A stretch of DNA of 54,743 nucleotides from IMG/VR virus record IMGVR_UViG_3300022562_001216, positions 1 to 54,743 of that record. One strand, 5' to 3'. Position 1 is the first letter of the stretch; each line of letters begins with the position of its first letter. The stretch is from a virus. This document shows positions 1 through 54,743 of the stretch, one piece after another. Position numbers and translations under genes: made by a program. The notes beneath the pieces are model-generated. The model was not told the origin of the DNA, did not search any database, and worked only from the letters and a program-made list of their open reading frames with translations.

Positions 1-144
1 GAGACTGGGGAGGAATCCAGCGAGGCGATCTAACCTACAAGCAGAACACCAAGCTGCGGGATCTGGAAAAACGCCTCGCCGCCCTCGCCCAAGAGCACAG
101 CTACGACAACCGCAACGCCAAAGGCAAAGCCCTGCGCAAGGCCA
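1..144. repeat. Terminal redundancy, left copy
   Basis: Bases 1-144 are identical to 54600-54743. The repeat lies inside a gene, and joining the ends restores one uninterrupted reading frame. It is therefore best read as assembly overlap of a circular (or circularly permuted) molecule of 54,599 bp, not as a packaged direct terminal repeat. Confidence 0.95.
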
Positions 145-3100
145 TTGACAAGGCCGATCTACCCCAACCGATCAAAGACGCGCTGTTAGCGGATATGGCA
201 AAGGCCTGGAAACAGGAAGGCGACCTGTTCAATCAGCCCCAATCAGAACCACAGGCTGAAGCACCCAAGCCCAAGCCCACCAAACCCAAGGCGCCAGAGC
301 CACCGACCCCAAGTCCTGCCAGTCCTGCCTTCAACCACTTCCACATCGATAAGCCGGAAGAGTTGGTGGGGGGTGGACAAGTGGCCCGCTTCAATAAAAA
401 CCAAAAGGCCATTGAAACCTATTTGGAGCTGAAAGACGCAGGCCGCCCAGCCACGCCGGAGGAGCAAGCCATTTTGGCCAGCTACACCGGTTGGGGCTCG
501 TTCGGTCAAGAGCTGTTCCAAGGCACCTGGGCCAACCCCAAGCCCAAAGAAAAATGGGAAGCCCGTGATGCCTGGCTGCGCCAACACCTGGGCCAGAGCG
601 AATGGGAAAGTATGCAACGCTCGATCACCAACAGCCATTACACCGATCCACCCACGGTGATGGCCATGTGGGATATGGTCAAGCGCTTGGGCTTCGACGG
701 GGGCCGGGTGCGCGAGCCCTCCATTGGCATTGGTAATTTCTTCGGCCTGATGCCGCGGGAGTTGAAAAACCGCTCGCAACTGGATGGCATTGAGCTTGAC
801 GAGATTACCGGCGGCATGGCGCAGATGATCTACCCGGACGCCAACATCCAAATCAAGGGCTATCAGGACTCCAAAACCCCGGATAACTTCTTTGATTTGA
901 TCATTGGCAACTGGCCGTTTGAAAACACCACCATTGCGGATCGGCGCTACAACAAGCTCAATCCCTTTGTGCATGATTACTTTTTCTTGAAAGCGGTAGA
1001 CCAGACCCGGCCTGGTGGCCTGGTGGTGGGGATCACGTCCAAGGGCAGCATGGACAAGGTGGATTCGACCATCCGCATGGAGTTGGCCAAGAAAGCCAAG
1101 CTGGTGGCGGCGTTTAGGCTGCCCACGGGGGCGTTCCAAGAGTACGCGGGCACCAAGGTCGTCACCGATATCATCATCCTCCAGAAGCGCCCAGAGCCCA
1201 TAGCGGGGGTGGTCGGGGAAGGCTGGGTGTTCACCCAAGAGCAGGCCTTTGGCGACAACAAGCTGAAAATCAACGAATACTTTGTCAACAACCCCGATAA
1301 AGTGCTGGGCAAAATGAGCTATGGCCACGGCACCACCCGCATGGGTGCTGACCTGGTGGTGGAGCGGCCCAAGGATATGAAACAAGCCTTGGCCGATGCG
1401 GTTAATTCCCTGCCCACCAATATCTATACCCGCAGTACGCGACCGCTGGCGGATTCTTACATTGCCAACCACACCGATGACCGTCAAAACGCCCTGGTGG
1501 AAAAAGACGGTGATTTTTATGTGGTGCTGGGCGAGTACATGCAGGAAGCCAATGAAGCCCTCAAATGGCGCATTGACAAGCCGAAAGAAGTGGCCAAGCG
1601 CAAAGACCAGCTCACCCGTCTGATTGCGATGCGTAAGCTTTACGGCAAGCTGATCGATGCGGAATTGAAGGGCACCGTGACCACTGAGCGTGAACAGCTC
1701 AACAAGGCCTACAAAGCGTTTGTGGACAAGTACGGACGCTTGAACGGCAAACCCAACGCCAACGGCAAGGTGGTGCCCTCCTGGGGCTTAAACTACCTGG
1801 CTAAGCTGTCTGAACCGTTTTACCCGGAGTTGGCGGCACTGGAGCGGCCCACTTTCGACAAAAAACGCAACGTCACCGGCTTTGAGCCGGTGGACATTCT
1901 CAGCAAAAGCACCATGCGCCGGGCCATGCGCATCGATGACCCGGACATTGCCGACGCCTATGTGCTGGCGCGCAACAGCAACGTTAACCCCAGTCTGGAA
2001 GAGATTGCCAAGTTAGCCAAGCAGCCCATCGAGGCGGTGCGGGCAGAGCTGGTGGACAAGGGCGCGGTGTTCGAGTTGCCGGGCGGTGATGTGGTGCCGT
2101 CCGATCTGTACCTGGCCGGTAACGTGCGCGAGAAGCTGCGCGATGCCAAGAATGCCGTCAGTGAGGGCATGAGCCAGTTGCAACACAACGTCGATGCCCT
2201 GGAAAAGGTGATCCCGGAGGACGTGCCCTATTACAAGATAGAAGCCAAAATGGGCGCAACCTACGTCACGCCAGAGCAATACACCCAATACATCGGTCAC
2301 ATGCTGGGGCTCAGTCCAGAGGAGGCGCCACGCTACGTCACCACCACCTACCGCCAAGGCCGCTGGAAAGTGGAACTCAACACAGAGGCGGATCGTCGGG
2401 TGGAGGCGCATTCGGGCTTTGGTTTGCCGGATGTGCCGTTTAAGCGCCTGGTCAATGCCGCGATGTCCAATCAGCGCATTACCATTCGCACCAAAGACGA
2501 CAAGGGCAATCTGGTGGTGGATGATCAGCTCACCGCAGAAGCCACCAGCAAGATCGATGAAATGCGCTTTAAGTTCGCCGCCTGGCTGTGGAGTGATCCA
2601 GAACGCCGGGTGCTGGTGGAGCGCGAATACAACGAGGTCATCAACGCTTACGCCGATGCCAGCTATGACGGTAGTTTCATGCGCTTTTCCGGCATGGCCT
2701 TAGCCCTGGGAGAAAGCGAGTTCAACCTGCGCAAACACCAAGCCGATGGCATTTGGCGGGGGGTGGCCACCCGCAAAGGTCTGTATGCCCATGAGGTGGG
2801 CACTGGCAAATCCTTCACCATTGCCGGCATTGCGGTGGAATCGCGCCGCTACGGCCTGGCACGTAAACCCCTGGTACTGGGCCACAACGCCAACGCCGCC
2901 AGCCTGGCGCGGGATATCCAGCAGATGTACCCCGGCGCCAAAGTGCTCTATGTGGACAACCTGGACAAGAAAAGCATTGAGCGCAACATCCGCACCATTG
3001 CCAATGACGACTGGGACGCGGTGGTGATGCCCCATTCCCTGATCGACAAGATCGGGTTCAGAAAAGAAACCCTGCTGGATCTGGCGCGGTTGGACATTGA

Positions 3101-6100
3101 AGCCATCATGGAAGAGTTGGCGGAAATGGATTTTAACCCCGAAGACGCCATGCTGATGAGCACCGAAGGCAGCTTTGAGACGGCTAAAGACGTAGACGCC
3201 GCCATGGAAGAGGCCAACAAAGCCATGAGCGGTAAGCGGGATATCCCCCCCACCGCCAAAGAGCTGGTGAAGCTGCGCAACCGGATCATTGCCAGCGTGT
3301 TTAAAGCCGCCCAGAGAGCCAGTGGTGAGAATGCCATTGCGTTTGAGGAGCTGGGGGTGGATATGGTGTTGGTGGATGAGGCCCATGAGTTCAAAAAGCC
3401 ACCGTTTGCCACCCGGATGCAGATGAAAGGCCTGCAAACTGCCGCCAGTGGCCAGTCAATCTGGCTCAAATTCATCACCGATTACATCCGTTCCACCAAC
3501 AACGGCTTCAATGTCCACTTGTTTACGGGTACACCGATCACCAACACCTTAGTGGAAATCTTCCACATGCAGCGTTACATCATGCAGGAAGAGATGCAAG
3601 CTGCGGGCATTGACCAGTGGGATGGCTGGTTTGGGGCGTTCGCCGCGGAAGTCGCGGATCTGGAGCTGACACCCACGGGTGAGTACGAGTTACAGACCCG
3701 CTTGGCCGCGTTTGTCAATGTGCCGGAGCTGCGGCGCATGATCGGCCAGTACATGGACGTGGTATTTGGCGATGAAATGCCGGAAATGCGGCCACGGCAA
3801 ACCCAAAACGGCAAAACCCTGGAAACCATTGAAACCGAAGCCGAGCGGATGGAATTGCTCAATGGTCGTACCGAAGGGGCCGATGATCGCCCCTACCGCA
3901 AAGTCATCAACGACACCGCGGATCTGACCCCAGAGCAGGAAAAAGCCTTCAAGGTGTTGCAGGACTACGCCCGCGACTGGGCCGAAATGGAAAAGCCGGC
4001 GCGACGGCGAGCCCAATTAGAGGGTGATCCCCGCTCACCCATTGTCACCGAAGGTTTGGCCGCTAAAGCCAGCCTGGACGTGCGTTTGATGTACGACTCC
4101 GACTATGCGGGCATGGAGGGCAAGACGCAGGATCACCCGAACAGCAAAGTGAGCCGGGTGGTGCGCAACGTCAAAGAGATCTATGACAGCCATCCCCTGG
4201 CCAACCAAGTGATTTTTATCGATCAAGGCTATTCGACCTCGACGGAGCGCAAACAAAACACGGATTTGATCATTGACGGCAAGCCGGTTAAAGAATCGGT
4301 TAAGATCCCGGTCTTCTCCACCGTGAAAGATTTGGTACTGCGCCTGCAACAAGCGGGCATTCCTGCCGAGCAGATTGCGGTGGTGGATGCCAGCGTCAAA
4401 CGGGCCGCTCGCAAAGAGGTGGCGGATCGCATGAACCGCGGTGAGCTGCGAGTGGTGATCGGCCAGTCGCAAACCTTGGGGGTGGGGGTGAACATGCAGA
4501 GAAACCTGCGGGCCATGCACCACATGGACGCCCCCTGGATGCCGGGCTTGCTGGAGCAACGCAATGGCCGCGGTTGGCGTCAAGGCAATCAATGGAACAC
4601 CGTGCTGGAGCACCGCTATCTGACGGATCGCATTGACGGTCGTCGCTGGCAAGTGCTGGCCATCAAGCAGCGCTTTATTCAAATGTTCATGCGCTCCAAA
4701 GGCGAGCTGCGGGTGATTGAGGGGGATGCGGCCAGTGATGACCAAGTGGACATCATGCAGACCTTTGCGGAAGCCGCGGGTGATCCCCGCATTCTGCTAC
4801 GGGAGAAAGCCAAGTCCAAGCTGGAAGGCCTGTACCAGAAACAACGCTTTCACAGTCAGGCCATTGCCGATGCTCACAGCAATATCAAAGAGTACCAGAA
4901 CAAGATTGCCGAACGGCAAGCGCAGATCGACGCAGAAAAACGCTCTCAACGCCCGGCCATTCTCAAGGCCTGGGTGGATTCGGTCAGCGGTAAGGCGTTT
5001 TCGTTCAACTACCCGGCTTTGAAGGAACCCATCACCGAGCGTAAGCAAGTCAACGAGTATGCCAAGGCCTTTGCCGAAAAAAACGTGCGGGTGGAAGCAG
5101 CGCCTAAGCTTTTTGGTGAGCTGGGTGGGCAGCAGATTTACATCGAACACCCAAAATATTCCGGTGAACCGCTGTTTACGGTGTCCTTTGAACTGGCCGA
5201 TGGCACTAGGTTAGGCTTTGAAACATTCCTCGACGTGGCCATGTTGGTGGATCGGGTGCGGCGATCCAGTGATTCGGACATTGCCTTTCACAATCACTGG
5301 ATCGAAGAGCACAAAGAATCCATCACCAGCCTGGAAAAAGTCACCAAAGAGCCGTTCCACTTGCAGGATCAGCTTGACGCCAAAGAGCGCGAACTGAAAG
5401 ACCTGGAAGACGACATTGCTCACAACCCGGTGGCGCCGCCTGCCTGGCTGCGATCCGGGGCGCCAGTGGATACGGAAGTGTTTAAGGGCAAACAGCCGTT
5501 TGTGGTCACAGGCCACCGTTGGAACAATGATGGCTGGTTCGTGGTGGCCGCTGATGCCAAGGGTCAAATGGTCATCCCCTACCTGGAAGCCAAGGACGCC
5601 CAAGGGATGCCGCTGTACGAGGAACGGGAGTTTGAACCCCCGGTGCGGGAAAAACCCGACAAGGAGCTTGGCGAGGCTGACAAGGTGCCCGACAAGAAGC
5701 TTGACGAGCCCGACAAGCCGGCTCAAGTCTCGCGCCTGGCCACTGAAACCAACCCCCGCGCTAGGCCGGAACTGATGCCACCAGTAGGCCGATTCAGCAA
5801 AAAACAAGCGACTCAAGCCAAGCCCATGAGCGCCGCAGAGGTGGGGGTGGCACTGGCGCCACGGGTGGCGGAACTGGGCGCCAATGTGCAGGTGAAGGTG
5901 GTGGATTCGGTGAAAAATTTGCCGAAAGCCGCCCTGGATCTGCTCAAATTCCGCGGCGACGTACAAAACCCGCGGGGTTTCTTCGATCCGGTGAGCCAGA
6001 AACTGTACATCGTGGCCGATCAGATTCATTCGCCCCTGGAAGCCCGGCAAGTGTTGGAGCATGAAGCGTTAGGTCACTTGGGGGTGGAAAGCCTGCTAGG

Positions 6101-9100
6101 GGACCAATTCACGCCGTTTGTGCGCGACGTGATGCGGTTGTACCGCTCCGGCAACAAAATTATCAACGAGGCCGCTACATCGATCATCCGGGACTATGGT
6201 GGCGACTGGAAGAATCTCACCAGCGAGGAGAAAGGCGCTGAAATCATCGCCAAGCTGGCCGAACGGCGAGCCAAGGGGGCTTCCTTCACCCGGCGCGTAC
6301 AGCAACTGTGGACCCGCATTGCCATGGCGGCTCGGCAAACCCTGCGCAAACTGGGCTTTGAGATTGGTTTCAGTGAGTATGAGGTCGCCTGGGTGCTGAT
6401 GCGGGCAGAAGATCGCCTCAAACACCGGGAGCCCTTGCCCATCACTGAGGGGGTGGGGCGTTTTGCCGCGGCCTCTAATCTGGACTGGCAGGATCGACAA
6501 AAGCAATTGATCGAAGACGTGAACAAGGGAATGCCTATTGATCGAGCGTTCCGCAAGCTGTTTGACGTGGCCGGCATGGTGGACGAGCACGGTGCCCTGA
6601 AGCGGCCTGACTGGGTGCCCGATGTGGTGGTGACGGCGTTTGAAAACTTCCTCAAATTCCTCAAAGACACCTATGGCCATGCCACCTGGTTGCATCCTGT
6701 GGTGGAAGTGGCCAAACGGGGTTTGATCGACCGCTATGGCCTGGATGAGGCGTATAAGGATCTGGATGCTAAGCGTCAAGCCCTGAAAAACCGCCTGTTG
6801 CGGGAGGGTGAGCGGTTCCTGACCCTGCTCAAAGAACGCCAAACCACCCGTGATGAGGCACAAGTTCTGTACGATATGCTGACGGGTCAGGCCGTGGGGA
6901 CCACCGAGCTGCAGGAATTGGCGGAACCCATCCGTGAGGCGATTCTGTCCATGGGCCGGATGGCGGTGGATCTGGAATTGATCAGTGAAGAGGCGTTCCA
7001 GCGCAATGCTGGCGCCTACCTGCACCGATCCTATGCCCGCTATGAGAAAAACGTCTCCACCTGGGCCACGCTGTGGAAGGCCAAGAACGGCAAAAAGCGG
7101 GTGAAACTGGAGGGCTCCGAACTCAAACACCGGGGTTACGAAATCCGCATCAACAAAGCCAAGGCCGCGGCACTGGGCAATTTGATCAACGGTAAGAGCG
7201 TGCAAGTGTTCCGGGTGCCGGGCAACAAGCACTACAAGTTTGGTCCCGTGGGCGCACCGCCAAAGAATCCAGCCTGGGAAAACAAGGGCGAGTTTGAGAT
7301 TCGGCGCGATAAGAGCGGCAAGCCCATCAGCCTGTGGCGTGACTGGACCAAGGCTGAGCGCGAGTCCATGGGCGAGATTACCGACGCTCGCTACGCGATT
7401 GCCAAAACCTACCAGCTCCTGGCCCATGACCTGGCCACGGGCCAATTCTATGAGGACATTGCGAAAAATCCCGATTGGGCACAGGACGAGGTAGATCCTA
7501 GCCTGGTGGTGAAAAAGACCGGGCGCCTGTCGAGCCTGGTGGATGACGGTGAGTGGGTACTGGTGCCCGATGACAAGATTGCCAAGAGCAATGCCAAGAA
7601 GTGGGGCAAGCTGGCGGGTAAGTACGTGCGGGTGGAAATCTGGCGGGATCTGAATGAAGTGGAAATGATGCAGCACGTCAATTTCTGGCGCCACTTGATG
7701 CGGTTCTGGAAATTGAACAAAACCGCCAGAAACGTGGTGGTCCACCTCAACAACGTCATGAGTAACCTGTTATTCGCGGATATGGCCGATGTGCGCCTGC
7801 GCGATATCAAGCAGGCCTTTATCTCCATGCGCGACAAGGACGAGTTCTATCAGATGGCGGTGGATCATCAGGCCTTTGGCAACGGCTTTGTGGAGAACGA
7901 GCTACGACAGGCCTTGTACGGCGACTTGCTGAAAGAATTGGAGCAGCAGGCCAACAACGACAAGGGCTTTTGGGAGAACGCCATTTTTAAAGCCGCGGGC
8001 AGCAATGAGTTTGTGCAGAAATTTGCGTTAATCGGCACTGCCATGGACAAAGCCTGGCATGGGCACCAATTGAAACAACCGAAAACCGTGCCGTTTACGG
8101 GGGTGCAGATTGAAAAGCTGGGCTTAAAACCCGCGGATCAGGCCATGTTGGACTTGTACCAGTGGGAAGACGAGTTTTTTCGGATGGCCGCCTACATTCG
8201 CCGCATGAGCCTGGGGGATACCCCGCAAGCCGCGGCAAAATACGCACGGGAGCAATTCCTCGATTACGACATTCGAGCCCCAGTGATCAATGTGTTGCGC
8301 AATTCGGTGTTGCCGTTTGTGGCTTACACCTATCGGGCGGTGCCGGTGATTGCCCGCTCGCTGGCGGCTCGCCCCTGGAAGATCCTGAAATACATGGTGG
8401 TGGCGGAGGCCTTGAACAGCCTGGGCTATGCCATGGCGCCGGGGGATGAGGACGAGGAACGCCGCTCGCTACGGGAAGACATTCAGGGTAAAACCTGGCT
8501 GGGGATACCGCGTATGATCCGGATGCCCGTTTTTGATCAGCACGGAGACCCGACCTTCCTGGACGTGCGCCGCTTCATTCCCGCCGGGGATATCTTTGAT
8601 ACCAACATTGGGCACCCGTCCGTGCCGATCCCGGCGCCGCTGCAATTCGGTGGGCCGTTAATGCTGGCCGCAGAGATGTTTTTGAACAAGGTGGGCTTTA
8701 CGGGGGATGAAATCAGCAACGAGCTGACGGACACCACCAGCGAGCGCTGGGCCAAAACCGCAAGCTGGGCGTGGAAAGGCATAATGCCCTCTGCGCCCTG
8801 GATACCAAAATCCTGGTACTGGGAAAAGATCAACACCGCCATCGATGGCGGGGTGGACCCACTGGGCCGAACCTACAGTGTGCCCGCGGCCATTGCCAGC
8901 TCAGTCGGTATCAAGGTCCAAGGTCAGAACGTGCGGCAAGGGTTTTACTACCACGAATTGGCCTTTGATCGCCGCGAGCGACAACTGAAGTCCGAGCAAA
9001 CGCAGACAGAACGTTTGTTCCGGCGTAATATGATTTCGGCAGATGAATTCAAGGAGTCGTCGGATACCCTGCGCCAAAAACTGTTGCAACTGAACAAGGA

Positions 9101-9134
9101 ACGGCGCAAAACCTTCACAGGAGCGGAAGACTAA
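1..9134 (+). CDS. Giant polyvalent virion protein, 3' part (DarB-like methylase-helicase, metallopeptidase, C-terminal LPD region)
   Basis: The frame is open from base 3 with no stop until TAA at 9132-9134, and continues the frame that leaves the window end (circular ORF 49874 to 9134, 4,619 aa). ATG195 has no ribosome binding site and is probably internal. Numbering below is for the full protein. Residue 1814 starts an EPSxGxGNF methylase motif I. Motif IV at 1879 reads NWPF rather than NPPF. An SF2-helicase Walker A (GTGKS, Lys2512), DEAH (2701) and QRxGRGxRQGN motif VI (3095) follow. HEALGH at 3596 is an HExxH zinc-peptidase motif. A C-terminal region near 4142-4166 resembles the large polyvalent-protein domain LPD38. 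Polyvalent proteins of this type (P1 DarB is the relative) are packaged and injected to protect incoming DNA; that role is inferred here. The gene ends the late block B transcript and its stop overlaps the next start (TAATG). Confidence 0.85.
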   Translation, partial: DWGGIQRGDLTYKQNTKLRDLEKRLAALAQEHSYDNRNAKGKALRKAIDKADLPQPIKDALLADMAKAWKQEGDLFNQPQSEPQAEAPKPKPTKPKAPEPPTPSPASPAFNHFHIDKPEELVGGGQVARFNKNQKAIETYLELKDAGRPATPEEQAILASYTGWGSFGQELFQGTWANPKPKEKWEARDAWLRQHLGQSEWESMQRSITNSHYTDPPTVMAMWDMVKRLGFDGGRVREPSIGIGNFFGLMPRELKNRSQLDGIELDEITGGMAQMIYPDANIQIKGYQDSKTPDNFFDLIIGNWPFENTTIADRRYNKLNPFVHDYFFLKAVDQTRPGGLVVGITSKGSMDKVDSTIRMELAKKAKLVAAFRLPTGAFQEYAGTKVVTDIIILQKRPEPIAGVVGEGWVFTQEQAFGDNKLKINEYFVNNPDKVLGKMSYGHGTTRMGADLVVERPKDMKQALADAVNSLPTNIYTRSTRPLADSYIANHTDDRQNALVEKDGDFYVVLGEYMQEANEALKWRIDKPKEVAKRKDQLTRLIAMRKLYGKLIDAELKGTVTTEREQLNKAYKAFVDKYGRLNGKPNANGKVVPSWGLNYLAKLSEPFYPELAALERPTFDKKRNVTGFEPVDILSKSTMRRAMRIDDPDIADAYVLARNSNVNPSLEEIAKLAKQPIEAVRAELVDKGAVFELPGGDVVPSDLYLAGNVREKLRDAKNAVSEGMSQLQHNVDALEKVIPEDVPYYKIEAKMGATYVTPEQYTQYIGHMLGLSPEEAPRYVTTTYRQGRWKVELNTEADRRVEAHSGFGLPDVPFKRLVNAAMSNQRITIRTKDDKGNLVVDDQLTAEATSKIDEMRFKFAAWLWSDPERRVLVEREYNEVINAYADASYDGSFMRFSGMALALGESEFNLRKHQADGIWRGVATRKGLYAHEVGTGKSFTIAGIAVESRRYGLARKPLVLGHNANAASLARDIQQMYPGAKVLYVDNLDKKSIERNIRTIANDDWDAVVMPHSLIDKIGFRKETLLDLARLDIEAIMEELAEMDFNPEDAMLMSTEGSFETAKDVDAAMEEANKAMSGKRDIPPTAKELVKLRNRIIASVFKAAQRASGENAIAFEELGVDMVLVDEAHEFKKPPFATRMQMKGLQTAASGQSIWLKFITDYIRSTNNGFNVHLFTGTPITNTLVEIFHMQRYIMQEEMQAAGIDQWDGWFGAFAAEVADLELTPTGEYELQTRLAAFVNVPELRRMIGQYMDVVFGDEMPEMRPRQTQNGKTLETIETEAERMELLNGRTEGADDRPYRKVINDTADLTPEQEKAFKVLQDYARDWAEMEKPARRRAQLEGDPRSPIVTEGLAAKASLDVRLMYDSDYAGMEGKTQDHPNSKVSRVVRNVKEIYDSHPLANQVIFIDQGYSTSTERKQNTDLIIDGKPVKESVKIPVFSTVKDLVLRLQQAGIPAEQIAVVDASVKRAARKEVADRMNRGELRVVIGQSQTLGVGVNMQRNLRAMHHMDAPWMPGLLEQRNGRGWRQGNQWNTVLEHRYLTDRIDGRRWQVLAIKQRFIQMFMRSKGELRVIEGDAASDDQVDIMQTFAEAAGDPRILLREKAKSKLEGLYQKQRFHSQAIADAHSNIKEYQNKIAERQAQIDAEKRSQRPAILKAWVDSVSGKAFSFNYPALKEPITERKQVNEYAKAFAEKNVRVEAAPKLFGELGGQQIYIEHPKYSGEPLFTVSFELADGTRLGFETFLDVAMLVDRVRRSSDSDIAFHNHWIEEHKESITSLEKVTKEPFHLQDQLDAKERELKDLEDDIAHNPVAPPAWLRSGAPVDTEVFKGKQPFVVTGHRWNNDGWFVVAADAKGQMVIPYLEAKDAQGMPLYEEREFEPPVREKPDKELGEADKVPDKKLDEPDKPAQVSRLATETNPRARPELMPPVGRFSKKQATQAKPMSAAEVGVALAPRVAELGANVQVKVVDSVKNLPKAALDLLKFRGDVQNPRGFFDPVSQKLYIVADQIHSPLEARQVLEHEALGHLGVESLLGDQFTPFVRDVMRLYRSGNKIINEAATSIIRDYGGDWKNLTSEEKGAEIIAKLAERRAKGASFTRRVQQLWTRIAMAARQTLRKLGFEIGFSEYEVAWVLMRAEDRLKHREPLPITEGVGRFAAASNLDWQDRQKQLIEDVNKGMPIDRAFRKLFDVAGMVDEHGALKRPDWVPDVVVTAFENFLKFLKDTYGHATWLHPVVEVAKRGLIDRYGLDEAYKDLDAKRQALKNRLLREGERFLTLLKERQTTRDEAQVLYDMLTGQAVGTTELQELAEPIREAILSMGRMAVDLELISEEAFQRNAGAYLHRSYARYEKNVSTWATLWKAKNGKKRVKLEGSELKHRGYEIRINKAKAAALGNLINGKSVQVFRVPGNKHYKFGPVGAPPKNPAWENKGEFEIRRDKSGKPISLWRDWTKAERESMGEITDARYAIAKTYQLLAHDLATGQFYEDIAKNPDWAQDEVDPSLVVKKTGRLSSLVDDGEWVLVPDDKIAKSNAKKWGKLAGKYVRVEIWRDLNEVEMMQHVNFWRHLMRFWKLNKTARNVVVHLNNVMSNLLFADMADVRLRDIKQAFISMRDKDEFYQMAVDHQAFGNGFVENELRQALYGDLLKELEQQANNDKGFWENAIFKAAGSNEFVQKFALIGTAMDKAWHGHQLKQPKTVPFTGVQIEKLGLKPADQAMLDLYQWEDEFFRMAAYIRRMSLGDTPQAAAKYAREQFLDYDIRAPVINVLRNSVLPFVAYTYRAVPVIARSLAARPWKILKYMVVAEALNSLGYAMAPGDEDEERRSLREDIQGKTWLGIPRMIRMPVFDQHGDPTFLDVRRFIPAGDIFDTNIGHPSVPIPAPLQFGGPLMLAAEMFLNKVGFTGDEISNELTDTTSERWAKTASWAWKGIMPSAPWIPKSWYWEKINTAIDGGVDPLGRTYSVPAAIASSVGIKVQGQNVRQGFYYHELAFDRRERQLKSEQTQTERLFRRNMISADEFKESSDTLRQKLLQLNKERRKTFTGAED

Positions 9135-9481
9135 TGGAAGAGAAAGCGTTTAAATCAACACGTTTTGATGAAATCAAAGTACAGGTGGATATTCAGCCCC
9201 AGCAATCCTATTTGATGTTGGTGTGGGGTGGCCTCAAAAGCCCGGTGGGTGAGATCAGCACCATGTTCACGTTTAAGAAAGAGGATCATGCTGACCAAGC
9301 CATGCTGTTCTATGAAAAGCTCGATGGTGATGAAGAGGTAGAACGCCTGGTGGATGCGATCATGAAAAAAGTCTCTGATGGTTTGCCCGGCTTGATCGAA
9401 GAGGCCGAAGAGGCCGATACCATGCGCATTATTTCAGAGGACTTGAACCGGGCCATGATCACGGGGGATTCATGGAGGTAG
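9134..9481 (+). CDS. Hypothetical protein, 115 aa
   Basis: The start overlaps the stop of the giant gene (TAATG), so it is translationally coupled to it and belongs to the end of late block B. The protein is soluble, acidic in its C-terminal half (EEAEEAD) and has no motif I recognise. A role linked to the polyvalent protein or the virion is possible from position only. Confidence 0.7.
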   Translation: MEEKAFKSTRFDEIKVQVDIQPQQSYLMLVWGGLKSPVGEISTMFTFKKEDHADQAMLFYEKLDGDEEVERLVDAIMKKVSDGLPGLIEEAEEADTMRIISEDLNRAMITGDSWR

Positions 9482-9660
9482 ACGAGAAAAAACCGCGCTT
9501 GTTTTATTATTGCGATGATCTGTCGTGGCTGTTAGCGCCTGACGACATATCGGGGGTGGTGGGTGATTCATCCTGTTGGGAAGAGGGTGAACGGTTTGAT
9601 ATTTCTTTCAAATGGGTGATGATGACGGATGCAGAGGTGGAGGAATTGCCCGATGTCTGA
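9472..9660 (+). CDS. Small hypothetical protein, 62 aa
   Basis: ATG9472 lies inside the end of the preceding gene (10-bp overlap), which indicates coupled translation. The product is small and acidic with several aromatic residues (FYYCDD, SWLL). No family recognised. The next gene starts inside its last codons. Confidence 0.55.
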   Translation: MEVDEKKPRLFYYCDDLSWLLAPDDISGVVGDSSCWEEGERFDISFKWVMMTDAEVEELPDV

Positions 9661-9916
9661 GATTGAAGATCTGGTTGCCAAACTGAGCATAGAGCGTGAT
9701 GAATTGCGGATTAAAAGCATTCATTTAGAAAAAGCATTGCGTACAAAGCCCTGGATCAATACCGAAACGGAAGCCATGATGATCGCCACGGGTCAGCGTC
9801 TGTTGGAGTTGCAAGCGCTGGTCATGTTGTCTTACGAGAACATTTTGGAAATGCGTATTACTGAACTTATGAAAGCGTGGGGAGGAAATCATGCAGATAG
9901 AACTGAAGACGATTGA
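9653..9916 (+). CDS. Hypothetical coiled-coil protein, 87 aa
   Basis: ATG9653 is preferred over an upstream start at 9629 because GGAGGAAT lies 8-10 bases before it and the start overlaps the preceding stop. The protein begins MSEIEDLVAKLSIERDEL and is largely helical with heptad-like leucines. Function unknown; last but one of a run of small coupled genes. Confidence 0.6.
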   Translation: MSEIEDLVAKLSIERDELRIKSIHLEKALRTKPWINTETEAMMIATGQRLLELQALVMLSYENILEMRITELMKAWGGNHADRTEDD

Positions 9917-10154
9917 GCAAGAGTGGGAAGGCTTCCGACAAGCCACCATTCCCAACGTCAACGCCGTGCAAGCCAATGAAATGAAAAAGGCTTTTTTTGC
10001 GGGTGCGATGACGATGTTTGGTATGGTGATGCAGTGTGCCGACCTGGGTGAAGACCAGGCCGACGAGCGGTTGAGCGAACTTGATCATGAGATTAAGCAG
10101 TATCTTAAAGTGAATATTTTTTTGGATCATGAGGAATTGGAAGCCTCAAATTGA
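9891..10154 (+). CDS. Hypothetical protein, 87 aa
   Basis: ATG9891 follows a strong GGGGAGGAAATC ribosome site and overlaps the previous gene. The stretch MKKAFFAGAMTMFGMVMQ resembles a segment common in small phage proteins of unknown function. Its 3' end overlaps the convergent minus-strand gene by 28 bp, and I see no terminator hairpin between them. Confidence 0.65.
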   Translation: MQIELKTIEQEWEGFRQATIPNVNAVQANEMKKAFFAGAMTMFGMVMQCADLGEDQADERLSELDHEIKQYLKVNIFLDHEELEASN

Positions 10155-10384
10155 GAAATTTCAAAATGAATGGTTTCGAGTGTTTCTTGTGAAATGCTCA
10201 TTCCATTCCAATAAGACCCATCTTCCAGTGTGTCTTTTGCGCCGTCTAACGGGCAATTGACACATAGATTTTGCTGTTCTACAGCCTCTGCAAGATCCCC
10301 TATGTCACCACTGTAGCCGGTGTTTCTATACGTTGATATCGTGATTCTGTCGGTATTTGCATCGTAATTGATAAAATAATACAT
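10127..10384 (-). CDS. Hypothetical protein, 85 aa
   Basis: The gene lies 4 bp downstream of the winged-helix gene on the same strand and is probably co-transcribed with it. The product starts MYYFINYDANTDRITIS and has a CVNCPLDGAK segment with two cysteines three apart. No known family recognised. The tail-to-tail overlap with the plus-strand gene suggests mutual transcriptional interference. Confidence 0.55.
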   Translation of the reverse strand: MYYFINYDANTDRITISTYRNTGYSGDIGDLAEAVEQQNLCVNCPLDGAKDTLEDGSYWNGMSISQETLETIHFEISQFEASNSS

Positions 10385-10388
10385 ATCG

Positions 10389-10697
10389 TTACCTGCACGT
10401 TGCGATTAATTTTTTGCCCTGATTCGTGATTTTGTACCAGCGGTGTGAATCGCCGTTTTTGCTTGCTCGATTGGGGTTTTCAATGCATTCGATCAAGCCA
10501 AGATTGAGCAACCGTGTTACCGGGCGATCCAGCGATGATTTACTCGCATCACGTTGGCCGTAGATGATTTCGCATAAATCGCTCTTGCCGCTTTCGGGGT
10601 GGTGGTAGATTTGCAGAAACACAATTAAATCCAGAATGCTGAGCCGTGAACCCGCTTTCATTTCAAAAAATGCCATGGCCAGTTTGAGTGTATTCAT
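10389..10697 (-). CDS. Winged-helix transcription regulator, 102 aa
   Basis: ATG10697 is chosen because AAAAGGAGGAATC stands directly before it; a longer frame reaches upstream to 10772 without a ribosome site. The sequence has a helix-turn-helix pattern typical of small winged-helix regulators (SILDLIVFLQIY, SSLDRPVTRLLNLGLIECI, RWYKITNQGKKLI). It probably controls its own operon and early phage or plasmid genes. MarR-like is the nearest description, but the exact family is uncertain. Confidence 0.65.
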   Translation of the reverse strand: MNTLKLAMAFFEMKAGSRLSILDLIVFLQIYHHPESGKSDLCEIIYGQRDASKSSLDRPVTRLLNLGLIECIENPNRASKNGDSHRWYKITNQGKKLIATCR

Positions 10698-10736
10698 GAT
10701 TCCTCCTTTTCTAGGCCGCCTATGCGGCGTAGAAAC

Positions 10737-10765
10737 AGTATGACAAATAAACAATGGGCAAGCAA
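10737..10765 (-). promoter_or_regulatory. Sigma70-like promoter for the winged-helix gene
   Basis: On the minus strand TTGCTT (10765-10760) is followed after 17 bp by CATACT (10742-10737), about 40 bp ahead of the start codon. Both boxes match the consensus only partly. Confidence 0.4.
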
Positions 10766-10834
10766 GGGTCATCCATAACTATACCATCCCCGTAAAGTTA
10801 ATTGACTTCTGCTTAAACAGGTTAATTAAAGGGG

Positions 10835-10886
10835 AAAAAAATCGGCGCTTGTTATTGAGATCGAATCAGGGGGGTTACAAGCGCCG
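10835..10886 (-). terminator. Rho-independent terminator, minus strand
   Basis: Two perfect 10-bp arms (10843-10852 and 10877-10886, CGGCGCTTGT and its complement) enclose a 24-nt loop. On the minus strand the stem is followed by seven T residues. It would end the transcript of the gene at 10962-11216. Confidence 0.7.
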
Positions 10887-10961
10887 GAACGAAACACGTC
10901 ATTTCAAGGATTGTTCACGTCGAACGGTTCAAAATGTAGTCCATTTGCTCAAATAATCAAC

Positions 10962-11216
10962 TTAGAACACCTTCACTTTGTCGCTTTTGTAGCGCTTATA
11001 CAAATTCATTTTGTGGCTTATGTCGCGGAACCGGAGCCCGGCACCCGTCTCCACAATGTGCTTGATATCCAACTGCTCATTGGCCGGGGAGATACTTTGC
11101 CCAATGAAGGTTTTCACGCCCTCCTCGTCCTGCACCGTCACTATGCCGATCTGGGGCTGCCCATAGGGGGTGAACCACTCCGCGCTGATGACCTGGTATT
11201 CGCCAATCACGTCCAT
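10962..11216 (-). CDS. Hypothetical protein, 84 aa
   Basis: ATG11216 (MDVIGEYQVI) fits better than the upstream start at 11312, whose added stretch looks non-coding, although the ribosome site is weak. The protein appears beta-rich (GIVTVQDEEGVKTFIGQ) with a basic C-terminus (YKRYKSDKVKVF). No family recognised. It is followed by a good terminator and is divergent from the AlpA-like gene. Confidence 0.5.
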   Translation of the reverse strand: MDVIGEYQVISAEWFTPYGQPQIGIVTVQDEEGVKTFIGQSISPANEQLDIKHIVETGAGLRFRDISHKMNLYKRYKSDKVKVF

Positions 11217-11504
11217 TTTTGTTGTCTCTCGTTCGTCTATGTCGCTGAAAGTGTAGAAATATTTCAAGTGTTTGTGTTGATTACATAGGGTTTTTCTGGA
11301 GGCGTAAAGCAAGCCACCGCCAGGGGATGGTATAAATTATAGGATAGATAATGCTCAAATATATTTTGGTTCCATAGTAAATGTTTATCGAAAACAGGGA
11401 CTTAACTGGGCTTGGGGTGTTTGGATCGCACCCTAAATAAATTGATGGAGGCTTGTGGTTCTGATTAAAGTGTGATGGCACTACAAAACAACAGGAGCAG
11501 AACG

Positions 11505-11738
11505 ATGAAAACAAGCACGCCATGGCAACGATACCTAAAGCCGCTGAAAGATGACCGTTTTTTGCGAATCAGTGATTTGGTGTACAAAGTGGGTAAGTCC
11601 AAGTCACAGATCTTGCGAGACATTCAAGAGGGTGAGTTTCCGTCGCCGATCAAGGTGGGCAAAAAATCCATAGCCTGGCGTCAATCGGTGGTGGAGGCTT
11701 GGATGCGTTACCGGGAAATAGAGGCAGAAAAGGCTTAG
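11505..11738 (+). CDS. AlpA-like DNA-binding regulator, 77 aa
   Basis: ATG11505 follows an AGGAGC ribosome site; the frame extends upstream to 11472 without one. The segment DRFLRISDLVYKVGKSKSQI and the following GEFPSPIKVGKKSIAW is the pattern of AlpA/MerR-like small regulators and excisionases. It probably binds promoter DNA of phage or plasmid genes. It lies directly before the exonuclease gene and may share its transcript. Confidence 0.75.
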   Translation: MKTSTPWQRYLKPLKDDRFLRISDLVYKVGKSKSQILRDIQEGEFPSPIKVGKKSIAWRQSVVEAWMRYREIEAEKA

Positions 11739-11791
11739 GCTGGCTGGCTCCTTTCGGTATCCTCTTATGAAGATGCCGAAAGGGGGTTGTT

Positions 11792-12727
11792 ATGAGTGAC
11801 AAATTGTATGGACTGAGACGGTTGCGGGAAGAGTACAACCTGCGGCCTAAGCCCGACGCCAAACCTAAAGATTTTTACAAAGACTGGCCTTTGTATGATC
11901 CGGACGACTGCGAAGAGATACCAGAGGGCGAGCTGGAGGGGGAAGCGTTACACACTAAGGGTGTGCTGAAAGAAATGGGCCTGAGACCTAAGAAGGGGGC
12001 ACCTGTGCAGTTCAATGGCAAGTACAACCTCTACAAAGTGGCTGATTGCGTCAAGATCCAGAAAAAACCGCGCACGCCGGCTCAGGTGCGGGGCAGCACC
12101 ATTGCCGGTCTGAAAGCGCGGTTACGCTCAAAGCATGGTGAAGCCAGTCTGGTGGCTCAGGATGTGCTCAAGTCCTGCGTGATCCTGGATGTTGAGACCA
12201 CTGGATTGAGTCATAGAACCGATCAGATCATTGAGATTGGGATTGTCAACCACCGGGGCGAGGTGCTGATGGATCAGCGGGTGCGGCCTACTGTGGATAT
12301 CAACCCAGAGGCGGAAGAAATACACGGTATCACGATAGCAGACTTAAACGATTGCCCGGCTTGGAATGAAATCGTGCAGCAAGTGATGACGTTGTTGGCC
12401 AGTGAGGCGGTGGTGGTGGCGTTCAATGCGGAGTTTGAGCAAGAAATGTTGTACAGCAGCAGCCGTGCCTATGAAATTGCCATGCCGTGGCGTGATCTGG
12501 GCTGGTGTTGTGCCATGTACATGGCTGTGGAAGCCTTCGGGGCCACCAATCGCTATGGGGGTATATCGTTGTCCAATGCCTGCTATGCGGCGGGGGTGAG
12601 CCGGGAGGGTGCCCATACCGCAGTGGGTGATTGTCTGTCCACTTTGCGAATGATTGAGAGTGTTGCGCAATACAGTGCAAAGTTGCAGGCAGAATTGGAT
12701 GAGTTGATGGAGTGTGTCATTGATTAA
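11792..12727 (+). CDS. DEDDh 3'-5' exonuclease (DnaQ-like), 311 aa
   Basis: The C-terminal half is a DnaQ-type exonuclease domain: ExoI motif LDVETTG with the D-x-E pair, an ExoII-like motif AFNAEFE in which the usual Asp is Glu, and ExoIII motif HTAVGDC. The first 120 residues are basic and of unknown function. Proteins of this class remove 3' nucleotides and act in proofreading, repair or DNA turnover. Here it could serve plasmid replication or degrade competitor DNA; that is inference. The ribosome site is AAAGGGGG. Confidence 0.8.
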   Translation: MSDKLYGLRRLREEYNLRPKPDAKPKDFYKDWPLYDPDDCEEIPEGELEGEALHTKGVLKEMGLRPKKGAPVQFNGKYNLYKVADCVKIQKKPRTPAQVRGSTIAGLKARLRSKHGEASLVAQDVLKSCVILDVETTGLSHRTDQIIEIGIVNHRGEVLMDQRVRPTVDINPEAEEIHGITIADLNDCPAWNEIVQQVMTLLASEAVVVAFNAEFEQEMLYSSSRAYEIAMPWRDLGWCCAMYMAVEAFGATNRYGGISLSNACYAAGVSREGAHTAVGDCLSTLRMIESVAQYSAKLQAELDELMECVID

Positions 12728-12851
12728 AGCCAGTGTTAACCGTTCGTCGGCTGTGATTGTCCGTAGTCGTCCGTAGCAATCCGGTATGTATAAAGCGTTT
12801 GCGTGCCTGGTGAAAAGGTGCTTGGATGATGTTTAAAAAAGGAGGGTTGCT

Positions 12852-13322
12852 ATGGCCTTGACTGCGCGAGAAGTAAATAAAATATGTTTGAGTGGTGTTT
12901 CCATTGAATTGGCTGATCGTTGGCAGGGTGAGTTGGACGTGGATTTTTATGAAGAAGTGCTAAAGATGCCGATGGACTTCAATTATTGCTGGCAAAGCGT
13001 AGGCTCTGACGCCGTGGTGTTGGCAATGATGGCGTATACCCATGGATGCACGGTGGACGATATCATTGGTTCCGTTGATATGCGTGATGAGTATGGCGAT
13101 CCTGTAGCGTGGGCGTTAAGCGAAACGATGCAAATCGGCGTGACGTTAGCGGAGCGAATGATTTACCGGTTTTTAGAGTCTCGCGGTATACCTGTTGAGG
13201 AGTTTTTGAGGTTCAAGTTCCGCTTTTTGGGTTGTGAAACTATGGAATCTGAAGAAATTGAAGAATTTGAACCTAATCAATCAGCTCCACCGTCTGAACC
13301 TCATAGTCTTCAAGCGGGTTAA
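12852..13322 (+). CDS. Hypothetical protein, 156 aa
   Basis: A strong AAAGGAGGG ribosome site precedes ATG12852. The product has a short Cys-containing N-terminal part and an acidic tail (ESEEIEEFEPNQSAPP). I do not recognise a family. The 3' end overlaps tail-to-tail by 50 bp with the minus-strand zinc-ribbon gene of the rep region. Confidence 0.65.
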   Translation: MALTAREVNKICLSGVSIELADRWQGELDVDFYEEVLKMPMDFNYCWQSVGSDAVVLAMMAYTHGCTVDDIIGSVDMRDEYGDPVAWALSETMQIGVTLAERMIYRFLESRGIPVEEFLRFKFRFLGCETMESEEIEEFEPNQSAPPSEPHSLQAG

Positions 13323-13497
13323 ACCGCATTTGCTTGGCCTTTTCTAAGCAGTCGGGGTTGTCTTTGCAGTAGCGCACATTCTCCTGGAACGTATAGCGCG
13401 GGTCTTTGCTGTTCTGGTAGCGGGTGACGACCACGCCCACATCATTGATGAATCGCAGCTTTTTGCAGACGTGACAGCTAAAAATGGGTCTATCCAT
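13273..13497 (-). CDS. Small Cys4 zinc-ribbon-like protein, 74 aa
   Basis: ATG13497 gives MDRPIFSCHVCKKLRF. A CxxC pair near the start and a second Cys pair (YCKDNPDC) near the middle suggest a small zinc-binding fold. It lies downstream of rep on the same strand, separated only by a repeat-rich 111-bp segment, so it may be co-transcribed with rep and act in replication control. That role is inferred from position. Confidence 0.6.
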   Translation of the reverse strand: MDRPIFSCHVCKKLRFINDVGVVVTRYQNSKDPRYTFQENVRYCKDNPDCLEKAKQMRFNPLEDYEVQTVELID

Positions 13498-13609
13498 GAG
13501 TCTCACTAGCTGTGATACTGGCAAGTCTCAATTGCTTTCAAAAGCTGAAAGCCTGCGTTCAAAAGCTGAAACAGGTTGAGACTGGGGAGTCTCACCAGTT
13601 GTGAGACTC
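13498..13609. promoter_or_regulatory. Inverted and direct repeats downstream of rep
   Basis: A perfect inverted repeat lies at 13587-13609: GAGTCTCAC, five-base loop, GTGAGACTC. An imperfect copy begins near 13498. Between them TTCAAAAGCTGAAA, itself a small hairpin, occurs twice. No T-tract follows, so this looks like an operator, RNA processing or attenuation site rather than a classic terminator. Confidence 0.5.
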
Positions 13610-14459
13610 ATTTATTCAGTTTTTCTTTGAGGCGCTTAGAGAGTTGTTCCCAAGATTCGCCGGGTTTGGGATTTTGATTTTTCAGTCGTGCTTTGACTTG
13701 ATCTAGGGATTCTCCGGGTTGAGCGGCGTCTGCAATCATGGCTTTGGTGATGTAGGTGCGCTTTTTCGGGATATCGTCCTTGATCATTATGATTAGGTGG
13801 TAAATGTTATTTTCTTTAACCAAGTCATAGGTAATGCTGAGTTTTGTATTGTTGTCTAGGTCTGCTAGGACAGGGTTGATGACGCATTTTTTGAAATCCG
13901 CATCTCTGGTGTATTTGTTGCCTATGGCCAGTTTTTTGCGCAGCTCCGGATAAGTGAGGCAAAGAATATCTTTTTTCATGTTGCGGCATCGGGCCAGCAT
14001 TTCATAGATCGGTAGGGTGTAGCAGCTACTGAACTGTTTGATCACGCCGATGGAATAAGAGGTGTACTCAATCAGTCCGGTTAGATGTTGGCTGACCGTT
14101 GGGGTAAATTGCAGCTTGATCCTGCGTTTCGGTTTGTCTTTTTCAAGAAAATGCAGCCAGCGGCAACTTTTGCTTATGTCGTTTGCTTCATCGTGGACTT
14201 CAATTGAGCGTTCGTAGAGGCGGTCAGCGGCTCTCATCAGGTCGCTGATTCGGATTTCTTTTTCGTTTAAATCAAAAAACCGCCTAAAGGCGTCCAAATT
14301 TATAATGACTTCCAAGTACTCAGTGGTTGGGTGTTTTGCTGGAATTGTGGCCAGTGCAAAAGCCAGTAGCTGATGTTCGCGTAACGTTAGAAAGTAACAG
14401 GCATGAACCAATTCGTTTGCTTTCATAATTCTGGTCTCGTCATTAACGGGTGTGGTCAT
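13608..14459 (-). CDS. rep: Plasmid replication initiator, Rep_3/RepB family, 283 aa
   Basis: The protein has the Rep_3 (RepE/pi-type) pattern: an N-terminal segment ANELVHACYFLTLREHQLL, the middle segment YSIGVIKQFSSCYTLPIYEM followed by LRKKLAI, and the DFKKCVINPVLADLDNNTKL region of the second winged helix. Such proteins bind iterons, open the origin and recruit the host helicase. It is transcribed away from the iteron origin that lies just upstream, the usual arrangement for control by iteron binding. Its C-terminal tail carries a repeated PGES(L/W) segment. Confidence 0.9.
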   Translation of the reverse strand: MTTPVNDETRIMKANELVHACYFLTLREHQLLAFALATIPAKHPTTEYLEVIINLDAFRRFFDLNEKEIRISDLMRAADRLYERSIEVHDEANDISKSCRWLHFLEKDKPKRRIKLQFTPTVSQHLTGLIEYTSYSIGVIKQFSSCYTLPIYEMLARCRNMKKDILCLTYPELRKKLAIGNKYTRDADFKKCVINPVLADLDNNTKLSITYDLVKENNIYHLIIMIKDDIPKKRTYITKAMIADAAQPGESLDQVKARLKNQNPKPGESWEQLSKRLKEKLNK

Positions 14460-14583
14460 AACGGAGTGCGTCCTTATTCCATTTATTATTGCACAGGAGC
14501 GAGCCTAGTATAAGAAGGGAGAATGTCAAACCTGATTATCGTAAAAAAAACCCATACAGAACAATAACTAATCAAAAACAGCC

Positions 14584-14610
14584 TGTGGATAACTTGCAGC
14601 CTGTGGATAA
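14584..14610 (+). promoter_or_regulatory. Two DnaA boxes
   Basis: TGTGGATAA, the complement of the consensus TTATCCACA, occurs perfectly at 14584-14592 and 14602-14610, 18 bp apart and immediately beside the first iteron. Host DnaA probably takes part in opening this origin. Confidence 0.85.
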
Positions 14611-14614
14611 CTCA

Positions 14615-14715
14615 CCGGGTTTTTTGTCGTAAAACCGGGTTTTTTGTCGTAAGCACCGGGTTTTTTGTCGTAAGCACCGGGTTTTTTGTCGTAAAAACCG
14701 GGTTTTTTGTCGTAA
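14615..14715 (+). repeat. Five origin iterons
   Basis: CCGGGTTTTTTGTCGTAA occurs five times, starting at 14615, 14635, 14656, 14677 and 14698. The 20-21-bp period puts all copies on the same face of the helix. This is the expected binding array for the adjacent Rep_3 initiator. Confidence 0.95.
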
Positions 14716-15121
14716 AACTTGGATTTAAAATGTTTAAAATCAATAAGTTACAGCCCTGAAAAGTAAGAAAAGAAAAGAGAAAAGAAAATAGAAATATAAA
14801 TTTTGAAAAATTTCAGCAGCCGGGGGTGATTAGCGTTTGATCAGAACAAAAAAGAAACAATACAAAATTCAATTTTAAATTTTAATCTTTCCTGCTTGTG
14901 GACAGCGGGACAGTCGCAAGCGAGCGTGATGGACAGAGCATGGATAACACGTGGACGAAAAAACACTCGCCCACCCGTTACCCACACCCTGACCACACTC
15001 TGCCCCCCTGACCACAGAACTGGCATCTGGGGTGCGTCAGGTTCGCGGTCTCAAGATCCTGGTTACAGGTTTTTTAATTTCGGGATAAAAAACCCGGTGA
15101 GTTTTACGATAAAAAACCCGG
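14716..15121. other. AT-rich origin segment with two inverted iteron-like copies
   Basis: From 14716 to about 14890 the DNA is strongly AT- and purine-rich (runs of AAAAG) and is the likely duplex-unwinding region. At 15104-15121 an iteron-like 18-mer lies in inverted orientation with one difference (A for G), and a more diverged copy lies at 15078-15097. They precede the gene at 15197 and may let Rep control it or allow looping between origin halves. No protein gene is visible in 14460-15196. Confidence 0.7.
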
Positions 15122-15187
15122 CCAAGTTGTCATTTTTGCGTCATGAAGCTTTTCGTCTAAAGTTCGGTTAGGAAACACACAACAAAA

Positions 15188-15196
15188 ATGGCCTAA
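15188..15196 (+). promoter_or_regulatory. Two-codon mini-ORF before the HNH-like gene
   Basis: ATG GCC TAA abuts the ATG at 15197. The only purine-rich ribosome site (AGGAAA) is closer to the mini-ORF than to the gene, so translation of the gene may depend on re-initiation after the mini-ORF. Confidence 0.35.
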
Positions 15197-15976
15197 ATGA
15201 CTGATTCGGAACGGTTGATTGATAAATCACCACTGTGGTTTATCAATCGCTTTTTTCACGTTGAATTTATGAACCCGCGCATCAAAGTTGTGCAACACAA
15301 CCGTGGGCAGCGGTATATTATGGCCGTAGAACTGGATGAGGAGCTGTACAAGGCGTTTTCGGAGCTGGGGCAAGGGTTGCATGGCATGATCCTCACAGGA
15401 GCCCTTAAAGTCGCTCACAGCCATTCAGCGATTGGGATTTGTAACGACGCTGGCCAGGTCGAAGAGTTATTTGAGCAACCCGCCCCTGAAAAACCCGTCA
15501 CAATGGCTCAAACTTTGTACAAAGAGGGGTATTTTAACAACCCGGAATTGTGGGCCGTGCTTGAGCGCGAGCGAGTCTACACACCTGCCATGCACAGCAA
15601 ACTGATTCATGATCAACCCTGTTTGTGTACCAGTGTTCGCAAGAACGACACGTTTCACATGGCCATACGCTGCCCGGCTAAGGCCTGCGGGGGTGAGGTT
15701 GAATGGCATCATGTGCGCACCTCTGCGACCGCTGGCACGGCCACCAAGCCCCATGATTTTTATACCGTACCCCTGTGTCAGGTTCACCACGAACTCGCCC
15801 ACCAGAAGCAAACCAGAGAGCTGACGGACTACTTGCTCAAGCAGGCGGCCTACTTCCGCTCGATGGGCATTGCGGAAGCCATGAAAAAGGAACTTGCCTT
15901 GACCTCGATGAACGAACTCACTGAAACGTTGCTCAAGCAATGGCATGATTTGATCGGATTTCACCCGCATGAGTAA
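15197..15976 (+). CDS. HNH-like / DUF968-like protein, 259 aa
   Basis: The central and C-terminal part has a metal-binding nuclease-like pattern: CLC near residue 142, then CPAKACGGEVEWHHVR, GTATKPHDFYTVPLC and QVHHELAH. This order (Cys pair, HH, KPHD, PLC, HHxxxH) matches DUF968/Ref-like proteins, a branch of the HNH nuclease group that includes phage recombination endonucleases. It may act in DNA recombination or processing near the origin. The N-terminal 120 residues are of unknown role. The stop overlaps the next start. Confidence 0.65.
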   Translation: MTDSERLIDKSPLWFINRFFHVEFMNPRIKVVQHNRGQRYIMAVELDEELYKAFSELGQGLHGMILTGALKVAHSHSAIGICNDAGQVEELFEQPAPEKPVTMAQTLYKEGYFNNPELWAVLERERVYTPAMHSKLIHDQPCLCTSVRKNDTFHMAIRCPAKACGGEVEWHHVRTSATAGTATKPHDFYTVPLCQVHHELAHQKQTRELTDYLLKQAAYFRSMGIAEAMKKELALTSMNELTETLLKQWHDLIGFHPHE

Positions 15977-16226
15977 CCCGAAAAAACACGGCGGTCACGC
16001 CCAGGTGCTGAGTGATGACGATGTGGAGGACATTCGGGAGGAGTGGAGCCGCAAAGCGGAACTCACCAAGTGGGCCAATGCCATGCGCAAAGATGGAATG
16101 GAACTGTTGCAGGAAGCCAATGAATTAATCCGCATGGCGAAAAGCATCACTCAGCCAGAGCTGGCGCGGCGTTACGGGGTGTCCGTGCATACCATAAATG
16201 GGGTGATTAACAACAAGGCAAAGTGA
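15969..16226 (+). CDS. Small helix-turn-helix protein, 85 aa
   Basis: Starts inside the end of the HNH-like gene (8-bp overlap). The C-terminal part (SITQPELARRYGVSVHTING) is a clear helix-turn-helix. The N-terminal part is helical and charged. Probably a DNA-binding accessory or regulator of this operon. Confidence 0.65.
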   Translation: MSNPKKHGGHAQVLSDDDVEDIREEWSRKAELTKWANAMRKDGMELLQEANELIRMAKSITQPELARRYGVSVHTINGVINNKAK

Positions 16227-16232
16227 TGTAAT

Positions 16233-16276
16233 TGGAATACAAGTAGAATACAATCGTATTCTTTTTGTAGTCGTTT
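16233..16276. repeat. 11-bp repeat array (four units)
   Basis: TGGAATACAAG and TAGAATACAAT are followed in step by two inverted units (CGTATTCTTTT, TGTAGTCGTTT). They lie directly before the gene at 16287. The TACAA core and 11-bp step match arrays elsewhere in the genome. Confidence 0.6.
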
Positions 16277-16286
16277 GGAGGTTGCC

Positions 16287-16529
16287 ATGGTGTTAAAACA
16301 GTACCGCCTCAAAGATTTGTTTCAAATGCGTGATAAGCTGGATGCGGCGCAATTGCTGGACGAGCTGGAACGCCGCTTTGACGAGCGGGAGTTGATTCAA
16401 ATTGACGAGCTGACGGGCTTTGATGTGGAATGGTACATCGAAGAAAATGCCAGCTACAACGAACTGCAAAGTATCGCCATGGCGTGCAAGAGGGAGCTTC
16501 TTGATGAAAGCGATTCACCGTCGTTTTAA
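16287..16529 (+). CDS. Hypothetical acidic protein, 80 aa
   Basis: ATG16287 is preferred over a TTG at 16275 because GGAGG lies just before it. The product is acidic and helical (LDELERRFDERELIQIDEL). No family recognised. The 11-bp repeat array in its leader suggests control by a plasmid RHH protein. Confidence 0.6.
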   Translation: MVLKQYRLKDLFQMRDKLDAAQLLDELERRFDERELIQIDELTGFDVEWYIEENASYNELQSIAMACKRELLDESDSPSF

Positions 16530-16785
16530 TAGCAATGGGTATGTTGATACTGCTGTTATACTGGAGCAGCGTTGTGTTGTTAAGGTTTGGACTGAGGATA
16601 GTTTGGGTCAAAACAACCCTTTCAAGGTCGGTATTAAACCTCATGGGCCAGTACCTGGTGCTCTGCTCAGTGCTTTCCTTGCTTTGACTGAGGGCGAGTT
16701 GTCTCAGAGCCAGCATCAGGAGCTGCTACGAATCGCAGCAACCGCCTACGAGTCACTTAAAACTTCAGGATTAGCCACCGCATAG
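16504..16785 (+). CDS. Hypothetical protein, 93 aa
   Basis: ATG16504 overlaps the previous gene by 26 bp and has a GGGAG ribosome site; a longer frame to 16420 has none. Contains VILEQRCVVKVWTEDSLG and a helical C-terminus. Function unknown. Its end overlaps the convergent RHH-like gene by 40 bp. Confidence 0.5.
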   Translation: MKAIHRRFNSNGYVDTAVILEQRCVVKVWTEDSLGQNNPFKVGIKPHGPVPGALLSAFLALTEGELSQSQHQELLRIAATAYESLKTSGLATA

Positions 16786-17174
16786 TTCAATGCCCTGGTG
16801 ATCGCTTCAGTCAGTGACAGGTTGTTGCGCTGGCTGATGGTCATCCAGCGGGTTTTATCAAACGTCTCACAGCGCATGATCAGCATCGTGCTCTGCGAAT
16901 ATTTACGGGCATTCTGATTGCCGAGCAAGCCGCTTTCGTATTTTGGCGGTCTGCCTTCAAACCCTTCGGTAAACCCTTCCGCAAAATCCTGACCACAGAA
17001 ATCCGGGTCCATCATTTGCTCCAGCTTGTCGGGCAATCGAAAGCTGTGGCCGTGATAAAAGCGCTGCAATCCGTAGCAATAACCTTGCTTGTATTTGAGG
17101 CTGATTTCGTTGTCTTTGGCCAATTGCTCGGCGCAACGTAAAAAAGCGGCAAACTGCGCGTGGTTCAACTCCAT
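16746..17174 (-). CDS. RHH-like putative DNA-binding protein, 142 aa
   Basis: ATG17174 has an AAGGGG ribosome site; the upstream extension to 17225 runs through a palindromic operator. The C-terminal 50 residues have a beta strand (STMLIMRCETF) followed by two helices (SLTEAITRALNYAV), the layout of ribbon-helix-helix DNA-binding proteins. The middle is Gly/Phe-rich (GFTEGFEGRPPKY). Probably an autoregulated plasmid regulator or segregation accessory. Confidence 0.55.
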   Translation of the reverse strand: MELNHAQFAAFLRCAEQLAKDNEISLKYKQGYCYGLQRFYHGHSFRLPDKLEQMMDPDFCGQDFAEGFTEGFEGRPPKYESGLLGNQNARKYSQSTMLIMRCETFDKTRWMTISQRNNLSLTEAITRALNYAVANPEVLSDS

Positions 17175-17205
17175 TGCTAACCCCTTGATTTTATTGGATG
17201 CTAAA

Positions 17206-17225
17206 CGGCTTGTTTGTATATACAA
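17206..17225. promoter_or_regulatory. Palindromic operator of the RHH-like gene
   Basis: GTTTGTATATACAAAC is a perfect 16-bp palindrome at 17208-17223, about 35 bp ahead of the start codon. Each half contains the ATACAAAC core found in the dispersed 11-bp repeats. Confidence 0.6.
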
Positions 17226-17381
17226 ACGAATCAGACTTAAATATGTGCCAAAAAGCGGGTTTTTTCGCTATTTTTTGTAGTGATCGAGCAAAAAAGTGTG
17301 CAAAACCGTGGCGTTTTCGTGCAAAACACCCCGTTTTTGTAGCACGCACCAAAATAACTATTTTATTTCAAGGGTTTACGC

Positions 17382-17912
17382 ATGGATGGTTTCATTCAAA
17401 AGGCTTTTGAACGGGTTGGTGAACGTTTGACATCATCGCCCTACAAAATTGACGAGTTAGAAATATCGGAAACGCTGCCAGACATTTTTATGGCAACAGT
17501 CTGTTGTCAGGATCGACCGGTGATAGTGTGTGGGCCAGCAGAATTGAAGCAGTGCGGTGATATGGCCGCGGCGCTTGTCTTTGACAGAACCGTGTTGGAA
17601 ATAATGCAAGTGCTTGTGGCTTATGAAAAGCATGGTCAGGCAGCAGGTATACCGCGATCAGAAGAGGATCTTCTGGAGCTGCGAAATAAGTCAGAAATTA
17701 GATTCAACGATTTAAGTTGGCATTGGGCTAAGGCAGATCAGGTGATCACGGACCCTTGTGCATCCGTGTCCGTTGGGCCGTTGCGGGACGATTTAACGAA
17801 TTTGTTGGTGCTGTGTCCCCATGACTTCGGCACGAAAGTGGCGACCGTGTTATGTGTTTCGCCCACGGTGGATAGGATTTTCAGAACGGTCGTAAGAAAT
17901 GGGAGAAACTAA
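17382..17912 (+). CDS. Hypothetical protein, 176 aa (possible paralogue of 19264-19788)
   Basis: Follows an AAGGG ribosome site. The segments DRPVIVCGPAELKQCG and SVGPLRDDLTNLLVLCP resemble segments GKPLLLCGWAGDEDAL and DTGPGDLMAILLEPC, in the same order and spacing, of the minus-strand gene at 19264. This suggests two copies of one unknown family flanking the gene at 18169. The upstream 150 bp are AT-rich with two GTGCAAAAC repeats. Confidence 0.6.
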   Translation: MDGFIQKAFERVGERLTSSPYKIDELEISETLPDIFMATVCCQDRPVIVCGPAELKQCGDMAAALVFDRTVLEIMQVLVAYEKHGQAAGIPRSEEDLLELRNKSEIRFNDLSWHWAKADQVITDPCASVSVGPLRDDLTNLLVLCPHDFGTKVATVLCVSPTVDRIFRTVVRNGRN

Positions 17913-18172
17913 TGGAAATCGATGATCCCTTTAAAATCTGGACCATTTACCACAACCCATTGGATTTTCCGGGTAAGTACGTGGGGCGCCTGTTCAATGT
18001 GCATAGTCCAGAGACCTTTGGCCCACACAGCATGGTGGTGCCGACTCAGCACCTGTTTGTCAGTGGCCATATTGAGCCGGTGCGGGATTGGATCAAGGGG
18101 CAGGGAGCCACCATCTACATTTGCAAGGATGTTGAGGATGATCCCAATGTCGTGGAGTCTTGGATACGATGA
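17912..18172 (+). CDS. Hypothetical protein, 86 aa
   Basis: Its ATG overlaps the previous stop (TAATG) and its stop overlaps the next start (ATGA), so three genes are coupled. The product appears beta-rich and contains HSMVVPTQHLFVSGHIEPV. No known family recognised. Confidence 0.6.
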   Translation: MEIDDPFKIWTIYHNPLDFPGKYVGRLFNVHSPETFGPHSMVVPTQHLFVSGHIEPVRDWIKGQGATIYICKDVEDDPNVVESWIR

Positions 18173-19380
18173 GCTACAGTCATTCACCTTCCATTTATTT
18201 AACGCCAAGGCCGCGGTTTGAGCGCCGTCAAGACTCAAAAACGCTCAGTATTACAACGATCAGTCACTGTTTGGATATGGATGCGTTGTTTTACAACGAT
18301 CACCGGCAGGCGTCAGACTGGCTGATCATCCAGGAAGAGGCACAACGGAAGAAGATCAATGAGGCCTGGTCGTTGCGCATTGATCGATGGCGCGGGATAC
18401 ACCAATACAAGCACTGGGCTGGTGGCGCCTCTGCTGAGTTCGTGCAGCGGGAGTTTGCCAAGGTGTTTGCGCGCGTGCCGGATGTGACGCCTGATATGAT
18501 CGAGCTGTTGAAACACGCTGCGCCCTATCTGAAACCATTGGAGCGAGAAAAGCCCAAGCCTCAACCTCAACCTCAACCCAAAGTGAAGCCCAAGCCAAAG
18601 CCCATCGTCGAGGTCCGGGAGCCGGACAACCTTGATCCTGAGACTGGATTGGTGCTGCTCAAAAGTTACCCCAATAAGTACAAAGAAAGTGAGCGACGTA
18701 TGGTGTTGCGAGAGAACTATTGCCATTACTACAACGTGACACCCAACCGACTGCCAGCGCCGCGGGCGGTGTGGAAGCCGCACCCGTCCTGCCTGGTGCA
18801 AGATCGCCGCTACTACTGGCACCTTGATGATGTGCCCATGTACTGGGATGAAGACGGGGAAAGCTACTTCATGAATCGCCCAGCGGAGGTACGGGCTTTG
18901 CTGCGGTTTATCGAGCTGGTGAGGCGGCGTGAGGGTGTGGGTTATAGCCGGGTGAATTCAATCATGGCTAAATTCGGTGATTGCAGCCGTCAAGCTGTAA
19001 ATAATTGGTGCCGTGGTTTGGGTGTGCCTTCCGGAAATTTTCTGTGTGCTATCGCTGATCATTATCGCATTGATTTAAAACGCTACATGCGCAAGCCGGA
19101 TGCAGTCGCGCAGAAAATCAAGTTGGAGCGTGAGCAGGCGCACTACCGGCGCTTACAGATCGAGCCCTTGTGGCGGAAATTGGCGGCGGCGCTGGTGCAG
19201 GCTCCGGTGGAGTGCCGGGTGTTTGACTCCGACGCAGAGCCCATGCTTCGGCTTGCTAATGCGCTAGTTGATGCTGAATTTGTCCGGCAAGTTGCCAGTG
19301 ATCCGCCCCATCAGGAGGGGGCTGTCAATGCCTCGGAAATGCCGAGCCGCGGTGGTGGTGCAGAGGATGATGGACAATAG
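18169..19380 (+). CDS. HTH-containing protein with proline-lysine linker, 403 aa
   Basis: ATG18169 overlaps the preceding stop. A linker of alternating Pro, Lys and Gln lies around residues 135-155. Residues near 265-310 (DCSRQAVNNWCRGLGVPSG) form a helix-turn-helix of the XRE/Cro type. The C-terminus is helical and ends in a low-complexity tail. It could be a regulator or a replication accessory protein. The 3' end overlaps the convergent gene by 117 bp, an unusually long tail overlap; the stop used here is the first in frame. Confidence 0.65.
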   Translation: MSYSHSPSIYLTPRPRFERRQDSKTLSITTISHCLDMDALFYNDHRQASDWLIIQEEAQRKKINEAWSLRIDRWRGIHQYKHWAGGASAEFVQREFAKVFARVPDVTPDMIELLKHAAPYLKPLEREKPKPQPQPQPKVKPKPKPIVEVREPDNLDPETGLVLLKSYPNKYKESERRMVLRENYCHYYNVTPNRLPAPRAVWKPHPSCLVQDRRYYWHLDDVPMYWDEDGESYFMNRPAEVRALLRFIELVRRREGVGYSRVNSIMAKFGDCSRQAVNNWCRGLGVPSGNFLCAIADHYRIDLKRYMRKPDAVAQKIKLEREQAHYRRLQIEPLWRKLAAALVQAPVECRVFDSDAEPMLRLANALVDAEFVRQVASDPPHQEGAVNASEMPSRGGGAEDDGQ

Positions 19381-19788
19381 GCGGCAAGGCTCCAGCAGTA
19401 TCGCCATCAGGTCGCCGGGTCCGGTGTCCATGAGGTCCGAGCAGCCGGGCTCGCTTTCGGCAATGGCTTCGTGGATGGGTTGCCAGTCAATGTTATCACC
19501 GGACACAGTGGCCACCTGTAAATTCACGGCGTTGATGCCGCAGTCTGCCATCAAAATGTGTTTATCAACCAGACGTTGCAGGTTGTAACGAAACACATCA
19601 TCCCCGGCTAGCCCTTGTGCAAGCCGTAAAGCATCCTCATCACCGGCCCAGCCACAGAGCAGCAGGGGTTTGCCGTTAAGCAGCAGCGCCACATGATCGG
19701 CTTGTTTCATGTTGTCGGTGGGGTCGTACACCGATGGGCAAACGGACGAGGCCACTAAAATCTCCAGCAGTGGGTTACTTGTGTTCAT
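19264..19788 (-). CDS. Hypothetical protein, 174 aa (possible paralogue of 17382-17912)
   Basis: Strong ribosome site GGAGGT before ATG19788. It shares the pattern of a GKPLLLCG strand followed by a helix and a GPGDLMAIL segment with the gene at 17382. The start overlaps the stop of the upstream minus-strand gene by 4 bp (ATGA). Function unknown. Confidence 0.6.
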   Translation of the reverse strand: MNTSNPLLEILVASSVCPSVYDPTDNMKQADHVALLLNGKPLLLCGWAGDEDALRLAQGLAGDDVFRYNLQRLVDKHILMADCGINAVNLQVATVSGDNIDWQPIHEAIAESEPGCSDLMDTGPGDLMAILLEPCRLLSIILCTTTAARHFRGIDSPLLMGRITGNLPDKFSIN

Positions 19789-20009
19789 TCTGTACCTCCG
19801 ATATGGGTGTTGCCCAGAAATGCCGTCACGGGGGCGCCTTTCACCTCATACACCTCTTCCCACAATTCAGAAATCTCCTGTAGAGAATCTGTGGTCCAAG
19901 CCTGGCGAGTGCTTAGACTTAGCAGAAGGGTGCCGTCTTGGTCCCGGATGTTGAGGGGTTCGTGGGCGTTGGACGTAAGCAATTCTGGATCATTTAAAAA
20001 TTTAATCAT
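19785..20009 (-). CDS. Hypothetical protein, 74 aa
   Basis: AGGGGAA ribosome site before ATG20009. First gene of a two-gene minus-strand operon with the gene at 19264. The product is acidic (MIKFLNDPELL, ELWEEVYEV). An 11-bp repeat array sits just upstream in its promoter region. Confidence 0.55.
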   Translation of the reverse strand: MIKFLNDPELLTSNAHEPLNIRDQDGTLLLSLSTRQAWTTDSLQEISELWEEVYEVKGAPVTAFLGNTHIGGTE

Positions 20010-20022
20010 GTGTTCCCCTGAG

Positions 20023-20055
20023 TTGTATATCTTATTGTAGTCTGCTTGTATATCA
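20023..20055 (-). repeat. 11-bp repeat array (three units)
   Basis: Read on the minus strand: TGATATACAAG, CAGACTACAAT, AAGATATACAA. They lie between the divergent gene at 20009 and the late block A leader. Confidence 0.6.
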
Positions 20056-20082
20056 AAAAATGCTCCACAGCCCCCAATTTAT

Positions 20083-20126
20083 AAGGGGGTATGGGGGGGT
20101 ACTGTTTTACATTGGTAAGATTTTTT
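20083..20126 (+). promoter_or_regulatory. Late control element, copy A
   Basis: A G-tract (AAGGGGGT then seven Gs), TTTTACA and a near-inverted repeat TTACA/GGTAA, then AAGATTTTTT. The same 44-bp element, matching at 36 positions, lies at 32108-32151 before late block B. It sits 22 bp ahead of the lysozyme start. No strong -10 box is apparent, so a phage activator may be needed. Confidence 0.65.
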
Positions 20127-20148
20127 CGATTAACTACGCTTGTGTGTC

Positions 20149-20577
20149 ATGGAAGCGAAAAACTTTACCAAGCGTGCGGAAGGCTATCGAGACACTGTGT
20201 ACCAGTGCTCTGCGGGCAAGTTGACCGTGGGCTATGGCCACAACCTCGAAGATCGCCCGTTACCCCAGCACATTATAGAAGCCATTTTCGAGTGGGATTA
20301 CGAGCAAGCCGAAAAAGACGCTCGCCGTTTTTTGGGTCCAGCCTGGCTCACGTTGTCGGACGTGCGCCGCGGGGTGGTCACGGATATGGCCTTCAACATG
20401 GGCCTGACCACGCTTTCTGAGTTTCGCAAAACCCGCAAATACATTGCCGAAGGCCGTTTCAAAGAGGCGGCGGCGGAAATGTTAAACAGCAAATGGGCGC
20501 GGCAAGTGGGTGATCGAGCCCAGCGCCTGGCTCTGGTTATGGAGCATGACGACTGGAGTAAGCAAGTAAGGACGTAA
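20149..20577 (+). CDS. Endolysin, T4-type lysozyme (GH24), 142 aa
   Basis: The N-terminus carries the catalytic pattern E-8aa-C-5aa-T (Glu11, Cys20, Thr26) followed by VGYGHN. T4 lysozyme has Asp at the Cys position, but Cys is a known variant in phage lysozymes. It hydrolyses the glycan strands of peptidoglycan. No signal or SAR segment is visible, so export should depend on the downstream holin. ATG20149 is used; an upstream TTG at 20140 is less likely. First gene of late block A. Confidence 0.9.
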   Translation: MEAKNFTKRAEGYRDTVYQCSAGKLTVGYGHNLEDRPLPQHIIEAIFEWDYEQAEKDARRFLGPAWLTLSDVRRGVVTDMAFNMGLTTLSEFRKTRKYIAEGRFKEAAAEMLNSKWARQVGDRAQRLALVMEHDDWSKQVRT

Positions 20578-20612
20578 ACAACCAAGATGCGACTAGCAGT
20601 GGAGTAAGTGGC

Positions 20613-21041
20613 ATGAATCCTTGGCGAATCATTACAGAATTGTTCGAGCCTGCGGCCAAGCTGATCGATGACGTGCATACCAGCACTGAAGAGAAGCTTG
20701 AGATCAAGGCCAAAATGGCGGATATGCAAAATAAACTGGTGGTCCAGCTTATGGAGTATGAAAGCAAGCTGCAAGCGGCTCAGCGCGACGTGATTGTCGC
20801 AGAGGCGCAAGGTCGGTCCTGGGCACAGCGCAACTGGCGACCCATCACCATGCTGACGTTTTTGGCGTTGGTGTGCCTGGATACCATGGGTTGGACCACG
20901 TTTAGGCTCAGTGAGGAGGCCTGGCGCTTGTTGGAGATCGGTTTAGGCGGCTATGTGGTGGGGCGCAGTGTTGAAAAAGTGGTCCCGCACATTGCCAAAC
21001 GTAAAGAACAGCACCACCACCATAACCAAGGTCAGGGATGA
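20613..21041 (+). CDS. Holin of the GTA/3TM type, 142 aa
   Basis: A helical amphipathic N-terminal half is followed by WAQRNWRPITMLTFLALVCL and a second membrane segment LLEIGLGGYVVGRSVEKV, the layout of the 3TM holin family. The C-terminus is basic and His-rich (KEQHHHH). It would permeabilise the inner membrane to release the lysozyme. It overlaps the next gene by 4 bp. Confidence 0.8.
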   Translation: MNPWRIITELFEPAAKLIDDVHTSTEEKLEIKAKMADMQNKLVVQLMEYESKLQAAQRDVIVAEAQGRSWAQRNWRPITMLTFLALVCLDTMGWTTFRLSEEAWRLLEIGLGGYVVGRSVEKVVPHIAKRKEQHHHHNQGQG

Positions 21042-21382
21042 CGACAGAAGACCGCAGGAGTTTGTATTCCAACATTGTCACCAACGTACTAACCACGTTG
21101 GTGGTGGGCGTGGTGGCCAGTTTTATGGCCACCCGTATCGCTATTTCTGTGTTGGAAACCAAGTTGGGGTATCTGGAAAACAATGTCAGCTCGTTTGAGC
21201 GGGATATGACGACCATGCGCACGGTGATGGATTCGCTGTTAACCACCAAAGTGGAGCTGCAACAAATGGACAAGCGGATGGAGCGCATTGAAAGCAGTTT
21301 AAGTGCTCGCTTCGAGGCCGAGCGGGATCTGAATGACAAGATCCGGCGCTTGGAAATCGTGGTGAGCAATCGTGGAAGCTGA
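21038..21382 (+). CDS. Membrane-anchored coiled-coil protein, possible inner spanin, 114 aa
   Basis: One membrane segment near residues 13-35 (TNVLTTLVVGVVASFMATRI) is followed by a long coiled coil. Size, topology and position after lysozyme and holin suit a lysis accessory such as an i-spanin, but no separate lipoprotein partner was found. The alternative is a second holin or antiholin. Confidence 0.6.
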   Translation: MTTEDRRSLYSNIVTNVLTTLVVGVVASFMATRIAISVLETKLGYLENNVSSFERDMTTMRTVMDSLLTTKVELQQMDKRMERIESSLSARFEAERDLNDKIRRLEIVVSNRGS

Positions 21383-21740
21383 GCTGGTTGTAAAAACAAA
21401 AGTAACCGCCGTGCTGGCGTTGATGGAGGGGGAAGTCGTGCTGGAATTGCCGATTGAAAACACCACACCCATTTCTGTTTTGCTGACGGATGACGCGGGT
21501 GATCCCATTACCACGGGGACGGTGGATGTGTCGCTGACGGATTTGCGCGATACCGCGGTCACGGGTCAAACCTGGCCCCATACGCTGGTGCATTCGGGCA
21601 GTGGGGAATGGGCCGGAACCTTGTCTAAGGCCTTGAATTTGAAAGATCGGCGCAGTTATCGCCTCAAGTTGCATGTGGTGAGTGGGTCCATCGATGAGAC
21701 CATCACCTACGACGCTCGCGCCAAAATCCGCACCTATTAA
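21372..21740 (+). CDS. Small beta-rich protein, 122 aa
   Basis: GTG21372 overlaps the previous stop. The sequence alternates beta strands with a pattern like an Ig-type domain (TPISVLLTDDAGDPITTGTV). Similar small proteins sit beside terminase genes in some phages and may decorate the virion. No family assigned. Confidence 0.55.
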   Translation: MEAELVVKTKVTAVLALMEGEVVLELPIENTTPISVLLTDDAGDPITTGTVDVSLTDLRDTAVTGQTWPHTLVHSGSGEWAGTLSKALNLKDRRSYRLKLHVVSGSIDETITYDARAKIRTY

Positions 21741-21742
21741 GC

Positions 21743-22216
21743 ATGAGTTCGATTAAAGACGAATTTGGTCTCAAGCCCAAGCACCATGCGTTTGTGCTGG
21801 AATACGTGCAGAACGGCTTGGATGAGATGTTGGCCTACAAGAAAGTGTATGGCTGCAATGAGCGCACCGCTCGCAATGGCGGGGCTAGGCTGTTGGCCAG
21901 CCGTGCGGTTAAGCGCTATCTGAAGAAATATTTTGAAGAGCGTGAGGCCGAGTCGGCGGTGACGGTATCCTGGATCGAAGCCAAGCTCAAGGAAATGGTA
22001 GAGCGCTGTATGCAGGCCGAGCCGGTGATGGTGTTCAATCCAGAGACTAAGGAAATGGTCGAGTCTGGTATTTGGCGCTTTGATTCCGGGGGCGCCAACA
22101 AAGCCCTGGAATTGCTCGGCAAATACCACCGCATGTTTGTCGAAAGGCAGCAAGTGCAACACAGCGGGCGGGTCAGTTACACCCAAATATTCGATCATTC
22201 ATCAGAGGCGGATTGA
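21743..22216 (+). CDS. terS: Terminase small subunit, 157 aa
   Basis: Residues 10-60 match the Terminase_2 helix-turn-helix pattern: LKPKHHAFVLEYVQNG, LDEMLAYKKVYGCNERTAR, LLASRAVKRYL. It recognises phage DNA and loads the large subunit. Starts 2 bp after the previous stop and overlaps the large subunit frame. Confidence 0.8.
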   Translation: MSSIKDEFGLKPKHHAFVLEYVQNGLDEMLAYKKVYGCNERTARNGGARLLASRAVKRYLKKYFEEREAESAVTVSWIEAKLKEMVERCMQAEPVMVFNPETKEMVESGIWRFDSGGANKALELLGKYHRMFVERQQVQHSGRVSYTQIFDHSSEAD

Positions 22217-22218
22217 TC

Positions 22219-23691
22219 ATGGGGGCGATGATCCAAGAGCCCGAACTGATTGATTACGTCTATCGCGCCACGCCCACGGGCACCCGCTTTCACCTAGACC
22301 TTAGCTTTTTTCGGGGCATCATGGGGCCAATTGGTTCCGGCAAGTCCGTTTGTTGTGTCGAAGAGTTAAAACGCAATGCTTTGTGGGTGCAAAAGCCCGG
22401 TCCCGATGGCGTGCGTCGTACCCGCTGGGCCATTGTGCGCAACACCTACCCGGAACTGAAAGCCACCACCATCAAGACGTTTTTGCAGTGGTGGGATGAT
22501 CAGCACGTCAACATCGTCTATGGGGCGCCTATTACCGCCACGGTCGAGGTGGAGCTGGAGGATGACACCCGCGTCCACGCTGAGTTTTTGTTCCTGGCCC
22601 TGGATAAACCCAAGGACGTTAAAAAGCTTTTGAGTTTGGAGCTAACGGGCATCTGGTTCAATGAAGCCCGCGAGATACCGAAGACGGTGATTGATGCGGG
22701 CATGGGTCGGGTGGGCCGTTACCCCTCGCTCAAAGACGGTGTGGGGCCAACCAGAGCCTTCGGTATCGCAGACACGAACCCACCGGATGACGACCACTGG
22801 TGGTACAAACTGGCGGAAGAGGACACGCCGGACAACTGGGCTTTTTTCCGGCAGCCGGCGGCGCTGCTCAAAGACGACAACGGCGCCTATCACCCAAATC
22901 CGAAAGCGGAAAACATCGTCAACCTGGCCGATGGCTACGATTACTACCTGCGGCAAGTCTCCGGCAAAGATCCGGAGTGGATCAAGGTTTATTTGCTCGG
23001 TGATTACGGCACCGTGCAGGAAGGCAAGCCGGTTTACCCCACCTTTCGCAGTCAAAGCCATGTGGCCAAGCACATTATTCGGCCTGTACCGGGGCTGGGC
23101 TTGTTGCTGGGCTGGGATTTTGGCCTGACACCGGCCTGCATCATCGGCCAGCTCACCAAGCGCGGCCAATTACGCTTATTGGACGAGTTGTTGGGCGAGG
23201 ATATTGGCATCACCCGCTTTGCGCGGGACGTGGTGAAGCCACACCTGGCGAAAGAATACGCCGGTTTTATCGTCACCAGCTCCACCGCTGACCCTGCCGG
23301 GGGTGCCCGTGCGGAGACGGACGAGCAGACCGCCATCGGCATTTTGAACAGCACCAAGGTCAACATGGGGTTTCGTACCCGGCCAGCCAGCACCAACAAC
23401 CCGCTGCGCCGCATTGAGGCGGTGTCGGGTTATCTCAATCTGATGGTGGACGGCGAGCCCGGTTTGCTGGTGTCGCCCAAGTGCCGGTTGTTGATCAAGG
23501 GCTTTAACGGCGGTTACAAGTACGAGCGAGTCCAGGTCACGGGTGATGAGCGCTACCGGGACACGCCCTGCAAAAACAAGTTTTCCCACCCGCACGATGC
23601 GGTGCAGTACCTGACGCTGGGGGCCACCAGTGGCGGCATCGTTACCGATTACCCAAACACTGGCGCGGATCAGCGCCCCTTTTACGGTTAG
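22219..23691 (+). CDS. terL: Terminase large subunit, 490 aa
   Basis: Walker A is GPIGSGKS near residue 36. The Walker-B-like segment is GIWFNEARE near 145. The C-terminal RNase H-like nuclease has LGWDFG, a STADPAGG segment and HPHDAVQYL. It is the packaging ATPase and headful or cohesive-end nuclease. ATG22219 follows GAGGCGG; a TTG at 22213 is possible. Length is usual for the family. Confidence 0.9.
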   Translation: MGAMIQEPELIDYVYRATPTGTRFHLDLSFFRGIMGPIGSGKSVCCVEELKRNALWVQKPGPDGVRRTRWAIVRNTYPELKATTIKTFLQWWDDQHVNIVYGAPITATVEVELEDDTRVHAEFLFLALDKPKDVKKLLSLELTGIWFNEAREIPKTVIDAGMGRVGRYPSLKDGVGPTRAFGIADTNPPDDDHWWYKLAEEDTPDNWAFFRQPAALLKDDNGAYHPNPKAENIVNLADGYDYYLRQVSGKDPEWIKVYLLGDYGTVQEGKPVYPTFRSQSHVAKHIIRPVPGLGLLLGWDFGLTPACIIGQLTKRGQLRLLDELLGEDIGITRFARDVVKPHLAKEYAGFIVTSSTADPAGGARAETDEQTAIGILNSTKVNMGFRTRPASTNNPLRRIEAVSGYLNLMVDGEPGLLVSPKCRLLIKGFNGGYKYERVQVTGDERYRDTPCKNKFSHPHDAVQYLTLGATSGGIVTDYPNTGADQRPFYG

Positions 23692-23700
23692 AGGTTGGCT

Positions 23701-25725
23701 ATGTACCAGATCACCCCGGAGTTCAAGGAAGGCTACGAAAATGAGGAAGGTCAAGGCCGTCAGACTGAAGCCATGCAGCAAGCGTTGTATGTGACGGGTC
23801 AGCGCATCCGGGCCATGTTTGACGATGCCAAGCGCGACCGGCGGGCCACAGAACAGCGGTGGCTGGAGGATCTGCGGCAATTCAAAGGCCTGTATTCGCC
23901 GGAAATGCGCAAGCTGATCCCGAAAAACCGCTCTAAAGCCTTTGTGCGCATCACCCGGCGCAAAGTGAAGATCTTTGATGCGAGGATGAAAGAGCTTTTG
24001 TTCCCCTCCAATGCAGAGCGCAACTGGGACATTGAGCCGACCCCCAAGCAAACCGAACAAATCTTGCAGACGCCGTTGGGGATGGCGCGGATGCAGGCGT
24101 TGCAGGAGCAAACACAGGGGCAGATCACGCCGCAAATGCTGGAAGAGTTGCAGGATGAGGTGGCCAAAGAAGCCTGCGAGGGGATGCGCACAGAGATTGA
24201 TGACCAGCTTTCAGAGGGCAATTACCGGCAAATCTGCTCAACGGTGATTCATTCGGGTAACTTGTTTGGGACCGGGGTGCTCAAATCCCCCATGGTGAAA
24301 AACAAGGTTGAGCGCACCTGGCAACTGGACCCGCAATCGCAACAGTGGCGGTTAGTGCGCACAGAGCGGCGAGTGCCGTTTTTTGAGGCGGTGGAGTTGT
24401 GGTGCTATTTCCCGGATATGCAAGCGGTCAACATTGAAGACTGCCAGTACCATTTTCAATTGCGGGTGTTGAATCCGCAGCAACTCAAAGACTTGGCGCG
24501 GATACCGGGCTTTAACAAGCAGGTGTTGATGGACTATGCGCGGCAAATGCCGGACGGTGACGCGCAACTGATGGAGCACAGAACCGAGCTGGATGCGTTG
24601 AATTCCGATCAGGACACCCGCAGAAAGCAGCCATTGCGCTTGTATGACGTGATTGAAGGCTGGGTGATGATGACGGAAGAGGACTACATCCAGATGGGTT
24701 TTGAGCCCGAAAACGTGCCAGAGGGCGTCACCTGGGCCAATGTGTGGATGCTGGGGCCATACGTGATCAAGGCAGAAGCCGAACCGCTGGAGGGCATCGA
24801 TCACCCGTTTAACCTGTATTACTTCGACAAAGACGAAACCTCCATATTCGGTGAAGGCCTGGCGGCGATCATGCGTGACGAGCAGCGCCAGCTCAACAGT
24901 ATCCGGCGGGCGGCGTTGGACAATGCCGCCAGCTCTGTGGGCAATGTCTACGATGTGAACGTGGATCTGTTGCTGCCGACAGAGAACAGCAAAGACATTT
25001 ATCCGGGTCGGGTGTTCCTGCGCGGGGGCAATGCCCATGATCCTGCCGTGCGCATTGTCAGCACGCCCAACCACGTCAATCAATACCTGGCCTTGGCCAG
25101 CTATGTGGAAGAGGGTATTCACGAAAACACGGTCCCCTCTTACATGCACGGGGGCAGTGACAACGGTTCCGGTTCCACCGCGACGGGCTTGTCCATGCTG
25201 ATGGGTGCGGCCAACCTGGACATCAAGGATCAGGTACGGTTTTTTGATGACGGCATTACCCTGCCCGCACTCAAGGGTATTTATCACTGGAATATGATTT
25301 TTAGCGAAAAAGAGGAAATCAAGGGCGATTACAACGTCAAGCCTCGCGGTTCCTCTTCCCTGGTGGCCAAAGAAATCCGGGTGGCGCAACTGGATCAGGC
25401 CATGGGTATGTTCAGTAATGAGCTGTTTGCGCCGTTTATTGATTACCGAAAACTGGCCGAGCAGGCGTTGATTGCCCGCGATCTGGGCGACACGGGCATT
25501 GTGATGTCGGAGGAAGATTATCAGGCCAACATGGCCGACAAGGCCAAAATACAGGCGCTGGAGCAACAATTGGCGCAAAAGGATGCCATGATGCAGTTGA
25601 TGCGTTCGGTGGATGCCGATGGGTATAAGGCGCTGGAGGTACGATTGAAAGAAATGATCGAAGAAAAGAGCGGGCGCATGGCCAAGCAAGCGGTTGATCA
25701 GGAGGTGGAGAATGGACAGCTCTAA
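23701..25725 (+). CDS. Portal protein, 674 aa
   Basis: Large head-tail connector of the type found beside N4-gp56 capsids: an N-terminal helical region (RAMFDDAKRDRRATEQRW), a YSPEMRKLIPKNRSKAF segment, a central region with DQDTRRKQPLRLYDVIEGW, and a Gln-rich coiled C-terminus. It forms the dodecameric DNA channel at one head vertex. ATG23701 follows AGAGG; an upstream TTG at 23695 is less likely. Confidence 0.85.
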   Translation: MYQITPEFKEGYENEEGQGRQTEAMQQALYVTGQRIRAMFDDAKRDRRATEQRWLEDLRQFKGLYSPEMRKLIPKNRSKAFVRITRRKVKIFDARMKELLFPSNAERNWDIEPTPKQTEQILQTPLGMARMQALQEQTQGQITPQMLEELQDEVAKEACEGMRTEIDDQLSEGNYRQICSTVIHSGNLFGTGVLKSPMVKNKVERTWQLDPQSQQWRLVRTERRVPFFEAVELWCYFPDMQAVNIEDCQYHFQLRVLNPQQLKDLARIPGFNKQVLMDYARQMPDGDAQLMEHRTELDALNSDQDTRRKQPLRLYDVIEGWVMMTEEDYIQMGFEPENVPEGVTWANVWMLGPYVIKAEAEPLEGIDHPFNLYYFDKDETSIFGEGLAAIMRDEQRQLNSIRRAALDNAASSVGNVYDVNVDLLLPTENSKDIYPGRVFLRGGNAHDPAVRIVSTPNHVNQYLALASYVEEGIHENTVPSYMHGGSDNGSGSTATGLSMLMGAANLDIKDQVRFFDDGITLPALKGIYHWNMIFSEKEEIKGDYNVKPRGSSSLVAKEIRVAQLDQAMGMFSNELFAPFIDYRKLAEQALIARDLGDTGIVMSEEDYQANMADKAKIQALEQQLAQKDAMMQLMRSVDADGYKALEVRLKEMIEEKSGRMAKQAVDQEVENGQL

Positions 25726-25978
25726 CCGGGCAATCGATCCTGAGTTGCTGGCGCGGATTGTGGAGCGGGTGGCGGCGCAGGACTACGCCACCATGGATAT
25801 GCTGCGGGCGCTGGAGCAACAGGTGGCGTTTTTGAAAGATATGATGGTCAATCACGATGATGCCGCGGCCTTGCGCTATCGCTCCCAAGCCATCGGCCTG
25901 TTGGAGTTCATTAAAACCGTGCAGGTGGCGCCAGTGCTGGAGGACGATGATCGACTGGTCAATTCCTACCTGGCATAA
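25712..25978 (+). CDS. Hypothetical protein following portal, 88 aa
   Basis: AGGAGG precedes ATG25712, which overlaps the portal stop. The product is acidic and helical (ELLARIVERVAAQDYATMDM). Last gene of late block A, ending directly on the terminator hairpin. Possibly a virion assembly factor; unrecognised. Confidence 0.65.
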   Translation: MDSSNRAIDPELLARIVERVAAQDYATMDMLRALEQQVAFLKDMMVNHDDAAALRYRSQAIGLLEFIKTVQVAPVLEDDDRLVNSYLA

Positions 25979-26005
25979 AAAAACCCCGCTTGCGCGGGGC
26001 TTTTC
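25977..26005. terminator. Bidirectional rho-independent terminator
   Basis: CCCCGC (25984-25989), loop TTGC, GCGGGG (25994-25999). On the minus strand the stem is followed by seven Ts (25983-25977), a strong terminator for the small RNA. On the plus strand the T-run is shorter (CTTTTC), but it still follows the last gene of late block A. Confidence 0.85.
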
Positions 26006-26124
26006 GTTTACCTAACCCCAGTAACTGGGGAAACCTTAACGATGACCTAATTACTTTCCTAAGCTTTCAGTCATTTTTTGAACCATCCCCAAGAATTGGG
26101 GAACACTTCTGGCCGGAAGTTGCA

Positions 26125-26212
26125 CCGCTCGAACCGCCTAATGGCGGGTAACTCATAACCCCTCATGGGGATTCGTAACTTTGTTTTCTAAGCCGTCTAT
26201 TCGACGGGTAAC
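26125..26212 (-). repeat. Type I-F CRISPR-repeat-like unit and degenerate copy, 60-nt step
   Basis: The unit at 26212-26185 reads 5' GTTAC, stem CCGTC, loop GAATA, stem GACGG, then CTTAGAAA: 28 nt, the same partition (5-5-5-5-8) as type I-F repeats and the same last eight bases as the E. coli I-F repeat. By my alignment 20 of 28 positions match it, and four of the eight differences form two compensating stem pairs. A second unit (26152-26125) starts with GTTACCCG exactly 60 nt later, the I-F repeat-plus-spacer period, but lacks the handle. Confidence 0.55.
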
Positions 26213-26231
26213 AGTTGAACGGTGCCGGAGT

Positions 26232-26260
26232 ATGATGCAAAAAACCGCATTGTGAGTCAA
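26232..26260 (-). promoter_or_regulatory. Sigma70-like promoter of the small RNA
   Basis: TTGACT (26260-26255), 17-bp spacer, CATCAT (26237-26232). The predicted start near 26225 coincides with the first base of the closing helix of the RNA. It lies just after the stop of the RHH gene. Confidence 0.65.
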
Positions 26261-26266
26261 GCGTGT

Positions 26267-26512
26267 TCATTCCGTCATTTCAAACATGGCTTTGGTCGCT
26301 TTGCGGGTAAATTGTTTGTCTGTGTAGATGATCGAACACATGCCCCGGATCAAGCGCGAGCGGGTAATGCGTTTTTCCGGGTGCTTCTGGCGCAGTTCAT
26401 TGATGACCAAATCCAATTGATCTTCTTGAAAAGTCGTCAGTCGGATGGTGGTGGGATTGACCGTTTCGCTGCGGTTCTCGTTCGACAGTGTAATGGATCT
26501 TGGTTTACGCAT
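26267..26512 (-). CDS. parB: RHH centromere-binding partner of ParA, 81 aa
   Basis: After a basic, disordered N-terminus comes a ribbon-helix-helix: strand NPTTIRLTTFQ, helix EDQLDLVINELRQ, helix ITRSRLIRGMCSIIY. It overlaps the parA stop by 8 bp. Small RHH proteins encoded after parA are the centromere-binding and repressor components of type Ib partition. The symbol marks the role; it is not homologous to large ParB. The 11-bp repeats in the parA promoter are its likely sites. Confidence 0.75.
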   Translation of the reverse strand: MRKPRSITLSNENRSETVNPTTIRLTTFQEDQLDLVINELRQKHPEKRITRSRLIRGMCSIIYTDKQFTRKATKAMFEMTE

Positions 26513-27317
26513 GGTTGACTCCCAATAATTCTTGTGTGAGTGCCCAATAATCGGTTTTGGCTTTGCTTTTGGTGTGCCGAATCACCGGGCGGCGTTCTTT
26601 GCTGGCCTTGCGATACAGCTCACTGGTGCGAATTTCGGTACTGGCCACGGGGTAGTCGTAGCTTTTGATGAGGGCGTCAACAGCATGGTACATGGTTTTG
26701 TGAGCACGGTTGACTTTGGTTTTGACCAGCATGAACGGCACCTCTTCGCCGCGCCGCACCTCCCACACCACTTGCAAAAAGTCCTCGATGCCTTTAACGG
26801 CTCGTACGCACATATCAATTGGAATGATCACTTGATCAGCGACGTAGAGCGCGGTTTCTACGGTCAGATCGATGGCTGGGGGCAAGTCGATCAAGATGAA
26901 CTCAAAGCCCGGTTTTAGTCCCTTGAGGGCATCGGCCAGGATTAAATCCCGGTGCCGAAAGCGCATGGCATTGCGGGCCATGGATGACAGCGCCAGATCC
27001 GCGGGCATGATGGACAGGTTCTCAATCGGTTGGTCGCCGTCCAGGGCCGAGTAAATCAGGCTGTTAATGTCGGTTTTGGGATTCTCAAACAGATCCGTTG
27101 TAGTGCGTTCTTGATTGAAATCCTGAATCTCCCCCTGTTCGTTGACGGCCAAGCCACCGCGGCCTAAGTCGTTGGAAAGATTGCATTGGTGGTCAAACTC
27201 AATCATCAAAGTGTTGTGACCCATTTGCGCCAAACAGCAGCCGATGCTCAGGCATGTGGTGGTCTTGCCGACGCCTCCTTTGCAATTTGCGAATACTAAA
27301 GTGTAGGGCTTAGGCAT
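26505..27317 (-). CDS. parA: ParA partition ATPase, 270 aa
   Basis: Deviant Walker A motif CKGGVGKTTT at residues 11-20, a Walker A' segment IEFDHQCNLS, and Walker B FILIDLPPAIDL. No N-terminal HTH, so it is the short type Ib class. It segregates plasmid copies on the nucleoid. ATG27317 is used; the longer frame to 27401 runs through the repeat-containing promoter. The downstream gene is its RHH partner. Confidence 0.9.
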   Translation of the reverse strand: MPKPYTLVFANCKGGVGKTTTCLSIGCCLAQMGHNTLMIEFDHQCNLSNDLGRGGLAVNEQGEIQDFNQERTTTDLFENPKTDINSLIYSALDGDQPIENLSIMPADLALSSMARNAMRFRHRDLILADALKGLKPGFEFILIDLPPAIDLTVETALYVADQVIIPIDMCVRAVKGIEDFLQVVWEVRRGEEVPFMLVKTKVNRAHKTMYHAVDALIKSYDYPVASTEIRTSELYRKASKERRPVIRHTKSKAKTDYWALTQELLGVNHA

Positions 27318-27364
27318 ACAAACGTAGTCCCTATGTATGTGAATGTGACTACAAATGTATATCA
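27313..27364. repeat. 11-bp repeat array in the parA promoter
   Basis: Consecutive 11-mers GGCATACAAAC, GTAGTCCCTAT (inverted), GTATGTGAATG, TGACTACAAAT and GTATATCAAAA. Probable operator/centromere for the RHH partner, placed across the parA start and leader. Confidence 0.65.
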
Positions 27365-27399
27365 AAAAAAGAAGGGAAGCGAGCCCCATTGCGGGGCTC
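27364..27399 (-). terminator. Terminator of the toxin-antitoxin operon
   Basis: GAGCCCC (27381-27387), loop ATTGC, GGGGCTC (27393-27399), followed on the minus strand by CGCTTCCCTTC and seven Ts. The T-run is 10 nt from the stem, so efficiency may be moderate and some read-through into parA is possible. Confidence 0.6.
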
Positions 27400-27404
27400 A
27401 CGGT

Positions 27405-27734
27405 TTACAGGCAGAATAGGTCGAGCAGGACACCGCTAATCTGCGGGTGGTGTTTTGCATCTAGCATTCCGAACGGACGGAGCAGTCTGGTTTGGTCGAG
27501 GGTGCGCAGTTGATCAAGGGCCACTTCACCGACTTGGCCTTTGTGATCTACCACCACTCGGCTAGACCAGTTTCGTAGTGTGCGAGTCATCGGGGCAACG
27601 ATAACTGTACGCACGCGGCGGTTGAGCACGTCTGGTGATAGCACTACCACCGGACGCTGCCCGGCCACTTCCGCCCCCTGGGTGGGGCTCAATTGCACCC
27701 ACCACACTGAAAAACGATGTATTACCACGTCCAT
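27405..27734 (-). CDS. MazF/PemK-type toxin, 109 aa
   Basis: MazF-fold signature: WWVQLSPTQGAEVAGQRPVV, VRTVIVAPMT, a GEVALDQLRTLD segment. Such toxins are mRNA interferases that stop growth when the antitoxin is lost, which stabilises a plasmid. Its start lies inside the antitoxin gene (13-bp overlap), the usual coupled order. Confidence 0.9.
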   Translation of the reverse strand: MDVVIHRFSVWWVQLSPTQGAEVAGQRPVVVLSPDVLNRRVRTVIVAPMTRTLRNWSSRVVVDHKGQVGEVALDQLRTLDQTRLLRPFGMLDAKHHPQISGVLLDLFCL

Positions 27735-27958
27735 TCCTCCTCATCCCACTGAGTGGGTTCGTCGTCTAACAGCATTTCATGGTCATCCAAGCCACCGGCA
27801 AACGCTTCGGGTTTGTCCCAGTCGTGCCGGGGGTGTCTGACCACGCGCTTGATTTCCACTTCAATCTCATCACCGCTGTGGGCGTCAAGTTCGGCCAAGA
27901 TTGCAGCGGGGTAGACATTGCCTACGCTGTTGCCGATTTTGCGCAGTTTTACGATCAT
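27722..27958 (-). CDS. MazE-type antitoxin (AbrB fold), 78 aa
   Basis: N-terminal swapped-hairpin AbrB domain (VKLRKIGNSVGNVYPAAIL) and an acidic C-terminal tail (DDEPTQWDEEEW) that would block the toxin. It should repress its own promoter through the palindrome at 28089-28107. The start overlaps the stop of a 35-aa membrane peptide. Confidence 0.85.
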   Translation of the reverse strand: MIVKLRKIGNSVGNVYPAAILAELDAHSGDEIEVEIKRVVRHPRHDWDKPEAFAGGLDDHEMLLDDEPTQWDEEEWTW

Positions 27959-28062
27959 CGTTGTTCTCCTATCAGGTTTTGAATTAATGGGCTGTTGTCA
28001 GCGGCGATATACACCACGGGCAACATAAAAATAACCAATACAATCCAAAGATATTTAGCCAT
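27955..28062 (-). CDS. 35-aa membrane peptide coupled to the antitoxin
   Basis: AAGGGGAAAT precedes ATG28062. The product starts MAKYLWIVLVIFMLPVVYIA, a single membrane or signal segment, followed by a short polar tail ending GEQR. Its TGA overlaps the antitoxin ATG (ATGA). It could be a small membrane toxin, an accessory, or a leader peptide that couples translation. Too short for usual gene calling. Confidence 0.55.
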   Translation of the reverse strand: MAKYLWIVLVIFMLPVVYIAADNSPLIQNLIGEQR

Positions 28063-28088
28063 ATTTCCCCTTTTTTGTTGCGTTGAAT

Positions 28089-28126
28089 GTAATAACAATG
28101 TTATTACTTTAATGCTTGTCAGTCAA
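28089..28126 (-). promoter_or_regulatory. Promoter and palindromic operator of the toxin-antitoxin operon
   Basis: Minus strand TTGACT (28126-28121), 17 bp, TAACAT (28103-28098). The palindrome with arms GTAATAAC and GTTATTAC (28089-28107) covers the -10 box, as expected for MazE/MazEF autorepression. Confidence 0.65.
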
Positions 28127-28134
28127 TCGATAGT

Positions 28135-28175
28135 TTGACATACTGATCGCATACAAACGTATTCTGTTTGTATTC
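28135..28175 (+). promoter_or_regulatory. Plus-strand promoter with 11-bp repeat units
   Basis: TTGACA at 28135-28140 is a perfect -35 box; the best -10 (TATTCT, 28160) is 19 bp away. CGCATACAAAC (28148-28158) and its inverted form TGTTTGTATTC (28165-28175) overlap the promoter, so the genes from 28212 are probably repressed by the same RHH protein. Confidence 0.5.
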
Positions 28176-28211
28176 GGAAATGAGTCTATCAGTCAGGTAT
28201 TAGGGGGTTAT

Positions 28212-28475
28212 ATGCAAATCGGTGAAATACACATTCTCACAGTAAAACAGCACTACAAGAACGTGCGCTTTGATGTTGATTTTAAAGCGCGTGAGCATTC
28301 AAACAGCATGACGCTGGAAGATCTGGTGGTTAAGCTGCGAGAGTACGACCGGCAGCGCGAGGCGATCAATGTCTGGTCAGCGGGTGAATTGATCGCGGTG
28401 AAAGCAAGCTGGATAGACAGTGAGGCTGTCAATGTCTGGTCAGAGGGTGAATTGATTGCCACAACGGAGTATTAG
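28212..28475 (+). CDS. Hypothetical protein with internal duplication, 87 aa
   Basis: The segment INVWSAGELIA is followed 20 residues later by VNVWSEGELIA; the DNA of the two copies is also nearly identical, 60 bp apart, so the duplication is recent. N-terminus is beta-rich. No family recognised. First gene of a small plus-strand operon. Confidence 0.55.
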   Translation: MQIGEIHILTVKQHYKNVRFDVDFKAREHSNSMTLEDLVVKLREYDRQREAINVWSAGELIAVKASWIDSEAVNVWSEGELIATTEY

Positions 28476-28667
28476 ATGATTGACCAAGACGACAACGTTT
28501 ACGCTTACGATATGACGCTGGAGCAAATCATGGAATGCCTGGACCGGGGTGATCTGGTCAACCTGGCCAACAAGTCGCAGGCGCTGGGCTTGCTCCACTA
28601 CATGCTCGACAACGACATTGACCCGATGGAGTACCGAGAGGAGGGATTGGCCATTTGGAAGGCTTAA
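28476..28667 (+). CDS. Small acidic protein, 63 aa
   Basis: ATG directly follows the previous stop (TAGATG). Helical and acidic (DMTLEQIMECLDRGDLV). No known family recognised. Confidence 0.5.
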   Translation: MIDQDDNVYAYDMTLEQIMECLDRGDLVNLANKSQALGLLHYMLDNDIDPMEYREEGLAIWKA

Positions 28668-28915
28668 ACTACATCGCAGCGGCCAGCCTAGCCTTGAATA
28701 TCGGGCTAGGGCTGGCCTATCACTTCACGGTCAAGCTGTGGCAAATCCGGGCACGGGTCAACGAGGACGCCGCCAACGTGATCATGGCGGCGACTAAAAA
28801 GCACTGCACACCGGAACAGGTGGTGCTGATTCTTCAAGACGCCGGTAATGAGCTGGAAATACTCAAGGCCATCCGGGTGGCCGAATTCGATCATAAAAAA
28901 CGCGCTCAGGAGTAA
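28655..28915 (+). CDS. Small membrane protein, 86 aa
   Basis: TTG start inside the previous gene, with GAGGAGG 11 bases upstream. One N-terminal membrane segment (YIAAASLALNIGLGLAYHF) and a charged helical tail. An inverted repeat GCGC...GCGC spans its stop and may end the transcript. No family recognised. Confidence 0.45.
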   Translation: MEGLNYIAAASLALNIGLGLAYHFTVKLWQIRARVNEDAANVIMAATKKHCTPEQVVLILQDAGNELEILKAIRVAEFDHKKRAQE

Positions 28916-28951
28916 TCCCCTGGCGCGTTCCTGCCGATCCTGTGCATAGTT

Positions 28952-29110
28952 TTAATTCCTTAGTTGAACGACGTTTGCAGTTTCCTCATTTTGACGTGTT
29001 GAACGACGCTGTTCACGGCTTGCGGTCCAGATTGTGATCTGGAAGATGACAAGATGCAAAACAGTGTGGACACCTGCATACGTCAGAACATAGTCGATGA
29101 TGGAGTACAT
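28952..29110 (-). CDS. Small membrane protein, 52 aa
   Basis: GAGGAGGGG precedes ATG29110, which is much better than the upstream start at 29272. A membrane segment (VLHLVIFQITIWTA) is followed by a basic, polar tail (SREQRRSTRQNEE). A small inner-membrane protein of unknown role, convergent to the 28212 operon. Confidence 0.5.
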   Translation of the reverse strand: MYSIIDYVLTYAGVHTVLHLVIFQITIWTASREQRRSTRQNEETANVVQLRN

Positions 29111-29443
29111 ACTACCCCTCCTCAGTTCTGGGCTGTCAGGTTTGCTTTTTTTTGTGTTAGGGGTTGAGTCCCCTATGTAAAGTAGATCACAAAATAACCA
29201 ATCATGATATGAAAAATTGCCATTATCACATAACTTTACAAATGTATGTGACTTGTTACGCATTCGGCGCAATCTATTGATTTCAAAACTTGCGGCTTAG
29301 CATTTAATTGTACTTTGTTTTTAAAACGGGTTTTGATATCGTTTTCCCTTCACTAACGTCCTTAGTCGCTGCCATTGCAAAAACACCCGTTTTTGAGACA
29401 GATAGATAGCGTGTTTAGTCAGGGGCACAACTAAGGACTGTGT
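29111..29443. other. Intergenic region between divergent genes
   Basis: 333 bp, AT-rich, without a convincing ORF. Holds a hairpin TAGGGG/CCCCTA near 29159-29176 and TACAA-type sequence near 29236-29250 (TTTACAAATGTATGTGAC) resembling the 11-bp repeats. The recombinase may use a resolution site here, but no clear paired half-sites were recognised. Confidence 0.4.
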
Positions 29444-29926
29444 ATGGCAATCACGCTTTACAAAGCACGGGGGCGATTCGTTGGCTATCGCGTTGTACGC
29501 AAAGCACACAACAAAATGCACCAGCTCTATTTCACTCTGTCCACCTACGGCACCAAGGCACAGGCACACAAGGCGGCCAAGCAAGCGGATAAGTTGTTGG
29601 CCAAGGCCTACCCGTACAAAAAACTGGTGCGGGACAACGGGCGCTTGTTCGGTTTGAGTCTGTACGAGCGCTGGCACGATGACACCGGCTTTTTAGAGCA
29701 GGGCATGAGATTGACGATCACCCAAGACTACGATCTGAAGTTTAACAAAACGTGGACTTTTGGGGCTCATGACTGGGAAAGCGCCTATGCAGAAGCGGTG
29801 GAGCATATCATGCACTACCGCAAACTGAAGCCCTGCGCCAAATTAACCAAGCTATTTGCAGAGGCTAAGGCCTTTTATAATCCTGGCCGCAAGGCCAATT
29901 TTAGACAGAGACGGAGACGCACATGA
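29444..29926 (+). CDS. Putative AP2/arm-type DNA-binding protein, 160 aa
   Basis: The N-terminus (YKARGRFVGYRVVRKAHNK, then TLSTYGTKAQAHKAAKQAD) resembles the three-strand arm-binding or AP2-like domains at the N-termini of phage integrases, but no recombinase domain follows. The tail is very basic (RQRRRRT). Overlaps the serine recombinase gene by 4 bp, suggesting a DNA-binding accessory to it. Confidence 0.5.
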   Translation: MAITLYKARGRFVGYRVVRKAHNKMHQLYFTLSTYGTKAQAHKAAKQADKLLAKAYPYKKLVRDNGRLFGLSLYERWHDDTGFLEQGMRLTITQDYDLKFNKTWTFGAHDWESAYAEAVEHIMHYRKLKPCAKLTKLFAEAKAFYNPGRKANFRQRRRRT

Positions 29927-30531
29927 AGATTGGCTATGCACGGGTATCCACCGCAGATCAGAACCTGGATCTGCAATTGGATGCACTGACGGGCGCGGGG
30001 GTGCCTGCAAATTACATCTACAGCGACCACGCCAGCGGTGCCTCGACGGCAAGGCCGGGGCTGGAGCAGTGTTTGCGGGCTCTGCGCGAAGGCGATTGTT
30101 TGGTGGTGTGGAAGCTGGACCGGCTCGGTCGCAGTTTAAAAGACCTGGTGGGGCTGGTGGAAACCTTGCGCGAGCGGGGGGTGGGCTTTCAAGTGCTGAC
30201 CGGGGCGGGCATGATCGACACCACCACGCCTGCGGGCCGCATGATGTACGGCTTCTTTGCTGTGATGGCCGAGTATGAGCGGGAGCTGATCCGCGAGCGT
30301 ACCCTAGCGGGCCTCAAAGCGGCTCGTGCCCGTGGCAGAAAAGGCGGTAGGCCGAGAGCACTCACTAAGCACCAGGTGTCTTACCTGCGCCATGCCATGG
30401 GTGATCCGGCCACCGATGTGGCCATGCTGCTGAAAGAAATGAATCTGTCGCGGGCCAGCCTGTACCGCTACGTCAGCCCTTCCGGGGAGCTGCGGGAAAT
30501 GGGCAAGCGCGTAATGGGGGTGGACTCATGA
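29923..30531 (+). CDS. Serine recombinase (resolvase/invertase), 202 aa
   Basis: Catalytic Ser in YARVSTADQN at residues 5-14, a WKLDRLGRS segment, YGFFAVMAEYERELI before the long helix, and a C-terminal helix-turn-helix (LSRASLYRYV). Size matches Tn3-type resolvases and Hin/Gin invertases. Likely resolves plasmid multimers; inversion of tail genes is less likely since no inverted fibre cassettes are seen. Confidence 0.9.
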   Translation: MKIGYARVSTADQNLDLQLDALTGAGVPANYIYSDHASGASTARPGLEQCLRALREGDCLVVWKLDRLGRSLKDLVGLVETLRERGVGFQVLTGAGMIDTTTPAGRMMYGFFAVMAEYERELIRERTLAGLKAARARGRKGGRPRALTKHQVSYLRHAMGDPATDVAMLLKEMNLSRASLYRYVSPSGELREMGKRVMGVDS

Positions 30532-31088
30532 TCTTGTACAGTGATCCGGTGATCATTCGCGGTGATCGAAGCGCCAACTATCAAGAAAAGTGCGAAGAAA
30601 TCATTGATTTCTATAACATGGCGGGCAATTACCCGGAAGAACTCAACTTACGCAAGCCTGAGAGCACCTGTATTATTGCCGTGCCGGGGGTGCCGGGCGG
30701 GATGCTGTTGGACCATCACAGCCAAGAGGGCTTCTGGCGCATCATGTTTGCGGCGTTCCCCACTGAATATCAGGGTCGCGGGTTGTTGCGGCGTTCGCTG
30801 CAAATGGCGGAAGACAACGGCATTAACATTGCTGTGGTGGAGCGTGCCATGCTGGGCACACGCAACACGGACCCGATCTGGAAGCATTTCGGTTTCGTCC
30901 ATGAAACCATGGTGGGGTTGTGTCCCTGTTTAGCCAAGGATGAGGTCATGCGCTACTCTAAACACACAGAAGGTCTCGATTTAGATTATGTGCTGGAAGC
31001 GCTGCGTGCGGATGGCCGTCATGAGGCTGCGGAGGCATTGGAAGACAATTTTAAAAGGGCCATCGACGATGCAGAGCGAGATCAGTGA
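30528..31088 (+). CDS. GNAT-type acetyltransferase-like protein, 186 aa
   Basis: The acetyl-CoA binding pattern YQGRGLLRR and a later WKHFGFVHET fit the GNAT fold; motif A is otherwise weak. Overlaps the recombinase stop by 4 bp. Could modify a host or phage protein; the substrate is unknown. Confidence 0.55.
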   Translation: MILYSDPVIIRGDRSANYQEKCEEIIDFYNMAGNYPEELNLRKPESTCIIAVPGVPGGMLLDHHSQEGFWRIMFAAFPTEYQGRGLLRRSLQMAEDNGINIAVVERAMLGTRNTDPIWKHFGFVHETMVGLCPCLAKDEVMRYSKHTEGLDLDYVLEALRADGRHEAAEALEDNFKRAIDDAERDQ

Positions 31089-31380
31089 AGAAATCCCCCA
31101 GGTATTCAGTAGCGTGCATCAGCGGGCGCTGTGTTTCATTGCCGAAGGTGCGGGCAAGATCACCCGCAAACGCTTCATCGACTCAACGTTTGATGAGGTA
31201 CTGCTGGACGATTTGCGGGTAATGGGGTTGATTGTGATGGTGGAGGACAAGCCGCTCATCACTGACGCCGGGCTGGAGTTCAATTTGTCCGACAGCCAAC
31301 GCTCCAAAGCCATTTGGGCCAGAACGAAGGCCATGTTGGCGGAGGCTCGCCACATTCCATTTGTGCCTGACACACATTAG
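31069..31380 (+). CDS. Hypothetical protein, possible winged helix, 103 aa
   Basis: ATG31069 overlaps the preceding gene by 20 bp; the longer frame to 30988 is a shadow of it. Contains VHQRALCFIAEGAGKITRK and DLRVMGLIVMVEDKPLIT, a wing-like pattern. Last gene before the terminator at 31437. Confidence 0.55.
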   Translation: MQSEISEEIPQVFSSVHQRALCFIAEGAGKITRKRFIDSTFDEVLLDDLRVMGLIVMVEDKPLITDAGLEFNLSDSQRSKAIWARTKAMLAEARHIPFVPDTH

Positions 31381-31436
31381 GCTATAGTTAGCAAGCCATT
31401 TAGAGCCAATCTATGGTGTTTCAGCTAGGTCTCTCT

Positions 31437-31458
31437 AAGCCCCTTCGGGGGCTTTTTT
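31437..31458 (+). terminator. Rho-independent terminator
   Basis: AAGCCCC, loop TTCG, GGGGCTT then Ts. Ends the recombinase-acetyltransferase operon and separates it from the convergent gene at 31457. Confidence 0.85.
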
Positions 31459-32095
31459 AATGCAATGCGTCTTTGTATCCCCTTTTCATCTTGTCGTGAT
31501 CTTTGCTGTACAGCTTTTTAACCCGGCTCAGGTACTGAAAAGCGTCACGGGCATGAAACTTTTGCTTTTCCGTCAGCCGTTCGCCGCACAAAAACCCGGC
31601 CACCGACAGATAAGCGGTGTTTTCCGGCGTGGGGGTGTCGGTCAGCTCCGCCAGTTTGCCCTCGTCGTTGCGGTGCATGGCGGCAGAGAGTACGCGCATC
31701 CCTTTGTTTTTAATCCAGCACAAACACATCAGATGCTCTTGGCGTGCGGGATCTTGCGACGGTATGGGCCGGTTATCCATGATTTCTTTCGCATCCTGCT
31801 CGGTGCGGGCATAGCGGGTGCTCATGAACATTTCACATATGAAATAGACCACATGGGCTTCTTTCATGTACGCAAACTGGCGTACCGCTATCAACGATTT
31901 GAGCTTAGATTCGTCGTCTTCAAAGTCGGCCACAATCACATGATGAGCCGAGCGCGTCACGACAATAAACAGCGGCGAGTGATAGCCGTCTTCCAAGCAG
32001 CGGCCCTTGGCGTAATCGAAAAACAGCCGGTGCTCCTCTTCATAAGGTTGGTAATCGGTGTGGCTCAGGGTCGTGAAATCGTAATCGTCTAACAT
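31457..32095 (-). CDS. Hypothetical protein, 212 aa
   Basis: AAAGGA ribosome site before ATG32095. Has a beta-rich central part (SPLFIVVTRSAHHVIVADFE) and several Cys (FICEMFMS, MCLCWIKN). No family recognised. It is divergent from the late block B element, so its promoter overlaps or abuts that control site. Confidence 0.6.
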   Translation of the reverse strand: MLDDYDFTTLSHTDYQPYEEEHRLFFDYAKGRCLEDGYHSPLFIVVTRSAHHVIVADFEDDESKLKSLIAVRQFAYMKEAHVVYFICEMFMSTRYARTEQDAKEIMDNRPIPSQDPARQEHLMCLCWIKNKGMRVLSAAMHRNDEGKLAELTDTPTPENTAYLSVAGFLCGERLTEKQKFHARDAFQYLSRVKKLYSKDHDKMKRGYKDALH

Positions 32096-32107
32096 GGTCG
32101 TCCTTTT

Positions 32108-32151
32108 AAGGGGGTGGGGGGGGTGCCGGTTTTACACTTGTAAGATTTTTT
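32108..32151 (+). promoter_or_regulatory. Late control element, copy B
   Basis: Same element as at 20083-20126: AAGGGGGT, eight Gs, then TTTTACACTTGTAAGA containing the inverted repeat TTACA/TGTAA, then a T-run. It precedes the scaffold gene by about 100 bp. Confidence 0.65.
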
Positions 32152-32255
32152 AAACTGGTTCTAGGCTTAGTTCTGCTGATCATACATGGCCCCGCAAGGG
32201 ATACCAAAAAAACACACCGCGGATACCCCGTAAGGCCCGCAAATAAGGTGGACAC

Positions 32256-33197
32256 ATGACAAACAGCACTACAGCGTTAGACGAAGCAGCCGAATTTGAC
32301 GCGGGTTGGGGCGACGGTCCCGACCACGATGATTTGTCTGCGGATGACAACGCGACCCACGCTGACGATGTAGACGAGACTCCAACCCCAGTCGCGAAAC
32401 GGGACGCCGCGCCGCAGCCGGACAGTGGAGCCAACGATAGATCGTTAGAGCAAGCCGATTTACAGCAACAATTGGAACAAGAACGCCAGCGCTACCGATC
32501 CGCTGAGGGTCGCTATGAAAAGTTTACTGACGACATCAACTCGATGCGCGAGACAATTCAGCGACTTGAGCAGCAACTGAGCCAGCCCAAGGATAGCCCG
32601 CCAGACGATGACGCGGCCCCTGGTGATGACGCAGAGGACGGTTCCGCCTACCGCAACCCTCAATTTGCAGAAGAGTTTGATGCTGAACTCGATGCGGAGA
32701 TGGCCCGACGCAGCCAACGTGCCAGGGATGATGCGATCAAACAGACTCAGGAAGCCATGAAACCGTTTCTTGAATCGTTTGAAAAAGCAGAAGCCGACCG
32801 TTTGCAGGCAGAGGAAGAAGCCAGAAAAGAGGCGTTCAAGGCGGAGGTGCGGGCTGAGTTTCCAGAGTTTGATGTATTAATGGCGAACGACAGCGTGGTG
32901 GATGAGCTGAGCACATACATTGACAGCCTGGAAAGCCCAGCGCTGCAACGTGCGTACTCGCTCGCGCTTGACTCAGGCACGCCAAAAGAGATTGCTGAAA
33001 TGCTCAATGCTTTCAAAACCGATACCAATTGGCAGGCACCGCAAGGTGAGTCAAGCGTACCTCGTCAGGAGTCGCGGCAACGCGATGACCGGGCACGTCG
33101 CGCTGCTGCCGCTGCTGCTGTTCCAAGCAGACGTTCTGCTCTACCTTCAGATTCTGCTGATAAAAGCGATTTTGACGCAGGTTGGGATCTCGACTGA
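32256..33197 (+). CDS. Scaffolding protein, 313 aa
   Basis: Acidic, low-complexity N-terminus, a coiled coil (LEQADLQQQLEQERQRY), a helical core, and a basic Ala/Arg region before an acidic end, directly upstream of the capsid gene. These are scaffold properties. The motif FDAGW occurs near both termini (EFDAGWG at 14-20, DFDAGWDLD at the end). Late block B starts here. Confidence 0.75.
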   Translation: MTNSTTALDEAAEFDAGWGDGPDHDDLSADDNATHADDVDETPTPVAKRDAAPQPDSGANDRSLEQADLQQQLEQERQRYRSAEGRYEKFTDDINSMRETIQRLEQQLSQPKDSPPDDDAAPGDDAEDGSAYRNPQFAEEFDAELDAEMARRSQRARDDAIKQTQEAMKPFLESFEKAEADRLQAEEEARKEAFKAEVRAEFPEFDVLMANDSVVDELSTYIDSLESPALQRAYSLALDSGTPKEIAEMLNAFKTDTNWQAPQGESSVPRQESRQRDDRARRAAAAAAVPSRRSALPSDSADKSDFDAGWDLD

Positions 33198-33243
33198 CCC
33201 GGTTGTCGTTGTTGCCGCACGTTTAACTAATTAAAGGTGCGAA

Positions 33244-34230
33244 ATGATAACAGCTTATGGAGACATTAGCCCCCGTACTGCGGGATGGGCTGTGAAACAA
33301 TTATTGAAGCGTGGTATGCCGTATTTGGTGCTTGAGAAATTCGGCCAGGCTTACCCATTACCCCAAAACTCGACCAAGCAAGCGATTTTTCGGCGCTATG
33401 AGCGCTTCCCGAAAACCCCTAACCCATTGACTGAAGGCGTAACACCGTCTGCCCGTCAACTGACCACCACCGATTACCCCGTCACACTGGGACAATATGG
33501 GGATCGCGTGCAGATCAGTGATGTGATCATGGACACTCACGAAGATCCGGTGTTATCACAAGCATTGGATGTGTTGGGCGAGCAAGCCGCTCAAATGATC
33601 GAGATGGTGCGGTTTAATGTGTTGAAAGGTGGCACCAACGTCATGTACGCCGGCTCCGTCGCGGGTCGAGCCAATGTGGTCGCCGCGATCACCAAAACTG
33701 AGCTGCGCCGGGCGGTGAAACTGCTCAAGCGCCAAGACACCCGCAAAATCACCCGCATCATACGATCTACAACGGACTACGGCACTGAGCAAGTCAATGC
33801 CGCCTTTGTTGCGCTTTGTCATACCGACTGTGAGCCCATTTTTCGAGAAATGGAAGGCTTCGTGCCGGTGGAAAAGTACGGCCAGATCAGCCCGTTTGAT
33901 GGGGAAATCGGCAAAGTGGAAGAAACCCGCATTGTCACCTCCACCATTTTTGAATCCTGGGCCGATGCCGGGGGTGCGGCGGGTGGCAACTTTGAATCCA
34001 CGGGTGGCACCAGTTGCGACGTATACCCGGTGTTGGTGTTGGGTCAGGACGCTTACGGCATTGTGCCATTAAAAGGCAAAACCTCGATTGTGCCGATGGT
34101 GGTGAACCCCAAGCCGTCAGACAGCGATCCATTGGCCCAACGGGGTCATGCGGGTTGGAAGGCGTACCAAGCGGCTGTGATTCTAAACCATGCTTGGATT
34201 TTGCGAATGGAGACAGCGGCGCCGCTGTAA
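33244..34230 (+). CDS. Major capsid protein, N4-gp56 family, 328 aa
   Basis: Recognised by the gp56-type pattern: YGDISPRTAGWAVKQLL, the P-domain region PLTEGVTPSARQLTTTDYPV, QYGDRVQISDVIMD and the C-terminal GWKAYQAAVILNHAW. It forms the HK97-fold shell. Length is near the family norm. No decoration protein was identified next to it. Confidence 0.9.
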   Translation: MITAYGDISPRTAGWAVKQLLKRGMPYLVLEKFGQAYPLPQNSTKQAIFRRYERFPKTPNPLTEGVTPSARQLTTTDYPVTLGQYGDRVQISDVIMDTHEDPVLSQALDVLGEQAAQMIEMVRFNVLKGGTNVMYAGSVAGRANVVAAITKTELRRAVKLLKRQDTRKITRIIRSTTDYGTEQVNAAFVALCHTDCEPIFREMEGFVPVEKYGQISPFDGEIGKVEETRIVTSTIFESWADAGGAAGGNFESTGGTSCDVYPVLVLGQDAYGIVPLKGKTSIVPMVVNPKPSDSDPLAQRGHAGWKAYQAAVILNHAWILRMETAAPL

Positions 34231-34238
34231 TTAACCGG

Positions 34239-34292
34239 CTCCCCTCTCTCCACATTGCCTTGCCCTTTTTTGAGGGGGGAGTCCTTTTTATT
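34239..34292 (+). terminator. Possible attenuator/terminator after capsid
   Basis: CTCCCCTC (34239-34246) can pair with GAGGGGGGAG (34272-34281) across a 25-nt loop, followed by TCCTTTTTATT. It could reduce expression of downstream tail genes relative to capsid. Confidence 0.4.
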
Positions 34293-34305
34293 AAAGGACT
34301 GAACA

Positions 34306-34719
34306 ATGAGCAAACACACAAAAGCATCACTGGGTAAGAAGTCTTTAACCGAGCTGCAGGAGTTGATTCTGGCGTCGGGTACTGCGCCGCAAGATCACTG
34401 GACCAAGGATCAGATGATTGATCTGTTGATGGAGCAGCAAGCCGACGCTGAGCACGTCGCAAAAGGTCAGAAAGAAGAAGAATGCGTGGAAGTGGTTTTC
34501 CCGGCGGCAGAAGGCAAACAGGGCAATGCGCCCATCTTCTTTGCGTGCAACGGTCGCCAGTTTTTAGCCAAGCGCAATATGCCGATCAAGGTGCCCAAAT
34601 CCGTGCTGTCATCGATCACCGATGCGGTGCAAACCGTGTTCGAGCGTGACCCGGAAACCGATGAGCTGGTATCCCGCGACGTGCCCACCTACAACTACAC
34701 CGTGCGGGAACTTAAATGA
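34306..34719 (+). CDS. SAP-like head protein, 137 aa
   Basis: The N-terminal SLTELQELILASGT, WTKDQMIDLLM pattern resembles a SAP/Rho-N helical motif. The rest is beta-rich with a VPTYNYTVREL end. Position between capsid and adaptors suggests head completion. Overlaps the next gene (ATGA). Confidence 0.65.
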   Translation: MSKHTKASLGKKSLTELQELILASGTAPQDHWTKDQMIDLLMEQQADAEHVAKGQKEEECVEVVFPAAEGKQGNAPIFFACNGRQFLAKRNMPIKVPKSVLSSITDAVQTVFERDPETDELVSRDVPTYNYTVRELK

Positions 34720-35366
34720 TTTGTCAGGAGCTGGCCGACCGGGCCTCAGAGCACTTGGCCGATGTGGAGTGGGTGACGTTTAACGAGGGGCGCTTTATCA
34801 AAGCACTCAACGGCGCCTGCCGGGCCATTGCTACTTTGCGCACGGATGCGTCACAGAAAACAGAAACGGTCTCCCTGACCGGGGGTGTGCGTCACAGCAT
34901 CCCCGCTGGGGGCACGCAGTTTCTGGGGGCCAATCGCAACTTTCAAACCGGGGGAGAATTGCCGGGCCGCACCATTGCGCTGAAGATTGCCGATGATCGG
35001 GCCAAGCTGGACCCGTACTGGCAAACGGAGCCGCAAGAGTCCGAAGTGTTGGAAGTGATGCCGGACAAAACTGATCCGCTGTATTTCTGGACCTACCCAC
35101 CGATCAAGACCGGCACCCTGATTGAAATTGTCTACGCTGTGCTGCCGCAGGAGATTGCAACGCTGGATGACGACCTACCCATCCATGATCGCTTTGCCGA
35201 GCCCGTCTTGCAGTGGGTTTTGTATGAGCTGTACAACACCGATTCCAGCAGTCCACACCATTTTGAGCGGGCAGAAGCGGCGCGAGCCGTGGCCATGCAG
35301 TTGCTGGGTTTGAGCAGTCAACGAGCCGCACGAAGTCGCCCCAAAGTTAAAGAGGGGGAAACATGA
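34716..35366 (+). CDS. Head-tail adaptor protein (DUF6682-like), 216 aa
   Basis: Helical N-terminus and LDPYWQTEPQESEVLEVMPD, YPPIKTGTLIEIVYAVLP, DRFAEPVLQWVLYELYNTD, the layout of phage adaptor proteins beneath the portal. Basic C-terminal tail. Coupled by overlap to both neighbours. Confidence 0.7.
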   Translation: MICQELADRASEHLADVEWVTFNEGRFIKALNGACRAIATLRTDASQKTETVSLTGGVRHSIPAGGTQFLGANRNFQTGGELPGRTIALKIADDRAKLDPYWQTEPQESEVLEVMPDKTDPLYFWTYPPIKTGTLIEIVYAVLPQEIATLDDDLPIHDRFAEPVLQWVLYELYNTDSSSPHHFERAEAARAVAMQLLGLSSQRAARSRPKVKEGET

Positions 35367-36013
35367 GCACTTATGTGTCAGTTCGGGAGTTTTTGCCGAT
35401 CTTAGAAGCTACGATACCGCAGGCCGACGCCGCCATGCTGCAATTGAGCGTGGTGCTCACGGCCATTGATTTCTGCAAAAAAACCCACTTCCACCAGCAA
35501 AGCTTTCCCATTGATTTGCAAGCGGGGGTGGCCGATTACCGCATCAGCGTGCCGGGGGTGGTGCAACTTGCGGGCATACGCCAGGTGATCGACACATTGA
35601 CGGGTCTGCCGCTGGTCGCGAAAACCCCGGAAACCATGGACGCTGAGCTGCCCGGCTGGCGCAATCATCAAAGCACGGACCCGCTGTACTGGCACCAGAC
35701 GGAGCCTGCGCGGCTGCGGTTGATGCCCACGCCGAGTGAAGATAAGCCCGGCGCGGTGACGGTGCGGGCCGCACTGGCGCCCTCGCCCAAGGCCAAGCAG
35801 ATCTATTCACGCCTCTATGACGATTACTTCAACGAGCTGGTGGCGGGCACCGTATCGCGGTTGTGTTCAATGCCAAAACGGGACTGGTCGGATCGGGTGA
35901 CGGCGGCAGAGCAACAAGTGATTTACGAACGGGGGGTGCGTTACGCGAAAGCCGATGTGATCAAGGGCTTTAGTAACGAATCCCTCTTTGTTCAACCGCA
36001 AACGTTCGGGTGA
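35363..36013 (+). CDS. Second head-tail adaptor, 216 aa
   Basis: ATG overlaps the previous stop. Contains VADYRISVPGVVQLAGIRQV, DPLYWHQTEPARLRLMPTPSE and YDDYFNELVAGTVSRLCSMP, a known adaptor-like pattern also present in tail-tube proteins of podoviruses. Same length as the preceding gene; probably related in fold. Confidence 0.65.
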   Translation: MSTYVSVREFLPILEATIPQADAAMLQLSVVLTAIDFCKKTHFHQQSFPIDLQAGVADYRISVPGVVQLAGIRQVIDTLTGLPLVAKTPETMDAELPGWRNHQSTDPLYWHQTEPARLRLMPTPSEDKPGAVTVRAALAPSPKAKQIYSRLYDDYFNELVAGTVSRLCSMPKRDWSDRVTAAEQQVIYERGVRYAKADVIKGFSNESLFVQPQTFG

Positions 36014-36016
36014 CGC

Positions 36017-37090
36017 ATGGATATTTTATGTGGCAACTACGGCGACTACAACGCCAGTTATGTGCAAACGCAATTCGGCAATTCGGCGCAAGTGCGGGAT
36101 ATGTTTGGTCAGGCCACCGGCACCGCCACCCATCTGCGTGTTTACAATCTGGATGCCAACCAAGATGTGTATTTTGGTGTGTGGAATGAAGCCGGGGATA
36201 CCCTGTTGGCCACTGCGGAAGGGGTGGATATGGCGGTGGGTGTGGTGGAGTTGCCGCTATCAGCCAGTGTTGCCATCACGTCCGATACCAAATACCAATT
36301 TAAGTTTCGCGCCAATGGCTATTGGGATGTGGGCCAGATTGCGCCTGATGCCGTCAACCAGAGTTGGAAAGCCCAAGCGCGGGACTATTCAGAGGGTCAG
36401 TGGACCCAAGCGGCGATTGGCTCCACCAGTGGCAGCACCGGGGAAAAGAAAACCGTCATGTGTTTGGTGGGCACGCGCACAGGGCCAACGCTGGCCAACG
36501 TGAGCGTGGACACAGCCACTGAATCCGCTGTCACCGTGACCCTGGACACGGACGATGCCACCGGGGTGATCGATGCCATCATTGATACCACAGACAATTG
36601 CTCTGGTCTGGACGCCTGGAACGTCACGGCGGGGAACAATGTGCTGGGTGCAGCGGCCACCGCGTCTATTTTGGATCAGGCCGTGTCGAGCACGGCCATT
36701 ACTCTGAATTTCAGCGGATTATCACTCACCAACGGCAACACCTACCGACTGCGGTTGGTGCAAACGTCGGCCAGCGCCGGCTATTCCGATATCCCGACAG
36801 TGGATTTTGTGGTGTCCAGTGCGGTTCCGAACCCAATCATTCAAACAGAATTGATCGTGATTGAAGACGGCGAAACACCCATTGCTGATACCACTAGTGC
36901 GGAATACCAGCTCAAAGACACGTTTGATGGCACGGTTCTTATGAGTGGCAGTGACGGGGTAATCAGTGGCGGGGTAATGACCATCGATGATGATCTGGTG
37001 GGCGCCATCGGCCAAGACCGTATTTTGTTTGTACGCACCAATGGTTACTCATTTGTGGCCGAAGTCACCGTCACAGACGGCAACGCATAG
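36017..37090 (+). CDS. Tail or receptor protein with C-terminal repeat module, 357 aa
   Basis: Beta-rich throughout. The last 90 residues (starting NPIIQTELIVIEDGETPIAD) resemble the end of the gene at 38429: both read GxxPIxDxTxA, FxGxVLxS, GVISxGVxTxDD, VGA. Likely a surface-exposed fibre or decoration protein with an exchangeable module. Confidence 0.6.
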   Translation: MDILCGNYGDYNASYVQTQFGNSAQVRDMFGQATGTATHLRVYNLDANQDVYFGVWNEAGDTLLATAEGVDMAVGVVELPLSASVAITSDTKYQFKFRANGYWDVGQIAPDAVNQSWKAQARDYSEGQWTQAAIGSTSGSTGEKKTVMCLVGTRTGPTLANVSVDTATESAVTVTLDTDDATGVIDAIIDTTDNCSGLDAWNVTAGNNVLGAAATASILDQAVSSTAITLNFSGLSLTNGNTYRLRLVQTSASAGYSDIPTVDFVVSSAVPNPIIQTELIVIEDGETPIADTTSAEYQLKDTFDGTVLMSGSDGVISGGVMTIDDDLVGAIGQDRILFVRTNGYSFVAEVTVTDGNA

Positions 37091-37099
37091 GAGAACAGC

Positions 37100-38425
37100 A
37101 TGGCGGTAAAAACACCGAGCGGATTCAATGCCGCAGGCCGATTCTGGCAGGGTCGGGATGGCTCCGGGCGCCGCATCTTCTGCCCTGGCGCGGTGCCGGA
37201 AGGCGCTGAGCCTGGCGATACCGATGTGGGCACGCCGGGCATTCCCACTGATCCGGGTAATTTCGGCATTCAAAGCGTGCTGTTTCCCGAAGGTTTTGCG
37301 GAAGGCAAGCCGTTTGTGATCACGGGGGACGTGTTTGGGGCCAATGGACCTACTCTAATTGCCGCATTTCAACCCACCGCACCCGCGTTTTCGGTCGGTG
37401 ATGTGCTGAATAACAGCACGGTGATCAATGGCACCCATTGGCGCAACGGCACCACGAAAACATTGGTGGCGGATGTGGCGCCGTTTGATGGACGCCTGGC
37501 GTTTGTGCAATCCGGTGACAATGTGGATTTTTACATGGATGCCGATGACAGTGTGCGGGCGGCGCTGGGCATTGGCAATGATGCCCGTTGGCATGGGGCC
37601 GTGCCGTTCCGGGAATACAAGGTTTTTAATGTGATCCGCGACCCCGATTATTTCCCCAATTACGACTGGAACCAGCTCGTCGTCCCCCAGCCGGGCAGTG
37701 ATGCCAATGGCTACAGCTACAGCCCGTCTTCGACCAAAGACACTTGGTGCATGTACGGCAATCGCGGCGACAATCAGGGCACCGAAGGTGAGGGCCACGA
37801 TATGATTGCCTGTGCCCATTCTGGGGGGCTGGCGTACCGCTTGGGCGGCAACAACAGCCCGTACAACAGTCTGCCGAAGCTCGACGGTAAAGCGTCGTCT
37901 CTGGAATCCCACTGGGGTTTTGCTGAGCACAATCACATTTCGTTTGCCGTGCGTCTGCCCGGTTACGACAGCCTGAATCAATACAACTCGGCGTGTTATG
38001 GGGGTGCCCTGATCGCGGAAGTGGTACACAGCTCCGCGTCTATCGGCACCACCGTAGTCGATTTGGCCGGCAACAGTTTCATGAAAGAAGTGATCCACAC
38101 CGGGGGCACGACCAAAGTGCCGGATTGGTGGGACCGCATGAAATATATGGCCTGGCTACGCAGTGAGCGGGACCGGCGTTACAGCTATCTGTACTGTGCC
38201 GTGGGCCACCCGGTATTGGGCACCAAAGCCATGTGTTCGGTGGAAATCACCAATGGGGCATTTGGCAGTGCAAACAAACGCATGTTGTGTCCGATTACGT
38301 CTTGGAGCAATACCCGCATTGAGGGCATTTTGTGGTTGGGCGGTTTGAAAGAAGGGCAGGAACCGATTTATATGTGCGTGGCCAACGAAAATAACATCCG
38401 TTGCTCCAATTTTCAGGTGAGGTGA
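37100..38425 (+). CDS. Putative virion or tail protein, 441 aa
   Basis: N-terminal 60 residues are Gly/Pro-rich; the rest appears beta-rich with several Trp and conserved-looking His (HWGFAEHNHISFAV). No family recognised. Located between two module-sharing fibre genes, so probably part of the adsorption apparatus. Confidence 0.55.
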   Translation: MAVKTPSGFNAAGRFWQGRDGSGRRIFCPGAVPEGAEPGDTDVGTPGIPTDPGNFGIQSVLFPEGFAEGKPFVITGDVFGANGPTLIAAFQPTAPAFSVGDVLNNSTVINGTHWRNGTTKTLVADVAPFDGRLAFVQSGDNVDFYMDADDSVRAALGIGNDARWHGAVPFREYKVFNVIRDPDYFPNYDWNQLVVPQPGSDANGYSYSPSSTKDTWCMYGNRGDNQGTEGEGHDMIACAHSGGLAYRLGGNNSPYNSLPKLDGKASSLESHWGFAEHNHISFAVRLPGYDSLNQYNSACYGGALIAEVVHSSASIGTTVVDLAGNSFMKEVIHTGGTTKVPDWWDRMKYMAWLRSERDRRYSYLYCAVGHPVLGTKAMCSVEITNGAFGSANKRMLCPITSWSNTRIEGILWLGGLKEGQEPIYMCVANENNIRCSNFQVR

Positions 38426-38428
38426 TCC

Positions 38429-39166
38429 ATGGCGATATTGGCAGGCAACGGTATTTATGACGGTTCCACCATCACTACGTTTAATCCCTCGGTAGCGGCG
38501 GCGCGTAATTTCCCCATTTTGGCGTCGGGCACCATCACCGGTATTACGTTGTACTTTAACAATTCTGCCGGGCGTGATTTACGCATTGGTTTGTACGATC
38601 CCGACACACTGTTAAAACTGGCTGAAGTGTATTTGGGTGATATGGCCACGGGGGAAGTGTCGGGGGTGTTCGATACCTCTGTTCCCGTGACGGTGGGTGA
38701 CAACATTCGTATGGTTATTTCCATGGACGACTATTGGCACAGTGGCTGTAACAGCAATGGCTCGCAAAGCTGGAACAGCTATGTGATCACGTTTTCCGCA
38801 GTCGATGCGCTGCCTGCGGATCTGAACGGCGTCACCACCGGCAGCTCTACGGCGGAGTATGCCTTCGCATTTGACCTCACGGGCTCCACGGGCACGGGTA
38901 CAAATCTGGGCGTGCGCAGCAAACAGATTGTGCAACAAGACGGGGTAAGCCCCATTCCCGACGCCACGGATGCGCAAATCCTGGTACTCGATGGCTTTCC
39001 AAGCGGCAATGTGCTGCTCTCCAGCAATGCGGGGGTGATCAGCAATGGGGTGATTACGGTGGACGATAACGCGGTGGGTGCGCTCTCTGATGCCGTAGAA
39101 CTGGTGTACAAAAGCGGCGATTTCATGGGCATCACTGCCGAAACAGTCATTGACTTGGATGCGTAA
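38429..39166 (+). CDS. Tail or receptor protein with shared C-terminal module, 245 aa
   Basis: The N-terminal 150 residues form a beta-sandwich-like domain (RDLRIGLYDPDTLLKLAEVYL). The C-terminal module is related to that of the gene at 36017. Confidence 0.6.
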   Translation: MAILAGNGIYDGSTITTFNPSVAAARNFPILASGTITGITLYFNNSAGRDLRIGLYDPDTLLKLAEVYLGDMATGEVSGVFDTSVPVTVGDNIRMVISMDDYWHSGCNSNGSQSWNSYVITFSAVDALPADLNGVTTGSSTAEYAFAFDLTGSTGTGTNLGVRSKQIVQQDGVSPIPDATDAQILVLDGFPSGNVLLSSNAGVISNGVITVDDNAVGALSDAVELVYKSGDFMGITAETVIDLDA

Positions 39167-39168
39167 CT

Positions 39169-41544
39169 ATGACGATTAGAGCAAGCGTGGTATCAGGCAG
39201 TGTCTTAATCAGCGGGCGGGCCAATCTCGCCTCTTTGGGTGTCATATCCGTCAACAACGGCGCACCGCTGGTGGTGGGCGCCACAGCCACCATTGTTTTT
39301 ACCAGCGGCGCGGCCACCGGCACCACGGCCTGTGCGCTTAACGGGGTGGCGCAAACGAATTACACCGTGGTGGATGCAAATACCGCGACGTTTACCGTTG
39401 TTTTTCCGGGCTCTACCAACATCATCATGGGGCAAAATGCTACGTTAACGGTGGACGGCACTTACGCCTTTGTCTGCGGGCCATTGCAGCCCCCCGTGGG
39501 CTGGGCGTACAAAATCGCCAGCGGCTATGACAGTGCCAATGAAGGGGCGTTAATCACCTCAGACAACCCCATTGTCGATGGCGATTGCGCGGTGTATCAA
39601 ACCAGCGACAGCAACGGCAACCCGGTGGTGATGACGGATGCACTGATCCCACTGGTGACGGAGGCCAGCGAAGGCAACCCCATCGGCACCGTTGACGTGT
39701 ACTTGATCGACGCTGCGACCGGGGATGTATCGACCACCGAAAGCGTCAGCCCAGTACAGGCCGACACGGTGGACCCGGACATATCCGGCGGGCCTACGGC
39801 CATTAATATTGCTGAAAACAGCGCAGATATCAGCGTTACGGTGTCTGAAAGCTGCCGGGTGTATTGTTTGGTGTTGCATCCTGCTGCCACCCAGCCGAGC
39901 CAAGCGGCCATGGAGGCCTCGCCGCTCAACATTGCTCTGCAAGAGCTACAGGCGGGCACCCTGGCGGCCACCGGCCTGACGCCCAACACTCAGTACCGGG
40001 CGTGGGTGATGGCCAAAGACTGGGCTGGTAATGTTACCTTTGGGGTGTCCAACACCTTTACCACCGACGCAGGCAACCAAGCGCCCAGTGTTTACGCACC
40101 CGACAACACCACATTAATCTTTGAGTATGAAGCCGCAGGCCTGGCGCATTCAGACACCAATCTGCAAACGTTGCTCGACGGCGCCACCGCCAACGACCCG
40201 GAAGATGGGGTACTGGTGCCGACGCACAACCTGGCCAGCTTCCCCGATCCGTTGACAGAGGGCACTTACACCATTGTCTACACCGTCACCGACAGCGGCG
40301 GGCTCAGCGGGTCAGACAGTTTTGATTTGACGGTCCAGCGAGCCGCACAGGCGGATGTGGTGCCCACCGTGCCACAATTGCCTGCCGATGTGGTGAATGC
40401 CGAACCCAACAGCGTACATACGTTTGAATTTTTGGTGCAGGGGGTGGACCCTGGCTATGACGTGCAATACAGCTCGTCTGGTCGCATAGAACTGTCAAAA
40501 GACGGCGGCATCACTTGGACGACCGCAATCACAACACAACTTTCAAATGTGATTCGGGGCCGCTTGATCGCCTCCAGCTCGTTTAACACCAAATTAACTG
40601 GCACCGTCACCTGCCTGGCGGGCTCCGACAGCTTTGCCGTGACCACGCGGGCACAGGTGGTGCCAACAGTCGTGACGCACCCGCAGTCGGTCACAGTCAA
40701 TGCAGGCAGCGCTGTTGCCCTGGTGGCAGCGTTCACCAATGGCGTGAGCTACCAGTGGTACAAAGACTCTGTGGCCATTGTCGGCGCAACCGGCACGACC
40801 TATTCACCGCAAAGCACACCCAATTCCAGCGGTGACTACTACTGTCGTGCCACCAGCTCTGATGGGGTAGGGGTGAATACCAACGTGGCCACCGTGGTGA
40901 TCAATGCGGTGGCGAGCCCTGACCCGGTGATCATCTTGCAGCCTGAAACCACAACGGTGACGGAGGGTGAGCCTGTTAGCTTTTACGTCGATGCCAATAA
41001 TGCCATTGGCTATCAGTGGTACATGAGCGGGGTGATCCAGCCTGGTGAGACCGCGATGGTGTTTACGATTGACGAAACCACCCTTGATCAGAACTTGAGT
41101 GAGGTTCGCGTGGTGGTGTTTGGTGGCAATGGCACCAACGTCACGTCGTCCCCGGCGTTTCTGCGGGTGGATGAAAAAGACCCGTTTGAACCGCCTGATG
41201 TGATCATTACCCCACGCAATCGCATCGTCACGCTGAAAGCCGACCGCACTGTGCAAAAAGACTCGTTTAGCCAAGACCCTGATGAGCTGATGGATTATTT
41301 AGTGGATATCTCGCATTGGTTGACGGGCAACAGTGACACCATGGTTGAAGCGACTATCAAGCTGCTGACCCCTGGCATTGAGATTGAGTACAGTCGTTTT
41401 GATGCGCCTGCCGGCACCCTGCTGATGTTTTTGTCTGGGGGTGCGGAGGGCCGCACTTATCAATTTGAGTTCGAGGCGGAAACGGCGACAGGCCGCATTG
41501 TGAACGTGCATTTTGAGGTCTCGGTGGCCACCAATGTTTATTAA
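39169..41544 (+). CDS. Multi-domain Ig/FN3 tail protein, 791 aa
   Basis: Contains an FN3-like domain near residues 205-300 (LTPNTQYRAWVMAKDWAGNV), a cadherin/HYR-like stretch (TYTIVYTVTDSGGLSGSDSF), and two Ig-type domains (SYQWYKDSVAI with DYYCRA; GYQWYMSGVI). Such domains on tail proteins bind carbohydrates at the cell surface. The C-terminus is a distinct beta domain. No catalytic motif seen. Confidence 0.75.
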   Translation: MTIRASVVSGSVLISGRANLASLGVISVNNGAPLVVGATATIVFTSGAATGTTACALNGVAQTNYTVVDANTATFTVVFPGSTNIIMGQNATLTVDGTYAFVCGPLQPPVGWAYKIASGYDSANEGALITSDNPIVDGDCAVYQTSDSNGNPVVMTDALIPLVTEASEGNPIGTVDVYLIDAATGDVSTTESVSPVQADTVDPDISGGPTAINIAENSADISVTVSESCRVYCLVLHPAATQPSQAAMEASPLNIALQELQAGTLAATGLTPNTQYRAWVMAKDWAGNVTFGVSNTFTTDAGNQAPSVYAPDNTTLIFEYEAAGLAHSDTNLQTLLDGATANDPEDGVLVPTHNLASFPDPLTEGTYTIVYTVTDSGGLSGSDSFDLTVQRAAQADVVPTVPQLPADVVNAEPNSVHTFEFLVQGVDPGYDVQYSSSGRIELSKDGGITWTTAITTQLSNVIRGRLIASSSFNTKLTGTVTCLAGSDSFAVTTRAQVVPTVVTHPQSVTVNAGSAVALVAAFTNGVSYQWYKDSVAIVGATGTTYSPQSTPNSSGDYYCRATSSDGVGVNTNVATVVINAVASPDPVIILQPETTTVTEGEPVSFYVDANNAIGYQWYMSGVIQPGETAMVFTIDETTLDQNLSEVRVVVFGGNGTNVTSSPAFLRVDEKDPFEPPDVIITPRNRIVTLKADRTVQKDSFSQDPDELMDYLVDISHWLTGNSDTMVEATIKLLTPGIEIEYSRFDAPAGTLLMFLSGGAEGRTYQFEFEAETATGRIVNVHFEVSVATNVY

Positions 41545-41547
41545 TTC

Positions 41548-41580
41548 GCATACAAACCGACTACAAAGGGACTACAAATG
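41548..41580 (+). repeat. 11-bp repeat array (three units)
   Basis: CGCATACAAAC, CGACTACAAAG, GGACTACAAAT; the ATG of the next gene overlaps the last unit. Confidence 0.75.
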
Positions 41581-43221
41581 AAGCGTTTAGGCCAAGCGTT
41601 TACGGGTGAGTTCCCGATTTTAGAAGAGACCACGCTACCAGCAAATGGGGCGAGTGCTGCGATCAATTGCAAATTCTGGTCGGGTGGCATCAAAGCCTAC
41701 AAAGCCCCCGCATTTTACTGGACGCCCACCAAATCCGGCACCATCAAAACCATTTACCGCTATGCCGGCACGGCCAACGATCCCAACAGCGGCTATATTT
41801 TTCATTGGGATGCGGTGGTGGACGTGGTGCCGGGTCCCATCAAACAAGATGTTGATAAGCATATGTATTGGACGGGGGAAGACGCGCCGCGCTACACCTG
41901 GTTGGATATCGCAACCACGGACACCCTTTACCCCAGCAACTCATATTTGGTGGGCATTCCTGCCCCTGCCAGCGCGCCTACGGCCACACCTAACGCCGAT
42001 GGGGGTGTGGATGACACGGTTGATAAGGTCACTAGGGTGTGGGCGGTGACGTTTGTCAGTCCGAAAGGGGAGGAGGGACCACCAATTCTCAGCAATCAGG
42101 TGACTGTATGGCCAGATCAAACCACCACTCTGACGGACCTACCCAATGCTCCTTCCGGCAACTACAACATGGGAGTTGGGGCGTTTATGCGCATCTATCG
42201 CACCGCGACGGGCGAAGACGGGACCGGCTTTTATCTCGAAGGCGACGGCATAGCCATTGGAACGGCCTCATACGTTAGCAGTTTGGCCGATACGGCGCTG
42301 GGCGGCTTCCTCGAAACCTTGAATTGGGATGTACCGCTGACAGATTTGCACAGTCTGACCGCGCTTGCCAACGGCATCATGGCGGGCGCCAGCGCCAACA
42401 CGGTTTATTATTCCGAGCAAAACCTGCCTCATGCCTGGAACCCACTGAATGCAGACACCTTGAACGCGGATGTGGTAGGCATGGGCAGCTTTGACACCAC
42501 GCTGGTGGCCTGCACGGAAAAAAACCCCTACCTGATCACCGGCATTAGCCCGGACGCCATGAGCGCCTATGAATTGCAGGTGAATCAAGGCTGTGTCAGT
42601 AAGCGCAGTGTCGCATCGGGGGTGTATGGGGTGGTCTATGCCAGCCCGGACGGGCTCATTCTGGTGGGTCCAGCGGGGGAATATCGCAACATCACCGAAG
42701 GCTATTTTTCTCAAGACGAATGGCGGGCACTCAATCCATCTTCCATGATGGGGGTCATTCATGATAACGCATATTATTGTTTCTACTCAGCCGTTGACGG
42801 CACTCAAGCCGGCTTCATTCTTGATCCCCGATACACAGATGACGGTATTGTTCGTATCGGTACTTATGCAACAGCGGCCTTCTCCGATGCCCTCTCTGAC
42901 CAGTTGTTGCTGGTGGTCAACAATGAAGTGGTGGTGTTTGATCGCGGGGTCAACGGCTCATACCGCTGGCGCGGTAAACGGTTTGAAGAAGTGGTACCGC
43001 TTACGTTCACTGCCGCGAGGGTTATTGCTCGCTCCTACAACGATCTTACATTCACTCTCTTTTTAAACGGTAAGAAGTTTCACAGTGCGCGGGTGCGCAG
43101 TCGTGAACCGTTCCGCTTGCCGGGTGGGCGGCGGGTTTTCACTTGGCAGGTGGAGTTGTCGGGCACGGACGCCGTAACCAGCTTTGAGTTGGGCGAGAGT
43201 GTGGAGGATCTGATTGCATGA
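41578..43221 (+). CDS. Tail tube/nozzle-like protein, 547 aa
   Basis: Long beta-rich protein with propeller-like repeats (YYSEQNLPHAWNPLNADTLN, DGLILVGPAGEYRNITEGYF). This type follows the adaptors in podophages with gp56 capsids and resembles the P22 gp10/T7 gp12 nozzle group by layout. The start is coupled to an 11-bp repeat array, which may control it separately from the upstream fibre genes. Confidence 0.6.
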   Translation: MKRLGQAFTGEFPILEETTLPANGASAAINCKFWSGGIKAYKAPAFYWTPTKSGTIKTIYRYAGTANDPNSGYIFHWDAVVDVVPGPIKQDVDKHMYWTGEDAPRYTWLDIATTDTLYPSNSYLVGIPAPASAPTATPNADGGVDDTVDKVTRVWAVTFVSPKGEEGPPILSNQVTVWPDQTTTLTDLPNAPSGNYNMGVGAFMRIYRTATGEDGTGFYLEGDGIAIGTASYVSSLADTALGGFLETLNWDVPLTDLHSLTALANGIMAGASANTVYYSEQNLPHAWNPLNADTLNADVVGMGSFDTTLVACTEKNPYLITGISPDAMSAYELQVNQGCVSKRSVASGVYGVVYASPDGLILVGPAGEYRNITEGYFSQDEWRALNPSSMMGVIHDNAYYCFYSAVDGTQAGFILDPRYTDDGIVRIGTYATAAFSDALSDQLLLVVNNEVVVFDRGVNGSYRWRGKRFEEVVPLTFTAARVIARSYNDLTFTLFLNGKKFHSARVRSREPFRLPGGRRVFTWQVELSGTDAVTSFELGESVEDLIA

Positions 43222-45395
43222 CCAAGGTTGCTCTCAGCGCCGCAGGCGTGAAAGATCAGGTAACGCGCAAAGTGCTCACCAACATCATTGAGTTTTTGCA
43301 AGTGGGCGATGGCCAGAGACGCAACACGTCTGAAGTTTGGCTGAAACGAAAAGACTTGGATGCCTTGATTGGCTCCAGCATTCAAACCTTCTGGACCAGC
43401 CAGGGGGGTGCGGTGGGTGGCACGGGTGGCCTGCCTGGGGGTGTGGTGGTGGATGTGACGCCACCGGACGCGCCCACCGGCCTGGACGTGATTGACGGCT
43501 TTGACAGTATTTTCCTGACCTGGGATATTTCCAGTGATCAGCGGGTGGGTCAGGCCGTGATCTACCGCGCCAGTACCGATGATCGCGGAACGGCGGTGGC
43601 GGTGGGCACCACCTACGGCAACATCTACTCGGATGCTGCCAGCATCACCCGTGGTCAAACCTATTACTACTGGATTCGCTACACGAATCGATGGGATAAC
43701 ACCGTTCTGTCGGCCTGGAATGACAGCGCAGGCACGCCTGGTATGATGGTGCTGGACCCGGCGGTGCTGCTTGATGCGCTGTCAGGCGAAATTACCGAAA
43801 GCGAGCTATACCAAAGCCTACTGGACCGGATCAATCTAATTGACGCACCCACCACCGGCCTGGTGGATCAGATCCTGGCCGAAATCCAAGCCCGTACCGC
43901 TGCCGATGATGCTTTGGATACCGATATCACCTCGATCAACGTGACATTGAGCGACGGCACCAGCGGTTTAGTCGCGGCTCACGACAAAATCACTCTGGTC
44001 ACGGGTCGTATCGATTCGGTGGACGGCGCTAATAAAACCATTGAAGCTTTGGCCAGCCAAGTCAATGCTTTGCAAATCCAAGCCGATGCCGGGGACGACG
44101 CCCTAGCCACTGCGGCCTATAACAAGGCCGTGGACGTGGAAACCCGCATTAACAGTGTCGATGGCAACAGCACCACGATTGAGACCATGGCCAGCGATTT
44201 TGAGTCTTTGGTGGCCACGGTGGAGCATCCCACCAGCGGTTTGTCTGCGGTGGCCCAGTCAGTCAGTGATATTGATCTGCAACTGGTCAGCATCGATGGC
44301 AACATCACCGCCAACGCCAACGCGATCAACCAGTTGGGGGTGGAAGTCAACGGCAACAGCGTAGCGATTCAAACCGAATCCACGGCACGGATCACCCAAA
44401 CCGGCGAGCTGTACGGCCAATATACGTTAAAAATCGACGCCAACGGCGCCATTGCCGGCTTTGGCCTGGCCTCCACCGCCAACACGTACAACGACACGGT
44501 ACACACCAGCGCTCATTTCGCCGTGGATCGATTCTCAGTGGGGGCGCCGGGTGCGGAAACCATGAGCTTCGTCATCGATGGCACGAAAGTCGTGATGGAT
44601 GGGGCCTTCATCAAAACCGCCAGTATTAACGATGCGGCCATATCGACACTGGCCGTCACAAAATTGGTGGGCGATACCGCGGCCTTTGTCTCGGCTAACA
44701 TCACCGATGGCTCAATCACGAATGCGAAAATCGGCCAGGAAATCAAAAGCAGCAATTGGGTGGACGGTTCGCAAGGCTGGCGCATCAACAAAGACGGCAA
44801 TGCGGTTTTCCATAATATCTACGCACGGGGCAACATCACCGCCACCAGCCTGGACGTGACCAAAGCCAACATCGTGCATTCGATCCATCTGCGAGCGGAT
44901 ATCGTTGATTCGATCAACATCAAGGGCAACGCCGTTTTCGTGGCCGCAGGTGCTGAATTTACGGTGAATCGTCCGGCGGATGAAACCTGGGTTACGTTGT
45001 TTAATTTGCCCGTTAATACCGATGGTCTGGCGGATGGCCAGCCTTTTATCGTGGATATTCAGGGTGAGTTTAAAATCACCTGGCGCCAAAACACGGAAGC
45101 GGGCTATTACTATACCACGGTGTATTGCGAACTTTTTTGTTCGGGGCGCTTTATCCGTCGTTTTGTTTCCACGCGCCTGACTTCTAGCTATTCAAAGCCT
45201 AACTCCAATGGTACAGCGTTTTACCATGAAGCCATTGTGTCATTAGATCATCGGTTGCTGGATTACCCGGCGGCCAATCAAAACCTATCTTACGATTGTG
45301 TCATTTACGCTCAATACGAGGGGTTTTTGCCTTGGAATACCTTAGGTGGGGCGACGGTGACAGGAACGGCGGTGGCCATGGGGGGTAAGCGATGA
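43218..45395 (+). CDS. Central tail fibre, gpJ-like C-terminal region, 725 aa
   Basis: An N-terminal FN3 domain (PPDAPTGLDVIDGFDSIFLT) is followed by a long helical-repeat stalk and the DUF1983-like region of lambda gpJ type: ANTYNDTVHTSAHFAVDRFSV, FVIDGTKVVMDGAFIKTASI, NAVFHNIYARGNI. It should form the trimeric central fibre for adsorption. The C-terminal 130 residues are a separate beta domain, the probable receptor-binding tip. Confidence 0.8.
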   Translation: MTKVALSAAGVKDQVTRKVLTNIIEFLQVGDGQRRNTSEVWLKRKDLDALIGSSIQTFWTSQGGAVGGTGGLPGGVVVDVTPPDAPTGLDVIDGFDSIFLTWDISSDQRVGQAVIYRASTDDRGTAVAVGTTYGNIYSDAASITRGQTYYYWIRYTNRWDNTVLSAWNDSAGTPGMMVLDPAVLLDALSGEITESELYQSLLDRINLIDAPTTGLVDQILAEIQARTAADDALDTDITSINVTLSDGTSGLVAAHDKITLVTGRIDSVDGANKTIEALASQVNALQIQADAGDDALATAAYNKAVDVETRINSVDGNSTTIETMASDFESLVATVEHPTSGLSAVAQSVSDIDLQLVSIDGNITANANAINQLGVEVNGNSVAIQTESTARITQTGELYGQYTLKIDANGAIAGFGLASTANTYNDTVHTSAHFAVDRFSVGAPGAETMSFVIDGTKVVMDGAFIKTASINDAAISTLAVTKLVGDTAAFVSANITDGSITNAKIGQEIKSSNWVDGSQGWRINKDGNAVFHNIYARGNITATSLDVTKANIVHSIHLRADIVDSINIKGNAVFVAAGAEFTVNRPADETWVTLFNLPVNTDGLADGQPFIVDIQGEFKITWRQNTEAGYYYTTVYCELFCSGRFIRRFVSTRLTSSYSKPNSNGTAFYHEAIVSLDHRLLDYPAANQNLSYDCVIYAQYEGFLPWNTLGGATVTGTAVAMGGKR

Positions 45396-46024
45396 AGTGC
45401 TATTTAGTGTACTCCGAAGACGGTCAAGTGGTGCAACGGATCAATGCCCGTGTGGCTCCACTGTTGCGTGATGGTCTGACGGCGCTGGAAGTTGACCCGC
45501 AGGATCGTTTAAGCGCAGGGGCATTAACGGAATTGAGAATCAATCTAGCGGGCGCTGAGCCCGTATTGGAAGCGCAAGAGTTGCCCGCAGAGCCGGAGTA
45601 TCCCCAAGAGGTGATTGCGAATATTAAAGGTTTGCGCGATCAACTGGAGCAGTCACCCATCACACTGACCATTCGTGGGGTTGAGTGCTCATTCGATTAC
45701 GACCGCACAGCCCGCGAGCGGTTGGAAAACGCCGATTCCTATTGGGATCAACTGGTTTACACAAAATCAGCGTATCAGAACGAGGAGCACATCGTATGGG
45801 CACTGAGCGACAACAGCACGGTGATGTTGAGCGAATCCGATTTGACCGCTGTGGTGTTGAATTTGTCAATGGCAGCGGCCATGCGAGCAGATGCACTGCA
45901 CGCCCATGCCCGCGAGCTGATTCAAGACTACGAGGCTGGTAATTTGGATGAGGATTATTTGGACCCGGCGACCTGGCCGGTGGCGGGCACCGTTATTTTG
46001 AGAGGGCGCAATCGTGATCAATGA
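45392..46024 (+). CDS. Tail fibre assembly/DUF4376-like protein, 210 aa
   Basis: The C-terminal half has the DUF4376 layout (FDYDRTARERLENADSYWDQL, MLSESDLTAVVLNLSMA, DALHAHARELIQDY). Such proteins act as fibre chaperones or attach to fibre tips. Start overlaps the fibre stop. Confidence 0.7.
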   Translation: MKCYLVYSEDGQVVQRINARVAPLLRDGLTALEVDPQDRLSAGALTELRINLAGAEPVLEAQELPAEPEYPQEVIANIKGLRDQLEQSPITLTIRGVECSFDYDRTARERLENADSYWDQLVYTKSAYQNEEHIVWALSDNSTVMLSESDLTAVVLNLSMAAAMRADALHAHARELIQDYEAGNLDEDYLDPATWPVAGTVILRGRNRDQ

Positions 46025-46232
46025 GAAAAACGTGGTGTACCTGGTGTACGACCGCAGCACAGGCCGGGTGCTGAGCAAAGTCGAGGGGGTGCTGTATGTG
46101 AACAATTTACAAGATCAAAACCTGGGGGTGCTGGAAGTGCCCGCGGTGGTGGATCTGGATCGACTGAGGGTGGACGCCAGCGATCCGTTGAACCCAAAAA
46201 TCATAGTGTCTGGTGCAAAATTGCGAGGGTGA
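46014..46232 (+). CDS. Small hypothetical tail-region protein, 72 aa
   Basis: GTG46014 start inside the previous gene. Beta-rich (NVVYLVYDRSTGRVLSKVEG), similar in opening to the N-terminus of the preceding gene (CYLVYSEDGQVVQRINA), which suggests a duplicated short domain. Confidence 0.5.
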   Translation: MINEKNVVYLVYDRSTGRVLSKVEGVLYVNNLQDQNLGVLEVPAVVDLDRLRVDASDPLNPKIIVSGAKLRG

Positions 46233-46236
46233 ATAT

Positions 46237-47016
46237 ATGAAATTCGATAATTTGAAAAAGGACATTAAAAACAGCGGTGTTTTAAGCGAAATCCAAGAGT
46301 ACAACAACTGGAAATCAAACCCCTACGACGCGGAGGGCAACCGCACTCTGCCCCCCTCCATTGCGTTTAGCAAAAAAGTGATGGGCAACAACAAGATTTA
46401 CAACAAGTCTCACGAAATGGCTTACCAAGGCGGCTTGATGGACATTGACCGCTACGAAAGCAAGTTTGAGCCCGTCGCTGATGAGTACAGCCAGCGGGCG
46501 CTTAACTGGGACAGCGATCAGCGGGTGGAAGCCAACCAAGCCCGCAACGTCAACAGTCAACGCATGGGGCTGGCGCAACTGCGCCGCAACGCGGCTCAAG
46601 GGGGCATGAAAGGCATCCTCGATGCGGGCATTGTGGAAGCCAATGTGATGGGCCACGGCATGATGCAAGGCCAGCAGGCCACGGAATGGCAAAAGCTGCA
46701 AAAGCTGGCGACCTCATTGTCTCACGTCAACCGCACCGCCAGTGTGACTAATCAGGCCTCGGCCCAATGGGGTGGCATTCAAACTGCTCTGGCGCAGCAA
46801 AAGCAGGCCATCAGTGATGCGCTGTCAGCCCAACGCTCTGAATTGCTCGGCGAAGTAGCTGGGGGTGCTGCCGGCTACGCCTCCAAGGGCGGTTGGTGGT
46901 CATCCACACCGACCACGCGGGCGACGGGCTCCACCGGCCTAAGCGGTGATAGCTCGCTCTTATCGACGCCCAAGGGCAACACCAACATGCTGTCTTACAA
47001 CAACATGAAATACTAA
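46237..47016 (+). CDS. Internal virion protein-like, 259 aa
   Basis: ATG46237 with a GAGGGTGA ribosome site; an upstream TTG is less likely. Gln/Ala/Asn-rich helical protein (LAQLRRNAAQGGMKG) with a Gly/Ser-rich end. Composition and place resemble the small core/ejection proteins of podophages. Confidence 0.6.
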   Translation: MKFDNLKKDIKNSGVLSEIQEYNNWKSNPYDAEGNRTLPPSIAFSKKVMGNNKIYNKSHEMAYQGGLMDIDRYESKFEPVADEYSQRALNWDSDQRVEANQARNVNSQRMGLAQLRRNAAQGGMKGILDAGIVEANVMGHGMMQGQQATEWQKLQKLATSLSHVNRTASVTNQASAQWGGIQTALAQQKQAISDALSAQRSELLGEVAGGAAGYASKGGWWSSTPTTRATGSTGLSGDSSLLSTPKGNTNMLSYNNMKY

Positions 47017-47017
47017 A

Positions 47018-47061
47018 CGACTACAAGGCGCATACAAAGCGACTACAAGGCGAATACGGAG
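47018..47061 (+). repeat. 11-bp repeat array (four units)
   Basis: CGACTACAAGG, CGCATACAAAG, CGACTACAAGG, CGAATACGGAG, directly before the ATG at 47068. Confidence 0.8.
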
Positions 47062-47067
47062 ACGATC

Positions 47068-47883
47068 ATGGCGTACTGGTTTGAAAGGCAACGCATCCAA
47101 GCATACGGCGATCTGTTGCAGCAGGATTACTACGATTACTTAGAAAAAGGCCGACCGCTGGAAGACGCGATCTTGGAAGAGGCCGCAGGCGGCGACAACG
47201 AAGCCAACGTCAACAAGGCCATGCAGGCCTCCGACCAGGCCTACGACAACGCGGCGCTACAGACTAACCAGCAACTGGCCCGCTATGGCATCCGCTTAAA
47301 CGAAAACCAGCGCCAAGCCAAAGCCCGGCAATACGGGGTTAACAAGGTGCTGGCACGGGTCAACTCCGCCAACAACACCCGCTACAGCGAGTCCGAGCGG
47401 CAAGAGCAGGCGCGAGATCTGGCCATGGGTATTGGCTCCGACTTGTACGCCAACGCCCTCAGTAAGCTGGGTTACGCCGCAGAGGGGGCCGGTCAAGAGA
47501 TCCAGTTCCAGGAAGCCCGCAAAGCGGCCAAAAAATCCCGTCGAATGCAGACGGTGGGCACGGCGCTGGGGACCGCTGCCGCGGTGGCCATCTCTGACAA
47601 GAAAAAGAAGCAAAACATCAGCGACAACGACAACCGCATGAGCCTGCGCAAAATCCTGGGCATGAAAACCAAGAATTACGAATACAAGCCGGAAACCGGC
47701 AGAAGCCCCGGTCAGCGCACGGGGGTGATGGAAGATCAGGCACCGGAAGAAATGCGAGCCACCACCGCCACGGGTGAAAAAGGGGTGGATCTGGCGAGCT
47801 GGGTGGGTGAGTTGACCGGCGCCGTGCAGGAGCTGGCACAGCAACAGGATCAGTTACGCATGGGATTGAAGAGGAAAAGCTGA
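47068..47883 (+). CDS. Internal virion protein with S74-like C-terminal domain, 271 aa
   Basis: A helical, Gln-rich N-terminal half is followed by ISDKKKKQNISDN and the later GVMEDQAPEEMRA and VQELAQQQDQL segments, the pattern of the intramolecular chaperone/peptidase S74 domain, where self-cleavage occurs at the Ser of SDxxxK. Unusual in a non-fibre protein. Stop overlaps the next start. Confidence 0.65.
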   Translation: MAYWFERQRIQAYGDLLQQDYYDYLEKGRPLEDAILEEAAGGDNEANVNKAMQASDQAYDNAALQTNQQLARYGIRLNENQRQAKARQYGVNKVLARVNSANNTRYSESERQEQARDLAMGIGSDLYANALSKLGYAAEGAGQEIQFQEARKAAKKSRRMQTVGTALGTAAAVAISDKKKKQNISDNDNRMSLRKILGMKTKNYEYKPETGRSPGQRTGVMEDQAPEEMRATTATGEKGVDLASWVGELTGAVQELAQQQDQLRMGLKRKS

Positions 47884-49793
47884 TGGCATTCGACGCAGGC
47901 AGTGCAGGCACAGGGTTTTTACGGGGTTTTCTGGCCATTCGCGGGCTCATGAATGAAGAGGAGCGAATGAAGCAAAACCAAGAGCGCTGGCAGAAAACCA
48001 TGGACTACCAGCGCAGTCGGGATCAAATGACGGATGCCCGCTGGCAACAGAGTTTTGATCAGACTCAAAGCAACTGGCAGCAAACTTATGATACGACTCA
48101 AAGCAACTGGCAGAAGAACTACGACGCCACCCAAGCCCATCGTGATGCCTTGCTGGGCCTTCAGCGGTCGCAAGAACAACGCAATGTGGAAGCCCACAAA
48201 CAGAACATGGCAGCCGGCAAACTGACGATGGAAGCCAGTCAATTGCAACTGGATGAAACCAAACGCGCCATCGATGCCGACAAGGCGAACAAGTTAACCC
48301 GGTCTGCCATCATGCTGTTGGAGCAGGGTATTGCCACGCCGGATCTGATTGAGTGGATCGATGCTCAGCCCAGCACCCAAGAATGGCTCAAAACCCGCTA
48401 TCGTACGAATGCCAAGATTGTGGATTTGAAGCCCAACACGTTCAAAGGCACACCGGGTTCCTACCACACCATCATCGAGGGGGTGGACCCCAAAACCGGC
48501 AAGCGCGGGCGCGGTGTTGCTACGGCAGAGGACAAGGGCAGCACCAACGGTCAAGCGCCGTTGCTGGAATTTACCCCGGAAGCGGTAACGCAAGTCATGT
48601 ATCAACTGGCTCAGCAATTGGAAGGCGCGAGCCCCGAAGAAGCTGAACGCTTAAAAAAGGCCACCGCGGGCTATCTGCAAGGGTTACAGCGGGTTCATGG
48701 GCCGTTACAGGACAGCTTGGAATACAGCCCGGATGGCCGCACCTGGATCAGAGGCGCCGATGGTTCGTTGAAAGCGGCTAATCGGGGCAAATACGATGCC
48801 CCTGGCGGTTATGGCGGTTCCAGCGGTTATGGCGCCCCTGGCAGCTTGACCGCGAGCCAGCGTGAGACCCACTGGAAAAACACCGCGGCCATGTTCGATG
48901 ATGAGATGGGGGATGACCTGGACCGCGGCATTGATAACTCGATCCAGCGCCGTGCGGCCCTGGCCACCGCGCAAGCCGCCAGCCCGGAATTTGGCCACTT
49001 GCCCCCGGCGGTGCTGTTGCGCTTGGCCAAACAGGCAGAAACCCCGGCGGCGACGACGGATGAAAACGGCAACCCGGTTCCCAGTGCTCCCTACATTTTG
49101 ACCAAAGAAGCTGCCTTGGAGCAGGCCAAAATAGACCTCAACAAGGGGCGCGTGCTGCCGGATGCCATCGGGGGCTATGACATCAATGACGATGAAGTGA
49201 AGACGCGGGCCGCTCAAATTCTCAAAGAGGAAACGAAAGCCTACTCTGAAAACCTCCGTGACGCTTACCAACAAGCGGCTTATCAAATGTACATGCGGCA
49301 GGGGTTGCGTCAATTCGCGCCCCAAGGCCAACCCCAGCCCGGCCAGCCCCAACAACAACAGCCGGGAATGCCGCAACAGCCTGGCCAGCAAGCGCAACCG
49401 GAAACCTTGCAGGTGGAGGACGAAAACGCCCCAAGCCAGCAGGAAGTCATGGACGAGGTGGTCACTAACGGCAAGCACTACAACGACGCTCGTGATCTGA
49501 TTGCGGATATCAAAGAGGAATTGCGGGCCAACGGTGAGTCGGTGCCCTCCGATGAGTTTTTGGTGGATTGGGTCAAGCGGGAGCACCCAGAGCTTGGCTT
49601 TGACCACTGGCGGGAGCAGCGCCGCGGCCTGTTGAATTACTCCAATTCTGGCCCGCGGGTGGACGCTCGCACGGTGTTGCAGAACAAGCGCATGGAAATG
49701 GCGCGTCAGAGCGAACTGGACGAGGCACGGATGCGGTTAGCGGATCTAGCGGCCTTGCGGCGCCAAAAAGCCCAGCAGGAAAAGCAGAGATAG
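47883..49793 (+). CDS. Large internal virion/ejection protein, 636 aa
   Basis: N-terminal repeats of about 11 residues (FDQTQSNWQQTYD, TTQSNWQKNYD), a long helical region, a Gly/Tyr linker (GGYGGSSGYG), and a Pro/Gln-rich stretch near residue 480. Composition suits a core protein ejected with DNA. The stop lies in the first base triplet of the following repeat array. Confidence 0.65.
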   Translation: MAFDAGSAGTGFLRGFLAIRGLMNEEERMKQNQERWQKTMDYQRSRDQMTDARWQQSFDQTQSNWQQTYDTTQSNWQKNYDATQAHRDALLGLQRSQEQRNVEAHKQNMAAGKLTMEASQLQLDETKRAIDADKANKLTRSAIMLLEQGIATPDLIEWIDAQPSTQEWLKTRYRTNAKIVDLKPNTFKGTPGSYHTIIEGVDPKTGKRGRGVATAEDKGSTNGQAPLLEFTPEAVTQVMYQLAQQLEGASPEEAERLKKATAGYLQGLQRVHGPLQDSLEYSPDGRTWIRGADGSLKAANRGKYDAPGGYGGSSGYGAPGSLTASQRETHWKNTAAMFDDEMGDDLDRGIDNSIQRRAALATAQAASPEFGHLPPAVLLRLAKQAETPAATTDENGNPVPSAPYILTKEAALEQAKIDLNKGRVLPDAIGGYDINDDEVKTRAAQILKEETKAYSENLRDAYQQAAYQMYMRQGLRQFAPQGQPQPGQPQQQQPGMPQQPGQQAQPETLQVEDENAPSQQEVMDEVVTNGKHYNDARDLIADIKEELRANGESVPSDEFLVDWVKREHPELGFDHWREQRRGLLNYSNSGPRVDARTVLQNKRMEMARQSELDEARMRLADLAALRRQKAQQEKQR

Positions 49794-49857
49794 ACTACAA
49801 AGCGCATACATAACGCATATATAGCGCATACGAATAGACTACAAATAGACTACAAAG
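49792..49857 (+). repeat. 11-bp repeat array (six units)
   Basis: AGACTACAAAG, CGCATACATAA, CGCATATATAG, CGCATACGAAT, AGACTACAAAT, AGACTACAAAG: six units in exact 11-bp step, the largest array, directly before the giant gene. Confidence 0.85.
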
Positions 49858-49873
49858 CTCAGGTGGTGGTCCC

Positions 49874-52800
49874 ATGGATTTTGGAAAATACGATCCACTT
49901 TATCGGCAAAAGCACAACATTGCTGATCCAGCCGCGGCGCAGCCGGCGCCGCAGCAGCAACAGCCAGCGCAACCGGCGCCGGGCAGCCTGACCTACGTTG
50001 ACGCCCTCACCGGCACCGCGGAGTTTGCCCCGCGTGGACCACGGCAAGGGATGCCGGATTATTCCCACCTGTCCAGCGGCATGGCCGGTTTGGGTGCGGG
50101 GGTGCAAGACGTAAAATCCCTTTGGGGTGGCTTTATGGCCGCTGCCGGCCAAGCGTCGGGCAGTGAGGAGCTGAAAGCCTACGGCCTGGAAGTGATGAAA
50201 GCCGGGGAAATGGAGGGGGCCAAGTACCGGGAGGGTCGCGCAACCAAGGTCGAGGACATTGATTTTGGCGACAACTTCACCGAGTTTGCGGTGTTTAACC
50301 TGGCCATGCTGGGGCCATTTGCCCTGGAAAGTGCCCTGTCAGCACTGGCGGGTGCGGCCATGGGAACGGGTGTACCTGGGGTTGGTAACGTGGTCGGCGC
50401 TGGGGCTGGGGTGCTGGGCAAAACCGTCCTCAAAAAAGCCCTACGCAACTACGTTAAGGGCGAATTGCAGGACGAGGCTGAGAAAAAAATGGCCCAAAAT
50501 GCCCTGCGTCAAGTAGGGGCGTCCTTTGGTGCAATGACGGTGGGCTATCCGCAGCACGTAGGTGACGCTTACAGCGAAGTGCTGGAATCTGGCCAAGAAA
50601 ATGCGGGACCGGCGTTTGCCGCGGCGGTGCCAATGGCGGCCCTGGATGCCGTATTGCCGGGCTTGGTGGCGGGCAAGCTGTTGAATCCGGGCAAGGGATC
50701 GGCACCGATTCGAGGGCTCAAAGGCCTGTTGCAGGGGTCTGCGGCGGAAGGGCTCACTGAAGCCGGGCAGGAAGAAACCCTGATTCGATTACGGCAAAGC
50801 CTGGACCCTGAATTTGATCCTTACGGCGAAGAAGCCAACAGCCTACGCTTGAACGCCGCGGTCATTGGTGCCTTGGGCGGTGCCGCTGCCGGGGGTGCCG
50901 GTGGTCTGTTATCCCGTCGCTCCGACACGCCACCCCTGCCGGAAGCCGGTGATCTGGGTCTGGACGGCACGCCCACACCAGAGGGGCCACCAGCCGCACC
51001 CACGGAATTGCGGGGGCTCAAGGGGGTGTTGGGTGATCGCTACCGGGAGCCCGGCGTCAGACCGTCTGGGCTCAAGAAGATTATGGCCAACCCGGACAAA
51101 GCGCGAGCCGAAGCCCGCGACCGGGAAACTCAACGCATTGAGGCTTTGCAGCAATTGCAGGCCGAGCGAGAAGCCGCAGAAGGCAAAAACTACCGCAGTT
51201 TGCGTGACATTCTGGGCGAGCGTTACAACGAGCCCGGTCTACGGCAACAACTGACCGGCTTGAATGCGATCATGGCCGATCCAGAAGCCGCACGGGCACG
51301 GGTACGACTGAGCAAAGCCTTGGGTATTGCTGATCAACAATTGGCGATGCTGCAAGCCGAAGCAAAGGCACGCCGCGACTCGCGCCCCTTGAGTGAGATT
51401 CTGGGGGATTTGTACCGCACACCGGGGGTACGCCCACCGCCACCCAAAGGCCTGAAGGCGGTGATGGCACGGCGCGGCCAAATCCAAGCCGATGCCGAAG
51501 AGTTGCGCCTGGCCGAACGGCTGGCTGCTCAGTTGGCCGAGCAAGACGCCCAAGCCGCGGCAGAAGCCGCCCGGCCTAAAGGCCTGAAAGCGGCCTTGGG
51601 GGAACGCTGGAAAGAAACGCCCACCCCTGAGCCTGCCAAACCCCTGACCGGCTTAAACCGCATCCGGCAAGATCAGGAGTACATGCGGTCCATCGCCGAG
51701 CAAGCCCGCGAAGCGGCCAATACAGTGGCCTTGGCCGCAGCGGCCAAAAATGAGCCCCTGCGGGGTTTGAAGGGGGTGCTGGGCAAGCGTTTCAACGAGG
51801 GGCCACCCACCGGGCTCAAACGAGCAGTGACCAATCCAGAGCGGGTACTGGCCAATCTGCGCGCCGCCAAAGCCGCCGAACTTGCCGCAGCAGGCCGCAA
51901 AGCCCGTCGCTCCCGAATGCCGCCTAACCTGGTGGAACCGCGCTTGCTGCGCAATCCGTACCGCAATGAACTGCAAAACATGGCCAATAGCCTGGTCAAA
52001 GGCGGGGATGTCAGCTACATCCGCGACGAGCAAGGCCGCATCACGGGCCGCACGCCCTCGGTCAATCCGAGCTGGTTCCAGCGGCTGTCTGAAGACAAAG
52101 ACTACAAAATGTCCACCGATCAAGCCAAACGAGCCGTGGAACGAGCCCTCAAAGGTGAAAAACTGGGGGCGCGGGAAGCTCGCGTGGTGGTGGCCATGCT
52201 CGATGACATCAACGAGCGGCGGGACCAGCAAGCCCGTGACAACCGCTGGCGCCTGGAATCCCTGCGAGCCCGGCGCAAGTACCTGCGCGAATCCATGGAC
52301 ATTCCCGGCTTTGATGAGGCGGATTTGGACAGCATGGGCCAAGTCTATGATGAGGCCGATTACAACGCCCAGTTGAGTGATGATGAGAGAGTCGTAGCGG
52401 AAATGGCCCAACAGGCCTTAGAATTGGGGGTGAGTCAGGCCGAAGTCAATGCTGCCATCGACAGCACCACCAGCACTGACAGCGCCATGGCGGCGCTGGA
52501 ACTACTGATATGGAGCGAACGCAATGGCCACCGAGCCCAACAAGCCCAAACCGGGGACGTACCGACCCAACAAGGTGAAAGCCCAACTGAAACAGTGGGC
52601 ACAGAAACCACCGAAGAAACGCCAACGTTAGCGGAGAAAGTCGAAGCCGCGGCGGATCAGGCCGCCAATTCCCCCAACAACGACCTGCCCGAATCCACCA
52701 TCCCGCAACAGGAAGCGGATAACTACAAGAAAGGCCATGTGAGGATTGCAGGCCTGTCCCTCTCCATTGAAAACCCGCGGGGCTCCAAGCGCAAAGGGGT

Positions 52801-54743
52801 CAGCCCGGACGGCAAGAAATGGGAAAACACCCTCGCCCATCATTACGGCGACATCAAGGGCACTATTGGCGCCGATGGGGACGCCATCGATGTGTTCATT
52901 GGGGAAAATCCAGAGTCCGACAAAATCTATGTGGTGGATCAGGTCAAGCCGGATGACACCTTTGACGAGCATAAGGTGATGCTGGGCTTTGACAGCCTGG
53001 AAGACGCCAAAGCGGGCTATCTGGCTAACTATGACAAAGACTGGCAAGGCCTGGGCAACATCACCGAAACCACACTAGACCAGTTTAAAGACTGGTTGGA
53101 GCACGGGCGCCACAAAAAGGCCTATGCCACAAAATCCACCTCATCTGAGGGGAAAAAACCGGCAAGCAAGATGGAACAAGCCGCCAGCGCCCTGAATATG
53201 ACGGAGCGCGAGGCGCAGATTCAAATGGCCCTGTTCTATGGCCGGGAGTGGACAGAGCGGGAATACAAGGACGATCCAGAGTTATTAGCCGCGGCACTCA
53301 AGGCCTTTGACGACTTCGAGCAGAAAGAACAGGAAGAAGTCAAGCAGAAAGCCCGCGACGATACAGCCCGCAAAGCTAAGATCGAGCGCAACGAAACCTT
53401 GTTGCAAGCCGCCATTGCTCGCCAGCATGAGGCCATGGAACGTCTGAAATCCAAGGGCATTGCCCACCATGGCGGTAAAGTGGAAGTGGGTGATGAGGGT
53501 TCGGTGAAGGGCATCGATGCCATTAACCAGAAGCGCCGCAACTACGCCATCCGCATGATGCAAGAAGAAATCATCCGAATGCAGAAGTGGTTGGAGCAAG
53601 CCCGCAACGGCGCCTTCGACGTAGACGAGTACCTGGACAAGCTGGGCGGCCTGATCGGTTCGGCCAACAACACCACCGCCATCGGTGATTACCTCTTTTA
53701 CCTGCACAAGTTGCTGAATTATCAGTTCAAGAAAGACGGCACACTGTACGCCAAACGGTCCATGGCGAAAGTGGCCGCTAACAAGCTGGACGGCTTTGAA
53801 CCCAAGCACGTGGAGCTGAAAAACACCCACGGTAACGTGATTCTGGAAGGTTGGGCCGTGGCGCCGCTGGATGCCACTGAAAAAGTCAAAGATCCTCGCG
53901 CCGTGCGCAAGGCCAAACGGGCCAAAAAGCGGGTGGAAATTGACGAGGATATGAAGGAAATCGCCAAGAAACTGGCCGAAGCCCTCAACAAGAAATCCAT
54001 GAATCCCGTGTTTGACCCGGAAATCTACGCCTTAGCGGGGCAACTGGGGGCCAAGCTGGTACAGAAAGGTGCGCTGAAATTCGCGGATTTTGCAGATAAC
54101 TTCCTGGAAATCTTGGGAGCCTATCAAGCCCGTAAGGCCGGGGAGGGCATTGTCAAACAAGTCTACCTGAGTGTGGCGCAGGAACAGGACGACGCCACCT
54201 TTGCGAAAATGGACGATTCCGCCACCGTCAGAGCGTTTGATTTAGCCAGCCTGCAGGCGGATACTACACAAGAGGCGGAGGTAACGGGTAATGAGCGAGC
54301 TGAGTTACAAACCAACGAAGGCGTGGGAGGAGCAAATCAGGGCGGAACATCAAGCGTACCTGGAGGACGACAACGCCCTCCACAACGAGAACCTGCACCA
54401 GGAGATACTGGCGACGTGGCAGGCGCTCAGCCCGCAGATGTGGGCGGATCTGACCGCACGGGACAACTTTCAGGAACCGCTGGCGTACGTGCTCCAACAG
54501 CAGATGTGGGAAATGGAAGCGTCACTGAGACGCGGGGGGATGAGCTACCCGGACAGCCTACACCTGGCACGGGCGGAAACGCTGATGCTGGAACCAGAGG
54601 AGACTGGGGAGGAATCCAGCGAGGCGATCTAACCTACAAGCAGAACACCAAGCTGCGGGATCTGGAAAAACGCCTCGCCGCCCTCGCCCAAGAGCACAGC
54701 TACGACAACCGCAACGCCAAAGGCAAAGCCCTGCGCAAGGCCA
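49874..54743 (+). CDS. Giant polyvalent virion protein, 5' part (pyrophosphatase-like domain, GLK repeats)
   Basis: Starts at ATG49874 after AGGTGGTGG and has no stop to the window end; on the circle it continues at base 3 to 9134 (4,619 aa). Residues 15-40 are Gln/Pro/Ala-rich. Several Gly/Ala-rich hydrophobic segments lie at 136-190, 245-270 and 325-346 and may enter membranes. About five repeats follow at 379-660, each with a GLKxxLGxRY core. Residues 948-1085 match the inorganic pyrophosphatase-like domain of polyvalent proteins (GHVRIAGLSLSIENPRGSK; GADGDAIDVFIG with the three Asp of the PPase signature; HKVMLGF). A helical FDPEIYALAGQLGAKLVQKG segment lies near 1379. A disordered Gly/Pro/Thr linker (1472-1586) overlaps a nested gene. 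Confidence 0.85.
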   Translation, partial: MDFGKYDPLYRQKHNIADPAAAQPAPQQQQPAQPAPGSLTYVDALTGTAEFAPRGPRQGMPDYSHLSSGMAGLGAGVQDVKSLWGGFMAAAGQASGSEELKAYGLEVMKAGEMEGAKYREGRATKVEDIDFGDNFTEFAVFNLAMLGPFALESALSALAGAAMGTGVPGVGNVVGAGAGVLGKTVLKKALRNYVKGELQDEAEKKMAQNALRQVGASFGAMTVGYPQHVGDAYSEVLESGQENAGPAFAAAVPMAALDAVLPGLVAGKLLNPGKGSAPIRGLKGLLQGSAAEGLTEAGQEETLIRLRQSLDPEFDPYGEEANSLRLNAAVIGALGGAAAGGAGGLLSRRSDTPPLPEAGDLGLDGTPTPEGPPAAPTELRGLKGVLGDRYREPGVRPSGLKKIMANPDKARAEARDRETQRIEALQQLQAEREAAEGKNYRSLRDILGERYNEPGLRQQLTGLNAIMADPEAARARVRLSKALGIADQQLAMLQAEAKARRDSRPLSEILGDLYRTPGVRPPPPKGLKAVMARRGQIQADAEELRLAERLAAQLAEQDAQAAAEAARPKGLKAALGERWKETPTPEPAKPLTGLNRIRQDQEYMRSIAEQAREAANTVALAAAAKNEPLRGLKGVLGKRFNEGPPTGLKRAVTNPERVLANLRAAKAAELAAAGRKARRSRMPPNLVEPRLLRNPYRNELQNMANSLVKGGDVSYIRDEQGRITGRTPSVNPSWFQRLSEDKDYKMSTDQAKRAVERALKGEKLGAREARVVVAMLDDINERRDQQARDNRWRLESLRARRKYLRESMDIPGFDEADLDSMGQVYDEADYNAQLSDDERVVAEMAQQALELGVSQAEVNAAIDSTTSTDSAMAALELLIWSERNGHRAQQAQTGDVPTQQGESPTETVGTETTEETPTLAEKVEAAADQAANSPNNDLPESTIPQQEADNYKKGHVRIAGLSLSIENPRGSKRKGVSPDGKKWENTLAHHYGDIKGTIGADGDAIDVFIGENPESDKIYVVDQVKPDDTFDEHKVMLGFDSLEDAKAGYLANYDKDWQGLGNITETTLDQFKDWLEHGRHKKAYATKSTSSEGKKPASKMEQAASALNMTEREAQIQMALFYGREWTEREYKDDPELLAAALKAFDDFEQKEQEEVKQKARDDTARKAKIERNETLLQAAIARQHEAMERLKSKGIAHHGGKVEVGDEGSVKGIDAINQKRRNYAIRMMQEEIIRMQKWLEQARNGAFDVDEYLDKLGGLIGSANNTTAIGDYLFYLHKLLNYQFKKDGTLYAKRSMAKVAANKLDGFEPKHVELKNTHGNVILEGWAVAPLDATEKVKDPRAVRKAKRAKKRVEIDEDMKEIAKKLAEALNKKSMNPVFDPEIYALAGQLGAKLVQKGALKFADFADNFLEILGAYQARKAGEGIVKQVYLSVAQEQDDATFAKMDDSATVRAFDLASLQADTTQEAEVTGNERAELQTNEGVGGANQGGTSSVPGGRQRPPQREPAPGDTGDVAGAQPADVGGSDRTGQLSGTAGVRAPTADVGNGSVTETRGDELPGQPTPGTGGNADAGTRGDWGGIQRGDLTYKQNTKLRDLEKRLAALAQEHSYDNRNAKGKALRKA
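54291..54632 (+). CDS. Nested 113-aa gene overprinted on the giant gene
   Basis: In a different frame from the giant ORF. GGAGGT stands 8 bases before ATG54291. The protein has normal composition (four Trp, helical segments WEEQIRAEHQAYLEDDN, HQEILATWQALSPQMWADL, LHLARAETLMLEP), whereas the giant frame here is a low-complexity Gly/Pro/Thr linker. The stop (54630-54632) is also bases 31-33 of the window start. The function is unknown; the layout faintly recalls short TnpV-like proteins, which I do not claim. Confidence 0.65.
   Translation: MSELSYKPTKAWEEQIRAEHQAYLEDDNALHNENLHQEILATWQALSPQMWADLTARDNFQEPLAYVLQQQMWEMEASLRRGGMSYPDSLHLARAETLMLEPEETGEESSEAI
54600..54743. repeat. Terminal redundancy, right copy
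   Basis: Identical to bases 1-144; see the left copy. Confidence 0.95.

Follow-up and report, generated by a model that had tools for sequence, protein, structure and literature searches.

An intergenic stretch of a plasmid-like phage genome with the features of an RNA anti-CRISPR cassette that joins type I-F, I-D and probably I-E repeat mimics

RNA anti-CRISPRs (Racrs) are virus-encoded, intergenic mimics of CRISPR repeats that have a Cas6 stem-loop and no cas genes, and the published ones are each described as a solitary repeat belonging to one subtype (Camara-Wilpert et al., 2023, PMC10651486). Functional tests have covered Racrs of types I-C, I-E, I-F and V-A, with no I-D among them (PMC10651486). 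RacrIF1, carried by a Thiocystis violascens prophage, is a substrate that Cas6f binds and cleaves, and it nucleates an aberrant complex of Cas6f and Cas7f; its C6 and G20 are essential for activity, its handle is not, and the upstream product measures 70-76 nt (PMC10651486). The published search with SRUFinder drops repeats that cluster within 100 bp (PMC10651486), and because of this rule a whole layer of Racrs with several units may have been overlooked.

The stretch described here lies in a complete IMG/VR record (IMGVR_UViG_3300022562_001216) of 54,743 bases, all of which was analysed and is called the window below. A 144-base direct repeat at both ends suggests that the record is probably circular, and a Rep3 initiator, a ParA gene and a portal gene are present, as in a phage-plasmid. 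Where the ParA operon and the portal-side genes converge, the minus strand from 26225 to 25979 is an ORF-poor run of hairpins that ends in a terminator. A preliminary description, made from the letters alone, had read it as a structured, Racr-like RNA with several CRISPR repeat types; the identity of one unit (U2) and the 60-nt pitch of two others (U1 and U3) support this reading. We consider it probable that the stretch encodes an RNA anti-CRISPR cassette directed against several subtypes, namely I-F, I-D and probably also I-E. The features, in order along the minus strand, are as follows.

26232..26260, minus strand: weak sigma-70-like promoter candidate TTGACT-17-CATCAT (score 9/12; expected start ~26225)
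26121..26225, minus strand: domain I (U1, U2 and U3), multi-branched, with a 9-pair closing helix GCACCGTTC/GAGCGGTGC (-41 kcal/mol, z -4.93)
26185..26212, minus strand: U1, type I-F repeat mimic GTTACCCGTCGAATAGACGGCTTAGAAA (Rfam CRISPR-DR4, 30.6 bits)
26180..26184, minus strand: linker ACAAA, 5 nt, from U1 to U2
26152..26179, minus strand: U2, exact type I-D CRISPR repeat GTTACGAATCCCCATGAGGGGTTATGAG (28/28 identity)
26133..26151, minus strand: U3, I-F-like hairpin without a handle, GTTAC-CCGCC-ATTA-GGCGG (stem start 60 nt past that of U1)
26105..26120, minus strand: small hairpin ACTTCCGGCCAGAAGT (library test p 0.12; its 3' arm overlaps the first bases of U4)
26078..26106, minus strand: U4, I-E-like repeat GTGTTCCCCAATTCTTGGGGATGGTTCAA with a 7-bp stem (best library match I-E)
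26006..26036, minus strand: U5, hairpin CCCCAG-TTA-CTGGGG, 71 nt after U4 (library test p 0.98)
25978..26001, minus strand: intrinsic terminator GCCCCGCGCAAGCGGGG-T7, a GC hairpin followed by T7, GCCCCGCGCAAGCGGGGTTTTTTT

It is the I-D match of U2 that carries the multi-type reading. This unit, the strongest of the stretch, had been missed by the preliminary description, which named I-F and I-E only. Its 28 nt are those of the repeats of Ca. Thiothrix singaporensis, Thiorhodospira sibirica and a Guaymas gammaproteobacterium, and in the first of these the array adjoins a type I-D operon with cas6d (E 2e-109), cas10d, cas7d, cas5d and cas3d. A blastn comparison of the region with plasmids returned one match, in 40 places, which is the CRISPR array of the Thiothrix fructosivorans plasmid pTfr153, where the operon comprises type I-D csc2, cas6, cas4, cas1 and cas2. 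The pattern GTTACGAATCCCCATGNGGGGTTATGAG occurs in 11 stretches across 85,462 species genomes, and these are with few exceptions arrays of Thiothrix, other Thiotrichaceae and Thiorhodospira; among 2.9 million viral contigs the I-D repeat was found only in a near-identical relative of the phage. Chance is excluded as the origin of the U2 identity.

The same unit bears on the host. Both I-D repeats and I-F matches occur in Thiothrix eikelboomii, T. fructosivorans and two further genomes, and since Thiothrix genomes carry both, a combined I-D/I-F inhibitor would make sense for this host group. When 557 spacers from Thiotrichales arrays were compared with the phage, no protospacer was found and nothing exceeded the reversed-sequence control, so that it is U2 by itself that points to the sulfur bacterium Thiothrix or a close relative as the host.

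The proposed resemblance to type I-F is borne out by U1, which aligns to CRISPR-DR4 along its full 28 positions with an E-value of 1.8e-6 for the genome, at a score under the gathering threshold of 35 bits. A scan of 4227 Rfam families gave no other CRISPR match in the window, CRISPR-DR2 included. The unit has a 5-bp stem closed by C6-G20, as in RacrIF1, a 5-nt loop and an intact 8-nt CTTAGAAA handle. When it was compared with 58 Thiotrichales repeats assembled as a library, the nearest was the I-F variant ATTAACCGCCGTATTGGTGGCTTAGAAA, located beside cas3f, csy2, csy3 and cas6f, and U1 agrees with canonical I-F repeats at about 20 of 28 positions. U3 retains the I-F stem feature only, with a 4-nt loop and no handle. 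The head GTTACCCG is common to U1 and U3 and occurs three times in the whole window, and the stems, CCGTC/GACGG in U1 and CCGCC/GGCGG in U3, differ by a compensatory change; the earlier remark that stems vary in sequence and keep their pairing is thus true between these two units. By alignment, U3 and U5 have no match in the 58-repeat library, and 64 Thiotrichales genomes hold no copies of U1, U3, U4 or U5 at up to three mismatches. Plain local alignment scores in the range of U1 and U4 (29-31) are also reached by chance at other places in the window, where no hairpin is present, and the assignment of these two units is therefore based on structure, handle and position.

The stem starts of U1 and U3 are exactly 60 nt apart, which is the period of I-F arrays. 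I-F-like hairpins occur at a density of 0.00022 per nt, and one within 60+/-1 nt would be expected 0.00065 times by chance; neither this pitch nor the exact I-D repeat is explained by chance. Among viral I-F cassettes of 2-5 units, 71 of 127 intervals are 60 nt long, and the last unit has at most 5 of the 8 handle letters in 42 of 70. Since the stem of U3 starts 60 nt after that of U1, the I-D repeat sits within the "spacer" of a putative I-F decoy crRNA, and the 33-nt pseudo-spacer between the two units consists of ACAAA and the complete I-D repeat. We infer from this arrangement that U1 to U3 mimics an I-F crRNA of 60 nt in total, made up of an 8-nt handle, the 33-nt pseudo-spacer and a 3' hairpin.

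Viral mini-CRISPR arrays (PMC11656645) have the same spacing of I-F repeats as U1 and U3, and the stretch could be a virus-borne I-F mini-array (U1-spacer-U3) with a spacer derived from, and targeting, the I-D arrays of the host or of a rival element. Such an array would fit the 60-nt pitch and the 33-nt spacer, and the spacer does hold an entire I-D repeat. Its seed end, however, is ACAAA, which lies outside the repeat, and because these letters precede only 1 of 629 distinct I-D repeat copies, and that copy lacks a CC PAM (TTTTTTACAAA), generic targeting of I-D arrays is unlikely. The spacer matches no other viral contig (the near-identical relative being the only one with the I-D repeat) and no site in its own genome. 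In contrast to the published mini-arrays, the "spacer" is the repeat of another system and not a piece of a related virus, and the last unit, U3, has no handle; U4 and U5 would be left unexplained. On this evidence we regard a mini-array as quite improbable. A CreA-like crRNA that guides the host Cascade to repress a phage promoter is hardly credible: the U1-U3 segment could give an I-F crRNA with a handle, and a precedent exists in CreA (PMC10097628), but the phage genome contains no seed of at least 7 nt with a CC PAM, and the best partial match elsewhere is 20/33.

The I-E resemblance stands in moderate form. Type I-E repeats have a GTGTTCCCC head, a 7-bp stem and a ATGAACCG-type handle; U4 has the head, the stem and the ATG, but its handle has diverged to ATGGTTCA. 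Diverged handles are also seen in I-E-like units of other viruses (contig L211 and Streptomyces phages). The best library match of U4 is I-E at p 0.0033, the floor of the test, with no hairpin-preserving shuffle equalling it, and GTGTTCCCCA and TGGGGATG of U4 recur in an I-E repeat of the same bacterial family. Over 2.63 Mb of loci, the head/tail pattern of I-E was confined to two I-E arrays, one other single site and U4. Taken together, U4 is a probable I-E repeat mimic, and U5, which is 71% identical to U4 over 31 nt, is possibly an I-E-like end unit without a handle. The repeat types first proposed are retained, I-F for U1 and U3 and I-E, as probable, for U4, and I-D is added for U2.

As an RNA, the 254-nt minus strand has a predicted fold of -90.9 kcal/mol (z -3.6 against shuffles). 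Domain I accounts for a fold that no shuffle equalled, whereas domain II (26120-26005; z -0.74) is not better than its shuffles. The closing helix announced in the preliminary description is present, with nine pairs: its arms, GCACCGTTC at 26225-26217 and GAGCGGTGC at 26129-26121, enclose domain I, and it begins 7 nt after the -10 box. The claim of a terminator likewise held, in that a GC hairpin and T7 close the stretch at 26001-25978, and the longest ORF on the minus strand of the stretch has 35 aa; read in reverse, the terminator can also serve the plus-strand genes. The promoter claim fared less well. TTGACT-17-CATCAT is indeed found at 26260-26232, 19 nt upstream of U1, yet sites with a 9/12 score are common by chance (3 were found in 1 kb, against about 0.7 per kb expected), and for these reasons a minus-strand promoter upstream of U1 is plausible and is put no higher than that. 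Low-scoring Rfam matches in the stretch (RsmY and others) were driven by the terminator, fell far under their thresholds and were set aside.

These folds bear on another explanation, that only U1 and U2 are functional, or that the units are relics of host repeats, with the remainder being ordinary hairpin-rich intergenic sequence. We think this rather unlikely. The library holds no match for U3, U5 or the middle hairpins, and the failure of domain II to outdo its shuffles agrees with such an account; on the other hand, the perfect U2, the intact handle of U1, the exact pitch of 60 nt and the closure of domain I look like signs of maintenance and not of decay.

The neighborhood of the stretch suggests a further explanation, in which it serves the adjacent ParA operon as DNA, either as a centromere for partition or as an operator. 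The motif CGGGTAA, which occurs 13 times in the window, is found four times in one orientation within 220 bp here (26145, 26205, 26304 and 26361), and these copies are possible operator or partition iterons. Two of them, though, are the heads of U1 and U3, and the other two are coding, as part of the small gene before parA. The product of this gene (26267-26512), which separates ParA from the stretch, matched no Pfam or PHROG family. A partition site would also leave the 28/28 I-D repeat, the I-F handle and the 60-nt pitch unexplained, and we hold it to be very unlikely.

If the stretch encodes a multi-subtype decoy RNA, a transcript of about 250 nt would offer repeat mimics to the Cas6 nucleases of different host systems and to their backbone proteins, with Cas6f engaging U1 and U3 (through the 3' hairpin), Cas6d engaging U2 and Cas6e probably engaging U4. 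In a type I-F cell, Cas6f would cut after U1 and after U3 and release a 60-nt RNA with a true CUUAGAAA 5' handle, the 33-nt pseudo-spacer and a 3' hairpin, and this decoy crRNA would occupy Cascade and guide it nowhere. In a type I-D cell, Cas6d would bind or cut the I-D repeat that fills the pseudo-spacer. Since the decoys would engage both I-F and I-D Cas proteins, the phage could be shielded in hosts with I-D, I-F or both. Transcription and processing of the cassette RNA, and titration of Cas proteins by it, are steps that we infer from the order and structure of the units. With a start at 26225, the product upstream of U1 would be about 33 nt long, as against 70-76 nt with RacrIF1, a shortness that may shift the weight to the decoy crRNA (U1 handle through U3) or to transcripts reading through from the ParA operon.

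That one phage RNA disarms I-F, I-D and I-E at once, with the I-D repeat nested as an I-F pseudo-spacer, is a conceivable but tentative reading to which we give somewhat less than even weight. If true, it would provide, as far as the literature searched goes, the first demonstrated Racr against several subtypes and the first against I-D. Here at least two subtypes are joined, unlike in published Racrs, and one repeat is nested in the pseudo-spacer of the other. U1 to U4 lie within 135 nt of DNA, and so are not solitary in the sense of having no other repeat within 100 bp, but they are different repeats. No multi-subtype Racr is described in the literature searched; U2 alone may already be in the supplementary lists of PMC10651486. 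A compound RNA against several subtypes would mean that phages build modular RNA inhibitors matching multi-CRISPR hosts such as Thiothrix, and the pairing of repeats with Cas6 proteins makes each arm directly testable with purified proteins.

No independent orthologue of the cassette was found. Searches with the ParA and portal proteins found one contig, 99.99% identical, with other portal relatives at only ~27%, and phages and plasmids yielded no relatives of the cassette except the Thiothrix array. Matches of the region to Pseudomonas plasmids were rejected as cassette relatives; they fall at the terminator hairpin, by a gene end.

Cassettes of a single subtype are found in other viruses, for instance with I-F units at five viral loci and with I-E units in the Streptomyces phages Piccadilly and Eklok. 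These resemble the present stretch in their tandem repeat-like hairpins, their often handle-less last unit and their varied stems that still pair; they differ in that all recognised units within each are of one subtype. A scan of viral contigs for I-F units showed that cassettes of 2-5 units are frequent, 36 with a 60-nt pitch and 33 with other pitches, mostly 41-54 nt. Stem variation was seen in 12 of the 33 cassettes with other pitches vs. 3 of the 36 with a 60-nt pitch (Fisher p 0.008), and the last handle was lost in 25 and 17 of them, respectively (p 0.026). Two pitch classes thus appear, at nine numbered loci among others, as if the cassettes of other pitches, mostly 41-54 nt, were a distinct class of multi-unit decoys. 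Six I-E-like hairpins in tandem (CCCCGC-NNNN-GCGGGG, with tails resembling GGTCC) occupy one intergenic gap in Piccadilly and Eklok, at about positions 275-600 of the two loci (L284 and L285), and form a candidate poly-I-E decoy RNA of these cultured phages.

No clear second cassette of mixed subtype was found among the viral contigs. Contig L211 is a possible case: its reverse strand (1-560) carries an I-E-like hairpin at the end of the contig and, ~150 nt further on, six I-F-like units followed by a terminator. An I-F handle followed by an I-E head gave 28 matches, which on inspection were ordinary sequence and not pairs of repeats; an I-E unit followed by an I-F stem gave one, an I-E mini-array with a spacer that merely resembles an I-F stem; and an I-F handle followed by an I-D head was seen only in the present phage and at one chance site.

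The scanned ORFs of the window (part of the total, by Pfam, PHROGs or PADLOC) include no cas gene, in agreement with the preliminary description, and the sole PADLOC-listed Cas-associated match among them is a DEDDh nuclease. Elsewhere in the genome, a second I-F-like hairpin, CGCC-GCATA-GGCG-GCCTAGAAA, lies at 10708-10735 on the minus strand and agrees with the 3' part of I-F repeats at 19 of 21 positions. It lies within the 5' leader of a small gene at 10389-10697, whose product weakly matches PadR-like winged-helix proteins, directly before the ribosome site, and could possibly place that gene under Cas6f- or Cascade-dependent control. A further counter-defence gene lies at 195-9134; its product of 2979 aa strongly matches DarB-like antirestriction, DNA methyltransferase and helicase families. 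Adjoining parA is a MazF/PemK-like toxin gene (27405-27958, minus strand), with a small gene directly upstream that is probably its antitoxin, and five tandem 21-bp repeats at 14613-14715, next to the Rep3 initiator gene, are probably the replication iterons of the phage-plasmid.
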